Source: Anaerofustis stercorihominis
GTDB taxonomy: Bacteria; Bacillota; Clostridia; Eubacteriales; Anaerofustaceae
Direction of reading: 5' to 3'
DNA: 64,000 nt
Assembly: GCF_024623185.1 (NCBI RefSeq)
Contig: NZ_JANJZK010000004.1
Span: 1-64,000 of the forward strand
Shown: piece by piece, positions 1 through 64,000 of the stretch
Position numbering within the stretch: position 1 is the first letter of the stretch
Layout: each line of letters begins with the position of its first letter
The notes under the pieces: generated by a model
Database searches by the model: none
What the model was told of the DNA's origin: nothing
What the model saw: only the letters and a program-made list of their open reading frames with translations
Made by a program: the position numbers and the translations under genes

Positions 1-26
1 CCCTTTAGCCACTCGGGCACTCCCCC
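1..26 (-). tRNA. 5' end of a tRNA, cut by the window edge (probably tRNA-Tyr)
   Basis: Read on the minus strand, the last 26 bases give a seven-base acceptor arm GGGGGAG, then T8 and a D-arm with CCCG, AGTGGCTAAA and GGG, the normal opening of a tRNA. The CCCGAGTGGCTAAAGGG D-arm is most like bacterial tRNA-Tyr, but the anticodon lies outside the window, so the isotype is a guess; tRNA-Ser or tRNA-Leu cannot be excluded. A strong promoter sits just upstream. Confidence 0.75.
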
Positions 27-42
27 ATGAATATGCTATAAT

Positions 43-71
43 ATTTTATTATATTATTTCCCTTTTGTCAA
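43..71 (-). promoter_or_regulatory. Sigma-A promoter for the tRNA
   Basis: Minus-strand TTGACA (66..71) and TAAAAT (43..48) are separated by exactly 17 bases. The predicted start lies about ten bases before the tRNA 5' end, so this is a near-consensus housekeeping promoter for the tRNA (or a tRNA cluster starting here). Confidence 0.75.
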
Positions 72-100
72 GAGATTAGTCATTTATATAGTATTTAAAT

Positions 101-131
101 AAAAAATGCACCAATATTAGGTGCATTTTTT
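101..131 (-). terminator. Intrinsic terminator after the alcohol dehydrogenase gene
   Basis: Inverted repeat AAAATGCACC / GGTGCATTTT with a short loop and T-runs on both strands. It lies just downstream of the minus-strand dehydrogenase gene and upstream of the tRNA promoter. Confidence 0.8.
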
Positions 132-146
132 ATAATATTATTTATT

Positions 147-1193
147 TTATTCCCAAGGTTTTAGAATTACCTTAATTGCCTCTCCGGTCCTTGTCATTTC
201 TATCCCTCTTTTTATTTCGGATAAAGGAAGAGTATGAGTAACAAATTTATCCGCAGGTATAGTACCGTCAACTATTAAATCAAGAGCATGCTTAAATGAA
301 TCGGGTGAAAAACTATATCCACCGCATATTTGCAGTTCTTTATAATGTATTAGATTACTGTCAAAATTTACATGGCAGTTATCATGAGGAAGTCCTCCGA
401 ACAATAAAACTTTTCCTCTTGGTCTTACATAGTGCGTTGCTTCCTCTTGCACAGCACCTACAGGACAAGCAGTAATAGCCACATCTACCCCGTCCCCGTC
501 CGTTTCTCGCATAACTATTTCTTCTAAATTTTCGGTTGTAGGATTTACGAATAAATCTATGAAATCAAATCTTTTGGCTTTATCAAGTCTGGGCTGATTT
601 ACTTCAGATAATATAACTTTTTTAGCACCCCTGATTTTCGCCATTGCACTATGTAAATTGCCTAAAGGTCCTGCCCCGATTATGAGAACGATATCGCCCT
701 TTGTTATATTGATAAAATCATGAGTGGAATAAACACTCGCCAAAGTTTCTGACAGCGGAGCTAAATCCAAATTAAAATTATCCGGTAAGATATGTAAGAA
801 TTTTGGATTTGCACCAACTTCCGGAAGTGCTACATACTGTGCATATCCCCCATAAAAATCCATTCCCGGTACTACTATATTTTTACATTGGTTACCTAAA
901 TTTTTATCTGAAGTACAGAATTTGCATTTACCGCAGGTAATTCCTGGATTTAACATTACCTTCTGCCCTTTTTTATAATATTCACTGTCGCTTTCTTCAA
1001 CTATCCCCGCAATTTCATGACCTATTACAAAAGGAGGTTTGACCTTATGATGTCCGGAATTAAATGTTCTGATATCAGAACCGCAAAGCCCTACGGATAT
1101 GACTTTAATCAGTACACCATTTTTAGGACACTCTGGTGTTTCTACTTCTTCATAATCAAAATTTCCCGGTCCTTTATAAAGTATTGCTTTCAT
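147..1193 (-). CDS. Zinc-dependent medium-chain alcohol/polyol dehydrogenase
   Basis: A cytosolic NAD(P)-dependent dehydrogenase of the sorbitol/threonine/galactitol-1-phosphate dehydrogenase type, 348 residues, the usual family length. The catalytic zinc site is visible as Cys37 in GLCGSD and His59-Glu60 in GHE; the structural zinc lobe has Cys87, Cys90, Cys93 and Cys103. The Rossmann motif GAGPLG is at 173-178. An AAGGAGA ribosome site precedes the ATG. The gene stands alone between two terminators, so context does not give the substrate; a polyol or polyol phosphate is my inference. Confidence 0.85.
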   Translation of the reverse strand: MKAILYKGPGNFDYEEVETPECPKNGVLIKVISVGLCGSDIRTFNSGHHKVKPPFVIGHEIAGIVEESDSEYYKKGQKVMLNPGITCGKCKFCTSDKNLGNQCKNIVVPGMDFYGGYAQYVALPEVGANPKFLHILPDNFNLDLAPLSETLASVYSTHDFINITKGDIVLIIGAGPLGNLHSAMAKIRGAKKVILSEVNQPRLDKAKRFDFIDLFVNPTTENLEEIVMRETDGDGVDVAITACPVGAVQEEATHYVRPRGKVLLFGGLPHDNCHVNFDSNLIHYKELQICGGYSFSPDSFKHALDLIVDGTIPADKFVTHTLPLSEIKRGIEMTRTGEAIKVILKPWE

Positions 1194-1301
1194 TTTCGTC
1201 TCCTTAAATCTAATTTATCTTAAGTTAAGTTTAATATTATAATTATATAATGGCAATACTGAAAATATTTTCACTAGTCGGAAACTTTTTTGTTTTTATA
1301 T

Positions 1302-1339
1302 TAAAAAGCGTACTCTGAGGGCTAAGTGAGTACGCTTTT
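1302..1339 (-). terminator. Intrinsic terminator after the amt-PII gene
   Basis: Twelve-base inverted repeat AAAAGCGTACTC (1304..1315) and GAGTACGCTTTT (1328..1339) with a 12-base loop, followed by a T-run on the minus strand. Confidence 0.85.
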
Positions 1340-1400
1340 GAGGTGTAAAACCTGTCTGACCGATTAAATATTTAAAATGTAAATACCCAGACAGTAACTT

Positions 1401-3125
1401 TTATTCTTCTTCAGGTTCCTGCAGTGCATCAAAACCTTCTTCGCCTGTCCTGATCTTAACGACATTATCAAGCCCGTAAATAAAGATTTTTCCGTCTCCG
1501 ATATTCCCTGTGTATAAAGCTTTTTTGGCAGCTTCGATAACGGTTCTGACAGGTACGGCTGCAACTACTATCTCTACTTTCAATTTAGGAAGGAGTACCG
1601 CATCTACTTCACTTCCACGATAATAGCTTTTTCTTCCCTTTTGGACACCGCATCCGAGTACATTTGTTACGGTCATACCCGTAACTCCAACTTTTTGCAT
1701 TGCCGCTTTAAGAGAATTAAATTTATCTTTATTTATTACGATTGTGATTTTACTTATACCGGTATCGGTTTTAGTGACTTTAATTTTACTGTCTTTTTCT
1801 TTCAATAAAACATCTTCGATATTTGCCGGAGGAACAGGTTCTGTAACAGAAGCGAGACTGCCTTCATCGTCCAATGAATAATAGAAATCTCCTGCGGGAG
1901 CAAAATCCGCATAAGAACTTACCAATCCGTGCTCGGTTATATCAAGTCCTAAAATTTCTTCTTCTTCACTTGCTCTAAGTCCCACTGTCTTTTGAATAAG
2001 TTTAAAGACAATAAACATAGTAACTAAGACATAAACAGCAACAGAAACAACCCCAAGCAACTGAATTAAAAACATATGAGTTCCACCGCCGTAAAAAAGT
2101 CCGCCGTCCAATGCAAATAATCCTGTAAGTAATGTACCCGTAGCACCGCAGCAGCCATGAACGGCAATAGCTCCGACAGGATCGTCTATCTTAAGTTTAT
2201 GGTCGATAAATTCAACTGCAAATACTACTAAAGTACCTGCAACAGCACCTATAAAGAAAGCACCTACGGGAGAAACCATATCACAGCCCGCTGTAATAGC
2301 GACCAATCCTGCCAAAGCACCGTTAAGTGTCATTGAAACATCAGGTTTTCCGTATCTTACCCATGTAACTATAAGCGTCATTAATGTAGCGGCAGCAGCT
2401 GCCATGTTTGTAGTTACGAATACACTTGAAGCGGATAGCATCGCTTCATCTGTAGACATTGCTACAGTTGAACAACCGTTAAATCCAAACCAACCCATCC
2501 AAAGGATAAATACGCCTAAAGCACCGATTGCAATATTATGTCCGGGAATAGCTTTACTTTTTCCATCTTTATCATACTTTCCAATCCTTGGTCCAAGGAT
2601 TTTAGCTCCTACCAATGCTGCAACTCCGCCGACCATATGTACTGCGGTAGAACCTGCAAAATCATGAAATCCCAACTGACTTAACCAGCCGCCACCCCAA
2701 ATCCAATGTCCTGAAATAGGATAAATAACAGCACTTATAACCGCAGAATAAATAAGATAAGAAATGAATTTTGTTCTTTCAGCCATTGCACCCGAAACGA
2801 TTGTGGCTGCAGTAGCACAAAATACTGTTTGAAAAATCACAAATGCCATTGTGGGAAAGGCACTGTCATAATTACCTCTGATAAAGAAATCTACTTTACC
2901 TATGACGCCCAATATATCAGGTCCCATCATTATCCCGAAACCAATGACCCAATAAATGATTGTACCGAGGACAAAGTCCATCAAGTTTTTCATAATAATA
3001 TTTCCTGCATTTTTAGCTCTGGTAAACCCTGATTCTACCATGGCAAATCCCGCTTGCATCCAAAATACCAGTATAGCTCCAAGCAATACCCAAATGGTAT
3101 CGAGAGCATTAAATGTTGTCTCCAT
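1401..3125 (-). CDS. amt: Ammonium transporter with fused C-terminal PII domain
   Basis: Inner-membrane Amt channel for ammonium (about residues 5-400, eleven expected helices) with both pore histidines, near residue 163 in STAVHMVGG and in AVHGCCGATG about 155 residues later. After a linker, residues from about 455 form a PII (GlnB/GlnK-like) domain, including the T-loop tyrosine in SYYRGSEVD and the GDGKIFI strand. PII is usually a separate protein that plugs Amt; here sensor and channel are one chain. I place the start at the ATG preceded by GGAGG with an eight-base spacer; a TTG five codons upstream overlaps that ribosome site. It lies downstream of glnN behind a terminator that may be regulated. 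Confidence 0.93.
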   Translation of the reverse strand: METTFNALDTIWVLLGAILVFWMQAGFAMVESGFTRAKNAGNIIMKNLMDFVLGTIIYWVIGFGIMMGPDILGVIGKVDFFIRGNYDSAFPTMAFVIFQTVFCATAATIVSGAMAERTKFISYLIYSAVISAVIYPISGHWIWGGGWLSQLGFHDFAGSTAVHMVGGVAALVGAKILGPRIGKYDKDGKSKAIPGHNIAIGALGVFILWMGWFGFNGCSTVAMSTDEAMLSASSVFVTTNMAAAAATLMTLIVTWVRYGKPDVSMTLNGALAGLVAITAGCDMVSPVGAFFIGAVAGTLVVFAVEFIDHKLKIDDPVGAIAVHGCCGATGTLLTGLFALDGGLFYGGGTHMFLIQLLGVVSVAVYVLVTMFIVFKLIQKTVGLRASEEEEILGLDITEHGLVSSYADFAPAGDFYYSLDDEGSLASVTEPVPPANIEDVLLKEKDSKIKVTKTDTGISKITIVINKDKFNSLKAAMQKVGVTGMTVTNVLGCGVQKGRKSYYRGSEVDAVLLPKLKVEIVVAAVPVRTVIEAAKKALYTGNIGDGKIFIYGLDNVVKIRTGEEGFDALQEPEEE

Positions 3126-3160
3126 TTTAATTACCTCCAAATTGTATTGTTAATTTATAT

Positions 3161-3211
3161 AAAAAAGCGTGTAATCATATAGAATATCTATACAATTACA
3201 CGCCTTCGTGT
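3161..3211 (-). promoter_or_regulatory. Terminator and overlapping hairpin between glnN and amt
   Basis: On the minus strand a hairpin with arms ACACG and CGTGT (3198..3211) is followed by a terminator with arms GCGTGTAAT / ATTACACGC (3195..3203 and 3167..3175) and a T-run. The right arm of the first hairpin is part of the left arm of the terminator, so the two cannot form together. The first hairpin can be drawn with the six-base loop GAAGGC or as a longer stem with loop AAGG. No separate promoter for amt is obvious, so this probably controls read-through from glnN into amt. Confidence 0.6.
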
Positions 3212-3238
3212 CGAATTTATTAAATTAATTTTGATTAC

Positions 3239-5323
3239 TTATTTTACACTAAATAAAATTTCTCCGTATGTAGGATATGGCCAAAAATCTCTGTCTACGA
3301 TAGTTTCCAGTTCATCTGCATATTTTCTGACTTCTTCCATATTTTCAAATACATCTTTTCTGAATGACATGGCTCTTTCTTGTACATCTTCGATATTTTC
3401 AGCCTTTTTTAGTCCTTCTTCCAAAGTAGCGATAGCTTTATATAATGAAGCGTTAAGAGAGCTTACTCTCATTACCGTATCTTCTTCAACCGTGCTGTCA
3501 GCCGCAGGACAAACATCTTTCTTAACCGCTAGAGTCTCTGCAACTTCTTTTACGTATGATACACATGAAGGCAAGATTGAAGCTTTTGCCATATCCAGGC
3601 AAGCTTTTGCTTCTATTGAAATTACATTTGAATAATCTTCAAGAAGAACTTCCGTTCTGCTTTCAACTTCTTCTTTTGTAAGAACTTTATGTTTTTCAAA
3701 TAATGAAATATTTTCTTCTCTCTTATAATAAGGGATCGCTTCCGCACAAGTTTTTAAATTAAGTAATTCTCTTTTTTCTGCTTCAACTACCCATTCATCG
3801 GAATATCCGTCACCGTTAAATATAATCCTTTGATGATTCGTAAAAGTATCTTTGATCAACTTCTTAATAGCTTCATCAGAATTGTCTTTTTCAAGGATAT
3901 CAGCAAACTCACAGAAAGCATCGGCAACAATAGTATTAAGCATCATATTTGAACATGCAACCGAATCCTGTGAACCTACCATTCTGAATTCAAATTTGTT
4001 TCCTGTAAATGCAAAAGGTGATGTTCTGTTTCTGTCCGTAGTATCCTTTGTTAAATCGGGAAGGACTGTAGCACCGAGGTTAAATTTAGTTTTTCCTTCA
4101 CTCTTATAATCATTATCTGAGATGATCGCATCTACAACTCCTTTTAAATCATCTCCCAAGAAAATGGATATGATTGCGGGAGGAGCTTCATTCGCACCGA
4201 GTCTATGGTCATTACCTGCACTTGCAACAGAAATCCTAAGCAAATCCTGATGTTCGTCAACGGCTTTAACGACAGCCGCAAGTACTAATAAGAACTGCAT
4301 ATTTTGTTTAGGGTCATTTCCCGGTGATAGCAGATTTTCACCTTCTTTTGTCGTAATAGACCAGTTATTATGTTTACCGCTTCCGTTAATACCTTCAAAT
4401 GGTTTTTCGTGAAGCAAACATACTAAACCATGTCTTTTAGCAACCTTTTTCATTATTTCCATCATTATTTGATTTTGGTCACATGCTATATTCGTAGAAT
4501 TATAAATCGGCGCCAATTCATGCTGTGCAGGAGCAACTTCATTATGTCTTGTTTTGGCAGTTATGCCAAGTTCCCATAAAGTTTCATCCAAGTCCTGCAT
4601 ATATTCCATGATAGGACCTTTTATAGGAGCAAAATAATGGTCATCCATTTCCTGTCCTTTTGGAGTAGGAGCACCGAATAATGTTCTTCCTGTATAAATT
4701 AGGTCAGGTCTGTTTTTATACATTTCTTCGGAAATTATAAAATATTCCTGTTCGGCACCTACAGAAGGATCTGCTCCGGAACATTCTTTACCTAAGAGCT
4801 TGAGGAGTCTTACAACTTGATCGCTTATTGCTTCTATGGATTTAAGCAAAGGTGCCTTTTTATCAAGTACTTCCCCGTTATAAGAACAGAAGATTGCAGG
4901 AATGCACAGCGTATTATCTTTAATAAAAGCATAACTTGTAGGATCCCAAACTGTATACCCTCTGGCTTCATTGGTAGCCCTAAGTCCCCCTGAAGGAAAA
5001 GAAGAAGCGTCCGGTTCATCTTGAAGTAAATCCTTCCCTGAAAGTCTTATTACTACATTATCTCCATGAGGCTCTATAAAAGCATCATGCTTTTCGGCGG
5101 TTAAACTTGTCATAGGCTGGAACCAATGTGTATAATGCGTACATCCGTTTTCCAATGCCCATTCTTTCATCGCATGTGCAACAGCATTTGCAATTGTTAT
5201 ATCAAGGGCTTCACCCTCTTCTATAGTTTTCTTTAATATTTTATATGTATCGTTTGGTAGTTTTTCCTGCATGGTTTCATCATTAAAAACCTTACATCCG
5301 AATAAACTTGCAACTCTATCCAT
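3239..5323 (-). CDS. glnN: Glutamine synthetase type III
   Basis: Forms glutamine from glutamate, ammonium and ATP in the cytosol. At 694 residues it has the large size of the GSIII family (types I and II are about 350-470). Signature segments include RHNEVAPAQHELAP, GSGKHNNWS and NRTSPFAFTGNKFEFR, which supply metal, ATP and glutamate contacts. It is transcribed from its own promoter with a long leader that carries an attenuator-like structure, and is followed by the ammonium transporter. A type I enzyme is also encoded in this window, so the cell has two glutamine synthetases of different families. Confidence 0.95.
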   Translation of the reverse strand: MDRVASLFGCKVFNDETMQEKLPNDTYKILKKTIEEGEALDITIANAVAHAMKEWALENGCTHYTHWFQPMTSLTAEKHDAFIEPHGDNVVIRLSGKDLLQDEPDASSFPSGGLRATNEARGYTVWDPTSYAFIKDNTLCIPAIFCSYNGEVLDKKAPLLKSIEAISDQVVRLLKLLGKECSGADPSVGAEQEYFIISEEMYKNRPDLIYTGRTLFGAPTPKGQEMDDHYFAPIKGPIMEYMQDLDETLWELGITAKTRHNEVAPAQHELAPIYNSTNIACDQNQIMMEIMKKVAKRHGLVCLLHEKPFEGINGSGKHNNWSITTKEGENLLSPGNDPKQNMQFLLVLAAVVKAVDEHQDLLRISVASAGNDHRLGANEAPPAIISIFLGDDLKGVVDAIISDNDYKSEGKTKFNLGATVLPDLTKDTTDRNRTSPFAFTGNKFEFRMVGSQDSVACSNMMLNTIVADAFCEFADILEKDNSDEAIKKLIKDTFTNHQRIIFNGDGYSDEWVVEAEKRELLNLKTCAEAIPYYKREENISLFEKHKVLTKEEVESRTEVLLEDYSNVISIEAKACLDMAKASILPSCVSYVKEVAETLAVKKDVCPAADSTVEEDTVMRVSSLNASLYKAIATLEEGLKKAENIEDVQERAMSFRKDVFENMEEVRKYADELETIVDRDFWPYPTYGEILFSVK

Positions 5324-5501
5324 AATTTATACATCCTTTCTCTTAGATAAATTAAATCTTTTAAATCAATATGAATTAATTATACATTTTTTTTCATAAT
5401 CTTTCTACCATATTTTAAATCTTTATATCCTTATCCACCCTTTTAACCTTTCTCTTTGTAAATAAAAATTCAAAAATTAAACTTTGTATACAATTCTAAT
5501 T

Positions 5502-5552
5502 TTAAAAAAGAAAAAGACGCCGTAAGCTTTTTGCCTACAGCGCCGTTGCTGT
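5502..5552 (-). promoter_or_regulatory. glnN leader: ANTAR-type hairpin overlapping a terminator
   Basis: On the minus strand, arms ACAGC and GCTGT enclose the hexaloop AACGGC (5537..5552), which has the A at position 1 and G at position 4 that ANTAR proteins recognise. The right arm overlaps the left arm of a terminator CGCTGTAGGC / GCTTACGGCG (5533..5542 with 5518..5527) that ends in a T-rich tract. The terminator lies about 180 bases before the glnN start codon, inside the leader. This is the layout of antitermination control: ANTAR protein holds the first hairpin and blocks the terminator. Confidence 0.7.
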
Positions 5553-5561
5553 TATGAGTGC

Positions 5562-5590
5562 ATAATACTACGCAAGTTCGTATTTGTCAA
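5562..5590 (-). promoter_or_regulatory. Promoter of glnN
   Basis: Minus-strand TTGACA (5585..5590), a 17-base spacer and TATTAT (5562..5567). Transcription would begin immediately before the ANTAR-type hairpin. Confidence 0.75.
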
Positions 5591-5648
5591 GTATTTTTTT
5601 ATAATTTTTTAAATATTTAGAAAATTCAATTTATTTACGTATTAAGTC

Positions 5649-5677
5649 TTGATTTTTATTACTTCCGGGTGTATACT
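5649..5677 (+). promoter_or_regulatory. Promoter of the split glutamate synthase operon
   Basis: TTGATT (5649..5654), a 17-base spacer and TATACT (5672..5677). The start would fall about 20 bases before the leader hairpin. Confidence 0.7.
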
Positions 5678-5702
5678 ATTCCCACTATAAAATTAAATAG
5701 CC

Positions 5703-5756
5703 GGACAAAGAAGTCCAATGAACATAGATTATATTCTGTGTTTATTGGATTTTTTT
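5703..5756 (+). promoter_or_regulatory. Glutamate synthase leader: ANTAR-type hairpin overlapping a terminator
   Basis: GGAC, hexaloop AAAGAA, GTCC (5703..5716) again gives A1 and G4 in a six-base loop. Its right arm overlaps a 14-pair terminator stem (5714..5727 with 5736..5749, two G-U pairs) followed by seven T. It sits between the promoter and the first gene of the operon, so the gene can only be expressed if this terminator is passed. The hairpin has only four pairs, so it would need protein to compete with the terminator. Confidence 0.7.
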
Positions 5757-5778
5757 ATGTTTTCATGGGGGTGTAAAA

Positions 5779-6885
5779 ATGGTATTTGATGAAAGATATA
5801 AAGAAGGGAATGTAAGGATTCCCTCCGGATGTGCAATAAGCGGTATATTTCATAAAGACGGAAGAAAGACCGATGGAAGAGATATTATAACTTCTATTGA
5901 AGTCATGCATGAAAGAAGCAATGGTTTAGGCGGAGGCTTTGCAGCATATGGGATTTATCCGGAATATAAAGATTATTATGCTTTTCATGTATTCTTTGAT
6001 GACAATATAGCAAGAAAAGAATGCGAGGCATTCTTAGACACTCATTTTGATGTTATTGACTACGGAATAATTCCTACAAGGAAAATAGATAAAATAAAAA
6101 ATGAACCATTGATTTATAGATATTTTTTATTTCCAAAAGAATCAAAATTAAAATCTTCACAATTGGATGAAAAAGAATTCGTAGTCCAAAGTGTAATGAA
6201 TATAAATACAAATATGAAGGGATGTTATGTTTTTTCAAGCGGAAAAAACATGGGATCTTTTAAAGCCGTAGGTTATCCCGAGGATGTCGGAGAATTTTAT
6301 AAACTGGATGACTACAAAGCATATTCATGGACGGCACACGGAAGATATCCGACAAATACACCGGGTTGGTGGGGAGGAGCTCATCCTTTCAGCCTGCTGG
6401 ATTATTCTATAGTACATAACGGAGAAATATCTTCATATGACGCGAACAGAAGATATATTGAAATGTTCGGATATAAATGTAATTTGCTTACAGATACGGA
6501 AGTTATTACATATATGATGGATTATTTATTAAGAAAAAAAGGATTGAACCTTGAAGAAACCGCGGAAATTATAGCTGCACCGTTTTGGAGCACAATCGAA
6601 AGAATGGAAGAAAAAGAAAAAGAAAGATTAACATATCTAAGAACTATGTTTTCAAGCATGTTAATAACAGGGCCTTTTTCTATTATGCTTGGATTTGAAG
6701 GCGGTATCATGGCTCTTAACGACAGACTTAAACTTCGCTCGATGGTAGTTGGAGAAAAAGGTGAAGATGTATATATAGCGAGTGAAGAAAGTGCAATAAA
6801 AATTATACAAAAAGACTTTGATAATATTTATTCTCCTGCCGGCGGAGAAGCCGTAATCGTAAAACTAAATGAGGGGGCTAAATAA
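5779..6885 (+). CDS. Glutamate synthase glutaminase subunit (class II amidotransferase domain)
   Basis: Equivalent to the N-terminal domain of large GltB: it releases ammonia from glutamine for glutamate synthesis. 368 residues. The catalytic Cys is internal, Cys18 in IPSGCAISG, so a 17-residue leader must be removed or the Cys reached in another way, since class II enzymes need an N-terminal Cys. WTAHGRYPTNTPG and SIVHNGEIS are the glutamine-binding segments. GGGGGTG precedes the ATG. It is followed at once by the FMN subunit, an arrangement known from archaeal-type split glutamate synthases. Confidence 0.88.
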   Translation: MVFDERYKEGNVRIPSGCAISGIFHKDGRKTDGRDIITSIEVMHERSNGLGGGFAAYGIYPEYKDYYAFHVFFDDNIARKECEAFLDTHFDVIDYGIIPTRKIDKIKNEPLIYRYFLFPKESKLKSSQLDEKEFVVQSVMNINTNMKGCYVFSSGKNMGSFKAVGYPEDVGEFYKLDDYKAYSWTAHGRYPTNTPGWWGGAHPFSLLDYSIVHNGEISSYDANRRYIEMFGYKCNLLTDTEVITYMMDYLLRKKGLNLEETAEIIAAPFWSTIERMEEKEKERLTYLRTMFSSMLITGPFSIMLGFEGGIMALNDRLKLRSMVVGEKGEDVYIASEESAIKIIQKDFDNIYSPAGGEAVIVKLNEGAK

Positions 6886-6886
6886 A

Positions 6887-8392
6887 ATGAGAATTAATTT
6901 TATACATCCACAGTTTGAAGTGGTAAGAAATCAAGATAGATGTATACAGTGCAGAGTTTGCGAACGTCAATGCGCAAACGAAGTTCATTTTTACGATGAA
7001 GACAGCAAGTTAATGTTAAGCGACGAAACAAACTGTGTTGCTTGTCACAGATGTGTTTCTCTGTGCCCTACAAAGGCTTTAAAAATAGTTGAAAGCGATC
7101 ATACTTTTAAGCCACATGCAAACTGGACGGGAGAACAAATAGAAAATATTTACAGACAAGCCGAAAGCGGAGGAGTTCTTCTTGCCTCAATGGGAAACCC
7201 CAAAAGCTATCCTATTTATTTTGATAAAATGCTGATTAACGCATCTCAGGTTACTAATCCTTCCATTGACCCTTTAAGAGAACCTATGGAAACAAAAGTA
7301 AGCCTTGGAAAGAAAAATGTAAAAATAAAAAGAGATAAAAACGGAAATATAATTCCCGATATTCCTCCTCAAATAAAACTTAATGTACCAATAATGTTTT
7401 CTGCCATGTCATATGGTTCAATAAGCTATAATGCTCATGAAAGTTTAGCAAGAGCGGCAAGCGAGCTGGGAATAATGTATAACACAGGTGAAGGCGGACT
7501 TCATGAAGATTTTTATAAATATGGTAAGAATACTATAGTACAAGTAGCTTCGGGAAGATTTGGTGTTCATAAAGACTTTTTAAACATAGGTGCAGCAATA
7601 GAAATAAAAATGGGACAAGGTGCTAAACCGGGTATCGGAGGACATCTTCCGGGAGAAAAAATAGGTCCGGATATTTCAAAAACCAGAATGATACCCGAGG
7701 GAAGCGACGCTATAAGCCCCGCACCTCATCATGATATATATTCCATAGAAGATTTAAGACAGCTTGTATTATCCCTTAAGGAAGCGACAAATTATGAAAA
7801 GCCGGTATTAGTAAAAATCGCCGCCGTACATAATGTGGCTGCAATAGCAAGCGGAGTTGCAAGAAGCGGAGCGGACATAATCGCAATAGACGGTTTCAGA
7901 GGAGGAACAGGAGCTGCTCCTACAAGGATAAGAGATAATGTAGGTATACCTATTGAACTCGCTCTTGCAAGCGTAGATTCAAGACTTAGAAACGAAGGTA
8001 TAAGAAACAATGTTTCACTTGTAGTGGGAGGAAGTATAAGAAGCAGTGCAGATGTCGTAAAATCAATAGCACTCGGTGCCGACTGTGTATACATTGCAAC
8101 ATCAGCCTTAATGGCTCTTGGATGTCATTTATGCAGAAACTGCCACAGTGGTAAATGCAACTGGGGTATCGCCACTCAACGCCCCGATTTAGTAAAAAGA
8201 TTAAATCCGGATATAGGATATAAAAGAGTAGTTAATTTGGTTACCGCCTGGGAACATGAAATAAAAGAGATGATGGGCGGAATGGGTATTAACTCAATCG
8301 AAGCATTAAAAGGAAACAGATTAATGCTGAGAGGCGTAGGACTTAATGAAAAAGAACTTGAAATACTTGGAATTAAACATGCGGGAGAATAA
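6887..8392 (+). CDS. Glutamate synthase FMN subunit with N-terminal ferredoxin domain
   Basis: Catalytic core of glutamate synthase: reductive transfer of ammonia to 2-oxoglutarate on FMN. Residues 19-60 carry two 4Fe-4S motifs (Cys19, 22, 25, 29 and Cys50, 53, 56, 60). The central region is the FMN-binding barrel (AMSYGSIS, GAKPGIGGHLPG, GFRGGTGAAPTR). Near the end CHLCRNCHSGKC (413-424) is the iron-sulfur segment of GltB. I start at the ATG six codons inside the longest frame because GAGGGGG lies correctly before it. No GltD-type NADPH subunit is encoded here, so reduced ferredoxin may be the donor, or GltD lies elsewhere. Confidence 0.9.
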   Translation: MRINFIHPQFEVVRNQDRCIQCRVCERQCANEVHFYDEDSKLMLSDETNCVACHRCVSLCPTKALKIVESDHTFKPHANWTGEQIENIYRQAESGGVLLASMGNPKSYPIYFDKMLINASQVTNPSIDPLREPMETKVSLGKKNVKIKRDKNGNIIPDIPPQIKLNVPIMFSAMSYGSISYNAHESLARAASELGIMYNTGEGGLHEDFYKYGKNTIVQVASGRFGVHKDFLNIGAAIEIKMGQGAKPGIGGHLPGEKIGPDISKTRMIPEGSDAISPAPHHDIYSIEDLRQLVLSLKEATNYEKPVLVKIAAVHNVAAIASGVARSGADIIAIDGFRGGTGAAPTRIRDNVGIPIELALASVDSRLRNEGIRNNVSLVVGGSIRSSADVVKSIALGADCVYIATSALMALGCHLCRNCHSGKCNWGIATQRPDLVKRLNPDIGYKRVVNLVTAWEHEIKEMMGGMGINSIEALKGNRLMLRGVGLNEKELEILGIKHAGE

Positions 8393-8767
8393 AAGAAAAG
8401 TATATATAATAAAAAATTGTGCATTGAATACCTTATATGTGAATATAACTATTCTATTATAAATAGTAATAAAGTCTAATAAAGTACGTCCTTAAAGACA
8501 AAAGATGTGCAAAATATCGGATAAGAAAAAATCAAATAATAACATAGCACCAATAAATTTTTTTGTATTGGGGTCTACATATGATAATAAAGTAAAATTA
8601 TGATAGAGAAAAATATATTATTACTGGAGATATAAACAAATCGGGAATATATACATATTTAATCAGATAAAAAATAAAATTAAAGGATTTTGGTTTAATA
8701 AAAGATAATCCCGGACTTATGACATTTTAAAAGAATACAGAAAATCTACTCTGGGAGGGAAAAAATT
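8393..8767 (+). other. 375-base gap between glutamate synthase genes, possible gene remnant
   Basis: No intact gene. From about 8600 one plus-strand frame reads a protein-like stretch containing ITGDINKSGIYTYLIR, then a TAA, then a further 18 sense codons before another stop. This looks like a decayed coding fragment, but I cannot assign a family. No clear terminator and no ANTAR-type hexaloop hairpin were seen, so the genes on either side may still be co-transcribed. A GGGAGGG ribosome site for the next gene lies at the right end. Confidence 0.4.
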
Positions 8768-9502
8768 ATGATGGAAATAAATGCAAAAGGACTTGAACAT
8801 AGAGAAATAAATTTGGAAATAAAAGCATGTGCCATAAAAGAAAGGGATATTACCGTAAAGGAAGTAATGGGACAAAGATTTATCGGTTCTGCCCTATCTA
8901 AAACAAATCTTATAATAAACGGAGTTCCCGGTAATGCTGTGGGAGCATATCTTGACGGCGCTAAAATCACCATAAACGAAAATGCACAGGACGCTACCGG
9001 AGATACAATGAACGACGGAGAAATCATAATCCACGGCTCAAGCGGAGATGCTACGGGATATGCAATGAGAGGCGGAACTATATATATTAAAGGTGACGTC
9101 GGGTACAGAGCAGGAATTCATATGAAAGCTTATAAGGATAAAAAACCCACTATAGTAATCGGAGGAAAAACCGGTTCATTCCTCGGAGAATATCAAGCTG
9201 GAGGAAATATCATAGTTCTTGGATTAGGATATGAAAACAAAGAAATCCCATTGGGACATTTTTGTGCAACGGGAATGCACGGAGGAAAAATATTTTTAAG
9301 AACGAAATATCCGCCCAAAATAGAAACTGATAAATTGATTATTAAAGAAGCGGACGCTGAAGATATAGATGAAATCAAAGAATATATAAAAAAATTCAGT
9401 TCTTACTTTAACAAAGATTATGATAAAATAGTTAATAGTAAGTATTATGTAATAATACCTAATACAAAAAGTCCTTACAAACAATTATACACTAATCATT
9501 AG
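8768..9502 (+). CDS. Glutamate synthase GXGXG-domain subunit
   Basis: Corresponds to the C-terminal right-handed beta-helix domain of large GltB, which packs against the FMN core and has a structural role in ammonia channelling. 244 residues; turns of the helix show as repeated glycines (GVPGNAVGAYLDGA, GSSGDATGYAMRGG, GDVGYRAGIHMKA). About 60 residues after the helix are acidic and lysine-rich. The start has two consecutive ATG codons; the first is 9 bases from GGGAGG. Only 12 bases separate it from glnA, so glutamate and glutamine synthesis are coupled in one operon. Confidence 0.85.
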   Translation: MMEINAKGLEHREINLEIKACAIKERDITVKEVMGQRFIGSALSKTNLIINGVPGNAVGAYLDGAKITINENAQDATGDTMNDGEIIIHGSSGDATGYAMRGGTIYIKGDVGYRAGIHMKAYKDKKPTIVIGGKTGSFLGEYQAGGNIIVLGLGYENKEIPLGHFCATGMHGGKIFLRTKYPPKIETDKLIIKEADAEDIDEIKEYIKKFSSYFNKDYDKIVNSKYYVIIPNTKSPYKQLYTNH

Positions 9503-9514
9503 GAGGAGTAGTAT

Positions 9515-10810
9515 ATGAACAGTATAACAAGGGAAGTAATCAATTTTGTCAGAGAAAATGATATAAAATTTATTCGACTAGCATTCTGTGACATCTTTGG
9601 TGTACAAAAAAATATAGCTATAATGTCAGACGAACTTGAAAATGCCTTTGAAAATGGAATTTCTTTTGATGGATTTTCGATTGACGGATTTTTAAATGAC
9701 AAAAGCAGTCATCTTCTGCTTTACCCCGATCCGTCTACACTATCCATATTACCATGGAGACCTTCGGAAGGAAGAGTTGCAAGATTTTTTTGTGACGTCA
9801 AATATCCAACAAAAGAATTATTTGATAATGACTCAAGGTATATTCTAAAAAAAGCAATCAATAAAGCAAAAGATATGGGATATCTGGCTAAAATAGGAGC
9901 GGAATGCGAATTTTATATCTTCGAAACCGATGAAGAAGGACATCCCACTATGATACCTTATGACGAAGGCGGATATTTTGATGTTTCTCCTTTAGACAAA
10001 GGTGAAAATATACGTAGAGAGATTTGTCTCACACTGGAACAAATGGGTATTACTCCAATAAGCTCTTATCATGAGAGAGGTCCGGGACAACATAGAATTA
10101 AATTCAGATACGGAGATCCGCTGACGGCAGCAGATGATTTTATTACATTTAAATGGATTGTAAAATCAATCGCAAATAAAAACGGAGGTTATGCGACATT
10201 TATGCCAAAACCTCTAAAGGAACTATATGGCAGCGGACTTCATGTGAGTCTTCTATTATTTAAAGAAGGTAAAAATATATTATCTGAAGGTCTTGATAAA
10301 TCAAGTGAAGCTAAATCTTTTATAGCAGGAATAATGAATAGGATAAACGAAATTACCGCTATATTAAACCCAACTAGGAATTCATATAAAAGATTCGGAG
10401 AATTTCATGCACCTAAATATATTACTTGGTCAGAAAAAAATCCAAATACTTTGATAAAAGTTACTACATTCAATAAAGATAAAGCAAAATTTAAATTAAG
10501 GTCTGTAGACCCAACAACCAATCCATACCTTGCTTTTGCCTTGATTTTACTTGCAGGTTTAAAAGGTATAGAAAACAAAGAAAAAATAGATGATAAAGCA
10601 AATATTAAATCTATAATGGAAGAAGATATACCGACCGGAGTAAATATGCTTCCGCAAAACTTTAAGAGTGCTTTAAAGATATTTGAAAAAAGTGCATTTG
10701 CTGAGAAATGCTTAGGAAAAAATTTAGTTTATAACTTTATTGAGAAAAGAAAAAAAGATTTAAAAATTGACGAAGATATTCAAGAGCTTAAATACTTTTT
10801 AATGGATTAA
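9515..10810 (+). CDS. glnA: Glutamine synthetase type I
   Basis: Dodecameric cytosolic ATP-dependent glutamine synthetase, 431 residues, matching the short GSI-alpha form of Gram-positive bacteria. Visible segments: DIFGVQKN near the N-terminus, GAECEFYIF (metal-binding Glu), GPGQHRIKF, GSGLHVSL (ATP site) and RNSYKRFGEFHAPKYITW (glutamate site). The adenylylation segment of the beta form is not evident. AGGAGG seven bases before the ATG fixes the start. It follows the GXGXG subunit and precedes the ANTAR regulator, an order resembling clostridial glnA-nitR loci. Confidence 0.93.
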   Translation: MNSITREVINFVRENDIKFIRLAFCDIFGVQKNIAIMSDELENAFENGISFDGFSIDGFLNDKSSHLLLYPDPSTLSILPWRPSEGRVARFFCDVKYPTKELFDNDSRYILKKAINKAKDMGYLAKIGAECEFYIFETDEEGHPTMIPYDEGGYFDVSPLDKGENIRREICLTLEQMGITPISSYHERGPGQHRIKFRYGDPLTAADDFITFKWIVKSIANKNGGYATFMPKPLKELYGSGLHVSLLLFKEGKNILSEGLDKSSEAKSFIAGIMNRINEITAILNPTRNSYKRFGEFHAPKYITWSEKNPNTLIKVTTFNKDKAKFKLRSVDPTTNPYLAFALILLAGLKGIENKEKIDDKANIKSIMEEDIPTGVNMLPQNFKSALKIFEKSAFAEKCLGKNLVYNFIEKRKKDLKIDEDIQELKYFLMD

Positions 10811-10843
10811 AATATAGAAATTTTATTACAAGGGGGTGATTAT

Positions 10844-11413
10844 TTGGAAAAAGTATTGATAGTATCCGCAAATGAAAAATCAAAAGATACACTATGCGAA
10901 TTATTAAAAGAATATAATAATATCCAAATAGTTACCACGACTTCCGCGGCAAAAGCAAGAAGATATGCCGCAAATAATGAATTGTCAATTGCCATAATCA
11001 ACACTCCGCTGAGAGAAGAATTCGGTACCGAACTTAGTATAGACCTATCAAGGTTAAATATAGGAACGTTATTGCTGGTTAAAAGCGATATTGCAGAGGA
11101 AATTAGAGCAGATGTAGAAAGCTTCGGAGTACTAATCATATCTAAACCTGTTATAAAATCTCTTTTTTATCAATCACTTAGACTGCAAATGTCAGTGAAA
11201 AACAGACTTATTTCTTTAAAAAAGGAAAATGAGCAGCTTAAAAATAAAATAGAAGAAATTAAAATCGTGGATAGAGCTAAACTCATACTAATAGAAAATG
11301 AGCATTTAAATGAAAATGAAGCACATAAGTACATAGAAAAAGAAGCTATGAACCGCAGATTAAATAGATATGATATAGCAAAGGAAATACTTGATAAGTA
11401 TAATATTTCTTGA
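10844..11413 (+). CDS. ANTAR-domain RNA-binding antiterminator with pseudo-receiver (NitR-like)
   Basis: Residues 1-115 fold like a response-regulator receiver, but the acidic pair is replaced (VLIVSANEK instead of VDDE) and the phospho-acceptor position reads IINTPL, with Asn where Asp is expected; the late Lys (SKPV) remains. A coiled coil (LKKENEQLKNKIEEI) leads into a C-terminal ANTAR domain of about 55 residues (AKLILIEN, EAHKYIEKEAM, IAKEIL). ANTAR proteins bind paired hexaloop hairpins and stop terminator formation. Start is TTG after AAGGGGG. Downstream of glnA and with candidate targets in the same island, it most likely controls nitrogen assimilation; without the Asp, the trigger is probably not phosphorylation. 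Confidence 0.88.
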   Translation: MEKVLIVSANEKSKDTLCELLKEYNNIQIVTTTSAAKARRYAANNELSIAIINTPLREEFGTELSIDLSRLNIGTLLLVKSDIAEEIRADVESFGVLIISKPVIKSLFYQSLRLQMSVKNRLISLKKENEQLKNKIEEIKIVDRAKLILIENEHLNENEAHKYIEKEAMNRRLNRYDIAKEILDKYNIS

Positions 11414-11508
11414 CATATGTATTCTTATATTATAAAATATTTTTTAATTCGTAGTTGAATTAACATAAGTGGATTAGGAAAACTTATGTATGTAACATAA
11501 GTTTTTTT
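11410..11508 (+). promoter_or_regulatory. Promoter and attenuator-like leader of the antiporter gene
   Basis: TTGACA (11410..11415), 17 bases, TAAAAT (11433..11438). The short leader holds TTAATTC-GTAGTT-GAATTAA (11444..11463), then arms ACATAAG (11463..11469) and CTTATGT (11483..11489), then a terminator AACTTATG / CATAAGTT (11481..11503) with a T-run. The second hairpin and the terminator share the segment at 11483..11488, so they exclude each other. The layout is that of a conditional terminator; the signal is unknown. Confidence 0.6.
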
Positions 11509-11527
11509 AATGCAAAAAGGAGATAAA

Positions 11528-12475
11528 ATGATCAGAGATATAATATTTCTTATAATAGGATTTATACTTCTTATAAAAGGTGCGGACTTATTTGTGGAAG
11601 GCTCCAGCTCGGTGGCAAAACTTTTAAAAGTTCCTACGATTATTATAGGGCTAACAATAGTTGCAATGGGAACAAGTGCACCGGAGGCAGCTGTCAGTAT
11701 TTCCGCAGCACTCAAAGGGCAAAATGCGATTGCTATAGCAAATGTCATTGGTTCAAACATATTTAATCTTTTAGTCGTAGGCGGAGTATGCGCTGTAATA
11801 ACCCCGATAATAGTCAAAAAAAGCATTATTAAAAGGGAATATCCATTTTCAATCATAATAAGTATACTGTTACTGTTTTTCATTTCCGATTTTATATTTG
11901 GAAATAATAATATTACGCTTGGAAGATTTGAAGGTCTTATCCTTTTAGTATTATTTATACTATTTCTTATATATATGGTTGTTTCTGCCATTAAAAACAG
12001 AGAAGAGTTAGATGAAGATTTTATAGTTCTTTCTCCTATAAAAAGTGTATTATATATACTACTGGGTCTTGTAGGTGTGATCTACGGAGGAGATGTAGTC
12101 GTTGACTCAGCGTCTTCAATAGCATCCAGTTTAGGTTTAAGCGCAAATTTGATAGGACTAACTATAATAGCACTTGGGACAAGCCTTCCCGAACTCGTTA
12201 CAAGTATCGTTGCCGCAAGAAAAGGAGACAGTGATATGGCACTGGGAAATATAATTGGCTCAAATATTTTCAATATCTTATTGATTTTAGGTATGGCATC
12301 CTTCATTCATCCGATAGCAGTATCAATGGAATCTGTTTTTGATTTAATTATGCTTTGTATAGTGAGTATAATCACTTACTTCTTCTGCATATCTAAAGAT
12401 AAAATAAGTAAAAAAGAAGGCTTTGTAATGATTTTTATGTATTTGATATACATGATTTACATTATAAACAGATAA
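11528..12475 (+). CDS. Calcium/sodium antiporter (CaCA family, YrbG-like)
   Basis: Integral membrane cation exchanger of 315 residues with about ten helices. The two family alpha-repeats are clear: GTSAPEAAVSISAALKG with NVIGSNIFN in the first half, and GTSLPELVTSIVAARKG with NIIGSNIFN in the second; the Glu and Asn residues in these line the ion path. AAAGGAG before the internal ATG at 11528 decides the start over one six codons upstream. It has its own promoter and an attenuator-like leader. Ion specificity (calcium, sodium or another cation) cannot be told from sequence. Confidence 0.88.
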   Translation: MIRDIIFLIIGFILLIKGADLFVEGSSSVAKLLKVPTIIIGLTIVAMGTSAPEAAVSISAALKGQNAIAIANVIGSNIFNLLVVGGVCAVITPIIVKKSIIKREYPFSIIISILLLFFISDFIFGNNNITLGRFEGLILLVLFILFLIYMVVSAIKNREELDEDFIVLSPIKSVLYILLGLVGVIYGGDVVVDSASSIASSLGLSANLIGLTIIALGTSLPELVTSIVAARKGDSDMALGNIIGSNIFNILLILGMASFIHPIAVSMESVFDLIMLCIVSIITYFFCISKDKISKKEGFVMIFMYLIYMIYIINR

Positions 12476-12484
12476 AATTTCAAT

Positions 12485-12515
12485 AAAAAAAGGCTTCAAT
12501 TATGAAGTCTTTTTT
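12485..12515. terminator. Bidirectional terminator
   Basis: AAAAAAGGCTTCA and TGAAGTCTTTTTT with a four-base loop, placed between convergent genes (antiporter on plus, epimerase on minus). Confidence 0.85.
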
Positions 12516-12517
12516 AT

Positions 12518-13186
12518 TTATGCTTCTTCAATTTGTTTTAAAGTCATTTTTACCGCAGTATCCAAATCTTCATGAAGACTAAATAAGCCCCTATTTCCGA
12601 CGATATAAACATCTACCCCTGCTTCTTTATATTCTCTGAAATGTTCTTTATTTACAACACCGTCAACTTCTATTAAAAAATTCAAATCTCTTTCTTTTCT
12701 GATTTTAACTAACTTTTTTATTTTATCTAAAGTTCCCGGTATAAAATCACCACCCGCAAACCCCGGTTCTTCCGTCATTACAGTAATCTTATCAATTTCA
12801 CAAATATAAGGCATCAAAGTTTCTTCGCCTATTTCAGGACACAGTACCACACCGAACTCTTTGTTTCTTTCATGTAAAAACTTACTGGTTCTAAATGCTT
12901 CGTTAATAAGTTTTTCAGAATGAATGCTTACACAGTCCGCACCGCAGTCAACCATTTCTTCCAAATAGTAAAAAGGATCCACGAGCATTACATGCGCATC
13001 TAATTTTGCGGAAGTTACTTTTCTTACAGCCTTCATAAAAGGAGGTGTGAAAGAAAAATTTTTAAAATATACTCCGTCGATTATATCGACATGATAAGAA
13101 TATACATATGGATTAAGAGTTTTTATTTGACTTTCTATATTAAGCAGATCCATACACATAAGAGATGGACTTATTTTATATTTCAT
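12518..13186 (-). CDS. Ribulose-phosphate 3-epimerase family protein (possibly allulose-6-phosphate epimerase)
   Basis: TIM-barrel sugar-phosphate epimerase, 222 residues. Family features: SPSLMCMDLLN at the N-terminus (substrate Ser), HVDIIDGVYFKN (metal His and catalytic Asp), AHVMLVDP, and EVDGVVN (second catalytic Asp). MTEEPGFAGGDF replaces the usual VNPGFGGQ segment, which is closer to AlsE-type enzymes than to housekeeping Rpe. The start is the ATG five bases after GGGAGG; the longer frame adds eight codons without a ribosome site. It stands alone between two terminators. Confidence 0.8.
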   Translation of the reverse strand: MKYKISPSLMCMDLLNIESQIKTLNPYVYSYHVDIIDGVYFKNFSFTPPFMKAVRKVTSAKLDAHVMLVDPFYYLEEMVDCGADCVSIHSEKLINEAFRTSKFLHERNKEFGVVLCPEIGEETLMPYICEIDKITVMTEEPGFAGGDFIPGTLDKIKKLVKIRKERDLNFLIEVDGVVNKEHFREYKEAGVDVYIVGNRGLFSLHEDLDTAVKMTLKQIEEA

Positions 13187-13256
13187 TTTTACCTCCCTAA
13201 ATATATTCATTTATAATATATCATAAAAAAATTATAAAACACAAATATATTTATAT

Positions 13257-13290
13257 AAAAAGAAAACTGATTTATAAAATAAATCAGTTT
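13257..13290 (-). terminator. Terminator of the six-gene panT-like/coaX/gmk operon
   Basis: Perfect 11-base repeat AAACTGATTTA (13264..13274) and TAAATCAGTTT (13280..13290), followed on the minus strand by CTTTTTATA. The stem includes the gmk stop codon. Confidence 0.8.
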
Positions 13291-13837
13291 AATTATTGTT
13301 TATAATATCTTTTATTTCATTTGCGGCTCTATTTATATCATCATTTACCACTATGTAATCATACTTATTTTTAAATAATATCTCTTCTTTAGCCGTCGCA
13401 ATTCTAAGTTTTAACTGTTCATCGCTTTCCGTTTTTCTGTTTGTAAGTCTTTCGATAAGTTCTTTCTCACTTGGGGGCATTATAAATATAAGTACAGCCT
13501 TATCATTTTGTTTTTTTATTTGCATAGCACCCTGAACATCTATTTCAAGAATTACATTATATCCGCCGTCAAGCATTTCATCAACTTTTTCTTTAAGCGT
13601 ACCATAGTAATGATTGAATACGCTGGCAAATTCGTAAAAAGCTTTCTTTTTTATTTTTTTCTGAAATTCTTCATTACTTAAAAAATAATAATTAACGCCT
13701 TCTTCTTCACCTTTTCTCATAGGTCTGGTCGTTGCGGAAATCGATATTTTTATATTTTCTTCTTTTTCAAGTTCTTTACATATAGTACTTTTTCCGCTTC
13801 CCGAAGGTCCCGAAATAACAAATAATTTTCCCCTCAT
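13289..13837 (-). CDS. gmk: Guanylate kinase
   Basis: Phosphorylates GMP to GDP with ATP. 182 residues, slightly shorter than the usual 200. The P-loop is GPSGSGKST at residues 10-18, followed by the GMP-binding segment ISATTRPMRKGEEEGVNYYF and the lid. It ends an operon with yicC upstream, the common Bacillota pairing, but here one extra gene lies between them. The remA and rpoZ genes that often surround gmk are not present. Confidence 0.95.
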   Translation of the reverse strand: MRGKLFVISGPSGSGKSTICKELEKEENIKISISATTRPMRKGEEEGVNYYFLSNEEFQKKIKKKAFYEFASVFNHYYGTLKEKVDEMLDGGYNVILEIDVQGAMQIKKQNDKAVLIFIMPPSEKELIERLTNRKTESDEQLKLRIATAKEEILFKNKYDYIVVNDDINRAANEIKDIINNN

Positions 13838-13853
13838 GAATATCTCCTATTAT

Positions 13854-14333
13854 TTAAAAATTTAATACCATTATATAATCTTCATCATTTTCTTTTATTA
13901 TATCAAATCCCAGCTTTTTATACAAATCAACAGCATAATTTTCTTTATTGACACTCAAAGAAACTCTATTATAATTCTTTTTAAGTACTTTAAGATGTTC
14001 TTTAAGTAAAGCTGTCCCTATACCTTTATTTCTGTATCCTTTTAAAACAGAAACAGCGATTTCGGGAGTATTATTATCGATATTACCGTAACCCTTTATA
14101 TCACCGCTTAGTATCCTGTTCCAGGATAAAGCAACAATTTTATTATTGTATTCACATCCTAAAATAATATCATCTGCTTTTCCAAGTCCTTCGATATAGT
14201 TATAAATTTCTTTATTATAGATTATACTTTTATCTATGGGCTTACTGTCTTCAGGTATATAAATCGCATTATATAAGAATTCCTCTAATATATGTATATC
14301 CGGATTATCTATTAATTTTATATTATACTTCAT
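13854..14333 (-). CDS. GNAT family N-acetyltransferase
   Basis: 159 residues of a single GNAT fold. The acetyl-CoA loop is YRNKGIGTALLKEHL around residue 115, and the C-terminal strand NYAVDLYKKLGFDIIKEN is typical. Substrate unknown; small amines, peptides and protein N-termini are all possible. Gaps of 3 bases to yicC and 16 bases to gmk show co-transcription. Confidence 0.82.
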   Translation of the reverse strand: MKYNIKLIDNPDIHILEEFLYNAIYIPEDSKPIDKSIIYNKEIYNYIEGLGKADDIILGCEYNNKIVALSWNRILSGDIKGYGNIDNNTPEIAVSVLKGYRNKGIGTALLKEHLKVLKKNYNRVSLSVNKENYAVDLYKKLGFDIIKENDEDYIMVLNF

Positions 14334-14336
14334 TTT

Positions 14337-15212
14337 TTATTCTATATTTTGGATTTGTTCTCTTATCTTTTCAAGTTCGCTTTTTATTTCGACTACTGAA
14401 GAACTGATTTCAAAACTGTTGGATTTTGAAGCTATTGTGTTCGCTTCCCGGTTTATTTCCTGAAGTAAAAAATCAAGTTTTCTTCCTATAGGTTCTTTCT
14501 TTTCTATTATGGTTAAGAATGATTTAAGATGATTATCTAATCTTACCAATTCTTCTGTTATATTGACTTTTTCTGCATATAAGGCAATTTCAGTAGCTAA
14601 TCTATCAGAATCGATTATTCCGACTTTATATTTTTCTATATTATCATTTAATTCCTTGGCATAGTTTACCGGAATGTCATGAGCCAATTTAGAAATTTTT
14701 TCAGTCTCGGCACTAACGATATCGATCCTTTTTATGAAATCCTTCTTAAGTGCCTCGCCTTCAAGTCTCCTGCTTTCAACCAAAGTTTCTACAGCTTCAT
14801 TTATTGCTTCTTCAAAATACTTCCACTGTTCTTCCAAATCAATTTCAGCTTCTTCTGTTTTTATAACCTCAGGATATCTTGCTATAGTAGTTATTGCAAT
14901 ATCATTTTTAATATCGGTAAATTCACATCCGATTTTATTTAATATATCATAATATTCTTTAGCAAGGTTTTCATCATAAACCAAAGAAACATCTTCACTG
15001 CCAAATTTTTCGGCCTTAATAAAGACATCGATTCTTCCTCTGTTTACTTTCTTACTTATAAGATTTCTTACTCTCTCTTCAAAAGCAGAATATTTCCTGG
15101 GTAATCTTATATTAAAATCTCTGTACCTGTGATTTATAGTTTTGATTTCAACATCTATTACCAAAGTTTCGCTTCTGTATTCTCCTCTTCCGAAACCTGT
15201 CATGCTTTTCAT
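14337..15212 (-). CDS. yicC: YicC/YloC family endoribonuclease
   Basis: 291 residues, the standard length. MKSMTGFGRG at the N-terminus and the C-terminal block GRKLDFLLQEINREANTIASKS are hallmarks. E. coli YicC is an endoribonuclease that promotes decay of certain small RNAs; the function in Bacillota is less clear. Fifteen bases separate it from dusB upstream, and it precedes the GNAT gene and gmk. Confidence 0.92.
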   Translation of the reverse strand: MKSMTGFGRGEYRSETLVIDVEIKTINHRYRDFNIRLPRKYSAFEERVRNLISKKVNRGRIDVFIKAEKFGSEDVSLVYDENLAKEYYDILNKIGCEFTDIKNDIAITTIARYPEVIKTEEAEIDLEEQWKYFEEAINEAVETLVESRRLEGEALKKDFIKRIDIVSAETEKISKLAHDIPVNYAKELNDNIEKYKVGIIDSDRLATEIALYAEKVNITEELVRLDNHLKSFLTIIEKKEPIGRKLDFLLQEINREANTIASKSNSFEISSSVVEIKSELEKIREQIQNIE

Positions 15213-15227
15213 AATATTTCCCCTTTT

Positions 15228-16217
15228 CTATGACTCTAATATATCATCTATTCTATTAAATATATCATACACTTCATCTATTTCGTTAACATTGTTGATA
15301 CTGTTCCTAATTTTAGCACTGTTCTTTATACCTTTAATATACCAATATAAGTATTTCCTGAATTCAATCACTTTCTTTTTATCGTTTGAATATTTTAAAT
15401 GTATTTCAAAATGTTTTCTTGCAGCATCTATTTTATCATGAATAGAATACTCACTTATTTTTTTCCCCCCAATACACTCATTGAACTGAGAAAAAATAAA
15501 GGGATCATAATTCGCACCCCTGCCTATCATGACACCGTCAGAACCGGTATAATCCATTTTTTCTTTTGCCTTAAGATAATTATCCAAATCACCGTTTGTA
15601 ATAAGTGGAACGCTTGCTGTCTCTTTAGCTTTTTTTATTCCGTCATAGTTTACTTCTCCGGTAAATACCTGTTCTCTGGTTCTCCCATGAACGGTTATCA
15701 TATCCGCACCGCCGTCTTCAATAGCTTTTATAATATCCTCGATAATATTTTCGTTAAAACCAAGCCTGACTTTAACACTGACAGGTTTAATTGAAGCCGA
15801 CTTTACTTCTTTTACTACTTTATTTGCCTTATCCAAATCCTTTAAAAGAGCAGAACCGTCTCCGTTATTAACTATCTTTTTCATCGGACATCCCATATTG
15901 ATGTCAATAAAATCAAAAGCGGTATCATTTATATATCGCTTGGTAACTTCTTCCATTATTTCAGGTTCACTCCCAAATATCTGGATACCGGTTACTGCAT
16001 CACTATGTTCAAGTTCATTAGTTTCCATTAAAGGAAAAGTATTTCTGCTTTTATAATACAAACCTTTGGCACTTACCATTTCACTTATAAAAATCTTACA
16101 GCCCATTTCTTTCATAAATAATCTATATGGCAGGGTCGTTACCCCTGCCATAGGTGCCAAGATTGCTTTATTTACCTTTAATAAATCTTCAAAATAATTA
16201 TTTTTTATTTTTGTCAT
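15228..16217 (-). CDS. dusB: tRNA-dihydrouridine synthase
   Basis: FMN enzyme reducing uridine to dihydrouridine in the tRNA D-loop. 329 residues. APMAGVTTLPYR at about 21-32 is the FMN loop, DINMGCPMKKIVNNGDGSAL carries the catalytic Cys, and VKVRLGF, TVHGRTREQ and DGVMIGRGA complete the barrel. The first 20 bases overlap the end of coaX, suggesting translational coupling. Confidence 0.93.
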   Translation of the reverse strand: MTKIKNNYFEDLLKVNKAILAPMAGVTTLPYRLFMKEMGCKIFISEMVSAKGLYYKSRNTFPLMETNELEHSDAVTGIQIFGSEPEIMEEVTKRYINDTAFDFIDINMGCPMKKIVNNGDGSALLKDLDKANKVVKEVKSASIKPVSVKVRLGFNENIIEDIIKAIEDGGADMITVHGRTREQVFTGEVNYDGIKKAKETASVPLITNGDLDNYLKAKEKMDYTGSDGVMIGRGANYDPFIFSQFNECIGGKKISEYSIHDKIDAARKHFEIHLKYSNDKKKVIEFRKYLYWYIKGIKNSAKIRNSINNVNEIDEVYDIFNRIDDILES

Positions 16218-16968
16218 ATATGATTTTCAGTCCTTTTAATGTTAATAATGGGTCAAATACATCTATTACATTTGTTTCCGGATATATTATTTTCCCATAT
16301 CCGCCGCAAGCTACAACTTTTATGCCTTCTGTGTTTAATTCTTCTTTCATTTTCTTTATTACATATTCGACTTGACCGATATATCCATAAACAAGTCCCG
16401 CCTGCATACTCGTTATGGTATTGCTGGCAAGTATGCTTTTAGGTTTTTCTATCTCTATTTTAGGAAGTTTTGCGGCACCTTTCCAAAGTGCGTCCGCCGA
16501 AATTTGAATTCCCGGCGAAGTCACCGCATAGGAAAAAACACCTTCTCTATTTACATAATCATATCTCGTTGCTGTTCCGAAGTTTACTACTATTACCGGA
16601 CATTTATACAAATTATAAGCAGCAGCCGCATCTACGATCCTATCTGCCCCGACTTCTTTTGGATTATCAGTCCTTACGTTTATACCCGTCTTTATCCCAC
16701 TGCCCACCATCAATGGCTCTACACCTATGTATTTCTTTATTGCATTTACAAGGTGATAGTTGACATCAGGAACTACACTTGAAATTATTGCACCTTTAAA
16801 ATCTTTGATATCAATATTAAAATGAGCAAAAAAAGTTATTATCAGTGTTCCTATTTCATCACTGGTCCTATCCTGCTTTGTAATATATCTGAACTCATGC
16901 ATTAACTTATCATCTTTAAATATACCAAGCTGCGTTGTAGTATTACCGACATCGATCACTAAAATCAT
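16198..16968 (-). CDS. coaX: Type III pantothenate kinase
   Basis: First step of coenzyme A synthesis, ATP-dependent phosphorylation of pantothenate. 256 residues. DVGNTTTQLG at 6-15 is the phosphate-binding loop of the ASKHA fold; GADRIVDAAAAY carries the catalytic Asp, and VNFGTATRYDYV and SPGIQISADAL follow. The paired residue TR in GTATRYD replaces the common GTATTFD, a small variation. It lies 10 bases downstream of an ECF S component, which supports pantothenate as that transporter's substrate. Confidence 0.93.
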   Translation of the reverse strand: MILVIDVGNTTTQLGIFKDDKLMHEFRYITKQDRTSDEIGTLIITFFAHFNIDIKDFKGAIISSVVPDVNYHLVNAIKKYIGVEPLMVGSGIKTGINVRTDNPKEVGADRIVDAAAAYNLYKCPVIVVNFGTATRYDYVNREGVFSYAVTSPGIQISADALWKGAAKLPKIEIEKPKSILASNTITSMQAGLVYGYIGQVEYVIKKMKEELNTEGIKVVACGGYGKIIYPETNVIDVFDPLLTLKGLKIIYDKNKK

Positions 16969-16978
16969 TTTTTCTCTC

Positions 16979-17572
16979 CTATTGTTCCGCTTTAATATTA
17001 GGATTTTTCTTTATATAAACAGCCATGACTGCAAGGGTAAATATTCCCATTACCGCTGCTTCAATCAACATCGAAGAAGTTATTATACCAATAAGTAAAA
17101 TTTTGAACGAACTTCCGACTGCCTTTGCAATTTCCGTTCCGTAAAGAAAATATAACATCGGCATTACAAGCGCCGTGTTGGTGATTGCACCAAGTGCACC
17201 CGATAAAAATGAAGCAATACTTTTTGCTTTTATGATTTTTTTACTTAGTTTATAAACGTAATATGGAACTACTCCGATAAAAATCCTTGGTAATACAGAT
17301 ACCAACGGATTTATAAAGTAAGGATCCAATATACCCGCAGGCATTAAAATTGCTTTTGATAAAGAAACAAGTCCCGCAAGTGCTCCCATAAAAGCACCTT
17401 TAACCGGACCGTAAATCAAAGATGTAATTACCGTAGGAATAAAACAAAGAATAGCAACAGACGCCATTCCCGCAGGTATCATCCCCGCAGTGTAAGTGAA
17501 GAAAATTGTAATCCCGAACATGATACTTAAAAAAGTAAACTCTTTTGTGTCTTTAAATAATCTATTTTTCAT
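16979..17572 (-). CDS. ECF transporter S component, probably pantothenate-specific (PanT-like)
   Basis: Substrate-binding membrane subunit of an energy-coupling-factor importer, 197 residues with about six helices; it needs the shared EcfA/EcfT module, which is not encoded here. FLSIMFGITIFFTYT and GPVKGAFMGALAGLVSLS resemble the ECF S fold. Position directly before coaX suggests pantothenate uptake, an inference from context. It opens a six-gene operon and is preceded by a leader with conserved blocks shared with the paralog next to it. Confidence 0.82.
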   Translation of the reverse strand: MKNRLFKDTKEFTFLSIMFGITIFFTYTAGMIPAGMASVAILCFIPTVITSLIYGPVKGAFMGALAGLVSLSKAILMPAGILDPYFINPLVSVLPRIFIGVVPYYVYKLSKKIIKAKSIASFLSGALGAITNTALVMPMLYFLYGTEIAKAVGSSFKILLIGIITSSMLIEAAVMGIFTLAVMAVYIKKNPNIKAEQ

Positions 17573-17577
17573 AATTA

Positions 17578-17671
17578 ACCTCCGTTCTCACTCCTCATTT
17601 ACTATATACAAAGGATGCAAGACGATTTTTTTTAGTTAAGAACATTATATCATTACCGATTTTATTGTCAA
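17578..17671 (-). promoter_or_regulatory. Promoter and conserved leader of the S-component operon (candidate riboswitch)
   Basis: Promoter TTGACA (17666..17671), 16 bases, TATAAT (17644..17649), minus strand. The leader of about 65 bases has block 1 CGTCTTGCATCCTTTG (17609..17624) and block 2 AGGAGTGAGAACGGAGGT (17578..17595), which contains the ribosome site. CCTTT of block 1 can pair with either AGGAG or GGAGG of block 2, a possible translation switch. Both blocks recur before the paralog at 18347. I do not recognise it as a known riboswitch class. Confidence 0.6.
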
Positions 17672-17712
17672 TAAGAAAACCTTTTATTGACATCAAAGTA
17701 ATTTTATAAAAT

Positions 17713-17740
17713 AAAAAAGGAATATTAAATATTCCTTTTA
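17713..17740 (-). terminator. Terminator after the S-component paralog
   Basis: AAAAGGAATAT and ATATTCCTTTT with a three-base loop and a T-run on the minus strand. Confidence 0.8.
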
Positions 17741-17754
17741 ATAAATGTTTATAA

Positions 17755-18347
17755 TTATACCTCTGCGGCAATTTTACTTTTCTTTTTCACATAAATCTGC
17801 ATAATAGCAAAAGCGGCAACTCCCATTATAATCGCTTCTATAATCGCTGATGAAGTAAGTATTCCAAGAAGTATGACCTTAAAAGATTTACGGCAGCCAT
17901 TACAATATCCTTAGCATAGACTATATATAACATACCCATTGCCAATGTTGTATTGGTAACCGCACCCATAACACCTGCGCATAATGAAGCAATACCAATA
18001 TTTTTAGATACTTTCTTAACGAATTTATAAACGTAAAAAGGAACTATGCCTATAAAAATTCTCGGAAGAACCGAAACAAGAGGATTTATAAAAAACGGAG
18101 ATAAGATACCTGACGGCATTGTTATATTTTTAGACATTGCAACCATACCTGCCAATGCACCCATAAAGGCACCTGCCTTAGGTCCGTAAATCAATGAAGT
18201 AAGTACTGTCGGGAAAAATGCAAGAACCGCAATAGAAGCCATACCTGTAGGTATCATTCCCACGGTATATGTAAAAAGGATAGTAAGAGCAAACATAATA
18301 CTTAGAAAAGTAAAAGTGTTTGTGTCTTTAAAAAGTTTATTATTCAT
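17755..18347 (-). pseudogene. ECF S component paralog with a frameshift
   Basis: Closely related to the S component encoded at 16979..17572 along its whole length (FKDTNTFTFLSIMFALTI, LSPFFINPLVSVLPRIFIG). The open frame stops at 17838 after 169 residues, ending in unrelated sequence after AAVNL. Shifting by one base near 17885 restores a family-like tail (SFKVILLGILTSSAIIEA and KKKSKIAAEV) ending at 17755, matching the end of the paralog. A single base appears lost in a T/A-rich spot. It has a promoter, leader and ribosome site like its paralog, so loss may be recent, or a sequencing error. Confidence 0.85.
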
Positions 18348-18351
18348 TTGT

Positions 18352-18444
18352 ACCTCCGTTCTCGCTCCTATATTTTTTAGTTTTCACCAAAGGATGCAAG
18401 ACGTAATAACAAAATCATTATAACACTAACTTTTTTATTGTCAA
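18352..18444 (-). promoter_or_regulatory. Promoter and conserved leader of the S-component paralog
   Basis: TTGACA (18439..18444), 16 bases, TATAAT (18417..18422). Block 1 CGTCTTGCATCCTTTG (18388..18403) is identical to the one before the other S component and block 2 (18352..18369) differs by one base, while the sequence between differs in length (18 versus 13 bases) and content. The rest of the gap up to 18613 is AT-rich with no gene. Confidence 0.6.
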
Positions 18445-18613
18445 TAAAACACTTCACACTTTTCCTTTAACAATTATTACATAAAAGAACTGTCTTTTTA
18501 AATCGAATTTAAAAGTAAAGCAAATAAAATACAGAATTTTTAATGGATTGTCTGAGATAATAAATATTAAATATAAATAATATATATTTTATAAAGATTA
18601 TATATAATTTTAT

Positions 18614-18641
18614 AAAAAGAGCATAATAATATGCTCTTTTT
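18614..18641 (-). terminator. Terminator after the nitroreductase gene
   Basis: AAAAAGAGCAT and ATGCTCTTTTT with a six-base loop, directly after the minus-strand gene. Confidence 0.8.
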
Positions 18642-18644
18642 ATT

Positions 18645-19169
18645 TTATTTAACTATAATACTATAATTTTCTTTTCTTGGTTTAGCTTCTTTAATTTTAC
18701 CTTTTGCATATCCCAAAGCTAAAGCCCCCACTCCGACAAGATCATCACTCAGTCCCCATTTATTTAAAAGGTCTCTTCCCTCTTTTGTATTGAACATTTC
18801 ATATTCCCTGTTGATCCAGCAAGTAGATATTCCAAGAGAATTAGCGGCAAGCATCATTGTGCCAAGAGCCAAACTCCCGTCTTGCAGATAAGTACTTACA
18901 TTTTTATCTGCAAGGACTATGATAATAGTTGGAGCACCATAGTATGGATTTGAATCCGTACCCATGATTTCTGCATTCATTTTAACAAGCTTGTCTATGG
19001 TTTCCTTGCTTTGAACAGCCACTATCACAGGTGACTGTTTTCCCATACCCGACGGTGCATATTCACCAGCTTTTAATATTAACTTTAAATCATCTTCACT
19101 TACTTCTTTATCTAAATAACTTCTAACACTTCTTCTCGATAAAATATTATCTATAACTGCATTACTCAT
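18645..19169 (-). CDS. Nitroreductase family protein
   Basis: FMN-dependent NAD(P)H oxidoreductase, 174 residues. RRSVRSYLDKEVSEDDL at the N-terminus binds FMN phosphate, APSGMGKQSP follows, and LGISTCWINRE and GALALGYAKG are the conserved C-terminal blocks. Start is taken at the ATG seven bases after GGGGG; an ATG two codons upstream lies too close to it. Physiological substrate is unknown; it stands alone. Confidence 0.85.
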   Translation of the reverse strand: MSNAVIDNILSRRSVRSYLDKEVSEDDLKLILKAGEYAPSGMGKQSPVIVAVQSKETIDKLVKMNAEIMGTDSNPYYGAPTIIIVLADKNVSTYLQDGSLALGTMMLAANSLGISTCWINREYEMFNTKEGRDLLNKWGLSDDLVGVGALALGYAKGKIKEAKPRKENYSIIVK

Positions 19170-19404
19170 TTCCATACCCCCTATTGTATTTATTTATATT
19201 ATAATCCTCTAATATTAAATTTAAGTGAAACTTATGTAATAAAAAATTATTTTGTTCACAGATCTCATTAATATGTGTTTACAACGAAATAATGTTAAAA
19301 TACTAAATAGCACGTAAAAAGTGCGTAATTGTATTAAGTCAGTTGGTAGAAGTTAGCTTAAAATTAAAATATAATTTGATTATAAATCAAAAAGGAGAAA
19401 TAAT

Positions 19405-19770
19405 ATGAGTTTTAAAGAACAATTGATACACTTAAGAAATACTAACGGATTATCTCAGGAAGACCTAGCAGAAAAATTAAATGTAACAAGACAGTCGGTA
19501 TCAAAATGGGAAGTTGGCGAAACAATGCCTGATACGGATAAGCTTATAAAAATAAGCGAGATTTTTAATGTTAGCACAGATTTTCTTTTAAAAAACATTG
19601 ATAATGTATCAAATAGTAAATCAAAAATTTCAGTAGCATTATCCAAAGAAGTAAATGAAACAATTGAAAATATAAATAAGATGAGTAAATCAAAAAGATA
19701 TATTATAGGTCTTATATTTATAGGTATCATATTTATAATAATAATTTTCTTAATAAACATAGTAAAATAA
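19405..19770 (+). CDS. XRE-family transcriptional regulator with a C-terminal membrane helix
   Basis: 121 residues. Residues 5-60 are a Cro/C1-type helix-turn-helix (LSQEDLAEKLNVTRQSVSKWE). A linker with serine and lysine is followed by a single hydrophobic helix (YIIGLIFIGIIFIIIIFLI) at the C-terminus, so the protein is probably tethered to the membrane. AAAGGAG precedes the ATG. Upstream, GCAC (19310..19313) and GTGC (19321..19324) form a small dyad that could be an operator. Target genes are not evident. Confidence 0.82.
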   Translation: MSFKEQLIHLRNTNGLSQEDLAEKLNVTRQSVSKWEVGETMPDTDKLIKISEIFNVSTDFLLKNIDNVSNSKSKISVALSKEVNETIENINKMSKSKRYIIGLIFIGIIFIIIIFLINIVK

Positions 19771-19796
19771 AAAAGAGTAATCATTACTCTTTTTTA
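19769..19796. terminator. Bidirectional terminator
   Basis: AAAAGAGTAA and TTACTCTTTT with a three-base loop between convergent genes; it also covers the stop codon of the histidine kinase gene. Confidence 0.85.
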
Positions 19797-22175
19797 TTTT
19801 ATTAACTTATTTATTTCCTTCATCATAATGCTGCTATTAAGAGGCTTTGAGAGATGTCCGTTCATACCCGCTGCTTTTGCGGCATGTATGTCTTCCGAAA
19901 ACACATCTGCTGTCATTGCTAGTATCGGAACCGTTAAAGAATCATTTCTTTTTAACTTTCTTATGATCTTAGTTGCCTCATAACCGTCCATTACAGGCAT
20001 TTGAATATCCATCAACATCAAAGCATAATAATCTTCTTTAGAAGACTTAAACATTTCCACACATTCTTTTCCGTTTGAAGCACATTCAATATTAGCTTTT
20101 GTTATGGATAATAGTTCCACTGCAATATCTCTATTTAGTTCATTATCTTCAACCAGTAATATATTTTTATTTTTAAAATCGTAATAATTAGTTTTCTTAT
20201 CTAAATAATCTTCGTCATTTGTTTTTAAAACATATTTATTGAGTGCCCTGTAAAGCGTTGAACGGAAAAGTGGTTTTGATAAAAATCCATTCACACCTTC
20301 AGCTTCATTTTCTATTTCACTCCAGTCATATGCAGAAACGATTAAAATAGGTATATCACCATTTATGGAAGCTCTGATTTTCTTTACTGTTTCAATCCCA
20401 TCTTGGTCAGGCATCATCCAGTCAAGAATTACTATATCAAAATCTGTTTTTTCGTCATGAGCATTTATTACTTTTTCAACAGCATCCTTACCGCTGTCTA
20501 CCCATTCTGCATTTGCTCCTAAGGCTTTTAAGTTACTGACTGTATATTCACACATGATATCATCGTCATCAACTACGAGTACATTTGTATTTGGTAAAGT
20601 ATAGTCTGTTACTTTGTTTTTATCTATTTTAAGAGGAAGAGTCACGATAAATGTTGTTCCCAAACCCACTTTGCTTTTTACTTCAATAGTACCATCCATT
20701 ATGTCTACTATCTTTTTAGTAATAGCCATCCCAAGTCCGCTGCCCTCGGTTTTATCGACTCTTCCGTCTTTTTCACGAGTAAAGGAATCAAAAATATTGT
20801 TTAAAAATTCTTTTTTCATTCCCATCCCCGTGTCAGTAAACGTAAATGTCAATTTGGAATAATCCATATCATCAGAATATTCCTCTTCTACATCTACAGT
20901 TATACTCCCTTTTTCAGGTGTAAATTTAGTAGCATTAGATAAAATATTAATAAAACATTGACGGAGTCTCAATGCATCAAAGTAAAAATCCTCATGTACT
21001 AAATTATGAATTCTGATTGAAAATGACTGTTTTCTCGATTTCACCATTGGCTGAAGTATAGATACTATATTCTCTAACGCTTCCGGTAAAGATACAGAAT
21101 CATTTCTTAAAATCATCTTTCCGCTTTCAATTTTAGACATATCCAAAACATCATTTATAAGTCCAAGTAAATGCTGACCCGATACAGAAATCTTTTTAAG
21201 GCAGTCGTTTACTTTATCAGTATTTAAAATATTCATTTGGGCTATCTCAGTCATACCCATGATAGCATTCATCGGTGTTCTGATGTCGTGGGACATACTT
21301 GATAGGAACTCTGATTTTGCTTTGTTTGCATTTTCAGCTTCATTTAACGCTTTTTTAAGTTCAACGGATTGTTTTTCAAGTTTTACCTGCATTTCTCTTA
21401 AATCCGTTAAATCTGTTACATCTATACAAACAAATAAGTAAATTGGATCTTGTCTGATCCAGTCAATACAATCTCCATTTATTTGCATCCATGTATCTTC
21501 ATTTTTATTATTTTTAAGTTTTGCCAAAAAACGTATATGTTTACCGACTTCAACTTCTGCTAAATATTTTCTTATTATTTGTCTGTTATAATCAGACATA
21601 ATATTATAATTTTCATTTTTATAATTAAGTATCTTTTTATTTTTACCTTGTTCATCTAAAAGCTCAAGTTCATTATCATTTTTTATAATGCCTTTAAAAA
21701 TCAATCCGGGTAAATTGTTAGTTGTTATATGCTGAGTTTTTTGAGTTTGAACCAAATCATCTATATTTGTAATTACAGTATAAGATACTTGCTTACCGCT
21801 TATTATTTCATCGGTAAAAGTTGCATTCATCCTTACCCATATATGCCCCTTTTTCCCTTTAACAGGAAGACGGGTTATCAAGCTATATCCTTTTCTTCCG
21901 TTATTAATTGCTTCCATTACAGCAGCAGTAAGTTTAGCCAGTTCATCTAAATATCCAAGTTTACTGTAATATATATCCGGACGATTTTTAAATTTTTCTT
22001 CATATTCATCTTTAGGATAACCTATTAAATCATAATAATAATCATTAGCCCACACAGTTGTAAAGTATTCATCTAAAAGGTGTTTGCTTACACTCACTTT
22101 CATCGTACTCATTAGATTATTATATTCGTCACTTAATGGCAGTGATTTATCTGTTTCATTTATATCATGTTCCAT
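19794..22175 (-). CDS. Cytosolic hybrid histidine kinase with two receiver domains
   Basis: 793 residues without membrane helices. Order: two PAS-like regions (about 30-140 and 150-258, the second ending in IDVTDLTDLR), a coiled coil (260-288), HisKA with the phospho-accepting His296 in SMSHDIRTPMNAIMG, an HATPase domain (DTGMGMKK, GSGLGMAITKK), then receiver 1 (LVVDDDD with Asp in VILDWMMP) and receiver 2 (LVEDNELN with Asp in MLMDIQMPVMDGYEA). No Hpt or output domain, so the signal must pass to another protein. It lies head to head with the tandem-GntR gene. Confidence 0.9.
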   Translation of the reverse strand: MEHDINETDKSLPLSDEYNNLMSTMKVSVSKHLLDEYFTTVWANDYYYDLIGYPKDEYEEKFKNRPDIYYSKLGYLDELAKLTAAVMEAINNGRKGYSLITRLPVKGKKGHIWVRMNATFTDEIISGKQVSYTVITNIDDLVQTQKTQHITTNNLPGLIFKGIIKNDNELELLDEQGKNKKILNYKNENYNIMSDYNRQIIRKYLAEVEVGKHIRFLAKLKNNKNEDTWMQINGDCIDWIRQDPIYLFVCIDVTDLTDLREMQVKLEKQSVELKKALNEAENANKAKSEFLSSMSHDIRTPMNAIMGMTEIAQMNILNTDKVNDCLKKISVSGQHLLGLINDVLDMSKIESGKMILRNDSVSLPEALENIVSILQPMVKSRKQSFSIRIHNLVHEDFYFDALRLRQCFINILSNATKFTPEKGSITVDVEEEYSDDMDYSKLTFTFTDTGMGMKKEFLNNIFDSFTREKDGRVDKTEGSGLGMAITKKIVDIMDGTIEVKSKVGLGTTFIVTLPLKIDKNKVTDYTLPNTNVLVVDDDDIMCEYTVSNLKALGANAEWVDSGKDAVEKVINAHDEKTDFDIVILDWMMPDQDGIETVKKIRASINGDIPILIVSAYDWSEIENEAEGVNGFLSKPLFRSTLYRALNKYVLKTNDEDYLDKKTNYYDFKNKNILLVEDNELNRDIAVELLSITKANIECASNGKECVEMFKSSKEDYYALMLMDIQMPVMDGYEATKIIRKLKRNDSLTVPILAMTADVFSEDIHAAKAAGMNGHLSKPLNSSIMMKEINKLIK

Positions 22176-22365
22176 AATATATTTCTCCTATACACGGATA
22201 AACATTTAATATTAAAAATAAATTTCAATTAAAGGTGAATACTTATATTAAAATATCTATAGCTTCTGTGTTCATGTATATATAGATTTATTGTAACAAA
22301 TACTTTAAGATATAGCAAGAAAAGAAATTATTTAATTATTAAATAACAATTATTAGGTGGGTATT

Positions 22366-23784
22366 GTGAACAGAGCTTTTTATGAAATGATTTATGAATA
22401 TTATTCCACACAAATATTATTTGGACATATAAAATATGGAGAAAAACTACCTTCAATCGAACACCTATGTTATAAATTCCAGGTAGCACCCCAAACCATA
22501 AGAAATATGCTATATAAACTAAAAAAAAATGGATTTATAGAAATTTCATCGGGCAAGAAGGCAACTGTAGTTTATAAAACTTCAAATGATGAGGTTATAA
22601 ATTATATAAACGATTATTACGTAAAAAGAATTGAAGCAATAAGGGATATAAATGAAATCGCTCCTTTAATGATACATCCTATGCTAAAAAAAGCATACCT
22701 ATTATTAGATAAAGAAGACATGAACATTTTATATAATTCAATTAAAAATACTGATCCTAAGGATACTTATTTATCTTTTACTATGGGAAGTGCTATACTT
22801 GAAAAACTTAATAATAAATTAGCTATGAATTTATTTAATGAAATAATTTTATTTTATAAATTCCCTTATTTTGATGATAAAAACGATCATTTTAATACAT
22901 ACACTAAAGATAATAATATAAATATTTTAGAAAGAAAAAGTTATAAAGAGGCTATTAAAAATATATTAATAAGTTGTAAAAACCATAAAGCAAACGATTT
23001 TTTAAATAATTATTTAATTTTTGAAGATATACTACTTACAGATATAAAAAAATATATTAAATATCCTGATAAAAAATCGTTAACACCTGAAAAACAGATT
23101 CCGTTTATTTGGCATGTATTTCGTGACAGACCTCAAAAATGTTATTCTATAGCCGAACATATCATCGGCGGGATTTATTATGGAGATTATAAAATGAATT
23201 CTTTCTTACCTTCTTTTACAAAAATGGAAGAAAAGTATAAGGTTTCATTTAGTACAATAAGAAGGACAATAAATCTTTTAAGCACATTGGGAATAGTAAA
23301 AACGATTCCGAGAAAAGGCACAATAGTAAGTATAGAAAATATAAACATTGAAAATTTCAATAATAAGACTATAAACAAAAATATAAAACTTGGATATGAA
23401 AGTCTGGAAATATTAAAACTTAATGCATATGAAATGAACGAAATTATTTTTTCAAAATTTTCTAATGATGATTTCGATAAAATAAAGGAAAAAATTATAT
23501 CTTTAGATAATAAAAAATCATTGGATATAATATTTGCTTATTTGGAATGTATTATATTATTAACAAAATCAAAATTTATTAAAATGGTATATTCTCGTTA
23601 TTTTGCACTAATCCTTTGGATATATCCTATAAATCTTATATATAATGAAAAAAATATGAACGACATTCAAGACATTTTAAATATATTAAACAGCAGAAAT
23701 GCTGATGAATTTTCAATAATAATGATTAAACTGATAAAAAATGTCCAAGATATTACAAAATCTGTGCTACAAAAAAAAGAGTAA
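22366..23784 (+). CDS. GntR-family protein with two winged-helix domains
   Basis: 472 residues. A GntR winged helix at the N-terminus (FGHIKYGEKLPSIEHLC, APQTIRNMLYKLKKNGFIE) and a second one at about 265-330 (IIGGIYYGDYKMNSFLPS, STIRRTINLLSTLGIVKT), each followed by an all-helical region with no recognised ligand fold. Two DNA-binding domains in one chain are unusual for GntR proteins. The start is a GTG; AGGTGGG lies four bases before it, so I reject the GTG three codons upstream, which overlaps that site. It is divergent from the hybrid kinase gene with a 190-base shared gap, which may reflect a functional link. Confidence 0.8.
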   Translation: MNRAFYEMIYEYYSTQILFGHIKYGEKLPSIEHLCYKFQVAPQTIRNMLYKLKKNGFIEISSGKKATVVYKTSNDEVINYINDYYVKRIEAIRDINEIAPLMIHPMLKKAYLLLDKEDMNILYNSIKNTDPKDTYLSFTMGSAILEKLNNKLAMNLFNEIILFYKFPYFDDKNDHFNTYTKDNNINILERKSYKEAIKNILISCKNHKANDFLNNYLIFEDILLTDIKKYIKYPDKKSLTPEKQIPFIWHVFRDRPQKCYSIAEHIIGGIYYGDYKMNSFLPSFTKMEEKYKVSFSTIRRTINLLSTLGIVKTIPRKGTIVSIENINIENFNNKTINKNIKLGYESLEILKLNAYEMNEIIFSKFSNDDFDKIKEKIISLDNKKSLDIIFAYLECIILLTKSKFIKMVYSRYFALILWIYPINLIYNEKNMNDIQDILNILNSRNADEFSIIMIKLIKNVQDITKSVLQKKE

Positions 23785-23800
23785 GTCATACTCTTTTTTT
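23771..23800. terminator. Bidirectional terminator
   Basis: AAAAAAGAGTA and TACTCTTTTTT around a five-base loop between convergent genes. Confidence 0.85.
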
Positions 23801-24478
23801 GTTATTATTTTTTACTTCAACTTCTTCAATAAACATAAGTATAAAAACTGCTATTAGACCAATCAGAGAAAATAATACTGCTTTAACAAAGAACAAATGC
23901 GTAAGTAAACTTCCTATTAGTGCTCCGACTATAAAAAATAGTATTATCCCATAATACTGTAGACTATTTTTAAGTATTCTTTTATCTTTTGTTTGCTTGT
24001 AGTTATATAAATGTTCCGTAGCACTTCTTAAATTTCCTGTGCACATAGTAGTAGCATAAGCATTGCCGTTGACTTTCCTAAAGCTTTCAACTTGAAGCGA
24101 ACATACAAAAGATATCAATATATTACTTAACATATCAAATCTTCCCGAAGGAATAAATCCTACTATTAAAAGAGTAACAATTTCTATTATGATTACAATT
24201 TGTCTCCAGTGAATGTTCTCATTATATTTATGTCTTTTCTTTATCATCTCTGCGCCTATAATACCTACAAAAAATGCAAGAATAGGAAGCAGGTAAAAAG
24301 CTGCCTCTTTAAATTCTCCTTCTGCAAAATTCACCCCTAGAAGTACTATATTACCGGTTTGAGCATTGGCAAATACTTTACCTCTTGAGATATAAGTATA
24401 TGCATCTAAAAATCCTCCTACAATGGCGAGGATCATACCTATTATATAAGTCTCCGACATTTGTTTTTTTCTGGTCAT
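23786..24478 (-). CDS. YoaK/DUF1275 family membrane protein
   Basis: 230 residues, about six helices. AIVGGFLDAYTYISRGKVFANAQTGNIV is the DUF1275 signature, with further blocks FVCSLQVESFRKVNGNAYATTMCTGNLRSA. The function of this family is unknown; a transport role has been supposed from topology. It is the last gene of the thioesterase-rlmH unit, 20 bases behind rlmH. Confidence 0.85.
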   Translation of the reverse strand: MTRKKQMSETYIIGMILAIVGGFLDAYTYISRGKVFANAQTGNIVLLGVNFAEGEFKEAAFYLLPILAFFVGIIGAEMIKKRHKYNENIHWRQIVIIIEIVTLLIVGFIPSGRFDMLSNILISFVCSLQVESFRKVNGNAYATTMCTGNLRSATEHLYNYKQTKDKRILKNSLQYYGIILFFIVGALIGSLLTHLFFVKAVLFSLIGLIAVFILMFIEEVEVKNNNKKRV

Positions 24479-24498
24479 AATTATCCTCTATAAGTATT

Positions 24499-24972
24499 CT
24501 ATTTATGATAAGTCTCATTATTATTTATTTTAAAACATCTATATATCTGCTCTAGGAGCATAACTCTGAATAACTGATGGGGAAAAGTCATTAATGAAAA
24601 CGACATTTTTTTATTAGCTATTTTCAGAACATCTTCGCTAAGCCCCAGGCTTCCGCCGATTATAAACGTAAAATCGCTTTTGCCGGATACACTTAAACTA
24701 TTAAGTTCTTTTGCAAAATCTGTGGAAGTGAATTGTTTACCCTTTATATCCATGGCAAAAATATAAGAATTTTTAGGTATTTTATTTATAATACTCTCCC
24801 CTTCTTTATTTTTTGCTATTTTATCCAACGATTCACTGCCCGTCAACTTTTCATCATTTAGCTCTATAATTTTTATTTTAGCAAACCTTGATATTCTCTT
24901 TAAGTATTCACTCTGTGCTTCTTTAAGATATTTTTCTTTTAATTTCCCTACGCATATTATATTAACATTCAT
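24499..24972 (-). CDS. rlmH: 23S rRNA pseudouridine-1915 N3-methyltransferase
   Basis: SPOUT-class methyltransferase acting on helix 69 of 23S rRNA in assembled ribosomes. 157 residues, standard. The knot region shows FIIGGSLGLSEDV and the C-terminal FPHQLFRVMLLEQIYRCFKI, which binds S-adenosylmethionine. It overlaps the thioesterase gene by 11 bases. In many Bacillota rlmH lies near the replication origin, consistent with parAB a few kilobases away. Confidence 0.95.
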   Translation of the reverse strand: MNVNIICVGKLKEKYLKEAQSEYLKRISRFAKIKIIELNDEKLTGSESLDKIAKNKEGESIINKIPKNSYIFAMDIKGKQFTSTDFAKELNSLSVSGKSDFTFIIGGSLGLSEDVLKIANKKMSFSLMTFPHQLFRVMLLEQIYRCFKINNNETYHK

Positions 24973-25720
24973 CTTTTTTCTTCCACAAAATCTTAATCAA
25001 AGTATAGATTTCATTATTATCATTACATATTTTAACATTTGTGTAATACTGCTCGTCTTTTATTTCATCTTTTGTATATACATATGGTTCATCATCAATA
25101 GTGATTTGCTTTTTATATGTAAGCTGGATCTTATAAGGGATATATTTTTCCAATACTTTCTTATCGATATAATCATAAAAATATGAAAAGTATAATGTAT
25201 TATTAACATGATTATTTATATCAAGATCCGATCTTCTTATTTGTAAAGGCTTCTTTTCTACATCACTAAACAACTTATCATCTATGCTGTCTACTTCAAA
25301 TCCTTTTCCCTTTTCTATTTTATGAAGGTCATATACCTCTGCAATTTCTTCGGTTACTTTTTTTATCTTAAAAGTATCTTTTTCAACAAGCAGCCATCTT
25401 GTCTTTGCCTCTATTAAAACATTATCATTTTCGTCTTTTAAGAAAAACATTCTATTTCCATAAAATCTATTAAAAGAATAAGGATATGTTTCTATTTTTA
25501 CACTATCTCCGATTTTTCCATACTTATAAATATTCATATCATAATTTAATAATATCCAAGTAAAATCATTGGTCCTCTCAATCCCCAGTACTTCGTCCTG
25601 CCTTAAAAATATATCCTGAAACCACCTTGCGGCTTCCATCGGCTTTAACATATTATTATTATCTACATTTGAATATTTGATTCTGTGATTTTCTGTTATA
25701 TATGATTTTAAGTTTTCCAT
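24962..25720 (-). CDS. Acyl-ACP thioesterase family protein
   Basis: 252 residues forming two hot-dog domains, the usual length for bacterial acyl-ACP thioesterases. First domain: NMLKPMEAARWFQDIF and SFNRFYGNRMFFL, with TRWLLVEKDTFKIKK; second domain: RRSDLDINNHVNNTLYFSYF, the motif holding the catalytic Asp/Asn/His set. It releases fatty acids from acyl carrier protein. First gene of the unit with rlmH and the DUF1275 gene. Confidence 0.85.
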   Translation of the reverse strand: MENLKSYITENHRIKYSNVDNNNMLKPMEAARWFQDIFLRQDEVLGIERTNDFTWILLNYDMNIYKYGKIGDSVKIETYPYSFNRFYGNRMFFLKDENDNVLIEAKTRWLLVEKDTFKIKKVTEEIAEVYDLHKIEKGKGFEVDSIDDKLFSDVEKKPLQIRRSDLDINNHVNNTLYFSYFYDYIDKKVLEKYIPYKIQLTYKKQITIDDEPYVYTKDEIKDEQYYTNVKICNDNNEIYTLIKILWKKKDEC

Positions 25721-25858
25721 TTTAGCTCCTAATACTCTATTTAACTTCTTTGAAATTACATTATACTACGTCTTGTTAATTTTTCAAATTATATAAATAC
25801 ACTTTATTGTCTTTAAACCCTCGTTATGGTAAAATTTTTCCCGGAAGGAATTAAATAT

Positions 25859-26803
25859 ATGGATGATTTGATTTTTAGTTTAAATGCAACTTTACCGATT
25901 TTTTTTACTATGGTGGTCGGTGTAATATTAAAAAAATTTGATATATTCAATGATAACTTTTTATCTTCTTTAAATAAATTTGTTTTTACCGTAGCGCTTC
26001 CAATCCTATTATTTCAAGATATAAGCTCGACGGATTTTATAAAAAATTGGGATACCAAATTTGTGATATTTTGCTTTATTGTTACTTTGATCTCAGTATT
26101 GATATCTTATCTGGTTTCTATATTTTTAAAAGATAAATCGATACAAGGAGAGTTTGTGCAGGCTTCATACAGAAGTTCCGCTTCTATTATAGGAATAGCA
26201 TTTGTACAAAATATATATGGAAATATAAGTGTAGCCCCTCTCATGATAATAGGCGCTGTTCCGTTATATAATATAGTAGCTGTAGTAGTGCTTTCTTTTC
26301 TAAAGCCGGAAAAAGATAAGATTAACATAGAAACAATAAAATACACAATTAAAGATATTATAACAAATCCTATAATATTTGGAATTATTATAGGCATGGT
26401 ATGGACTGTTTTAAAAATACCAAAGCCTATTATTTTAGATAAAACCTTGGTCAATCTCGCAAATTTAGCAACACCTTTGGGATTAATAGTAATCGGAGCG
26501 AGCTTTGATTTCAATAAGGCATTTAAGAATATAAAACCTGCACTAATGTGTACTATTCTTAAATTGATAATATTTTGTGCACTATTCATTCCGCCGGCAG
26601 TATTCATTGGATACAGAAACGAATATCTTGTAAATATATTAGTCATGCTCGGCTCAGCGACGACCGTAAGCTGTTACATAATGGCTAAAAACATGGGACA
26701 TAAAGGAATATTAACCTCGAGCACTGTTATGCTTACTACAATGCTTAGTTCTTTCACTTTGACAGGATGGCTGTTTATTTTAAAAAGCTTGGGACTTATA
26801 TAA
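25859..26803 (+). CDS. AEC family (auxin-efflux-carrier-like) transporter
   Basis: 314 residues, about ten helices in two inverted halves. LPIFFTMVVGVILKKFDIF near the N-terminus and LGLIVIGASFDF and MLGSATTVSCYIMAKNMGHKG in the second half are family features. GGAAGGA seven bases before the ATG at 25859 decides the start against an upstream ATG. Such carriers move organic acids or similar small molecules; the substrate is unknown. A parS site overlaps its stop codon region. Confidence 0.83.
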   Translation: MDDLIFSLNATLPIFFTMVVGVILKKFDIFNDNFLSSLNKFVFTVALPILLFQDISSTDFIKNWDTKFVIFCFIVTLISVLISYLVSIFLKDKSIQGEFVQASYRSSASIIGIAFVQNIYGNISVAPLMIIGAVPLYNIVAVVVLSFLKPEKDKINIETIKYTIKDIITNPIIFGIIIGMVWTVLKIPKPIILDKTLVNLANLATPLGLIVIGASFDFNKAFKNIKPALMCTILKLIIFCALFIPPAVFIGYRNEYLVNILVMLGSATTVSCYIMAKNMGHKGILTSSTVMLTTMLSSFTLTGWLFILKSLGLI

Positions 26804-26819
26804 TGTTTCACGTGAAACA
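26804..26819. other. parS site 1
   Basis: Perfect 16-base palindrome TGTTTCACGTGAAACA, the consensus ParB-binding site, immediately after the AEC transporter stop codon and before the terminator of the par operon. Confidence 0.95.
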
Positions 26820-26822
26820 AAT

Positions 26823-26852
26823 AAAAAAAAGAGACTATATAGTCTCTTTTAA
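26823..26852. terminator. Bidirectional terminator
   Basis: AAAAGAGACTATATAGTCTCTTTT is a perfect palindrome between convergent genes; the DUF951 stop codon lies inside its stem. Confidence 0.85.
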
Positions 26853-27023
26853 TTTGCACTTTACACTTTTATTAAATTTAGCTCTTGATAAAGTAACTAT
26901 CCTTTTGCACTGGATACATTCAAGTTTAACATCAGAGCCTATCCTTATTATTCCCCATTTATTGCTCCCGCAGGGGTGTCCTTTTTTCATCATCACAATG
27001 TCATTTACTTCATAATTTTCCAA
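26835..27023 (-). CDS. DUF951 family small protein
   Basis: 62 residues. VNDIVMMKKGHPCGSNKW, then RIGSDVKLECIQCKRIV with a Cys pair, then LSRAKFNKSVK, the complete DUF951 pattern. The cysteines could bind a metal. The start is TTG, eight bases after GGGAGA. The function is unknown; the gene is commonly found near parAB in Bacillota, as here, where it is the last gene of the par operon. Confidence 0.88.
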   Translation of the reverse strand: MENYEVNDIVMMKKGHPCGSNKWGIIRIGSDVKLECIQCKRIVTLSRAKFNKSVKCKLKETI

Positions 27024-27039
27024 AATATATATCTCCCGA

Positions 27040-27717
27040 TCAAAACAAAATATATCCTATATAAAAGTAACTTGCAAATAAGGAATCTCTAAGTGCTATA
27101 TTAAGAGGTGAATCCTTTAAAAATATTGCTATAACAAATAAAATACTTATTATGACAAGATTTAAGATAAGTCCTTTTAAAAATCCAAATACAGCTCCGC
27201 CTATCGTATTGAAAGTCCCGATGACCGGAAGTTTTGTTACCAAATTCAAAACTTCTACAAGTAGGGAAATAACTACAAAGGCAAATATCAGTAATCCAAT
27301 AAATGATATAAATGAAACTATAGAAGCTGTGGTTATATCTGCAACCGTCGCATTTGCATTTCCCGCAGCTTGAACACCGCCATTCCATAAATTTTGAAAA
27401 AAGTTAATTACGGAATTAGGTACTTCACCAAGGTTTAAACTATCAAACCACACGCTTACACTATTTGAAGCATCACTTACCCCGCTTGGAACACTGGGAA
27501 GGGTATCTTTAACTTTAAAAAAGTTATGTATGGTGTTTTCTATATTGGTATTATTTATAAGCCAGCTTGAAAGGACAGGTGTGAACATCTTAGCAACTAA
27601 GAAACTTAAAACAATAGTCACCAAAGAGAATACACTTTTTACAAGTCCCTTATAAGCTCCGAGTATAATGCATATACCAATAATTACAATTATTAAAATA
27701 TCAATCCATGTCAGCAT
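27040..27717 (-). CDS. CvpA family membrane protein
   Basis: 225 residues with four predicted helices: two at the N-terminus (WIDILIIVIIGICIILGAYKGLVKSVFSLV, the CvpA signature), and two after an extracytoplasmic segment of about 70 residues rich in Ser, Asn and Val. Homologues are linked to colicin V production and to envelope processes, but the molecular role is unsettled. It sits 23 bases after the charged-tail membrane protein and 16 before DUF951. Confidence 0.82.
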   Translation of the reverse strand: MLTWIDILIIVIIGICIILGAYKGLVKSVFSLVTIVLSFLVAKMFTPVLSSWLINNTNIENTIHNFFKVKDTLPSVPSGVSDASNSVSVWFDSLNLGEVPNSVINFFQNLWNGGVQAAGNANATVADITTASIVSFISFIGLLIFAFVVISLLVEVLNLVTKLPVIGTFNTIGGAVFGFLKGLILNLVIISILFVIAIFLKDSPLNIALRDSLFASYFYIGYILF

Positions 27718-27740
27718 AATTTTTTCCTTTTGAAGAAGAC

Positions 27741-28577
27741 TTATTCATCTTCATTTTTAGGTCCTTTTTGCTCCTTTAAATTTTCCTTTAATATACTATT
27801 TACAATTTCCTCTGCTAACTTATCTTCTTTTTCATCTAAATCTTTTGTTATTGTAGTAGTGTCTGTAACCAAGGCTTCTTCTATTTTATCGTCGTCATTA
27901 GCAATCTCGTTCAGTTCATCTTTTTTATATGATAATTCATCATCTATTTCTTCGGTTACCTTTTCACTGTCTTCTTCAACTTTTTCTTTTTTCTTCAGTT
28001 TTCTCTTATTCTTCTTTTCTTTTTTTGCTTTTTTATCTTTTTTATTAGGTTTAGTGACAACATTATTTTCTTTTACCGATTTTTTATTTTTTCTTCTTTT
28101 TCCCCCATTAATGGCATAACCTAAAAGCTCGCCTATAAAATAGGAAATACCCATTACCGCATAATTCACTAAGAACAGTAAATATCCGCTGCCTTTAAAC
28201 ATAGCCATAAGTAACGTAATTGGTTTATTGAAGAATATAAGAGGTCCGCCTAGGAAAAAGAAATGAGTCCACCCCTGACTTTCCACAGGTATAAATCTGC
28301 TTACACCATAAGATATACCGGTATATAATAATATTGGGAATAAAGCGATCAAAACAGCCAAAAACAGTTTGCCTACCTTATCCATATCACCGCTTACTGC
28401 AACTTTAAAACCGCATATCAGCCATATTATAACTTCCGCAATAAGCATGACCATTGCTATAACCACATTATTAACACTAACTATCATCCCCACAACATAT
28501 ATTATAAAACATAATAAAAGCTGTAGTCCGTTTACCAACATTGCTGTCCCAAAATATCTAGTTTCTTTTTTTGTCAT
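27741..28577 (-). CDS. Membrane protein with a long charged cytoplasmic tail
   Basis: 278 residues, not recognised. About five hydrophobic segments occupy residues 8-160 (for example LLLCFIIYVVGMIVSV and YLLFLVNYAVMGISYFIGELLG). From 163 onward the chain is first very basic (KRRKNKKS, KKDKKAKKEKKNKRKLKKK) and then acidic (EEDSEKVTEEIDDE, ATDTTTI-type spacer, DEKEDKLAEEI). Such a tail could bind nucleic acid, phospholipid or another protein. It begins one base after the parB stop, so it is part of the par operon. Confidence 0.7.
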   Translation of the reverse strand: MTKKETRYFGTAMLVNGLQLLLCFIIYVVGMIVSVNNVVIAMVMLIAEVIIWLICGFKVAVSGDMDKVGKLFLAVLIALFPILLYTGISYGVSRFIPVESQGWTHFFFLGGPLIFFNKPITLLMAMFKGSGYLLFLVNYAVMGISYFIGELLGYAINGGKRRKNKKSVKENNVVTKPNKKDKKAKKEKKNKRKLKKKEKVEEDSEKVTEEIDDELSYKKDELNEIANDDDKIEEALVTDTTTITKDLDEKEDKLAEEIVNSILKENLKEQKGPKNEDE

Positions 28578-28578
28578 A

Positions 28579-29460
28579 TTATTTATCCTCTATATTAAAA
28601 AGTTCCAAAAGTCTCGATAAATCCTCATTTGAATAATAATCAATCACAATACTTCCCTTATTGCCTTTATCGTTCAGTTTAACTTTTGTTCCAAACGTTA
28701 AAGACATTTTATGTTCTAAATCCACAATATAAGGATTTTCTTGTTTTTCTTTTATTATTTTTTTAGATTTATCTTTACTGTTACCTTTAAATTCTTTACT
28801 TAATTTTTCGCTTTCTCTAACCGATAAGCTTTTATTTATGATTTCCTCTAAAAATTCATCTCTGTAATTTTCATCAACCGAAAGGATAGCTCTTGCATGT
28901 CCTGCAGATATTTTATCATCTCTTATAGCTTTCTTTATATTATCCGTTAAAGAAAGGAGCCTCAAAGTATTTGCAACGCTTGCCCTGCTGGTGCCAAGTC
29001 TTTTTGCTATATCCTCCTGAGTCATCTTAAAACTTTCTTTTAACTCATTATATGCTTCAGCTTTTTCGATTTCATTCAAATCTTCTCTTTGGAGATTTTC
29101 TATTAAAGAAACTTCACTTATTTCTTTCTCGCTGTAATCTTTAATTATAACTGGCACTTCTTTTAATCCTGCAAGGATAGAAGCTCTATACCTTCTTTCC
29201 CCCGCAACAATTATATACTCATCTTCTTCTTTTACAACAAGTAAAGGCTGAATAACACCATGTTCTTTGATTGAAGCGGATAATTCTTTTATTTTTTCTT
29301 TATCGAAATGTTTTCTTGGCTGATTTGCATTTGCCTTAACCAAATTAATATCGACTTTTTTTATATCGTGTTCACTACTTTCACTGAAAACACCGTCTAC
29401 ATCTTCCTGAGGTATTAATGCAGACAGCCCTTTTCCGAGACCACCTGATTTTTTCTTCAT
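28579..29460 (-). CDS. parB: Chromosome partitioning protein ParB (Spo0J)
   Basis: 293 residues. N-terminal CTP-binding domain with GERRYRASILAGL (C-motif region) and ENLQREDLNEIEKAEAY, a central helix-turn-helix (MTQEDIAKRLGTSRASVANTLRLL) that reads parS, and a C-terminal dimerisation segment. It loads on parS and spreads as a clamp, organising the origin region and recruiting condensin. It starts one base after the parA stop. Three perfect parS sites lie within 4.3 kb. Confidence 0.95.
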   Translation of the reverse strand: MKKKSGGLGKGLSALIPQEDVDGVFSESSEHDIKKVDINLVKANANQPRKHFDKEKIKELSASIKEHGVIQPLLVVKEEDEYIIVAGERRYRASILAGLKEVPVIIKDYSEKEISEVSLIENLQREDLNEIEKAEAYNELKESFKMTQEDIAKRLGTSRASVANTLRLLSLTDNIKKAIRDDKISAGHARAILSVDENYRDEFLEEIINKSLSVRESEKLSKEFKGNSKDKSKKIIKEKQENPYIVDLEHKMSLTFGTKVKLNDKGNKGSIVIDYYSNEDLSRLLELFNIEDK

Positions 29461-29461
29461 A

Positions 29462-30226
29462 TTATTCCCCTTTTTTAAGTAATTCTTTCGCCAAATTCAT
29501 ATAAGCTTTTGAACCTTTTGAAGAAGGATCGTATTCAACGATCGTTTGTCCGAAGCTTGGAGCTTCGGCAAGCCTTATATTTCTTGGGATAATCGTATCA
29601 TAAACTTTATTTCCAAAAAATCTTTTTACCTCTTCGACCACCTGAGTTGAAAGATTGGTCCTATTGTCAAACATCGTAAGCAGTACTCCCTCTACTTTTA
29701 AGTATGGATTTATACCTTTCTTAACAAGATTAATTGTATTCATTAACTGACTAACCCCCTCAAGTGCATAGTATTCGCATTGAATAGGTATGAGAACACT
29801 GTTTGATGCACAAAGAGCATTTATTGGAAGCAATCCCAAAGACGGAGCACAATCAATAATAACAAAATCATAATTTCCGATTATGCCTGATATATGTCTT
29901 TTTAGAATAGTTTCTCTCTTCGGCTTACTAGCTATTTCAATTTCCGCACTTGCTAAATCAATACTTGAAGGTATCAAATCTAAATTTTTTACTTCGGTAT
30001 TTATAACGACATCACTTCCGTCTATATCGTTGACGATAATGTCATATGTACTATATTCAAGTTTAGTTCTATCTATATCAAGTCCGCTGGTAAAATTACT
30101 TTGAGGGTCAAGGTCGATCCCAAGCACCTTTTTACCCATTTTTGCAAGACATGCAGATAAATTAACTGCGGTAGTTGTCTTACCAACGCCTCCCTTTTGA
30201 TTAAATAATGATATTATCTTTGTCAT
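29462..30226 (-). CDS. parA: Chromosome partitioning ATPase ParA (Soj)
   Basis: 254 residues. Deviant Walker A motif FNQKGGVGKTTTAVNL at 8-23, Walker A' FVIIDCAPSLG and the switch region IPIQCEYYALEGVSQL. Soj-type ATPase that dimerises on DNA with ATP, works with ParB in origin segregation and in Bacillota also influences DnaA. First gene of the operon parA-parB-membrane protein-cvpA-like-DUF951. There is no long N-terminal extension, as expected for chromosomal rather than type Ia plasmid ParA. Confidence 0.95.
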   Translation of the reverse strand: MTKIISLFNQKGGVGKTTTAVNLSACLAKMGKKVLGIDLDPQSNFTSGLDIDRTKLEYSTYDIIVNDIDGSDVVINTEVKNLDLIPSSIDLASAEIEIASKPKRETILKRHISGIIGNYDFVIIDCAPSLGLLPINALCASNSVLIPIQCEYYALEGVSQLMNTINLVKKGINPYLKVEGVLLTMFDNRTNLSTQVVEEVKRFFGNKVYDTIIPRNIRLAEAPSFGQTIVEYDPSSKGSKAYMNLAKELLKKGE

Positions 30227-30311
30227 ATTTCTTACTTCTTCCCTATTATATTTTTACTTTCTACATTGTAACACAGAAAAAGTACCCCTTCAATAAATTT
30301 AATATTAAAAA

Positions 30312-30327
30312 TGTTTCACGTGAAACA
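30312..30327. other. parS site 2
   Basis: Perfect TGTTTCACGTGAAACA palindrome 86 bases upstream of the parA start codon, so ParB binding there could also repress the par operon. Confidence 0.95.
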
Positions 30328-31090
30328 TAATTTTATTCTTCATTTCTTATTTAATCTAATTGATATAAATTATTAACTTGTTTTATTTATCAAATAAATA
30401 TTTAATAATTTGTTAATAAAGAAAATCACTCCCTGCATTATCGGCTAACCATTATATTCACATTCTTCTTTTATTTTCTATTTTCCCTATATATAGCCGT
30501 TAAACAATAATAATTCTTCGGATGAAATAATTTTGAATTCTAAATGTATGTATATATATATTGAAAAAAATATCTTAATCAGAGAAGACTATATTTTCTC
30601 CAATTAATAAATTAAGAAATATAAGTTTATAAATAATAAGGAAAATGGCATAAGCTAATTTATCATATAGAATTAAACAATTTTAATTTTCATTCAATGA
30701 ATAATATGTTTTTTCAACTTTTATCATATCCAACATAATGAAAACATATTAAATCAGAATGTGCAAATTTATTTCTGATTTTATGAATACTATTTTCTCC
30801 TCTTGAAATAAACATATATACAATTTATTAAGTATTTTTATTATATAAAGTTTTGTATAATAAATAAATAAAGTTTTATAGTCATTTAAAATATATATTA
30901 TAGTTATCTCCAATATATTAAATAACAAAAATAAACATTCAAACTCATTTCCAGCCTTATTCAATTCTTCACAATAAAATATTTGACTTTTAAAATATTT
31001 TGAATACTACAAAGTATAATCAATAATTTTTGTTTTTATTAAAATTAATTAATTTAATTTCATATATCCTTTAAATATAAAGTTACTAAA

Positions 31091-31106
31091 TGTTTCACGT
31101 GAAACA
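31091..31106. other. parS site 3
   Basis: Third perfect TGTTTCACGTGAAACA palindrome, in the AT-rich gap about 330 bases upstream of guaB. Confidence 0.95.
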
Positions 31107-31322
31107 TTAAAACTTTATATGCACATTAATACATTATAAATTATAATGTTTAAAGCTTAATTTAACTTGAATTTATTTTGAAAATTCTAAATTAATTATA
31201 ATATTTGACTGTTTAACACCCATATATTATATAAAACAACAATTTAAATTATCTTTATATAATTAATATTATAATCACCTAAATATTTAACAATTTTTTC
31301 TCATTTTTTATTGCATTTTCTG

Positions 31323-32898
<1,576 letters not shown>

Positions 32899-32909
32899 GG
32901 AAAAATAAT

Positions 32910-34457
32910 ATGAGCAAAAAAAATGAATTAGTAATAGTTTTGGATTTCGGAGGACAGTACAATCAGCTTATCGCAAGAAGAGTAAGAGAATGTAATGTTT
33001 ACTGTGAAATAAAACCCTACACTATTTCTTTGGAAGAATTGAAGGAATTAAATCCTAAGGGAATTATTTTTACCGGCGGTCCTAACAGTGTATACGGTGA
33101 AGATTCCGCAACATACACAAAGGAAATATTCGAAGCGAGTATCCCTATCCTTGGAATATGCTACGGTTCACAGTTGATGGCACATAAGCTTGGAGGAAAA
33201 GTTGAGACAGCTCCGGTTAGTGAATACGGACATACTGAAGTCGAACTCGATACCTCTTCCCTACTATTTGAAGATATAGATGAAAAAAATGTTTGTTGGA
33301 TGAGTCATACGGATTATATATCTAAAGAACCTCAAGGTTTTAAGGTTACAGGAAAAACTCCTGTTTGCCCTGTGGCAGCAATGGAAAACAAAGATAAAAA
33401 TCTTTATGCAGTTCAGTTCCACCCTGAAGTAATGCATACAAAAAAAGGAACTAAAATCATAAATAACTTCCTATATAATATTTGTAAATGCAGCGGCGAC
33501 TGGAAGATGGACTCATTCGTAGAAGATACAATCAAAGCTATAAAAGAAAAAGTCGGTGACGGAAAAGTTTTATGCGCATTATCGGGAGGAGTGGATTCTT
33601 CCGTAGCAGCGGTAATGTTAGCAAAAGCGGTAGGTAAACAGCTAACTTGTGTTTTTGTAGACCATGGACTTCTTCGTAAAAATGAAGGTGATGAAGTCGA
33701 AGCTGTATTCGGTCCCGACGGTCCATATGATTTAAACTTCATAAGAGCTAATGTACAGCAAAGATTTTACGATAAACTTGCGGGAGTAACAGACCCGGAA
33801 ACAAAAAGAAAAATCATCGGAGAAGAATTCATAAGAGTATTCGAGGAAGAAGCTAAAAAAATCGGAACTGTGGATTTCTTGGTTCAGGGAACGATATATC
33901 CGGACGTTGTGGAAAGCGGTCTTGATAAAAGTGCGGTAATAAAATCACATCACAACGTAGGCGGACTTCCTGATTATGTAGACTTTAAAGAAATCATTGA
34001 GCCTCTAAGAGATTTATTTAAAGACGAAGTTAGAAAAGCAGGAAAAGAACTTGGTATTCCGGAATACTTGGTAATGCGTCAGCCATTCCCGGGACCGGGA
34101 CTTGCCATTAGAATAATCGGAGAAGTAACGGAAGAAAAAGTAAAGATAGTTCAGGACGCAGATGCTATTTACAGAGAAGAAGTCGCAAAAGCAGGAATAG
34201 ACAAAGGCCTAGGACAATACTTCGCGGCACTTACAAATATGCGCTCGGTAGGTGTCATGGGAGACTTTAGGACTTACGACTATGCAATAGCCTTAAGAGC
34301 GGTAATGACTTCAGACTTTATGACGGCGGAAGCAGCAAAACTTCCTTGGGATGTCCTTCACAAAGTAACAACAAGGATAGTAAACGAAGTCGACCACGTA
34401 AACAGAGTACTGTACGACTGTACAAGTAAACCACCGGGAACGATTGAGTTTGAGTAG
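32910..34457 (+). CDS. guaA: GMP synthase (glutamine-hydrolysing)
   Basis: Converts XMP to GMP with glutamine and ATP. 515 residues. Class I amidotransferase domain at 1-200 (nucleophile Cys in GICYGSQ, His and Glu in QFHPEV), ATP pyrophosphatase domain from 205 (P-loop SGGVDSS), and C-terminal dimerisation domain ending KPPGTIEFE. Second gene of the guaBA operon; depends on glutamine made by the two synthetases in this window. Confidence 0.97.
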
Positions 34458-34476
34458 AAGTAATAAAATATAAAGC

Positions 34477-34507
34477 AAAAAAGTGTCTTAAATAAGACAC
34501 TTTTTTT
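34477..34507 (+). terminator. Terminator of guaBA
   Basis: AAAGTGTCTTA and TAAGACACTTT around a two-base loop, followed by seven T. Confidence 0.9.
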
Positions 34508-34632
34508 ATTTGCATTTATAATATATTTTATTATAAAAATATAAAGTTGTTAAATGAAATATTATGTGATAATATAAAATATAATTAATTTATAATTATA
34601 TTTATTATATTATTAGGGAGATTTATATAAAT

Positions 34633-35532
34633 TTGAAAAAAACAAAAAATGTAAAACCTTTCTTAAAATGGGCTGGCGGCAAAAGTCAACTTATATGTGA
34701 AATTGAAAAATATTATCCTTTTTCTGATAGTCATATAACGAAGTATGCTGAGCCTTTTGTAGGTGGAGGAGCAGTTTTATTCGATATATTAGACAAATAT
34801 GATTTAGATGAAATTTATATCAGCGACATTAATGCCGAACTTATAAATGCTTATCGTATTGTTCGTGATGATATTGATGACTTAATTCAAATACTTTCTT
34901 GTTTGCAAAATGATTTTATTCCGTTAGATACAGAACATCGCAAAGCATATTATTGTAAAAAACGTGAGCGTTTTAATGATTTGAAGATTAACGGAAACGA
35001 GAGTATTAACATTGAAAAAGCAGCGTTGATGATATTCTTAAATAAAACTTGTTTTAACGGGTTATTCCGTGTGAACAAAAAAGGATTGTTTAATGTTCCT
35101 ATGGGAGCATATAAAAATCCAATGATTTGCGATGAAAAAAACCTAAGAGCAGTATCACAAAAATTACAAAAAGTCACTATCGTATGTGGAGACTATAGAA
35201 TGTCAAAAGAATTTATTGATGAAAATACTTTTGTTTATTTTGATCCACCGTATCGCCCACTTACGGTTACAGCAAGTTTTACTGCATATACAGAAAATTT
35301 ATTTAATGATGATAGCCAACAAAATTTGGCAAATTTTGTTGATGAATTGGACAAGAAAGGAGCTAAAATTGTGGTGAGCAATTCAGATCCTAAAAATTCT
35401 AATATAAAAGACGATTTCTTTGATAATATTTACTATACTCACAAAATAAAGAGAGTTGATGCAACACGAATGATTAACTGCAATAGTAAAGCAAGAGGAA
35501 AAATCAAAGAATTGCTTATTTCAAACTTTTAA
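34633..35532 (+). CDS. DNA adenine methyltransferase, DpnM/Dam type (GATC)
   Basis: N6-adenine methyltransferase, 299 residues, class alpha order: WAGGK (13-17) and PFVGGGA (41-47) for S-adenosylmethionine, a target-recognition region, then catalytic DPPY (204-207). FNGLFRVNKKGLFNVPMGAYKNP is close to M.DpnII, which methylates GATC. The start is TTG, with GGGAG rather far upstream (12 bases). It begins a four-gene restriction-modification unit. Arginine is often CGT or CGC here, unlike the AGA-rich neighbours, suggesting transfer. Confidence 0.9.
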   Translation: MKKTKNVKPFLKWAGGKSQLICEIEKYYPFSDSHITKYAEPFVGGGAVLFDILDKYDLDEIYISDINAELINAYRIVRDDIDDLIQILSCLQNDFIPLDTEHRKAYYCKKRERFNDLKINGNESINIEKAALMIFLNKTCFNGLFRVNKKGLFNVPMGAYKNPMICDEKNLRAVSQKLQKVTIVCGDYRMSKEFIDENTFVYFDPPYRPLTVTASFTAYTENLFNDDSQQNLANFVDELDKKGAKIVVSNSDPKNSNIKDDFFDNIYYTHKIKRVDATRMINCNSKARGKIKELLISNF

Positions 35533-35546
35533 GGAGAATTGCCAAT

Positions 35547-36083
35547 ATGATAAAGAACGGAAAAGGCGGAGGAAATACCAAGACAGGACTTGTCTTTGAG
35601 GGGAAAACTGATTTGGCAACCTTTTTGAATAGTCAAGATGGATATCGTGTAACCGATGGTATTGTATTTTATAACGATAAGAAGGTAGCTCATATATTCA
35701 AAAAGTACGAATTTTATAGATATTTAAGGGAAGTTGGCGTTGATTGGACAAAGATTATTTCAAAAAAACTTTTGCCAGATAATAGTATTTATATAATCAT
35801 CAATAATACATTTTTTATAATTGAATGTAAGTATCAGCAAGTTGCGGGTTCGGTTGATGAAAAATTACAGACTTGCGATTTCAAAAGAAAGCAGTATCAA
35901 AAGTTGATGGCACCACTCAACATTGATGTAGAATACATTTATTTACTTTCGGATTGGTTTAAGGATCCAAAGTATAAGGATGTTTTGGATTATATTATCA
36001 GTATGCGTTGTTACTATTATTTTGAGTATATACCGCTTACAAAGTTAGGGCTACCTGTGCCACCTAGTAGCGAGGAGGAATAA
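35547..36083 (+). CDS. Putative PD-(D/E)XK restriction endonuclease
   Basis: 178 residues. Near the N-terminus TGLVFEGKTDL has the Glu-Asp pair seen in several type II enzymes, and Pro77-Asp78 with Glu93-Cys94-Lys95 (strand FFIIECKYQ) form a PD-(D/E)XK active site. VAGSVDEKLQTCDFKRKQY would lie near DNA. Specificity unknown. It lies 14 bases after the Dam-type gene and 3 before the DpnII-like nuclease. It may be the partner of the second methyltransferase at the end of the cluster rather than of the GATC enzyme. Confidence 0.72.
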   Translation: MIKNGKGGGNTKTGLVFEGKTDLATFLNSQDGYRVTDGIVFYNDKKVAHIFKKYEFYRYLREVGVDWTKIISKKLLPDNSIYIIINNTFFIIECKYQQVAGSVDEKLQTCDFKRKQYQKLMAPLNIDVEYIYLLSDWFKDPKYKDVLDYIISMRCYYYFEYIPLTKLGLPVPPSSEEE

Positions 36084-36086
36084 TTA

Positions 36087-36965
36087 ATGTCAAGAGATTT
36101 TAATGCCTGGTTATCAGGTTTTCGTGATAGTATAGCAGACTATGGGTATTACATAGATTTTAAAAAGGTTCACAAAAATGTGGATAGCATTAAAGTTGAA
36201 CTTAATATCTTAAATTCACTTATCGGCTCCAAGAATATCGAAACCGATTTTGAAAATTTAATAACAAAATATCCCGAAATATTAAAATGTATTCCTTTGC
36301 TTTTAGCAGTTCGAGCAAACGAAATATATTGTCATGATGAAAATGGTGGTTATTTATTCCGATTTAATTTTAGCAAGTATCCACCGAATAGTCACGCACA
36401 TTACGAAAGATATAAATATTTTATGCGTAAAACCGGATTGTTTGATTTATTGGAAAATCACATCGTGAATAATTTGGTTGATTATGCAACTGGTGTAGAA
36501 ACAGGTCTTGATTCCAACGGGCGTAAGAATCGTGGAGGGCACCTTATGGAAAATTTGGTTGAAAACTTTATTCAAAAAGCAGGTTTTGTGAAAGGTGTTA
36601 ATTACTTCAAAGAAATGTATATCCACCAAATTACAGAAAAATGGAACATAGACTTATCCGCGATTTCCAATCAAGGCAAGATGGAAAAACGCTTTGATTT
36701 TATTGTTAAGACACCTAATATGATCTATGGTATCGAAACAAATTTTTACGGAAGCAGTGGCAGTAAGCTAAATGAAACCGCACGTAGTTATAAAACACTT
36801 GCACTCGAAACCGATACAATAAATGGCTTTACATTTGTTTGGCTTACAGACGGAAAAGGTTGGAACAGTGCTAAAAACAACCTCGAAGAAACTTTTGATG
36901 TTATGCAACATATTTACAATATCAAAGATTTGGAAGAAGATGTAATGAATGAGGTTTTTAGATAA
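36087..36965 (+). CDS. DpnII-type restriction endonuclease (GATC)
   Basis: 292 residues, alignable by eye with R.DpnII along its length: FNAWLSGFRDSIADYGYYID, SIKVELNILNSLIGSKNI, NLVDYATGVETGLDSNGRKN, NIDLSAISNQGKMEKRFDFI and SGSKLNETARSYK. DpnII cuts unmethylated GATC. GAGGAGG precedes the ATG. Partner of the Dam-type methyltransferase two genes upstream, though the other nuclease gene lies between them. Its stop codon overlaps the start of the next gene. Confidence 0.92.
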   Translation: MSRDFNAWLSGFRDSIADYGYYIDFKKVHKNVDSIKVELNILNSLIGSKNIETDFENLITKYPEILKCIPLLLAVRANEIYCHDENGGYLFRFNFSKYPPNSHAHYERYKYFMRKTGLFDLLENHIVNNLVDYATGVETGLDSNGRKNRGGHLMENLVENFIQKAGFVKGVNYFKEMYIHQITEKWNIDLSAISNQGKMEKRFDFIVKTPNMIYGIETNFYGSSGSKLNETARSYKTLALETDTINGFTFVWLTDGKGWNSAKNNLEETFDVMQHIYNIKDLEEDVMNEVFR

Positions 36966-37711
36966 TGGCAAAGAAAATAACAAGATGGGAGCCTGAAGAT
37001 TTTGAACTTGAAATGACTACGCACTGGTCGTTTCCAAAGCGTGGGAATTGGGCAACTCATGATGCTAAATGGCGTGGGAATTGGTCGCCGTATATACCGA
37101 GAAATATTTTACTGAGATATTCTGGAGAAAATGATTTAGTCCTTGACCAATTCGTAGGCGGAGGAACTACCCTTGTAGAGGCAAAACTTTTAAACCGTAA
37201 CATTATTGGGGTTGATGTAAATGATATTGCTCTTGAACGATGCAAGGAAAAAATTGATTTTAAACATGAGGATGCAAATGGTAAGGTGTATTTGCATAAA
37301 GGTGATGCAAGAAATCTCGATTTTGTGATGGATAATAGTATTGATTTGATTTGTACTCATCCACCGTATGCAAATATTATCCGATACAGTGACGATATTG
37401 ACGGAGATTTATCACAACTTAAAGTCAAAGATTTTCTCGAAGAGATGAAAAAGGTTGCTAGTGAAAGTTATAGAGTTCTTAAAAAGGGCAAGTTCTGTGC
37501 CGTTCTTATGGGCGATACAAGACAAAAGGGGCATATGATACCAATGTCATTTGAAGTTATGCGTATTTTTGGGGATACAGGATTTAAACTTAAAGAATTA
37601 ATTATTAAAGAACAACATAATTGCAGAGCAACAGGATTTTGGAAAACTAATAGCGTAAAATATAATTTTTTATTAATTGCACATGAGTATTTGTTTGTGT
37701 TCAAAAAATAA
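36965..37711 (+). CDS. Second DNA methyltransferase (THPPY motif)
   Basis: 248 residues. N-terminal THWSFPKRGNWATHDAKWRG, then the S-adenosylmethionine motif DQFVGGGTTLVEA (61-73) and the catalytic THPPY (131-135). The motif order and a Thr-His-Pro-Pro-Tyr core differ from DpnA, the second methylase of classical DpnII systems, so this is not DpnA. It could be an N4-cytosine or N6-adenine enzyme. The start overlaps the preceding stop codon (TAATG). Confidence 0.85.
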   Translation: MAKKITRWEPEDFELEMTTHWSFPKRGNWATHDAKWRGNWSPYIPRNILLRYSGENDLVLDQFVGGGTTLVEAKLLNRNIIGVDVNDIALERCKEKIDFKHEDANGKVYLHKGDARNLDFVMDNSIDLICTHPPYANIIRYSDDIDGDLSQLKVKDFLEEMKKVASESYRVLKKGKFCAVLMGDTRQKGHMIPMSFEVMRIFGDTGFKLKELIIKEQHNCRATGFWKTNSVKYNFLLIAHEYLFVFKK

Positions 37712-37764
37712 TATCTATTATATAATAAATCAATTAAATATAATATACATTAATAATAAATAAA

Positions 37765-37798
37765 CAATATATTAGCTATGCAAATATATTGTTTTTTA
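37765..37798 (+). terminator. Terminator of the restriction-modification unit
   Basis: CAATATATT (37765..37773) and AATATATTG (37783..37791) followed by six T. Confidence 0.75.
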
Positions 37799-37880
37799 AT
37801 ATTTTAAATAATATAACATAATTAAAGCAAAGCAATCTATATTTATAATATTTTTCACTCTCCCGAATATTCAGAATATA

Positions 37881-37909
37881 TTGAAAATAATGTCGAAATA
37901 TGCTATTAT
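37881..37909 (+). promoter_or_regulatory. Promoter of the agmatinase-family gene
   Basis: TTGAAA (37881..37886), 17 bases, TATTAT (37904..37909), about 55 bases before the start codon. Confidence 0.65.
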
Positions 37910-37969
37910 TAAGGGCAAAAAGAGGATATTTTATAACATTTTGAAATGTCTAAGGAGGAAATTATTATT

Positions 37970-38914
37970 ATGTCAGAAGTAAAACAACCCGCAAGTGCCC
38001 TATCATCACCTAGATTTTGTAATATGGGGACTTTTATGAGAATGGATAAAGTAGACAGTGCAAAAGGACTAGACTTTGTAATAGCAGGTGCACCTTTTGA
38101 TACCGCAAGCTCATTCCGTTCAGGCTCGAGATTTGGACCAAATGCGATACGTAACATATCCGCAATGATGAAACCTAACAATGTATTGATGCAAGTCAAT
38201 ATCATGGACGGTTTAAAAGGCGGAGATATCGGTGACTTTCCTGTTATTCCGGGATATATCCACCCTACGTACAAGGCAATAGAAGAAGGAGTAAAAGGCA
38301 TAGTCGATGAAGACGCTGTTCCTATAGTACTCGGAGGAGACCATTCCATAACTTTAGCGGAACTTCGTGCAGTAGCTAAAAAATATGGACCTGTTGCATT
38401 GGTTCATTTCGATTCTCATTCGGATTTATGTGATGAAGTATTCGGAGAAAAATATAACCACGGAACACCTTTCAGAAGAGCACTGGAAGAAGGTTTAATA
38501 GATCCTTCGCATTCAATTCAAATCGGTATGAGAGGTTCACTATATGACCCCGACGAACATAAAATGGCTGCAGAACTTGGAATGCTACTCATTCCGGGAC
38601 ACAAAGTAAGAGAAATGGGAAGTAAAAAGTTACTTGAAACCGCTCTTGAAAGAGTTGGAGATAAACCTTGTTTCTTAACATTCGACATCGACTTCGTCGA
38701 CCCTGCATATGCTCCGGGTACAGGGACACCTGAAGTAGGAGGATTTACTTCTTGGGAATCTCTAGAAATGGTAAGAGGACTTAAAGACCTTAACTTTATA
38801 GGAATGGATTTGGTTGAAGTTCTACCTGCTTATGACCATGGAGAAATCACAGCTTATCTTGGTGCAAATATAGTATTTGAATTCTTGTCAATTCTAGCTA
38901 CAAAGAAAAAATAG
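37970..38914 (+). CDS. Agmatinase/ureohydrolase family protein
   Basis: Binuclear metal hydrolase of guanidino compounds releasing urea; 314 residues. Metal ligands are visible in GGDHSI, HFDSHSD and FDIDFVDPAYAPGTGTPE, the complete ureohydrolase set. Agmatine is the usual substrate, but related enzymes act on guanidinobutyrate, guanidine or formiminoglutamate and cannot be told apart by eye. The ATG at 37970 has AAGGAGG eleven bases upstream; a longer frame starts inside that site. It is followed by a YjiH-type transporter, so substrate uptake or product export may be linked. Confidence 0.85.
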   Translation: MSEVKQPASALSSPRFCNMGTFMRMDKVDSAKGLDFVIAGAPFDTASSFRSGSRFGPNAIRNISAMMKPNNVLMQVNIMDGLKGGDIGDFPVIPGYIHPTYKAIEEGVKGIVDEDAVPIVLGGDHSITLAELRAVAKKYGPVALVHFDSHSDLCDEVFGEKYNHGTPFRRALEEGLIDPSHSIQIGMRGSLYDPDEHKMAAELGMLLIPGHKVREMGSKKLLETALERVGDKPCFLTFDIDFVDPAYAPGTGTPEVGGFTSWESLEMVRGLKDLNFIGMDLVEVLPAYDHGEITAYLGANIVFEFLSILATKKK

Positions 38915-38932
38915 AAAGGGCAAGAGTGATAA

Positions 38933-40381
38933 ATGGAAAATACAACAACAAAAGTAGTCTATGATCCGGACATGCCTTCAAATGAGCTGGATAATATAAC
39001 ATTCAATAAAGAAAAATTTATAAAAAGTCTTATAAGACTAATTATTTGTTCTGTAATTGGTGTACTGGTATTCTTTGTATCCGTTCCTCATAACGGCGAC
39101 AGTGAGATCATATTTAGTATAGTATATAACTGGCTTATAGGGCTAATGGGTAATTTTGCATACTGGGTGATTGCCTTGATAGTGGGAGGGAACCTATGTG
39201 CTCATATTTATTATAAGTACATAAAAAAGAGCACATGTACATCCACATTTGCAGGAGTATATGAAAATGATACAATAATTCACACTGTCCTATATTCTTT
39301 AGGATTTATATATGTATTCTTATATGCGATGAAAATGAATATTGCCGGCTTTGTCGGTCCCGAATTCATCGTTGGAGACGCAACGGGCGGAAGTGTAGTA
39401 CCTCCTATCGTTCTAGGTGTCCTCGGTATTATCATAGTAGGAGCGATATTCATGCCTTTCTTGCTTAACTATGGAATACTTGAAATCGTAGGAGCATTAT
39501 TGGAACCTTTTATGAGACCTTTGTTTAAGGTTCCGGGAAAAGCCGCTCTGGACGCAGTAGCTTCGTTTGTAAGCTCATCTTCCCTCGGCGTTCTAATTAC
39601 AAACAGGCTTTGGAAGAAAAATGCCTACACCGATAAAGAAATGGTCGCAATAATGACCGGATTTAGTGCGGTAAGTATCGGTTTTGCATATCTTGTAATA
39701 AATACAGCAAATCTAGGTCATTTATTTCTAAAAATATATGCAATCAGCTTTGTGCTTGTTTTCATCATGGAAATGATAATGGTTCGAATACCTCCTATCT
39801 CAAAGAAAAAAAATGTATACCATAATGGAAGAGAACAAAGTGAAGCAGAAAGAAAAGACGGTGCTAAAGCAAGTTTATCTATATTTAAAACAGGTTTCAG
39901 CCGTGCAGTAAAAAGAGCAGGTATAGCAAACGGAGTAGCGACCGATATCAAATTAAGTTTAATGGACAGCTTGCTTATATTACCTCAAGTGCTTACAATG
40001 CTATCGGCAATAGGTGTATCGGCATTGATACTCGCAGAATACACTCCTGTATTCCAGTGGCTCGGTAATATATTTAAACCACTATTATTAATATGTCAAG
40101 TCCCAGATGTTTCACTTATTGCACCCTCTATTCCCGTTGGTATAGCTGAAATGTTTTTACCTGTCCTAGTTATGGGAACAAAAATAACCTTAATCAGCGA
40201 ACCCGCAAGAGTATTCGTTACGCTTGTTTCTATAGTACAAATCATTTTCTTCTCGGAAACTGCAACGGTTATGCTTGCGACAAAATCTCCAATCAAATTT
40301 TGGGAGATCATAGTTTGCTTCTTGGAAAGAACGGTCATAGCCATACCTTTAGCGGCAATAGTTATTCATTTGTTCTTCTAA
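38933..40381 (+). CDS. YjiH family membrane protein (nucleoside-recognition Gate domains)
   Basis: 482 residues, about ten helices. After a short cytoplasmic start, helices are interrupted by Gate-type segments (FLLNYGILEIVGALLEPFMRPLFKVPGKAALDAVAS and ETATVMLATKSPIKFWEIIVCFLERT). A polar loop at about 285-325 separates two halves. YjiH proteins are assumed to be transporters; the partnership with an agmatinase-like enzyme 18 bases upstream hints at a guanidino compound or polyamine, an inference from context only. Confidence 0.8.
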   Translation: MENTTTKVVYDPDMPSNELDNITFNKEKFIKSLIRLIICSVIGVLVFFVSVPHNGDSEIIFSIVYNWLIGLMGNFAYWVIALIVGGNLCAHIYYKYIKKSTCTSTFAGVYENDTIIHTVLYSLGFIYVFLYAMKMNIAGFVGPEFIVGDATGGSVVPPIVLGVLGIIIVGAIFMPFLLNYGILEIVGALLEPFMRPLFKVPGKAALDAVASFVSSSSLGVLITNRLWKKNAYTDKEMVAIMTGFSAVSIGFAYLVINTANLGHLFLKIYAISFVLVFIMEMIMVRIPPISKKKNVYHNGREQSEAERKDGAKASLSIFKTGFSRAVKRAGIANGVATDIKLSLMDSLLILPQVLTMLSAIGVSALILAEYTPVFQWLGNIFKPLLLICQVPDVSLIAPSIPVGIAEMFLPVLVMGTKITLISEPARVFVTLVSIVQIIFFSETATVMLATKSPIKFWEIIVCFLERTVIAIPLAAIVIHLFF

Positions 40382-40392
40382 ATAAAAAAATC

Positions 40393-40428
40393 AAACAGCA
40401 GTGTTTATTAAACTGCTGTTTTTTTATT
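40393..40428 (+). terminator. Terminator of the agmatinase-yjiH unit
   Basis: AAACAGCAGT (40393..40402) and ACTGCTGTTT (40412..40421) followed by a T-run. Confidence 0.85.
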
Positions 40429-40447
40429 ATTTATTTTATATTTATCC

Positions 40448-40478
40448 TTGACTTAGAGTTAACTCCAAGTGGTAAAAT
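40448..40478 (+). promoter_or_regulatory. MerR-type promoter with overlong spacer
   Basis: TTGACT (40448..40453) and TAAAAT (40473..40478) are 19 bases apart instead of 17, and the spacer holds an 18-base dyad CTTAGAGTTAACTCCAAG (40452..40469, one mismatched pair). This is the classic MerR-family activated promoter, in which the regulator untwists the spacer. No merR gene is in the window. The gap to the next gene (126 bases) contains what looks like the end of a lost gene, reading FEELLSALKRIEMHS before a stop. Confidence 0.7.
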
Positions 40479-40609
40479 GTTTATATAATATATATGACAT
40501 CTATAAAAAATTATTATCCAATGATTTTAATCATTTCGAGGAACTATTATCAGCTCTTAAAAGAATTGAAATGCACAGTTAAAATAAATAAAACAGAGAG
40601 GTAAATAAA

Positions 40610-41482
40610 ATGAAAAGCAAAGTTTATTTCACAAAAGAAATCACACCTTCAAAAATGGTGGAAATGTACAAGGTGATGGACAGAGAACTAAAAGGAAAAA
40701 TCGCTGTAAAAGTCCACAGCGGAGAAGTCGGCAATCAAAACTTTTTAAGACCGGAATTCATGAAGGACATTATCGATTATGTAGACGGTACGGTTGTAGA
40801 ATGCAACACTGCATATGAAGGAAAAAGGAACACAACAAAAGCACACTGGGAAACAATGAAAGAACATGGCTGGAGCGAAATGTTTAAGGTAGACATTATG
40901 GACGAAAAGGAAGACATGGAAATACCTGTTAAGAATGGAAAAATCCTCGATAAAAATTATGTTGGAAAAAACTTAGAAAATTATGATTCATTGCTGGTTC
41001 TCTCCCATTTTAAAGGACACCCCATGGGAGGATACGGCGGAGCGCTTAAAAATATTTCCATAGGCATAGCATCAAGCAAAGGTAAAGCATATATTCACGG
41101 AGGAGGCACGTTCGATGATATGTTCAAAGCAGACCACGACTCTTTCTTGATATCAATGGCTGATTCGGCAAAATCAATAATGGATTATGAAAAAGATAAT
41201 ATTGCATTTATAAATGTAATGTGTAATATGTCGGTAGACTGTGACTGCTGTGCGGTAGCAGAAGACCCAAAAATCAAAGACATCGGAATATTATCATCAC
41301 TTGACCCTGTTGCCCTGGATCAAGCATGTATCGATTTAGTATATAATAGTAAAGATGAAGGCAAAAAAGATTTAATAGAAAGAATTGAATCCAGAAACGG
41401 ACTTTTGACTATTAAAGCAGCAAACGAACTTAAAATAGGCTTAAGAGAATATGAATTAGTAGATGTAGATATAGATAAATAA
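40610..41482 (+). CDS. DUF362 domain-containing protein
   Basis: 290 residues. VKVHSGEVGNQNFLRPEF near the start, LVLSHFKGHPMGGYGGALKNISIGIASSKGK in the middle, and MSVDCDCCAVAEDP with closely spaced cysteines that could hold iron-sulfur or another metal. Some DUF362 proteins carry extra ferredoxin motifs; this one does not show a full CxxCxxCxxxC set. The function is unknown. AGAGAGGT precedes the ATG. A MerR-type promoter lies upstream. Confidence 0.82.
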   Translation: MKSKVYFTKEITPSKMVEMYKVMDRELKGKIAVKVHSGEVGNQNFLRPEFMKDIIDYVDGTVVECNTAYEGKRNTTKAHWETMKEHGWSEMFKVDIMDEKEDMEIPVKNGKILDKNYVGKNLENYDSLLVLSHFKGHPMGGYGGALKNISIGIASSKGKAYIHGGGTFDDMFKADHDSFLISMADSAKSIMDYEKDNIAFINVMCNMSVDCDCCAVAEDPKIKDIGILSSLDPVALDQACIDLVYNSKDEGKKDLIERIESRNGLLTIKAANELKIGLREYELVDVDIDK

Positions 41483-41487
41483 TAATT

Positions 41488-41513
41488 AAAAGCAGGTAAC
41501 GATACCTGCTTTT
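41488..41513. terminator. Bidirectional terminator
   Basis: AAAAGCAGGTA and TACCTGCTTTT around a four-base loop between convergent genes. Confidence 0.85.
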
Positions 41514-42747
41514 AATTTACAAATTTAAATATTATCCCAAATACAATACCTGCTATTATTCCAATAGTAAAATATGATTTTAATCCTTCGTTTGTGGTCA
41601 TGATGTCAGGATGGTGTTTGCTTAAATAAAGAAGAAATAAATATGATCCATTTTTTACTTCAATAATATCTCCGTCGTAAGTATGTATATATAATTTATT
41701 TGGAGTATAACTGGTCCTGCTATACGATGCAGCTTCGTAATGAACCGAATTTATATCTTCCCACTTAGTATAATCTCTAAGAGTACTTATCCCCTCTTCA
41801 TCAGCTACAATATTTATTTTCCCAAACCATAAATAATTGATTACTACCAAAGGGATAACAAAAATAAAGGCTGCTCCAAACATAAGTAGTATACTTAAAT
41901 ATTTAAAATCGAAAAACCATATCACACACATTATAGAAATAGACAAAGCTAGAGGTGCCATAACAACATAAAAACCAAGACTCCACATATGTCTGAACTT
42001 TTTACCTTCAATGTCATCTAAATCTTTGATACTATTTACCCTATCATTATTAATATAATTTTCATATATTTTTTTGAATTCTTCATAATATCTATAATTA
42101 CATATACTGACCGGTACAATAACGAATAAGCAGAAGTATGAAAATATCAATGCAACCATACAAAACCAATTAGGAACAATAAAATATAACGGTAAAAATA
42201 ATATAAGAACTACAGCTATATATAAATAAAACCTTTTATCAATTTTTCCATTTATAAAAAAGTTTATATAATATTTTGACGCTATTCTATAAAATATAAA
42301 AACAAACGGTAAAGAAATCATAAAAACTATTTTGAGTACTATCAAATTAGAAAAATATTTCAAAAATAAAATACATATAACATTGCTAATTCCTAAAAAT
42401 ATACTTGATACAAGTAAACTTACAAAAACCTTAGATAAAAAGCCCATTAACCTATTCGTCATATCTTTTTTGTATTTATAAAAAATAACAGAATACATTA
42501 AATATAAAAATGCAGAAATAATTAATAAAATCCATGGAAAAACACCAAAGTAAAATTTACATATAAAAGTCAATACTAATTGAACAGCGAAAAAAATAAA
42601 TAAAGCAATTAAATATCCAATAAAAGAAGACTCTTCCAACACTTTAAAGTCTTTCCCGTCACTGTCATTCAAAAAGTCTTTTATATTTGAAGAACTATGT
42701 CTGCATAACTCATCAATATTATAAACCGGAAATAAAAATTCTTTCAA
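41512..42747 (-). CDS. Multi-helix membrane protein, unknown
   Basis: 411 residues, not recognised. A cytoplasmic N-terminal segment of about 45 residues, roughly nine hydrophobic helices, then a soluble part at 315-385 (DEEGISTLRDYTKWEDINSVHYEAA, LYIHTYDGDIIEV) that looks like a small bacterial PH-type domain of the YcxB kind, and a last helix (YFTIGIIAGIVFGIIFKFV). The soluble part resembles in pattern the C-terminal part of the protein at 44635..45561. No ligand can be proposed. Confidence 0.65.
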   Translation of the reverse strand: MKEFLFPVYNIDELCRHSSSNIKDFLNDSDGKDFKVLEESSFIGYLIALFIFFAVQLVLTFICKFYFGVFPWILLIISAFLYLMYSVIFYKYKKDMTNRLMGFLSKVFVSLLVSSIFLGISNVICILFLKYFSNLIVLKIVFMISLPFVFIFYRIASKYYINFFINGKIDKRFYLYIAVVLILFLPLYFIVPNWFCMVALIFSYFCLFVIVPVSICNYRYYEEFKKIYENYINNDRVNSIKDLDDIEGKKFRHMWSLGFYVVMAPLALSISIMCVIWFFDFKYLSILLMFGAAFIFVIPLVVINYLWFGKINIVADEEGISTLRDYTKWEDINSVHYEAASYSRTSYTPNKLYIHTYDGDIIEVKNGSYLFLLYLSKHHPDIMTTNEGLKSYFTIGIIAGIVFGIIFKFVN

Positions 42748-42834
42748 TTCATTCTCCTTATACTTATTTTTATCATTATATAATCTTTATAAGTTTTTAT
42801 CAATCAATAAACTATTTAACACAATAAATTTATG

Positions 42835-42990
42835 CTATAATGTGTAAACAATCTTTTTATTAAATCAATAACGAGGTTTATAAATCGTAAGATAGAATTC
42901 ACTGTTTTTGTTTTTTAATCTTAATTACATAGACAGTAAAAGCATACCAAATATTAAAGATATTTGACATGATATTCTCATGTCTTTTTT
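42835..42990 (+). promoter_or_regulatory. Possible leader RNA or small RNA ending in a terminator
   Basis: A TATAAT box begins near 42835 with only a weak -35. About 130 bases later lies GACATGA (42966..42972) and TCATGTC (42978..42984) with six T, a good terminator, although no plus-strand gene precedes it. The GNAT gene begins about 50 bases further on. This could be a small RNA gene or a conditional terminator for the acetyltransferase. No known riboswitch core was recognised. Confidence 0.4.
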
Positions 42991-43041
42991 GTAAGGTGAT
43001 ATTATTAATATTTAAATAAAGAAATGGAGAATAACATAGTA

Positions 43042-43680
43042 ATGGACTATATCATAAGGTTGGAAAATAAAGAAGATTATAATGAAACAGAAACATTAAC
43101 AAGAGAAGCATTTTATAATGTATATATTGAAGGTTGTTTTGAACATTATATCTTAAATAAACTGCATTCAAGCAAGGATTATATAAAAGAGCTTGCATTT
43201 ATAGTTGAAAAAGATAACAGACTAATAGGTCACATAGGTTACACTCACTCTAAACTTATTTCATCAAACAATAAAGTAAAAGATATAATAAGCTTTGGTC
43301 CTGTAAGCATACTTTCGGAATATAAAATGCAGGGTATAGGAAGTAAACTAATAAAACACTCAATAAGTAAAGCTAAGGAGTTAGGATATAAGGCAATCGT
43401 TATATATGGAAATCCTAAATTATATCAGAAGTTCGGTTTTACCTTAGGTATAAAATATGGCATCAAGACTTCAGAGGGAAAAGATGCAGTCCCGCTTCTT
43501 GCACTGGAACTTAAAGAAGGGTATTTAAAAGACACTGACGGATATAGATTTATAGAAAGTCCGGATTTTGAAATCGATGAAGAAAAGTTTAATGAATATG
43601 ATAAAAACTTTCCATATAAAGAAAAAAAGAAAACAAAATCTCAGATTGAATTTAAAATAATATCAAACTTAATGTGGTAA
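43042..43680 (+). CDS. GNAT family N-acetyltransferase
   Basis: 212 residues from the chosen start. YIIRLENKEDYNETETLTREAF is the usual N-terminal helix; the acetyl-CoA loop is EYKMQGIGSKLIKHSI, and KLYQKFGFTLG follows. The C-terminal 60 residues extend beyond the minimal fold (DTDGYRFIESPDFEIDEEKFNEYDKNFPYKEK), as in the YhbS-like subgroup. The start is uncertain: an ATG six codons upstream is possible, but GGAG precedes the one given. The substrate is unknown. Confidence 0.8.
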   Translation: MDYIIRLENKEDYNETETLTREAFYNVYIEGCFEHYILNKLHSSKDYIKELAFIVEKDNRLIGHIGYTHSKLISSNNKVKDIISFGPVSILSEYKMQGIGSKLIKHSISKAKELGYKAIVIYGNPKLYQKFGFTLGIKYGIKTSEGKDAVPLLALELKEGYLKDTDGYRFIESPDFEIDEEKFNEYDKNFPYKEKKKTKSQIEFKIISNLMW

Positions 43681-43702
43681 AAAACATATAAAGGAGTAAG
43701 TT

Positions 43703-44623
43703 ATGAATATAAGTAATATAATTATGCAGATGATAGAATTATTCCTAATAATGGGAGTAGGATATATATGTTATAAAGTAAAATATATAGACATAAAATC
43801 TGCTAAGAAAATGAATATATTACTTTTAAATGTAACTACGCCCTGCCTTATTTTAGGCTCGGTATCGACCGGAGAAGTTCCATATGAAAAAAGCATAATA
43901 TTTACAATTTTGTTAATAGCATTTCTTATGTATATCATTCTTCCTTTTGTTGCATTTATTTTAAATAAGTTATTAAAAGTCGAAAAAGAAAACTTCGGAT
44001 TATATTTATTTATGACAGTATTTTCAAATATTGGATTTATGGGTTACCCCGTAGTGAAAACAATATTTGGTGATAATGCAGTATTCTTATGCAGCCTGTT
44101 TAATATGGTATTTGGATTATTCGCATACAGTCTTGGGATATATTTATTTAATTTAGATAAAGAAGAAAGTATCAAATTTGAAATCAAAGAAATGATAAAT
44201 CCCGCAATGATTGCAAGTATAATCGCTCTCTTTATATTTCTGTTAAATATAAAACTTCCTTTAATGATAAGCGACACCTTTGTTACGATAGGAAATATCA
44301 CAACTCCTCTGGCAATGATGTTGATAGGCTCATCTCTTGCCACAATGCCTGTGAAAGAAATATTTAAAGAATATAAATTATATCCATATACACTAATAAA
44401 ACAAATAATAATTCCTTTATTAGCACTTATATTATTAAAACCTATATTGACAGACCCCTTGATTTTAGGAATAACCGTCGTAGTACTTGCGATGCCTGTG
44501 GGAAATATATCAAACATATTTGCCAATAGATTTGACGGGAACTATCAGCTGGCTTCAAAAAGTATATTTATAACGACCATATGCTCCTTTATTACCATAC
44601 CCATTTTATGTTATATATTATAA
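43703..44623 (+). CDS. AEC family transporter (second copy type)
   Basis: 306 residues, about ten helices, same family as the protein at 25859..26803 but clearly diverged. MIELFLIMGVGYICYKVKYID at the N-terminus, FMTVFSNIGFMGYPVVKTIFG in the first half and TPLAMMLIGSSLATM in the second half are the family marks. Twenty-two bases after the GNAT gene with AAAGGAG before the ATG, so probably in one unit with it. The substrate is unknown. Confidence 0.82.
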   Translation: MNISNIIMQMIELFLIMGVGYICYKVKYIDIKSAKKMNILLLNVTTPCLILGSVSTGEVPYEKSIIFTILLIAFLMYIILPFVAFILNKLLKVEKENFGLYLFMTVFSNIGFMGYPVVKTIFGDNAVFLCSLFNMVFGLFAYSLGIYLFNLDKEESIKFEIKEMINPAMIASIIALFIFLLNIKLPLMISDTFVTIGNITTPLAMMLIGSSLATMPVKEIFKEYKLYPYTLIKQIIIPLLALILLKPILTDPLILGITVVVLAMPVGNISNIFANRFDGNYQLASKSIFITTICSFITIPILCYIL

Positions 44624-44647
44624 AAGACAGATGATTATCTGTCTTTA
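44622..44647. terminator. Bidirectional terminator
   Basis: AAAGACAGAT and ATCTGTCTTT around a four-base loop between convergent genes; overlaps the end of the minus-strand gene. Confidence 0.8.
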
Positions 44648-45561
44648 TTTAAATACCATTTTTTAAAATCATTTACCAGAAGCTCCTCCAAATAATTGAA
44701 CTTTAACCTTAAAACTTTACCTGTACTGATTATAACTTTAATAGTATAAGTTCTGCGAGTCCCTAAACCGCCTTCTTTTTTTATATCTGAGATTTTACTG
44801 ATATAATTCCTATTAAATGCAATAAATCCTGTGTTGCCCATACCTATAAACCAATCATCGGTCTTATAAATCAAATCTTTATTTAAATATTTATCCTTAA
44901 AATAATCATTAAAAGATATACCAAATTCTTTTTCTTGCTTAATAATATATATAATAGATTTTATCGAGCGGATCGAACAGAAAAAAATTATACCTAAAAA
45001 CATAGCTATAATGATCATCCACATATAAATAAAATCCAGCATTGTAAATCCATTTTTATCTAAATTTACTATCCCTATAACTGTCATTATTATTAGTAAG
45101 AAAGAGCATATTACAGACATGACTAAAAATAAGCTTTTAATTGAATTCTTGAAAAGAGAAAATTTTGAAATAGCAATCGGCTTACGATTAACATACTTAT
45201 TCTTGAATTTTTTGTTTTTCTCTTTTAATTTATCATTACCGACAATAAATTCAGTATATGGTATATAGCTTACTGCAGGTTCATCATCTATTGAAACGAC
45301 TTCAATTTTTTCTTTAATATCAAGTAAATATTCATCGTCAATAATTCCATACTTCTTTAAATCTTCAAGTGAATTAAATTTTTTATCATCCAAATAAAAA
45401 TCACATACTTCTCTTGTGCTTCCGCTGTCATCACCTTCCAGAGATAAAACATGTTTCTTACCACGTATAATAAATACTATTCTACACCCTATTAAAATTT
45501 CAAGACTTTCATATATTGGAATAAATAAATCCTCAATATTGCAAATCACTTTACCTTTCAT
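44635..45561 (-). CDS. Membrane protein with soluble flanks, unknown
   Basis: 308 residues, not recognised. Residues 1-125 are soluble and charged (REVCDFYLDDKKFNSLEDLKK), two helices follow (about 140-165 and 172-200: SLFLVMSVICSFLLIIMTVIG, MWMIIIAMFLGIIFFCS), and the last 90 residues form beta strands (DDWFIGMGNTGFIAFNRNYISKISDIKKEG, YTIKVIISTGKVLRLKF) of a YcxB/PH-like pattern. Both termini are probably cytoplasmic. It lies alone between convergent and divergent neighbours. Confidence 0.6.
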   Translation of the reverse strand: MKGKVICNIEDLFIPIYESLEILIGCRIVFIIRGKKHVLSLEGDDSGSTREVCDFYLDDKKFNSLEDLKKYGIIDDEYLLDIKEKIEVVSIDDEPAVSYIPYTEFIVGNDKLKEKNKKFKNKYVNRKPIAISKFSLFKNSIKSLFLVMSVICSFLLIIMTVIGIVNLDKNGFTMLDFIYMWMIIIAMFLGIIFFCSIRSIKSIIYIIKQEKEFGISFNDYFKDKYLNKDLIYKTDDWFIGMGNTGFIAFNRNYISKISDIKKEGGLGTRRTYTIKVIISTGKVLRLKFNYLEELLVNDFKKWYLNKDR

Positions 45562-45711
45562 TCTATTCTCCGATTTTGTATATTTATTTTATATATCATA
45601 ACATAACTTTTAAGTATTAAATGTAAATCTATTAAATTATTTATATAAGATGACTTTCAACATAAAAATAAATATATGTTATAATACAATAAAAAGATAG
45701 CAGGTGATAAG

Positions 45712-46251
45712 ATGAATATATGCATTTATGGTTCTTATAGTAAAAATCAAGATGAAAATTTATTAATATTATCAAAAAATATAGCGAAAGAACTCTGTAA
45801 AAGAGAGCATAATTTAGTTTACGGAGGAGGAAAAAACGGGCTTCTCGGAGAATTAGCAAAAGAAGTTCGTAATAATAAAAAAGAAACAATCGGAGTGATT
45901 TTAAATGATTCCGATATGGAAAGCTATGTTTATAAAGACTGCACAAAGTTGATATCAAAAAAGAATATGAGTGAGAGAAAATATTATATGGAAGAAATAT
46001 CTGATGGATTTATAATCTTACCGGGCGGAATAGGCACGTTAGATGAATTCTTTGAAATACTTGTATTATCAAGTAAAAATGTATTAAATAAACCAATAAT
46101 ATTATTTAATAAAGATGGATTTTTCAATGAAATAATATCATTCATGAAAATGCTTTTAAATAAAGGCATGATGGGAGAAAAAATATTTGATTTATTCTAT
46201 ATAACGGATAATATCAAAAAATGTTTTGATTACATAGAAAACTACAAATAG
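45712..46251 (+). CDS. LOG family protein (nucleoside 5'-monophosphate phosphoribohydrolase)
   Basis: 179 residues. [14 protein letters not shown] and [15 protein letters not shown] are the two LOG motifs, the second binding phosphate and ribose. In plants these enzymes release active cytokinin bases from their nucleotides; in bacteria they probably cleave AMP or related nucleotides. It lies 10 bases before a uridine phosphorylase gene, which supports a role in nucleotide or nucleoside turnover. Confidence 0.88.
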
Positions 46252-46261
46252 GAGAATTAAA

Positions 46262-47038
46262 ATGATAGATTATGCTGAAGGAAGCGGAAAACAATATCAT
46301 ATAGGAGTAGGAAAAGGAGAAGTGGGGAAATATGTACTTCTACCGGGAGATCCAAAAAGATGTAAAGAAATCGCCAAATATTTTGACGAACCTAAGTTGA
46401 TAGCCGATTCAAGAGAATTCGTTACTTACACGGGATTTGTCGGCGGAGAAAAAGTATCTGTCACATCTACTGGAATAGGCGGACCTTCCGCAGCCATTGT
46501 AATGGAAGAATTGGTCGCCTGCGGAGCCGATACATTTATAAGGGTAGGTACCTGCGGAGGTATGGACTTAGATGTAAAAGGCGGTGACATGGTAATAGCA
46601 AATTCCGCCATAAGGTTTGAAGGGACAAGCAAAGAATATGCCCCTATAGAATACCCTGCCGTAGCAGACTTTGAAATAATAACTGCTCTTAAAAATGCCG
46701 CAGATAAACTGGGTATCAGAAACCATATAGGAGTGGTACAAAGTAAAGACGCTTTCTACGGACAGCACAGACCGGAAACCCTTCCAAATAAAGATGAACT
46801 ACTATCTAAATGGGACGCATGGTGTAAACTTGGATGTAAAGCAAGTGAAATGGAAGGAGCTGCCTTATTTATAGTTGCAAGCTACCTTAAGGTAAGATGC
46901 GGTGCATGTTTTCTTGCAATAGCAAATCAGGAAAGAGAAAAAGCAGGTTTACTTAACATACAAGTTCACGATATAGATGAGGTAATCAAAGTTTCAATAG
47001 AGGCAATAAAAGAACTAATTAAAAAAGATAAGAAATAA
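46262..47038 (+). CDS. udp: Uridine phosphorylase family nucleoside phosphorylase
   Basis: Phosphorolysis of uridine to uracil and ribose-1-phosphate. 258 residues. [19 protein letters not shown], then [17 protein letters not shown] and RVGTCGGMD for phosphate binding, and [15 protein letters not shown] with the ribose-binding Glu. YGQHRPE-type sequence before it fits uridine rather than purine specificity, though related enzymes accept other nucleosides. Middle gene of LOG-udp-ATPase. Confidence 0.88.
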
Positions 47039-47040
47039 TA

Positions 47041-47757
47041 ATGAATGATTTATTTATAAGAGGAATTAAAATAAACTTTGATGAAATAAAAGAGAATTCT
47101 TATGTTAAAGACATAAAATCAATAGGAAATACAAAAGAATTGATATTCAATAAAAACGTAACTTTTTTTGCAGGAGAAAACGGAAGCGGAAAATCAACAT
47201 TACTTGAAGCGATTGCTATCAATTACGGATTTAATCCCGAAGGAGGAAGCAAGAACTTCAGCTTTTCAACAAATGATACTCATTCAGACTTATATAAAAA
47301 TATAAAATTGATAAAAGGTACAAGACCGGCAAAAGACGGTTTTTTCCTTCGCGCAGAAAGCTTTTATAACGTAGCAAGTAAATTAGATGAATACGAAGCT
47401 ATAAACAGTTACGGAGGTACTTCTCTTCATGAAAAATCACACGGAGAAAGTTTTTTATCTTTAGTGGAATATAGATTTTGGGGAAAAGATTTATATATAC
47501 TTGATGAACCCGAAGCAGCTTTATCTGTAGAAAGACAGCTTACTTTACTGATACATATAAACAGACTTGCAAAAGAAGGTGCACACTTCATAATCGCAAC
47601 CCACTCCCCTATTTTGCTTGCCCTTACCGACTCGGAAATATTATCCTTTGATAATAATAAAATTTCCAAGATAGACTATGAACAAACTAGCAGTTATCAG
47701 TTAACAAAAACATTTATAGAAAATAAGGATTATATGCTTAAGATATTGCTTGAATGA
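47041..47757 (+). CDS. AAA/ABC-type ATPase, stand-alone
   Basis: 238 residues. Walker A AGENGSGKST at about 44-53, signature-like HGESFLSLVEYRFW, Walker B LYILDEPEAALS and H-loop IATHSPIL, so a complete ABC-type ATPase fold without membrane or coiled-coil parts, similar to small predicted ATPases of the OLD/RecF-like group. It follows udp by two bases without a clear ribosome site, suggesting translational coupling. The function is unknown. Confidence 0.8.
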   Translation: MNDLFIRGIKINFDEIKENSYVKDIKSIGNTKELIFNKNVTFFAGENGSGKSTLLEAIAINYGFNPEGGSKNFSFSTNDTHSDLYKNIKLIKGTRPAKDGFFLRAESFYNVASKLDEYEAINSYGGTSLHEKSHGESFLSLVEYRFWGKDLYILDEPEAALSVERQLTLLIHINRLAKEGAHFIIATHSPILLALTDSEILSFDNNKISKIDYEQTSSYQLTKTFIENKDYMLKILLE

Positions 47758-47764
47758 TAATATC

Positions 47765-48376
47765 TTATTTTCTTGCTTTTATTACACAGCTTGTATGATT
47801 TACTTTCTTATAATCGATATCTTTAAATCCAACTTCATTAAGCATTTTAATAAACTCTTTCTTCGAATATATTTTTACATCTCCGTCACTGCTGAACTTC
47901 ATAAATATATTTACTATTTCCCTGGAAATAATCGGCTGAGCACATTCCCCAATAATCAAATATCCGTTATATTTTAATACTCTGTACACTTCACTTAAGA
48001 CTTTCTCAGGGTTTGGATAATGATGAAAAGAGTCATTGCATAATATCAAATCAAACTCACTATCTCCATAAGGTAAATTTTCGCTGTCACCTACAGTAAG
48101 AGCAGCATTATTTCCCAGTTTATTTTCTGCTACTTTTATCATATTCTCCGACAAATCCAAGCCATAATATTTTGCTTTATCATTTTCAATTCTAATGATA
48201 TTTATAAGCTCTCCCGTACCGCAGCCAACATCCAGCATAGAAGTAAAATTTATACTTCCCACTTCTTTTATTATATTAGCATATAGTTTCTTGGCATGAT
48301 CACAGCAATTTGTTTTATCATACCCTACTGCATATCTGTTAAAGGATTTTCTTGATTTTTCTTTATATTTATTCAT
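47765..48376 (-). CDS. Class I SAM-dependent methyltransferase
   Basis: 203 residues. MLDVGCGTGELINII (motif I) at about 48-62, GLDLSENMIKVAE, LTVGDSENLPYGDSEFDLILCNDSFHHYPNPEKVLSE and LKYNGYLIIGE form a UbiE/Methyltransf_11 core. The substrate is unknown. It lies downstream of a TetR regulator gene, behind a terminator, and its own upstream region has a palindrome with the TTCATT element also found before tetR. Confidence 0.83.
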   Translation of the reverse strand: MNKYKEKSRKSFNRYAVGYDKTNCCDHAKKLYANIIKEVGSINFTSMLDVGCGTGELINIIRIENDKAKYYGLDLSENMIKVAENKLGNNAALTVGDSENLPYGDSEFDLILCNDSFHHYPNPEKVLSEVYRVLKYNGYLIIGECAQPIISREIVNIFMKFSSDGDVKIYSKKEFIKMLNEVGFKDIDYKKVNHTSCVIKARK

Positions 48377-48393
48377 TATTTACCTCCACTGAC

Positions 48394-48409
48394 CTTTGTT
48401 CATTCAAAG
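48394..48409. promoter_or_regulatory. Palindrome upstream of the methyltransferase gene, possible TetR operator
   Basis: CTTTG and CAAAG flank TTCATT in the 18 bases before the methyltransferase ribosome site. TTCATT is also the half-site of the dyad in the tetR promoter, suggesting one regulator for both. Confidence 0.45.
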
Positions 48410-48439
48410 TTTAAAAATTTACCCCGACATAAGTCGGGG
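48409..48439 (-). terminator. Terminator after tetR
   Basis: CCCCGAC (48422..48428) and GTCGGGG (48433..48439), followed on the minus strand by TAAATTTTT. Confidence 0.8.
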
Positions 48440-48440
48440 A

Positions 48441-49007
48441 TTAACCTTTAATCAAAATATCAATATAATGACGTAATTCTCTTACAACTTCCTCTATATT
48501 TTTATCTGTACTAGAAAGAAGTCCCACCTGACCATACATGATAAAGTTTACCAATACCTCAGGATTATTTACTTTTATCTCTCCGCATTTACACAGTCTC
48601 TCTATTTCTTCCTTAAAATAAGGAGATAAATATCTGCACATTTTTATAGTGAGTCTTTCATGAAACTCTTCATTTCCGTCTTTATGAAAAAAACTGTTAT
48701 ATTTAGATTTCTTATCCGTTTCAATCATTAAAGAGCCAAGTAAATCCAGTCTTTCACTCAGCGGTTTTGAATGGTCATTTATAAGATTTAGAAATACTTC
48801 ACTGCACTGTATAACATATTGATCCATGGCTTCTTCAAAAAGTTTTTGTTTGGAATCAAAATACCTGTAACAAAGACCTTTTACCACGTTCATCTCTTTT
48901 GCTATATCCGCCATAGTCGTTTCATTATATCCCTTTATGGAAAACAACCTCATAGCAGTATCCAATATTTCCTGCTTTCTTTCTTCAGGTGCTTTAGAAA
49001 TACGCAT
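48441..49007 (-). CDS. TetR family transcriptional regulator
   Basis: 188 residues. N-terminal helix-turn-helix: RKQEILDTAMRLFSIKGYNETTMADIAKEMNVVKGLCYRYFDSKQKLFEEAM, the full TetR pattern. The C-terminal ligand domain is all helical and diverged, so the effector is unknown. The upstream dyad overlaps its own -35 box, so it probably represses itself; the downstream methyltransferase gene is the likeliest other target. Confidence 0.88.
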   Translation of the reverse strand: MRISKAPEERKQEILDTAMRLFSIKGYNETTMADIAKEMNVVKGLCYRYFDSKQKLFEEAMDQYVIQCSEVFLNLINDHSKPLSERLDLLGSLMIETDKKSKYNSFFHKDGNEEFHERLTIKMCRYLSPYFKEEIERLCKCGEIKVNNPEVLVNFIMYGQVGLLSSTDKNIEEVVRELRHYIDILIKG

Positions 49008-49027
49008 TTTTACTTCCTTTCAAAAAT

Positions 49028-49071
49028 ATATTATCATATTAATGAATTAAAGTCAATGAACTATATTCATT
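49028..49071 (-). promoter_or_regulatory. tetR promoter with overlapping operator dyad
   Basis: Minus-strand TTGACT (49051..49056), 17 bases, TAATAT (49028..49033). The dyad AATGAA-CTATA-TTCATT (49055..49071) overlaps the -35 box, and a further ATTCATT lies in the spacer. Binding there would block RNA polymerase. Confidence 0.65.
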
Positions 49072-49073
49072 TA

Positions 49074-50282
49074 TTAATGTTCAAAATATCCTTTATACTG
49101 AACTTTATATTTACTGTTTGGGAAAAGATGTTCATGTAAATCTATGAAATAATCATCCGTCATACTGGCTATATAATCAGTGACTATATCATTGGGTTTT
49201 GTTTCTTCATATTTAAAGTCCTTGGCAGTATAAAAATTGTTGCTGTTTACATAATTGATATGATGTCTGTATATGATCGATGAAGTATCCTTTTTATCCA
49301 AATCATAAAGGAGTTTTTCATATATTTCTCTCATCATCGGTTCGATTTTTTCGCTGTAATCCGACCTTACCTTATCCGTTCCGTATATGATTTCATTATT
49401 TTCGACCTTACCGAGTTTTAACGCATTATATGCTACCTCGTCCATTTGAAGGTACTCCTTGCCGTAGCTATGCTCCATTATGCTTACACTTAAATTATTT
49501 ATTATTTCAGCATTGCTGCTGCCTATTCCTTCATCACTGAACACTTCTGTTCCCTTAAGCATTTTGAGTCTTTCAGCGTCCTGTCTGTCTTTACCAAGAT
49601 AAGCTATTATATCACTGACCCTGACCACACAGCCTTCCAAAGTTGAAGGTACCAAATGTCCTATATTCTTTTTATCAATATAACAAGCTTCGGCTTTTTT
49701 ATCAAAGTTATCAAAACTGTTAAGAGGCACAGGTCTATATTCTTTTTGTTCAAGTTCACCGTTATGACATAGTATCCCATCCAAAACCTGAAGACTCATA
49801 TTTCTCTTTATTATTTTATCTAAAACCCTTACGCTATGTACATTATGATTAAAATATCTACCTGTGTGTTCATAATATAGCCTGCTTAAAAAATCCTCTC
49901 CCGCATGACCGAAAGGAGTATGTCCAAGGTCATGTCCGAGGGCTATAGCTTCTATCAAATCCAAGTTTAAGTTTAGTACTTTTCCAATATTTCTTGCAAT
50001 TCTCGAAACAAGCTGAACATGAAGACCTCTACGTGATATATCATCATTTTTATATAATGAAAACACCTGAGTCTTATCAAAATACCTATTATAATAAGGG
50101 ATATGCAAAATCTTTTCCACATCTCTTACAAAGGCAGGTCTCCACAAATTTGCCTTATCATGCTCAATATCCCTTCTTATGATATTTTCATCTTTAAAAG
50201 CATATGGATTTTCCTTGTGATTTTTTCTATCTTCCATTATTCGTTGCTGTAACTCTTTAGAGAGTGAATTATATTTAGGCAT
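49074..50282 (-). CDS. dgt: Deoxyguanosinetriphosphate triphosphohydrolase-like HD protein
   Basis: 402 residues. R-rich start, RRGLHVQLVSRIARNIG, then the HD motif LGHDLGHTPFGHAGE with metal-binding His and Asp, and later CVVRVSDIIAYLGKD. The family hydrolyses dNTPs to deoxynucleosides and triphosphate, controlling pools and in some bacteria limiting phage. The ATG at 50282 follows AAGGAGATGATAAG; the frame extends ten codons further without a ribosome site. Monocistronic, with the tetR promoter at its end. Confidence 0.88.
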   Translation of the reverse strand: MPKYNSLSKELQQRIMEDRKNHKENPYAFKDENIIRRDIEHDKANLWRPAFVRDVEKILHIPYYNRYFDKTQVFSLYKNDDISRRGLHVQLVSRIARNIGKVLNLNLDLIEAIALGHDLGHTPFGHAGEDFLSRLYYEHTGRYFNHNVHSVRVLDKIIKRNMSLQVLDGILCHNGELEQKEYRPVPLNSFDNFDKKAEACYIDKKNIGHLVPSTLEGCVVRVSDIIAYLGKDRQDAERLKMLKGTEVFSDEGIGSSNAEIINNLSVSIMEHSYGKEYLQMDEVAYNALKLGKVENNEIIYGTDKVRSDYSEKIEPMMREIYEKLLYDLDKKDTSSIIYRHHINYVNSNNFYTAKDFKYEETKPNDIVTDYIASMTDDYFIDLHEHLFPNSKYKVQYKGYFEH

Positions 50283-50333
50283 CTTATCATCTCCTTTTGT
50301 TAATTGTAACACATTAATATTGTTTTATTAATA

Positions 50334-50362
50334 AAAAAACTTTGCCCATTTTGGGCAAAGTT
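50334..50362 (-). terminator. Terminator of the CDF transporter gene
   Basis: AACTTTGCCCA (50338..50348) and TGGGCAAAGTT (50352..50362) with a three-base loop and a minus-strand T-run. Confidence 0.9.
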
Positions 50363-50366
50363 CTAT

Positions 50367-51536
50367 TTATATATATGTACTTTCCACTTTGACTACCGCA
50401 AAGTGGTTTTTAAAACTATTACTGACCAGCTCTTTTATTCTATCCTCTACTTCTTTTTCACTCATTTTATATTTGGGAGGTATCACCGCATCAAAAATCA
50501 CATTCGTATGACTCGGTCCCTTTACCATCCTAAAATCATGAATAGAAATAACTTCATCTATTTCTTCTTTTATCTTTTTACTTACTAAATCTTTCATTCT
50601 CATAGTTTCTTCGTCATCGGTATCTATGGGATCCAAATGAATAACTGCTTCACAGTGAAGTTTTTCGCTGAGCTCCATTTCGGCTCTGTCTATAGCATCA
50701 TGAAGAACGTATATATCTCCGCTACCGGGAACTTCCGCATGAAGAGAAATCATGAGCCTTCCCGGACCGTAATCATGAACTACAAGGTCATGTATCCCTA
50801 CTATCTCATCATAATTCATTACTATATCTTCGATACTTTGAACAAGAGAATTATCGGGAAGCTGCCCGAGAAGCGGACTTAAAGTTTCTTTTGCCGCATC
50901 ATAACCTGCATAAAGTATGAAACAAGCAACAAGCACTCCGCTGTAACCATCGATATTTAATCCTGTTAGTTTAAGTATCAGCATAGATATGAGTACAACA
51001 GTGGTAGCAATGCAGTCGCTCTTGCTGTCCGTAGCAGTAGCTTTCATTGCAGATGAATTTATCTTTTTACCTATACTTCCGTTATATAAAGACATATATA
51101 ATTTAACAAGGATAGATATAATCAAAATAACAATCGCTGTTAAACTTGTATCTATTGCTTCAGGACTGAAAATTTTAATTACAGACGATTTAAATAATTC
51201 AACACCCATTAATATTATGAGAACCGACACAATAAAACCCGCTATATATTCTATTCTTCCGTGTCCGAAAGGATGTTCATTATCAGGTTCCATCCCCGCA
51301 AACTTAAATCCTATCAAAGTAATTAACGACGACCCTGCATCGGATAAATTATTAAATGCATCTGCCATAATAGCAATCGACCCGCTTAACACTCCTGCAA
51401 AATATTTGATACCAAATAAAAATACATTAAATAAAATGCCTAATATACTGCATAATATCCCATATGCACTCCTGACATTTTCGTTATTTACATCATCATA
51501 ATTTTTAATAAACTTTCTAGCTAATAAATTAACCAT
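50367..51536 (-). CDS. Cation diffusion facilitator family transporter
   Basis: 389 residues. Six helices; ADAFNNLSDAGSSLITLIGF carries the helix-2 metal residues (Asn and Asp), EHPFGHGRIEY is the conserved loop, and SDCIATTVVLISML has the helix-5 Asp. The cytoplasmic C-terminal domain (ISLHAEVPGSGDIYVLHDAIDRAE) is followed by an additional stretch of about 80 residues that looks like a second such domain. Exports divalent metals such as zinc, manganese or iron; Asn/Asp rather than His/Asp at the first site argues against strict zinc specificity. Confidence 0.87.
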   Translation of the reverse strand: MVNLLARKFIKNYDDVNNENVRSAYGILCSILGILFNVFLFGIKYFAGVLSGSIAIMADAFNNLSDAGSSLITLIGFKFAGMEPDNEHPFGHGRIEYIAGFIVSVLIILMGVELFKSSVIKIFSPEAIDTSLTAIVILIISILVKLYMSLYNGSIGKKINSSAMKATATDSKSDCIATTVVLISMLILKLTGLNIDGYSGVLVACFILYAGYDAAKETLSPLLGQLPDNSLVQSIEDIVMNYDEIVGIHDLVVHDYGPGRLMISLHAEVPGSGDIYVLHDAIDRAEMELSEKLHCEAVIHLDPIDTDDEETMRMKDLVSKKIKEEIDEVISIHDFRMVKGPSHTNVIFDAVIPPKYKMSEKEVEDRIKELVSNSFKNHFAVVKVESTYI

Positions 51537-51720
51537 TTTAATCCCCTACCTTTTACTTACAATATAATACAATATTTAGCATAAATTTACAAAGCTTTTA
51601 TGTGATAGTTTTTAAATTTCATAAACTATAATATTTTTATTATTTCTATATATAAAGTATCTATTCAAATAACATTATGTTATAATTTGAGTAAATAAAC
51701 AAATTTAAAGGAGAAAATAT

Positions 51721-52125
51721 ATGAATAAAAAAGCAAAAGGATATAACTTTTTAACTGCTTCTGCCATTATGGATATTATTTTAGCATTAGGCAGTCTGTT
51801 ACTTGTTGTTATTTTACAAAACGAATCATCATCAGAACTTTATAAATCTATAGGTATAAGTGCAAAAGAAGGATTACTTGGATTATTTGGCTTCTATGCT
51901 ATCCTGATATTACATGCAATAAATGCAGCAGTAGCTTTTATGACCAGAAATAAGCCGGAATCATGGAAAACACCCTATATACTTTCTATATTCATGGTAT
52001 TATTGGTTTGTTTGACAACCAACTGGTCTGCACTTAATATTATAAATGTAGCTATACCGCTCATACCTCCATGTTTTATGATGTCCGGAGCAACTATGAA
52101 CAAAAAACAAACTCAAGAACAATAA
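51721..52125 (+). CDS. Small four-helix membrane protein, unknown
   Basis: 134 residues with about four hydrophobic stretches (FLTASAIMDIILALGSLLLVVIL, GLLGLFGFYAILILHAINAAVAFM, YILSIFMVLLVCLTT, NVAIPLIPPCFMMSG), short polar ends and a Lys/Gln-rich tail. No family recognised. GGAGAA precedes the ATG, and a TATAAT box lies about 40 bases upstream. Monocistronic. Confidence 0.65.
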   Translation: MNKKAKGYNFLTASAIMDIILALGSLLLVVILQNESSSELYKSIGISAKEGLLGLFGFYAILILHAINAAVAFMTRNKPESWKTPYILSIFMVLLVCLTTNWSALNIINVAIPLIPPCFMMSGATMNKKQTQEQ

Positions 52126-52130
52126 GTTGT

Positions 52131-52167
52131 AAAAAATAACTATCTTAAAAATGATAGTTATTTTTTT
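52131..52167 (+). terminator. Intrinsic terminator
   Basis: AAAAAATAACTATC (52131..52144) and GATAGTTATTTTTTT (52153..52167). Confidence 0.85.
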
Positions 52168-52173
52168 ATGTTA

Positions 52174-52197
52174 ACTTTGGTTGACAAAATTCAAAGT
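52174..52197 (+). promoter_or_regulatory. Dyad around the -35 box of the repeat-HTH gene
   Basis: ACTTTG (52174..52179) and CAAAGT (52192..52197) flank TTGACA (52181..52186). An operator here would cover the -35 region; self-regulation by the downstream XRE protein is a reasonable guess. Confidence 0.4.
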
Positions 52198-52265
52198 AAG
52201 ATTGATAGCTATTTTAATGTCTTTGGTGTATATTTAAGTTAACAAAATAAAAACAGAGGTTAAAT

Positions 52266-52976
52266 ATGGATCTGGGAAATAAATTATATACATTAAGAAA
52301 ACAAAAAGGTATATCACAGGAAACGGCTGCAAATGAAATCGGTGTTTCAAGGCAAACGATATCAAAATGGGAAACAAACTCCAGTTATCCCGAGTTCGAT
52401 AAACTTGTATTAATAAGCAAGCTTTATAACATAAGCCTGGATGAACTTGCAGGAAATACAAATATAAATAACAAAGAAATTAACTATATACCAATCAAAA
52501 CTCACTATGAATACATCAGCAAAAGAAAAATAGGAGGTATTCCGTTTATACACATAAATATAGGAAGAGGTCTATATAAAGCAAAGGGTATCATAGCCAT
52601 CGGAAATATAGCAAAAGGTTTGATATCAATAGGTCTATTATCAATGGGACTTATTTCTATAGGTCCGGTCGCACTCGGATTATTACTGGCGCTTGGCGGA
52701 TTTTCTGCCTCAGTGATAAGTATCGGAGGATTTGCAATAGGGGGAATCGCTATAGGAGGATTTGCACTTGGTATATTTGCCATTGGAGGTTTGTCAATCG
52801 GTATATACTCAATAGGAGGAGCTGCCTTTGCAAGTAAGATCGCCGCAGGAGGATATGCTAACGGACCTGTTTCAATAATGGAAAATACAAAAAATATAAA
52901 ATACCTCATATTAAAAGAATTACCCAACACACCGGATTTTCTTATTAAATTATTCAGTAATATAAATATAAGATAA
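52266..52976 (+). CDS. XRE-type DNA-binding protein with glycine-isoleucine repeat domain
   Basis: 236 residues. Residues 4-60 are a Cro/C1 helix-turn-helix (ISQETAANEIGVSRQTISKWETNSSYP). After a basic linker, residues about 95-200 consist of short repeats built on GLISIG, GGFAIG and GGIAIG, more than ten copies, hydrophobic and glycine-rich, followed by a polar tail (VSIMENTKNIKYLILKELP). The repeats could form a beta-helix-like or membrane-associated rod. GAGGT precedes the ATG. The function is unknown. Confidence 0.78.
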   Translation: MDLGNKLYTLRKQKGISQETAANEIGVSRQTISKWETNSSYPEFDKLVLISKLYNISLDELAGNTNINNKEINYIPIKTHYEYISKRKIGGIPFIHINIGRGLYKAKGIIAIGNIAKGLISIGLLSMGLISIGPVALGLLLALGGFSASVISIGGFAIGGIAIGGFALGIFAIGGLSIGIYSIGGAAFASKIAAGGYANGPVSIMENTKNIKYLILKELPNTPDFLIKLFSNINIR

Positions 52977-52993
52977 AATTCATATGCATTATG

Positions 52994-53021
52994 AAAAGAA
53001 GAGAATTATACTCTTCTTTTT
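52994..53021 (+). terminator. Intrinsic terminator
   Basis: AAAAGAAGAG and CTCTTCTTTT around a seven-base loop, then T-rich. Confidence 0.8.
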
Positions 53022-53204
53022 TATTTGAGTACTATTGAATATTATTTTAATTATAAATTTTACAAAGTCTTTATTGCAAGTTCTAATTCATATGCGTTTT
53101 AAATTTACAAAACATTTACAAAAAATTAAGAGTAATTTGATAGTGAAGACTTTCCTTTTTATGTAAACTTTAATAAAACAAGAAAAGTAAAAAGGAGAAA
53201 TATA

Positions 53205-53975
53205 ATGCTCAAATTACAGAATATAAAAAAATCATACGGTGATAATGTTATCTTAAATAACATTAACCTGGAAATAAACGACGGAGAAATCGTATCGATT
53301 TTAGGACCATCAGGCAGCGGTAAGACTACACTGTTAAATCTGATATTGGGACTCACCGATGCAGACAGCGGCAAAATAAAGTTCAATAATAAAGACTTAA
53401 CAAATATATCTATGGAAAAAAGAGGATTTAATATAGTTTTTCAGGACTATGCTTTATTCCCAAATTTAAATGCATATGAAAATATAACTTATGGACTCAA
53501 AAATAATCCGCATATCTCCACAAAAGAAGAAGTAAATGAAATGATACACCTTTTGGGATTAGAGCCTCATTTAGATAAAAGAATTGAAATGCTTTCCGGA
53601 GGACAAAAACAAAGAGTAGCTCTTGCAAGAACTCTTGTAATGAAACCCGATATTCTTCTGCTTGATGAGCCATTAAGTGCTTTAGATGGTGTTATAAAAG
53701 AATCAATAAAAGAAAAGATCAAGACTATCGCAAAAGAACTTCATCTTACAACTATAATTGTAACTCACGATCCTGAAGAAGCCTTAACTCTTTCAGATAG
53801 GGTACTTATTATAAACGAAGGTGAAATTTCACAGTACGGTAAACCGGAAGAAATCATTCACAGTCCCAATAATAACTTCGTAAAAGATTTTATATTAAAT
53901 CAGCTTGAGATAAAAAGAAATAATATATTTAGTTTATTTCAAGTTAACAATAATCTAAGCGGTGAACTTGCATGA
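53205..53975 (+). CDS. ABC transporter ATPase, 2-aminoethylphosphonate uptake (PhnT-like)
   Basis: 256 residues. Walker A GPSGSGKTT at 34-42, Q-loop FQDYALFP, signature LSGGQKQRVALARTL, Walker B ILLLDEPLSALD and H-loop VTHDPEEA, with a short C-terminal extension; the fold of PotA/FbpC-type importers. Substrate assignment rests on the four following genes, which encode phosphonate transport and breakdown. The ATPase end overlaps the permease start by four bases. AAAAGGAG precedes the ATG. Confidence 0.88.
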   Translation: MLKLQNIKKSYGDNVILNNINLEINDGEIVSILGPSGSGKTTLLNLILGLTDADSGKIKFNNKDLTNISMEKRGFNIVFQDYALFPNLNAYENITYGLKNNPHISTKEEVNEMIHLLGLEPHLDKRIEMLSGGQKQRVALARTLVMKPDILLLDEPLSALDGVIKESIKEKIKTIAKELHLTTIIVTHDPEEALTLSDRVLIINEGEISQYGKPEEIIHSPNNNFVKDFILNQLEIKRNNIFSLFQVNNNLSGELA

Positions 53976-55624
53976 AACAAAAAAAGGGCTTAGAGATTAA
54001 AATAATATATGCATCTATTTTAATTATCTTTGCTTTTTTTCTGCTAATGCCATTACTGCATATACTTGGTAATGCATTTCTGAATGGCAGCAGTTTTACT
54101 CTGGATTATATAAAAGAAGTGTTCAGTGAAAGAAACTTTTCTACAGTGCTTATAAACAGTTTCAAAGTATCTATAGTAAGTGCTTTAATAGCAACATTGA
54201 TTGCTTTTTTTATGTCTTATACGATCCAATATACTAATGTAAATAAAAAAGTAAAGAAAATAATAAAACTTAGCTGTACACTACCAATGCTTTTACCAAC
54301 CATAACATATGGTTTTGCGATTATATACTCTTTTGGTAAACAAGGACTTCTTACTAAAATATTCGGTAAACAGATTTTTGAAATATATGGATTTAACGGA
54401 CTGGTTTTGGGTTTTGTGATATATACTCTTCCCATAGCATTCATGCTCATAAATAATACTATGCTCTACATAGACAAAAAATTTATGATCGTTTCCAAGA
54501 TAATGGGAGATAACGGCTTTAAGACATTTAAAAATACTCTGCTTAAACCTCTCCTCGGAACTCTGGCAGCATCATTTATTCAAGCATTTTTCTTAAGCTT
54601 TACCGACTTTGGTATTCCGGCTTCAGTAGGAGGTCAGTACTCCGTGATTGCCTCAAACTTATATGGAGAAATGCTCGGTGCTCTTCCAAACTTCAATACC
54701 GGAGCAGTTATAGCTATAATAATGCTTATACCTTCAGTTTTAAGTATTTTGATACTTACTTATTTAGAAAAATATAATATCAGATATCAAAAAATTTCTA
54801 CAGTTGAAATAAAAAAGAATACTTCAAGAGATGTATTTTTCGGTTGTGTATCATCAGTATTCTCAATCATGATACTGTCACTTTTCCTGGTAATATTCCT
54901 TATACCTTTTATAAAAGGTTGGCCTTATGACTTGACATTTACCTTGGATAATATAAAAAATGCCATTACAGGTCAAAATCTCGGTCAGGTATATTTAAAC
55001 TCGATATTTGTAGCGGTCTTAACCGCTGTAATAGGTATGCTTATTACGTATGGCGCTGCGCTTGTCACTGCAAGAAGTAAGCTAAGTAAAAAATTAAAAA
55101 AAGTAATAGAAAATATATCTATTATAACAAACACCATACCGGGGATGGTTTTAGGTATAGCATATTTACTCATGTTTACGGGAACAAGTCTTCAAAATAC
55201 TTTTCCTTTAATCATAATTTGTAATATAATTCACTACTTTTCAACACCGTACCTAATGTTTAAAAATTCTTTGGAAAAGATGAACAGCTCATGGGAAACT
55301 ACCGCTATGCTCATGGGAGATAACTGGGTCAAAACAATTATAAGAGTAGTAACACCAAATGCAAAATCAACAATCTTTGAAGTATTATCTTATTACTTTG
55401 TAAACGCAATGGTAACGATAAGTGCAATAGTATTTTTGGTTGGAACCAAAACAATGGTCATTACAACTAAAATAAAGGAACTTCAGCATTTTGCAAAATT
55501 CAATGAAATATTTATATTATCTTTGATGATAATGATAACCAATGTAATTATAAAAATAATTTTTGAAAGACTGGCAAATAAAAAGAATAAGGGGAATAAA
55601 AAAGAAAATGAAAAAATTAATTAG
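53972..55624 (+). CDS. ABC transporter permease with two fused halves (PhnU/PhnV-like)
   Basis: 550 residues, about twelve helices. Two binding-protein-dependent permease domains in one chain, each with its own EAA-type loop for the ATPase (MGDNGFKTFKNTLLKPLLG at about 170 and MGDNWVKTIIRVVTPNAKS at about 450). In other bacteria the two permeases of this importer are often separate, so this is a fused version. It overlaps the ATPase gene by 4 bases and the binding protein gene by 17. Confidence 0.87.
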   Translation: MKQKKGLEIKIIYASILIIFAFFLLMPLLHILGNAFLNGSSFTLDYIKEVFSERNFSTVLINSFKVSIVSALIATLIAFFMSYTIQYTNVNKKVKKIIKLSCTLPMLLPTITYGFAIIYSFGKQGLLTKIFGKQIFEIYGFNGLVLGFVIYTLPIAFMLINNTMLYIDKKFMIVSKIMGDNGFKTFKNTLLKPLLGTLAASFIQAFFLSFTDFGIPASVGGQYSVIASNLYGEMLGALPNFNTGAVIAIIMLIPSVLSILILTYLEKYNIRYQKISTVEIKKNTSRDVFFGCVSSVFSIMILSLFLVIFLIPFIKGWPYDLTFTLDNIKNAITGQNLGQVYLNSIFVAVLTAVIGMLITYGAALVTARSKLSKKLKKVIENISIITNTIPGMVLGIAYLLMFTGTSLQNTFPLIIICNIIHYFSTPYLMFKNSLEKMNSSWETTAMLMGDNWVKTIIRVVTPNAKSTIFEVLSYYFVNAMVTISAIVFLVGTKTMVITTKIKELQHFAKFNEIFILSLMIMITNVIIKIIFERLANKKNKGNKKENEKIN

Positions 55625-56600
55625 TTTATTATTATGTTTAATTTTAGGATTAGGACTTTTCGCGGGATGCGGAAATAATGAGGCAGAGAATAGCTCAAAC
55701 TCGGATAAAGTGATCATATATTCAAATGCAGATGATGAAGCGATTGAAGCTATGTCTACCGCTCTTGATTCTAACGGATACAAAGACAAATATATGTTCC
55801 AAACATTTGGAACAAGCGAACTTGGAGGAAAGTTAATCGCCGAAGGAAAAAATATCGAAGCAGATATGGTAACAATGTCTTCTTTTTATCTAGACAGTGC
55901 AGAAGATAAAAACACAATGTTTAAAGATTTAACATTTGATGTTAAAACAAAAGATAAGTTTCCTAAAATATATGCTCCTATAACATCTCAGGAAGGTGCA
56001 ATCATAGTAAATACAGATGTACTAAAAGAAAATGATCTTCCTATGCCTAAATCCATTAAGGACTTAACAAAAGATGTATATAAAAATAATATATCAGTTA
56101 CGGATATAAAATCATCTTCAACAGCTTGGTTACTTATTCAAGCTATAATCAGTGAATACGGAGAGGACGAAGGAGCTACAGTACTAAAAAAACTTTATCA
56201 AAATGCAGGACCTCATATTGAAGAATCAGGTTCGGGACCAATTAAAAAAGTCCGCTCAGGAGAAGTAGCAATAGGCTTTGGTCTCAGACAACAAGCGGTA
56301 TCGGACAAAAAAGAAGGACTTCCCATAGATTATGTCGATCCTACTGAAGGCAACTTTTCACTTACGGAATCAGTAGCAGTAGTGGATAAAGGTGATAAAA
56401 CAAATCCACTTTGTATGGAAATCGCAAAATGTATCATTGAAAAAGGAAGAAGTGAATTGATCAAATATTATCCTAACGCATTATATGAAGGAGAAACAAC
56501 AAACAAAGAGAACTCTTCCAAATATCCTAAAGTATTTAAAGAAAAATTATCAGCGGATTTATTGAAACAGCATCAAGACTTTTCCGAAAATTGCAAATAG
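55608..56600 (+). CDS. 2-aminoethylphosphonate-binding lipoprotein (PhnS-like)
   Basis: 330 residues. Lipoprotein signal at the N-terminus (KKLISLLLCLILGLGLFAGC) with the lipidated Cys at position 20, a Ser/Asn-rich tether, then an iron-type periplasmic binding fold (VIIYSNADDEAIEAM, GTSELGGKLIAEG, SGSGPIKKVRSGEVAIGFG). It captures the ligand outside the membrane for the fused permease. AAGGGG decides the start; a longer frame begins inside the permease gene without a ribosome site. Confidence 0.88.
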   Translation: MKKLISLLLCLILGLGLFAGCGNNEAENSSNSDKVIIYSNADDEAIEAMSTALDSNGYKDKYMFQTFGTSELGGKLIAEGKNIEADMVTMSSFYLDSAEDKNTMFKDLTFDVKTKDKFPKIYAPITSQEGAIIVNTDVLKENDLPMPKSIKDLTKDVYKNNISVTDIKSSSTAWLLIQAIISEYGEDEGATVLKKLYQNAGPHIEESGSGPIKKVRSGEVAIGFGLRQQAVSDKKEGLPIDYVDPTEGNFSLTESVAVVDKGDKTNPLCMEIAKCIIEKGRSELIKYYPNALYEGETTNKENSSKYPKVFKEKLSADLLKQHQDFSENCK

Positions 56601-56619
56601 GAGGATTAAAATTCTAAAT

Positions 56620-57711
56620 ATGAAATATAAACTATTAACTCCGGGACCACTTACAACTACTGACTCGGTCAAAGAGCAAATGCTCTTTGACCATTGTACA
56701 TGGGATGAGGATTATAAAAAGATAACAAGAGATATAACAGATAAATTATTAAACTTAGCAAAAGTCAATAAAGATAATTATGTATGTACTTTAATGCAGG
56801 GAAGCGGTACTTTTGGCGTAGAATCGGTATTATCGAGTTCTATAGGTGAAAATGATAAACTTCTTATCCTTTCAAACGGAGCTTACGGAGAAAGAATGGC
56901 GGATATTGCAAAACATAATAGAATAAATTACGTTATATATACCGAAGATTATAATAAAAGACATAACATAAATAAAATAAAAGATATTCTTAAAAATGAT
57001 AAAGCTATTACTCATGTTTCTATTGTACATAGTGAAACCACATCAGGCATATTAAATGATATTGAAGAAATTGGTAAAGTAGTTAAAGAATACAATAAAA
57101 TATTTATTGTTGATGCCATGAGCAGTTTCGGCGGAATTGATATTCCCGTGGAAAATTATAATATAGATTTTATCATAAGCAGCGCTAATAAATGTATACA
57201 AGGGGTACCGGGATTTTCATTTATAATAGCTAAAAAAGAAGAAATACTAAAATGTAAAAATAAAGCTAGAAGCCTTTCTCTTGATTTATACTCTCAGTGG
57301 GAAACGATGAATAAAGACGGAAAATGGAGATTTACATCACCGACTCATACTATCCTTGCATTTAATAAAGCTCTTGATGAGTTAAATGAAGAAGGCGGAG
57401 TTGATAAAAGATATGAAAGATATTATAACAATAACCGTTTGCTTATAGATAAAATGAAAGAACTTGGTTTTGATACATATGTAGATAATAAATATCAGTC
57501 TCCAATAATCACTTCTTTTATTTATCCTAAAAATGCCAATTACACATTTGAAGAAATGTATGACTTTATAAAACAAAGAGGGTATGCAATTTATCCGGGA
57601 AAAATTGAAAATATAAATTCTTTTAGAATAGGTAATATAGGCGAAATATATAAAGAAGACATAATAAAATTATGTGCAATTATAGAAGAATTTTTAAAAG
57701 GAGTAAACTAA
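56620..57711 (+). CDS. phnW: 2-aminoethylphosphonate-pyruvate transaminase
   Basis: PLP enzyme moving the amino group of 2-aminoethylphosphonate to pyruvate, giving phosphonoacetaldehyde and alanine. 363 residues. LLTPGPLTTTDSVKEQML at the start is the family signature, MQGSGTFGVES holds the cofactor phosphate, VDAMSSFGG has the Asp that contacts the PLP ring, and the Schiff-base Lys is in SANKCIQGVPG. The following gene starts on its stop codon. Confidence 0.95.
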   Translation: MKYKLLTPGPLTTTDSVKEQMLFDHCTWDEDYKKITRDITDKLLNLAKVNKDNYVCTLMQGSGTFGVESVLSSSIGENDKLLILSNGAYGERMADIAKHNRINYVIYTEDYNKRHNINKIKDILKNDKAITHVSIVHSETTSGILNDIEEIGKVVKEYNKIFIVDAMSSFGGIDIPVENYNIDFIISSANKCIQGVPGFSFIIAKKEEILKCKNKARSLSLDLYSQWETMNKDGKWRFTSPTHTILAFNKALDELNEEGGVDKRYERYYNNNRLLIDKMKELGFDTYVDNKYQSPIITSFIYPKNANYTFEEMYDFIKQRGYAIYPGKIENINSFRIGNIGEIYKEDIIKLCAIIEEFLKGVN

Positions 57712-58487
57712 TGAGTAAAATTAAAGCAGTTATTTTTGATTGGGCGGGAACAACGGTTGACTACGGATGTTTTGCACCCGTTCAAACTTTTATAGAAGTT
57801 TTTAACGCATACGGACTCAATCCAACAATGGAAGAAACAAGAAAACCAATGGGTATGCTTAAAATAGATCATATAAGAACTATGCTTAATATGGATAGAT
57901 TAAATAAAGAATTTACTAAAAAACATAATAGAGATTTTAATGAAGATGACGTTAAAATCATGCATGATAGATTTTCAGATATGATATTAAAAGTTTTGGA
58001 TAAACATTCTGATGTAAAGCCTTATGTTTTGGAAACAGTAGAAGAGCTTAGAAAAATGAACATTAAAATAGGCTCAACTACAGGTTATACAGATAAAATG
58101 ATGAATATAGTGACCGACTCGGCAAAGAAGCAAGGATATGAACCTGATATATGGTTCAGTCCCGATTCGACTAATGGAATAGGAAGACCTTATCCATATA
58201 TGATATTTAAGAACATTGAAGAATTAAAAATACAATCCGTAAATGAAGTTATTAAAGTCGGAGATACCGTTTCTGATATTTTGGAAGGAAAAAATGCGGG
58301 AGTTATTTCTGTAGGTATTATCGAAGGCAGCTCTGAAATGGGGCTGACAATGGAAGAATATAATAATTTAAGCCAGGATAATAAGAAAAAAGAAATTGAA
58401 AGAGTAAAACTATCTTATAAAAATGCAGGAGCAGATTATATAATTAATGATATTAGAGGAATAATAGATATTATTAATGCCCTTTAA
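57711..58487 (+). CDS. phnX: Phosphonoacetaldehyde hydrolase (phosphonatase)
   Basis: HAD-family enzyme splitting the C-P bond of phosphonoacetaldehyde to acetaldehyde and phosphate. 258 residues. Nucleophile Asp10 in IFDWAGTTVDYG, the Schiff-base Lys51 in MGMLKIDHIRTM that defines phosphonatases, GSTTGYTDKMM and KVGDTVSDILEG for phosphate and magnesium. The ATG shares its A with the phnW stop (TAATG). It completes a five-gene operon that turns 2-aminoethylphosphonate into phosphate, alanine nitrogen and acetaldehyde. Confidence 0.95.
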   Translation: MSKIKAVIFDWAGTTVDYGCFAPVQTFIEVFNAYGLNPTMEETRKPMGMLKIDHIRTMLNMDRLNKEFTKKHNRDFNEDDVKIMHDRFSDMILKVLDKHSDVKPYVLETVEELRKMNIKIGSTTGYTDKMMNIVTDSAKKQGYEPDIWFSPDSTNGIGRPYPYMIFKNIEELKIQSVNEVIKVGDTVSDILEGKNAGVISVGIIEGSSEMGLTMEEYNNLSQDNKKKEIERVKLSYKNAGADYIINDIRGIIDIINAL

Positions 58488-58511
58488 TATAAATATATTA
58501 CTCCGTACAAA

Positions 58512-58550
58512 AAATAGATGGCAATGATAATTGTCATCTATTTAAATTTA
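58512..58550 (+). terminator. Terminator of the phosphonate operon
   Basis: AAATAGATG (58512..58520) and CATCTATTT (58535..58543), with four further pairs inside, followed by a weak T-rich tail. Confidence 0.65.
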
Positions 58551-58643
58551 TAAATATAATATAAATTTAAAATAAATCTGGTAAATAACCATAAATATTA
58601 ATATAATAAAAAAAGACTTTATACATTTTAGAAAGGACACTGA

Positions 58644-59396
58644 ATGCAAAGTTCCAAATTAGTTTCTAATATATTGGATATAGGTGAAATGCTTCTTGTA
58701 TCGGGAGCGGAAGTAAGCAGAGTCGAAGACACTATGATAAGAATTGGAAATGCTTACGGTTTTAAAAAAGTAGATGTATTTACTATTACATCAACAATAA
58801 TTTTAACTATACACCTCTCAAATGATGAAATATTGACGCAAACGAGAAGAATTAAAAAATATAATACAAATTTTGAAAAGGTCGAATATTTAAACCAACT
58901 ATCCAGAGATATATGTTCTAAGAAAATAAATATTTCAAAAGTAGAAAAAGAAATAAAAAATATAGATAAAACAAAAAATTATCCCAAAGTATTACATTTA
59001 TTTTCTTATATAGCTATTTCATTTGCTTTTTCTGTCTTCTTCGGAGGCACTTTTTTAGATGCTGTAGCGTCGGGAATGACAGGAGGATTTTTATATTTAT
59101 TACTTGAACTACTAAATAAAGTTAATATGAATAATATAGTTATAAGTCTTTTATCCTCTACAGTAACGGCTTTAAGTGCAGTAACCTTATCAAATATGGG
59201 TGTAGGAAGTAATATAGATAAAATCATAATAGGCAATATAATGCTTCTGATACCGGGGATCCCTCTTACAAATTCTTTAAGAGATTTAATCAACGGTGAT
59301 ATAATATCCGGTCTGTTGGGGCTGCTCGAATCCTTACTTAAAGCTATAGCGGTTGCACTGGGGTTTGCTCTTATTCTAATACCCTTAGGAGGTTAA
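58644..59396 (+). CDS. Threonine/serine exporter ThrE family, large component
   Basis: 250 residues. Soluble N-terminal region with the family motif GEMLLVSGAEVSRVEDTMIRIG, then about five helices (YIAISFAFSVFFGGTFLDAV, MLLIPGIPLTNSLRDLINGD). Together with the next gene it makes up a split ThrE; the two genes are one base apart. Homologues export threonine and serine; exact substrates here are not shown. GAAAGGACA precedes the ATG. Confidence 0.85.
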   Translation: MQSSKLVSNILDIGEMLLVSGAEVSRVEDTMIRIGNAYGFKKVDVFTITSTIILTIHLSNDEILTQTRRIKKYNTNFEKVEYLNQLSRDICSKKINISKVEKEIKNIDKTKNYPKVLHLFSYIAISFAFSVFFGGTFLDAVASGMTGGFLYLLLELLNKVNMNNIVISLLSSTVTALSAVTLSNMGVGSNIDKIIIGNIMLLIPGIPLTNSLRDLINGDIISGLLGLLESLLKAIAVALGFALILIPLGG

Positions 59397-59397
59397 C

Positions 59398-59856
59398 ATG
59401 ATAGAAAGTCTTATTCAAATAATAATGGCCCTATTGGGTTCCGTAGGTTTTGCGATACTTTTTAATATAAAAAGAGATAAGATATCTATAATAGCGTTCG
59501 GAGGAGCAATGTCTTGGATTTGTTATTTGTTTTTTTACAGTTATAATGCAAATAAAGTAATAAGTTTATTTATTTCAACTTTTATATTATCTATATTCGC
59601 AGAAATCATTTCCAGAAAAATAAAAACTCCTGTGATAATAATCTTAATACCAATACTGGTACCCTTGATCCCGGGAGGAGACTTATATTATACGATGTAC
59701 AATTTGGTTACAGACAAAATGGATAGTTTCATTTATTTTTTTAATCTTGTAATTAAAGAAGCGGCAGCCATTTCTTTTGGAATAATATTAGTAACTTCAA
59801 TAATGCAAATAATTACAAAAGTAAAAAAATATTATATAAGAAAAAGACCTTATTAA
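59398..59856 (+). CDS. Threonine/serine exporter ThrE family, small component
   Basis: 152 residues, about five helices. LLGSVGFAILFNIKRDKI, IISRKIKTPVIIILIPILVPLIPGGDLYYTM and KEAAAISFGIILV are the DUF3815 features. It supplies the second half of the exporter started by the preceding gene. AGGAGG lies at the end of that gene. Confidence 0.85.
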   Translation: MIESLIQIIMALLGSVGFAILFNIKRDKISIIAFGGAMSWICYLFFYSYNANKVISLFISTFILSIFAEIISRKIKTPVIIILIPILVPLIPGGDLYYTMYNLVTDKMDSFIYFFNLVIKEAAAISFGIILVTSIMQIITKVKKYYIRKRPY

Positions 59857-59873
59857 ATAAGATCTAATCTTAT

Positions 59874-59906
59874 GGGCACTACGCCTGCTGCGCAGATTCC
59901 GCGCCC
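59874..59906. other. Short GC-rich islet with terminal inverted repeat
   Basis: Thirty-three bases beginning GGGC and ending GCCC, 24 of them G or C, in a surrounding of about 30 percent GC. An internal GCGC pair allows extra pairing. It lies between convergent genes and could be a terminator stem, but no T-run follows on the plus strand. A perfect ATAAGAT / ATCTTAT hairpin sits just before it. Confidence 0.4.
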
Positions 59907-59928
59907 AAAAACATAAAGCTATAATTTA

Positions 59929-61386
59929 TCACTTCTTCTCTATAAATTCAAGATTTTCTACACTTGGATCATTTATAATATTGCCCATATAATCAAACCT
60001 CGAACCATGGCAGGGACAGTCCCACGATTTTTCGTCGGGGTTCCATGACAGTTCACACCCCAAATGAGGACACTTTGTAGAAACTATAAAGCACTTTCCG
60101 CTTTCATCTTTATATACTCCGACTTTCTTACCATTATACTTAACAACTCCCCCATGTCCCAAAGGCAGTTTGTCAAGTTCGGTATTTGGTATATCAAGAA
60201 ATTCCTTAGATAATCCTTTTATGGAATATGGACCTTCTTTAATAGCCGATTTAACAATGCCTTTGGTATCAAATCTGCTTGGAGAAAAAATACTATTTTT
60301 ATTATCGAGACCGTTAGATATCATATCAGCAATTATATTACTTCCAAGCATAGAAGAAGTCATTCCCCACTTATTAAATCCGGTAAGCACATAAACATCT
60401 TTAAGAGAGTCTGAAAATAATCCGATATAAGGAACCTTATCTATACTTATACAGTCCTGAGTTGAGTATTGTCCGACTTCTTTATACTCTTTATCAAATG
60501 TTCTTAGTTTTTCTCTGAGTAATTTATATTTATCGCCTTCTTTATTTTCTCCCGTCCTGTGATTTTCTCCTCCAAATAAAAGATACTTATCATAGCTTCT
60601 AAAAGAATAACTCTTATCATCTACATCTAAATATACATTTTTAAGCTTCTTCGTACTTTCTGATATAAGTACATAAGATCTTTCCTGATGCATCCTTAAA
60701 AAATAATATCCGGGAGTATTCACAAAAGGATAATGACATGCAAATACTATTTTATCTGCTTTTATTTTATATCCTTTATCGGTAGTTAATTCTTTATTAT
60801 CTCCATTAAATTCTTTTATAAATGTATTTTCATATATTTTTAAACCGTTTATTATATGTTTTACAAACTTTAAAGGATTAAATTTTGCTTGATCCTTATA
60901 TTTTATTGCTCCCTTAAAGCCTTTTGGAAGTTCACATTCTTCAATATATTCACAGTCTATACCGCATTTAATAGCTGCTTCATATTCTTCTTTTAAATGA
61001 TAATCATATAAAGTAGAGTAAAGAAAAGAAGAACATTTTTTAAATTCGCAATCAATATTTTCTTTATTTATTAAATCTTCATATTCGTTTATAGCTCTTT
61101 TATTATAGTCGGCATATTCTTTTGCTTTTTCCAAAGAAAAATTATCTATCAAATAATTATAAATAAGTCCGTGAGCCAAAGATATTTTTGCTGTCGTATA
61201 TCCGGTAGTACCCGAACATATTTCTTTCGCTTCAAAAATAGCAGCATTTATTCCTTTTTCCTTTAATTTATAAGCTGTTAGTATACCGGCAAGACCTCCT
61301 CCTATGATGGCTACATCAACATTGATATTATTTTTCAAGCTTTCATAGCTAGGCAAATCAGTAGTGTTTTTCCAAAGTGCATCCAT
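59929..61386 (-). CDS. FAD-dependent oxidoreductase with C-terminal Rieske domain
   Basis: 485 residues. DAO-type FAD fold: VAIIGGGLAGILTAYKLKEKG at about 26-46, GTTGYTTAKISLAHGLIY, and CISIDKVPYIGL with VLTGFNKWGMT at the flavin C-terminal lobe. Residues from about 400 form a Rieske domain with CPHLGC and CPCHGS, the Cys-x-His and Cys-x-x-His ligands of a 2Fe-2S cluster. Related proteins are often annotated as glycine or glycerol oxidase-like, but the substrate is unknown. In an anaerobe it may act as a dehydrogenase passing electrons through the Rieske centre. Confidence 0.87.
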   Translation of the reverse strand: MDALWKNTTDLPSYESLKNNINVDVAIIGGGLAGILTAYKLKEKGINAAIFEAKEICSGTTGYTTAKISLAHGLIYNYLIDNFSLEKAKEYADYNKRAINEYEDLINKENIDCEFKKCSSFLYSTLYDYHLKEEYEAAIKCGIDCEYIEECELPKGFKGAIKYKDQAKFNPLKFVKHIINGLKIYENTFIKEFNGDNKELTTDKGYKIKADKIVFACHYPFVNTPGYYFLRMHQERSYVLISESTKKLKNVYLDVDDKSYSFRSYDKYLLFGGENHRTGENKEGDKYKLLREKLRTFDKEYKEVGQYSTQDCISIDKVPYIGLFSDSLKDVYVLTGFNKWGMTSSMLGSNIIADMISNGLDNKNSIFSPSRFDTKGIVKSAIKEGPYSIKGLSKEFLDIPNTELDKLPLGHGGVVKYNGKKVGVYKDESGKCFIVSTKCPHLGCELSWNPDEKSWDCPCHGSRFDYMGNIINDPSVENLEFIEKK

Positions 61387-61455
61387 AATAAATACCTCTT
61401 AATATTTTTTTATAATTATTGACACATTATTGAAATGTATAACATTATAAAAATA

Positions 61456-61484
61456 AAAAAAGCAGTATTTATTTACTGCTTTTT
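61456..61484 (-). terminator. Terminator after the EFR1-type gene
   Basis: AAAAAGCAGTA and TACTGCTTTTT around a short T/A loop, T-run on the minus strand. Confidence 0.8.
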
Positions 61485-61492
61485 AGCTCTAT

Positions 61493-62275
61493 CTATTCAA
61501 TATAAAATTCATTATTTTTTCTGCTCTCACATGCTTTTTTTAACTTTTTCTTAGAAGCCGCAAGCATAACTTTACTGACACTTCTTGCTTTATTAGGACA
61601 AATCTCTATACATCTCATACAGGAAATACACTTTTCTTTATCTGTAAGTTTTGGGTTATCCATAGGTATTGCCCCTACAGGACATTTTTTGACACATAGC
61701 CCGCATTCAATGCATTTGTCAGAAGATTTAGGTTTGATGGGTACTCCGTTATATTCTTTATAAGGATAATTTCCGGGAACTTCAACATTGCCTTTAATAT
61801 CATCATTATCATTTAAATAATCTTTAACTTTATTAGCATAATCAGTTAATTCTTTTTTATCATCTTCATCGGGACGTCCTTTTCCATAAATGTGCATTAT
61901 GGAATGTTCAGCTACAGCCGCAATAGCAGAAAAACATAAGAAACCATTATCTTTAAGTATATCTTTAAGTTCTTTTAGCGTATCATCATATGCTCTGTTA
62001 CCATAAGAAACGATAAGTAAAGCAGGAGTATCATTACCTTTTATTTTTGAAATATTATTTATTGCAGCACTTGGAACTCTGCCTCCAAAAGACGGAACCG
62101 AGATTATACAGAGTTCATCTTTATTAAATTGATATTTTTCATAGTTTTCATTATGTACAGATATGTCTATATTATTTATTAGTTCCTTATCCCATACATC
62201 TAAAATGATATGTACTATTTTTTCAGTACCTCCTGTAGGACTGAAACATAGGCTGTTCACCTTTGATATTTTCAT
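61493..62275 (-). CDS. EFR1-family flavodoxin-ferredoxin protein
   Basis: 260 residues. N-terminal flavodoxin-like domain with the FMN phosphate loop FSPTGGTEK at 12-20 and ISVPSFGGRVP; C-terminal 2x4Fe-4S ferredoxin (CIECGLCVKKCPVGAIP and CISCMRCIEICPNKA). Such proteins shuttle electrons between ferredoxin and flavin in anaerobes; the partner is unknown. It lies downstream of no other gene on this strand and has its own terminator. Confidence 0.88.
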   Translation of the reverse strand: MKISKVNSLCFSPTGGTEKIVHIILDVWDKELINNIDISVHNENYEKYQFNKDELCIISVPSFGGRVPSAAINNISKIKGNDTPALLIVSYGNRAYDDTLKELKDILKDNGFLCFSAIAAVAEHSIMHIYGKGRPDEDDKKELTDYANKVKDYLNDNDDIKGNVEVPGNYPYKEYNGVPIKPKSSDKCIECGLCVKKCPVGAIPMDNPKLTDKEKCISCMRCIEICPNKARSVSKVMLAASKKKLKKACESRKNNEFYIE

Positions 62276-62737
62276 GATTATCTCCTTTTTATTTCTATTT
62301 GATTATTTTATTAATTTTCTAAAATTAATATTAATATTTTTAAATTTACTGTTTTAATTTAAATAAAACCAGTCATATAATATGATATTTAACTTAATAT
62401 AAATAATATTCACCAAATTTATCAATATAACTAATCAATAATTTTGTTATTTCTGAACTCATAATTTTAATTTTATTTATATTATCAAAACAACATAAAA
62501 ATGATTTTAATAAAATACTTATTATTATATTAAATAATACTTCAATTTTATATTATATTAAAAACAAAAAATCTGATTTATACAAATTAAACATTTCTGC
62601 TACTTTTAATTTAAAATCGAAATCTGCTTCTACTTATATATTAAATATTATAAATAAAATAACAAATTTATTTAATATTAAATAACTAAATTTGATTTAA
62701 TTAAAAAAGACAATTATATATTGTCTTTTTTATATTT
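62276..62737. other. 460-base very AT-rich gap
   Basis: Only a terminator (AAAAGACAAT and ATTGTCTTTT, 62706..62730, for the minus-strand gene to the right) and promoter-like A/T stretches for the EFR1-type gene. No coding frame or conserved motif seen. Confidence 0.6.
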
Positions 62738-63283
62738 CTATTTTTTAACTCTGTCAAAATATGGACTTTTACCGCTGATACTTATAGGGATACCTTCCCA
62801 TAAAATATCTTCACCCTCAGCATAATCCATTTCCTCGGCTACTTTTCCTATCGAAAACATGACTCTGCTGTCAACCCTGTTATCAGCGGCAACAGAAACG
62901 GCTGAGCCTATAGCAATACCCAAATCCAATGTATTAAAAGCACATCTTCCGCCTAACTTTTTATTTTCACTGCAGTTTTCAAATCCGCAGAACGAGCAAT
63001 GAGGAAGTCCTGTATAAGCCCTTTTTACACCAATCAATACTACTGCATCCGAAGCTCTGAGGTTTCTTCCGTCCCTTACATAATGCCCTTCTGTTTCTCC
63101 GAATTCTCTTAAATAAACTTCTTCCATTTTATCTGCAAGTGCATCCTTTTCTTTTCCGGTTAAGACAACGGTTACGATATTGTCTACACCTTTTGCCTTT
63201 GGCGCGGTTCTCGCAGCGGCACACATCTTTGCGGCAGTTTCTAAAACAGCTTTTTCTTCCATTTGTTTTTCATCGTAAAACAT
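62738..63283 (-). CDS. DUF2148 ferredoxin-domain protein
   Basis: 181 residues. AAKMCAAARTAPKAKGVDNI near the start and CSFCGFENCSENKKLGGRCAFNTLDLGIAIGSA in the middle, where four closely spaced cysteines (CxxCxxxxC and a later C) probably hold an iron-sulfur cluster. LRASDAVVLIGVKRA links the two. The function is unknown; the family is common in strict anaerobes. AAGGAGA precedes the ATG. Confidence 0.85.
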   Translation of the reverse strand: MFYDEKQMEEKAVLETAAKMCAAARTAPKAKGVDNIVTVVLTGKEKDALADKMEEVYLREFGETEGHYVRDGRNLRASDAVVLIGVKRAYTGLPHCSFCGFENCSENKKLGGRCAFNTLDLGIAIGSAVSVAADNRVDSRVMFSIGKVAEEMDYAEGEDILWEGIPISISGKSPYFDRVKK

Positions 63284-63318
63284 TTTTATATCTCCTTTTT
63301 ATTTATATAAAATATAAT

Positions 63319-64000
63319 TTATATAATTTTTACAAGTATCATTGCAAGTCCAAGAACAGCAAGAACTATACCCGTTATCCTGTTTAACTTTTCGGGAGTT
63401 GATTTATTTGCAAATAATGCAGCCACTCTCGCACCTACAAATGTAGCTATTATACAAGTTATAAGAGCAGGTATATCCGGGGTAGTACTTATGGCAGTGT
63501 GAGATAAAAATCCTGTAAGTGCAGTAAAAGTCATGATGAAAACACTTGTACCGACAGCAGTCTTAAGTTCATATCCAAGAACACTCGTTAAAATAAGAAG
63601 CATCATCATACCGCCTCCGGCACCTATAAATCCGCATATAAAACCAATCAGTATACCACAAATAATAGAACTTATGATCATGGATTTTTTATCTTTTTTC
63701 TCCAAATTTTCTTTGGTAGTCATAACGGGTTTTACTATAAATTTGATACCCAGTAAAAATGTCATGAATACAGAAAAACTACCCATTGTGGAATTGGGTA
63801 CTATTGAAGCTATATAACTTCCCACGACGGTAAATATCAAAACAGCGATAAGCATTATAATCCCGTTTTTAATATCTATATTTTTATTTTTGTAATATAT
63901 GTAAGCAGAAACTGCAGAAGCTAAAACATCCGAAGCCAACGCGATAGAAACAGCTTCATACGCATTAAATCCCAAGAATGTAATAAGCATTGGAGAAATT
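63319..64000 (-). CDS. TauE/SafE family sulfite exporter-like permease, N-terminus cut off
   Basis: At least 227 residues, running off the right edge. An ATG exists at 63990, but the frame stays open to the window end and the family's glycine-rich first helix is missing, so the true start lies outside. SIICGILIGFICGFIGAGGGMMMLLIL is the TauE/SafE repeat motif, here in the second half, and VGTSVFIMTFTALTGFLSH follows. Exports sulfur-containing or other small anions. Thirty-five bases before the DUF2148 gene on the same strand, so probably co-transcribed. Confidence 0.85.
   Translation of the reverse strand, partial: ISPMLITFLGFNAYEAVSIALASDVLASAVSAYIYYKNKNIDIKNGIIMLIAVLIFTVVGSYIASIVPNSTMGSFSVFMTFLLGIKFIVKPVMTTKENLEKKDKKSMIISSIICGILIGFICGFIGAGGGMMMLLILTSVLGYELKTAVGTSVFIMTFTALTGFLSHTAISTTPDIPALITCIIATFVGARVAALFANKSTPEKLNRITGIVLAVLGLAMILVKII

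Follow-up and report, generated by a model that had tools for sequence, protein, structure and literature searches.

In the EutV system, both of the A1/G4 hexaloops in the leader are required for antitermination (PMC3369931, PMC8934654). The EutV structure paper cut the binding motif to one hexaloop, but two were still needed for antitermination, and the question of how large a part single-hexaloop motifs play was posed in the same work (PMC8934654). ANTAR attenuators in front of bacterial nitrogen genes are known, for example before glutamate synthase in Desulfotomaculum (Ramesh 2012, PMC3369931), and according to a review (PMC6316151, citing Stutz 2007), the ANTAR-family protein NitR uses antitermination to induce GS/GOGAT genes in Clostridium saccharobutylicum when nitrogen is limiting. 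No description of a naturally single-hexaloop attenuator was found in the literature searched, which covered few subscription papers. The glnN leader described here is probably such a case, an attenuator that needs just one hexaloop and answers to the ANTAR protein whose gene lies beside glnA.

The locus lies in the window, the 64-kb stretch of DNA that was analysed, in which the proposed controlled gene, glnN (type III glutamine synthetase, PF12437), occupies positions 3239–5323 of the minus strand. A predicted promoter, TTGACA-17-TATTAT, is found on the same strand at 5590–5562, with the −35 box at 5590–5585, the −10 box at 5567–5562 and a 17-nt spacer, placing the predicted RNA start at about 5555; the same promoter spacing was found at loci L046, L047 and L080. 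Separated from the −10 box by 9 nt is a single P2-like hairpin, ACAGC-AACGGC-GCTGT (5552–5537, minus strand), in which five Watson–Crick pairs enclose a six-base loop with A1 and G4. The right arm of this hairpin is included in the left arm of an intrinsic terminator with a T run (5544–5504, minus strand; stem 5544–5516), of the form GGCGCTGTAGGC-AAAAA-GCTTACGGCGTC, with 12 pairs and about −19 kcal/mol, then TTTTTCTTTTTT, and the two structures are mutually exclusive. An earlier, sequence-only reading of this DNA had named the promoter, the perfect five-pair stem with its A1/G4 loop and the arm shared with the terminator, and all of these are present as described; the terminator is also where that reading expected one, but it ends 192 nt before glnN and not 180. 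When the RNA was folded step by step, with 5555 taken as its start, the hexaloop hairpin was optimal at RNA lengths of 18–30 nt and was displaced by 36 nt. An Rfam scan of the window gave no family at gathering score, and a loose E-value gave chance-level matches only.

The candidate regulator is an ANTAR protein encoded at 10844–11413 (plus strand), directly downstream of the type I glutamine synthetase gene glnA (9515–10810, plus strand; PF00120/PF03951), in agreement with the earlier claim that an ANTAR regulator stands beside glnA. Its ANTAR domain exceeds the curated cut-off (PF03861, 56.7 bits), it was the only ANTAR gene found in the genome (2.07 Mb, 92%-complete), and glnA lies directly upstream of the ANTAR gene in 36 of 38 related loci. 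We take NitR to be glnA-linked in the same way. The predicted structure of the protein is confident (pLDDT 92.9), with the coiled coil and the receiver-like fold present, and the structure nearest to this predicted model by TM-score is RNA-bound EutV (6ww6, TM 0.81). The receiver-like domain has Asn in place of the phosphorylatable Asp, and phosphorylation is therefore unlikely as the signal. When the protein was compared with the RNA contacts listed for EutV in PMC8934654, Lys143, Lys149, Glu160, Met172, Asn173 and Arg175 were retained and five others were altered (Arg142 to Ile, Lys147 to Arg, Tyr164 to His, Arg168 to Glu and Arg177 to Asn); the changes at Arg142, Tyr164 and Arg168, which are Ile, His and Glu here, count against reading the leader as an ANTAR attenuator.

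Two further leaders of this kind, both absent from the earlier reading, were found at the locus. Divergent from glnN, the glutamate synthase-like genes (5779–9502, plus strand, with the amidotransferase at 5779–6885, the FMN domain at 6869–8392 and the GXGXG domain at 8768–9502) share an operon with glnA and the ANTAR gene, and the leader of this operon has a second single hexaloop hairpin, GGAC-AAAGAA-GTCC (5703–5716, plus strand), with orthologues in L140–L142. This hairpin is overlapped by a terminator with a T run (5710–5760, plus strand; stem 5710–5753), and a weak promoter-like site, TTGATT-17-TATACT, with only 9 of 12 matches, is located at 5649–5677 on the plus strand. The third leader belongs to amt, which encodes an ammonium transporter fused to a P-II domain (1401–3140, minus strand; PF00909 and PF00543); it contains the hexaloop hairpin ACAC-GAAGGC-GTGT (3211–3198, minus strand), a G1 variant, and an overlapping terminator (3207–3163, minus strand). 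At loop position 1, the amt hexaloop has G here and in G002 and A in G001 and G009 (AAAGGC), providing a natural A1 variant.

Bare A1/G4 hexaloops with at least four pairs are common in the 64 kb (76 + 105), and the hairpin alone therefore proves little. Among 78 terminator-like hairpins in the window, the left arm is also part of a stable hexaloop hairpin of any kind in nine and of an A1/G4 one in only two, these two being the glnN leader and the leader of the divergent glutamate synthase–glnA–ANTAR operon. In 95 upstream regions of glnN, amt and gltS genes, there were 55 A1/G4 hexaloop–terminator overlaps, as opposed to 3.4 in dinucleotide-shuffled sequence and at most 15 for each of the other letter pairs. 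The automatic site finder returned nothing for many amt genes and some gltS loci, in some of which the start codon or the terminator had been misplaced.

The same arrangement recurs before glnN in the genus's two remaining species and, across the order, in the majority of glnN leaders, and in relatives the element is often also found before gltS-like and amt genes, the conserved loop before these three kinds of gene being C-AAnGGn-G. The closing C-G pair and the loop bases A2 and G4 do not vary among 49 distinct hairpins, and A1 hardly varies; G4 and G5 are also paired in the terminator, so their conservation does not come from the protein alone. The hexaloop stem was 89.7% paired, compared to 64.5% when shuffled and 30–50% in slid versions, and the terminator helix, which uses the same strand, was 82.4% paired, compared to 64.9% when shuffled, all of these percentages being inflated, least for the two outer pairs, by the choice of alignment rows according to hairpin criteria. 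Double-sided changes numbered 79 versus 26 for the hexaloop stem and 68 versus 27 for the terminator helix. Such covariation of two exclusive helices on one strand is what should be seen if the leader is a switch.

A covariance model consisting of the hexaloop plus the terminator, with nothing upstream of the hexaloop, gave three convincing matches when run on this genome. They all lie at the present locus and belong to the training set of the model, and so match by construction. Sites on which it had not been trained were also recovered, for example before the second amt in G001 (41 bits). Within the order, the element stands before a glnN copy in 35 of 38 ANTAR-encoding genomes versus 1 of 7 ANTAR-less genomes (p = 7e-5), or, by genus, in 12 of 15 versus 0 of 5 (p = 0.004), with p-values that are optimistic since these genomes, which were counted by hand, are related to each other. 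The search was extended to the class with 196 genomes of Clostridia, the training genomes being left out of the co-occurrence test, and an ANTAR gene was present in 40 of 42 genomes with an inspected hexaloop-bearing match versus 54 of 148 others (p = 1e-12). The hexaloop was missing from 7 of 69 model matches, and four of those seven were in ANTAR-less genomes. Three genomes (G020, G098 and G102) carry the element, and no ANTAR gene was found in them. Comparison, or inspection of the translations by eye, showed that the class-wide matches are followed mainly by amt, glnN, gltS-like, glnA and gltB-like genes, the gltB-like ones being assigned by eye. The earlier proposal that the hairpin is an ANTAR element is thus supported by the conserved A1/G4 loop, by covariation in both exclusive helices, by recurrence before nitrogen-assimilation genes and by co-occurrence with ANTAR proteins. 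Matches were also seen at L290, L231, L281 and L303 before gatC-, asnA- and asnB-like genes (likewise assigned by eye from translations), which, if they are real targets, would extend the regulon to amide transfer.

No second A1/G4 hexaloop was found within 60 nt upstream of the glnN-leader hexaloop in this genome, and over the same distance one was absent from 68 of 75 leaders and present in seven (1.5 expected by chance). Of those seven, L066 and L067 (family f5) are clearly dual leaders of the canonical type, a matching hexaloop lies 50 nt upstream in L150, and the rest are either complete attenuators in tandem or matches probably due to chance. For the class-wide hexaloop-bearing matches, a second hexaloop within 80 nt upstream was present in 7 of 62 and absent from 55, and the model does not select against a second hexaloop because it holds nothing upstream of the first one that it matches. 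Only a minority of leaders have the canonical two hexaloops. The glnN hexaloop of this genus begins about 2–5 nt from the predicted RNA start, 9–10 nt past a near-perfect −10 box, and a first hairpin would not fit before it, provided that the predicted start is correct. For well-scoring promoters, the distance from the −10 box to the hexaloop clusters at 7–12 nt, where this genus and others are found together with the first of the two hexaloops in a true dual leader, and at 32–41 nt, which comprises family f3 and the second hexaloop of that dual leader, with five in between. The suggestion that only one hairpin is clear and that the leader may be a reduced form is supported by the lack of a second hexaloop, by the lack of room at the predicted start and by the same condition in most relatives.

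Several candidates considered along the way were rejected. A possible first hexaloop in the spacer between the −35 and −10 boxes, TACG-AACTTG-CGTA, lies upstream of the predicted start, has T at loop position 4 and has a stem that is not kept in L046, and a possible first hairpin before amt, TTTATTT-AGTGTA-AAATAAG, is composed almost only of A and T, sits at the glnN stop codon and was not flagged in G002. A link between the single hexaloop and an ANTAR subtype (Ile142/His164/Glu168, pseudo-receiver) fails in G016 and G024, which combine an EutV-type protein with a single glnN leader, and it also fails class-wide, where both types occur. Other leader architectures were seen as well. Family f3 glnN leaders (L081–L103 and L105–L107) often keep an upstream hairpin about 13–16 nt before the hexaloop, with variable loops that lack A1/G4. 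In G029, the single promoter of an amt leader (L130, 1150–1500) is followed by four consecutive hexaloop-plus-terminator modules, and a second amt is preceded by two further ones, which we read as a multi-step attenuator. The dual leader L073 (G027) has GGGC-ATTGTC-GCCT as its first hexaloop and a second loop of five bases (GAAC-ATAGC-GTTC).

Given that EutV needs both hexaloops, that family f3 leaders retain an upstream hairpin and that the glnN promoter is a prediction, the leader could belong to the ordinary two-site ANTAR RNAs, with a first site that went unrecognised, either because its hairpin has another loop or because the RNA is longer and starts at a promoter further upstream. We regard this as unlikely, since the hexaloop follows closely on the −10 box, a placement kept in several genera, since no A1/G4 hairpin lies in the 60 nt upstream, and since amt sites within operons (L112 and L199) also have just one hexaloop. 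It is a good deal less probable that this is a plain terminator or attenuator answering to something else, in which the hexaloop is a by-product of an A-tract next to a G+C-rich terminator arm: AAAGGC...GCCTTT is a common terminator form, G4 and G5 have partners in the terminator and some model matches do without the hexaloop, but the 5′ arm of the hairpin is outside the terminator and still covaries with the right arm, such a hexaloop is rare among the terminators of the window, and the genomes that carry it encode ANTAR.

The glnN RNA and the RNA of the divergent operon have predicted starts that lie about 130 bp from each other, and they carry one hexaloop each, an arrangement in which an ANTAR dimer might bind in trans to a hexaloop on both nascent divergent RNAs (glnN and glutamate synthase) and so couple both operons; single hexaloops also occur at lone sites, namely at an amt inside an operon (L112) and at the second amt in G001 (L194), and this makes the idea highly improbable. 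Least credible to us is that the short RNA made by termination is the functional molecule and, as a small RNA, titrates the ANTAR protein, as proposed for EutX, which has been discussed as a sequestering RNA (PMC8934654). Termination would indeed yield an RNA of about 45–50 nt with the hexaloop sequence, but in step-wise folding the terminated RNA adopts the terminator with the hexaloop hidden, and the element repeatedly precedes nitrogen genes.

Under the single-hexaloop attenuator that we favour, the glnN RNA would start with the five-pair hairpin and its A1/G4 six-base loop, and by default the stronger terminator would take the right arm of the hairpin and displace it, stopping transcription about 190 nt before glnN. 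An active ANTAR dimer, probably under nitrogen limitation, would hold the hexaloop hairpin, the terminator would not form and glnN would be read. The divergent glutamate synthase–glnA–ANTAR operon would be controlled likewise, and the regulator would therefore also control its own gene, giving a circuit that feeds back on itself because the ANTAR gene would lie behind one of its own switches. Nitrogen limitation as the signal is suggested by analogy with NitR, as far as the review reports it (PMC6316151), and our guess from gene order is that GlnA or a P-II protein could be the sensor partner. A 5′-terminal hexaloop may also make a recruiting hairpin unnecessary, as it would fold as soon as the RNA leaves the polymerase.

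Beyond this locus, we lean towards the broader view that ANTAR antitermination can work with a single hexaloop, that this is the usual arrangement in Clostridia, and that the two-hexaloop rule of EutV, NasR and AmiR is a special case upheld by two-hairpin searches. If this is true, the recruiting-hairpin step is dispensable, and ANTAR regulon lists that required two hairpins miss many targets. For Clostridia, these results offer an answer to the question posed in PMC8934654, in that single-hexaloop attenuators appear to be common and to precede central nitrogen genes. Natural examples are now at hand for testing the accepted two-hairpin rule, and the single and dual glnN leaders that occur within one order are ready-made test pairs.

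Like the eut/EutV, nasF/NasR and amiE/AmiR systems (PMC3369931, PMC8934654), the glnN leader has an A1/G4 hexaloop in a hairpin whose right arm serves as the left arm of a terminator, an ANTAR protein is encoded in the genome and the targets are nitrogen-related. Unlike these systems, it has one hexaloop and not two, placed at the extreme 5′ terminus of the RNA as predicted, and no recruiting hairpin. The ANTAR gene proposed here to control the GS/GOGAT cluster resembles NitR, as the latter is portrayed in the review (PMC6316151). The motifs of Ramesh 2012 (PMC3369931) likewise place bacterial nitrogen genes under predicted ANTAR-type attenuation, but that search required two hexaloops, in contrast to the leaders described here, and would therefore miss single ones.
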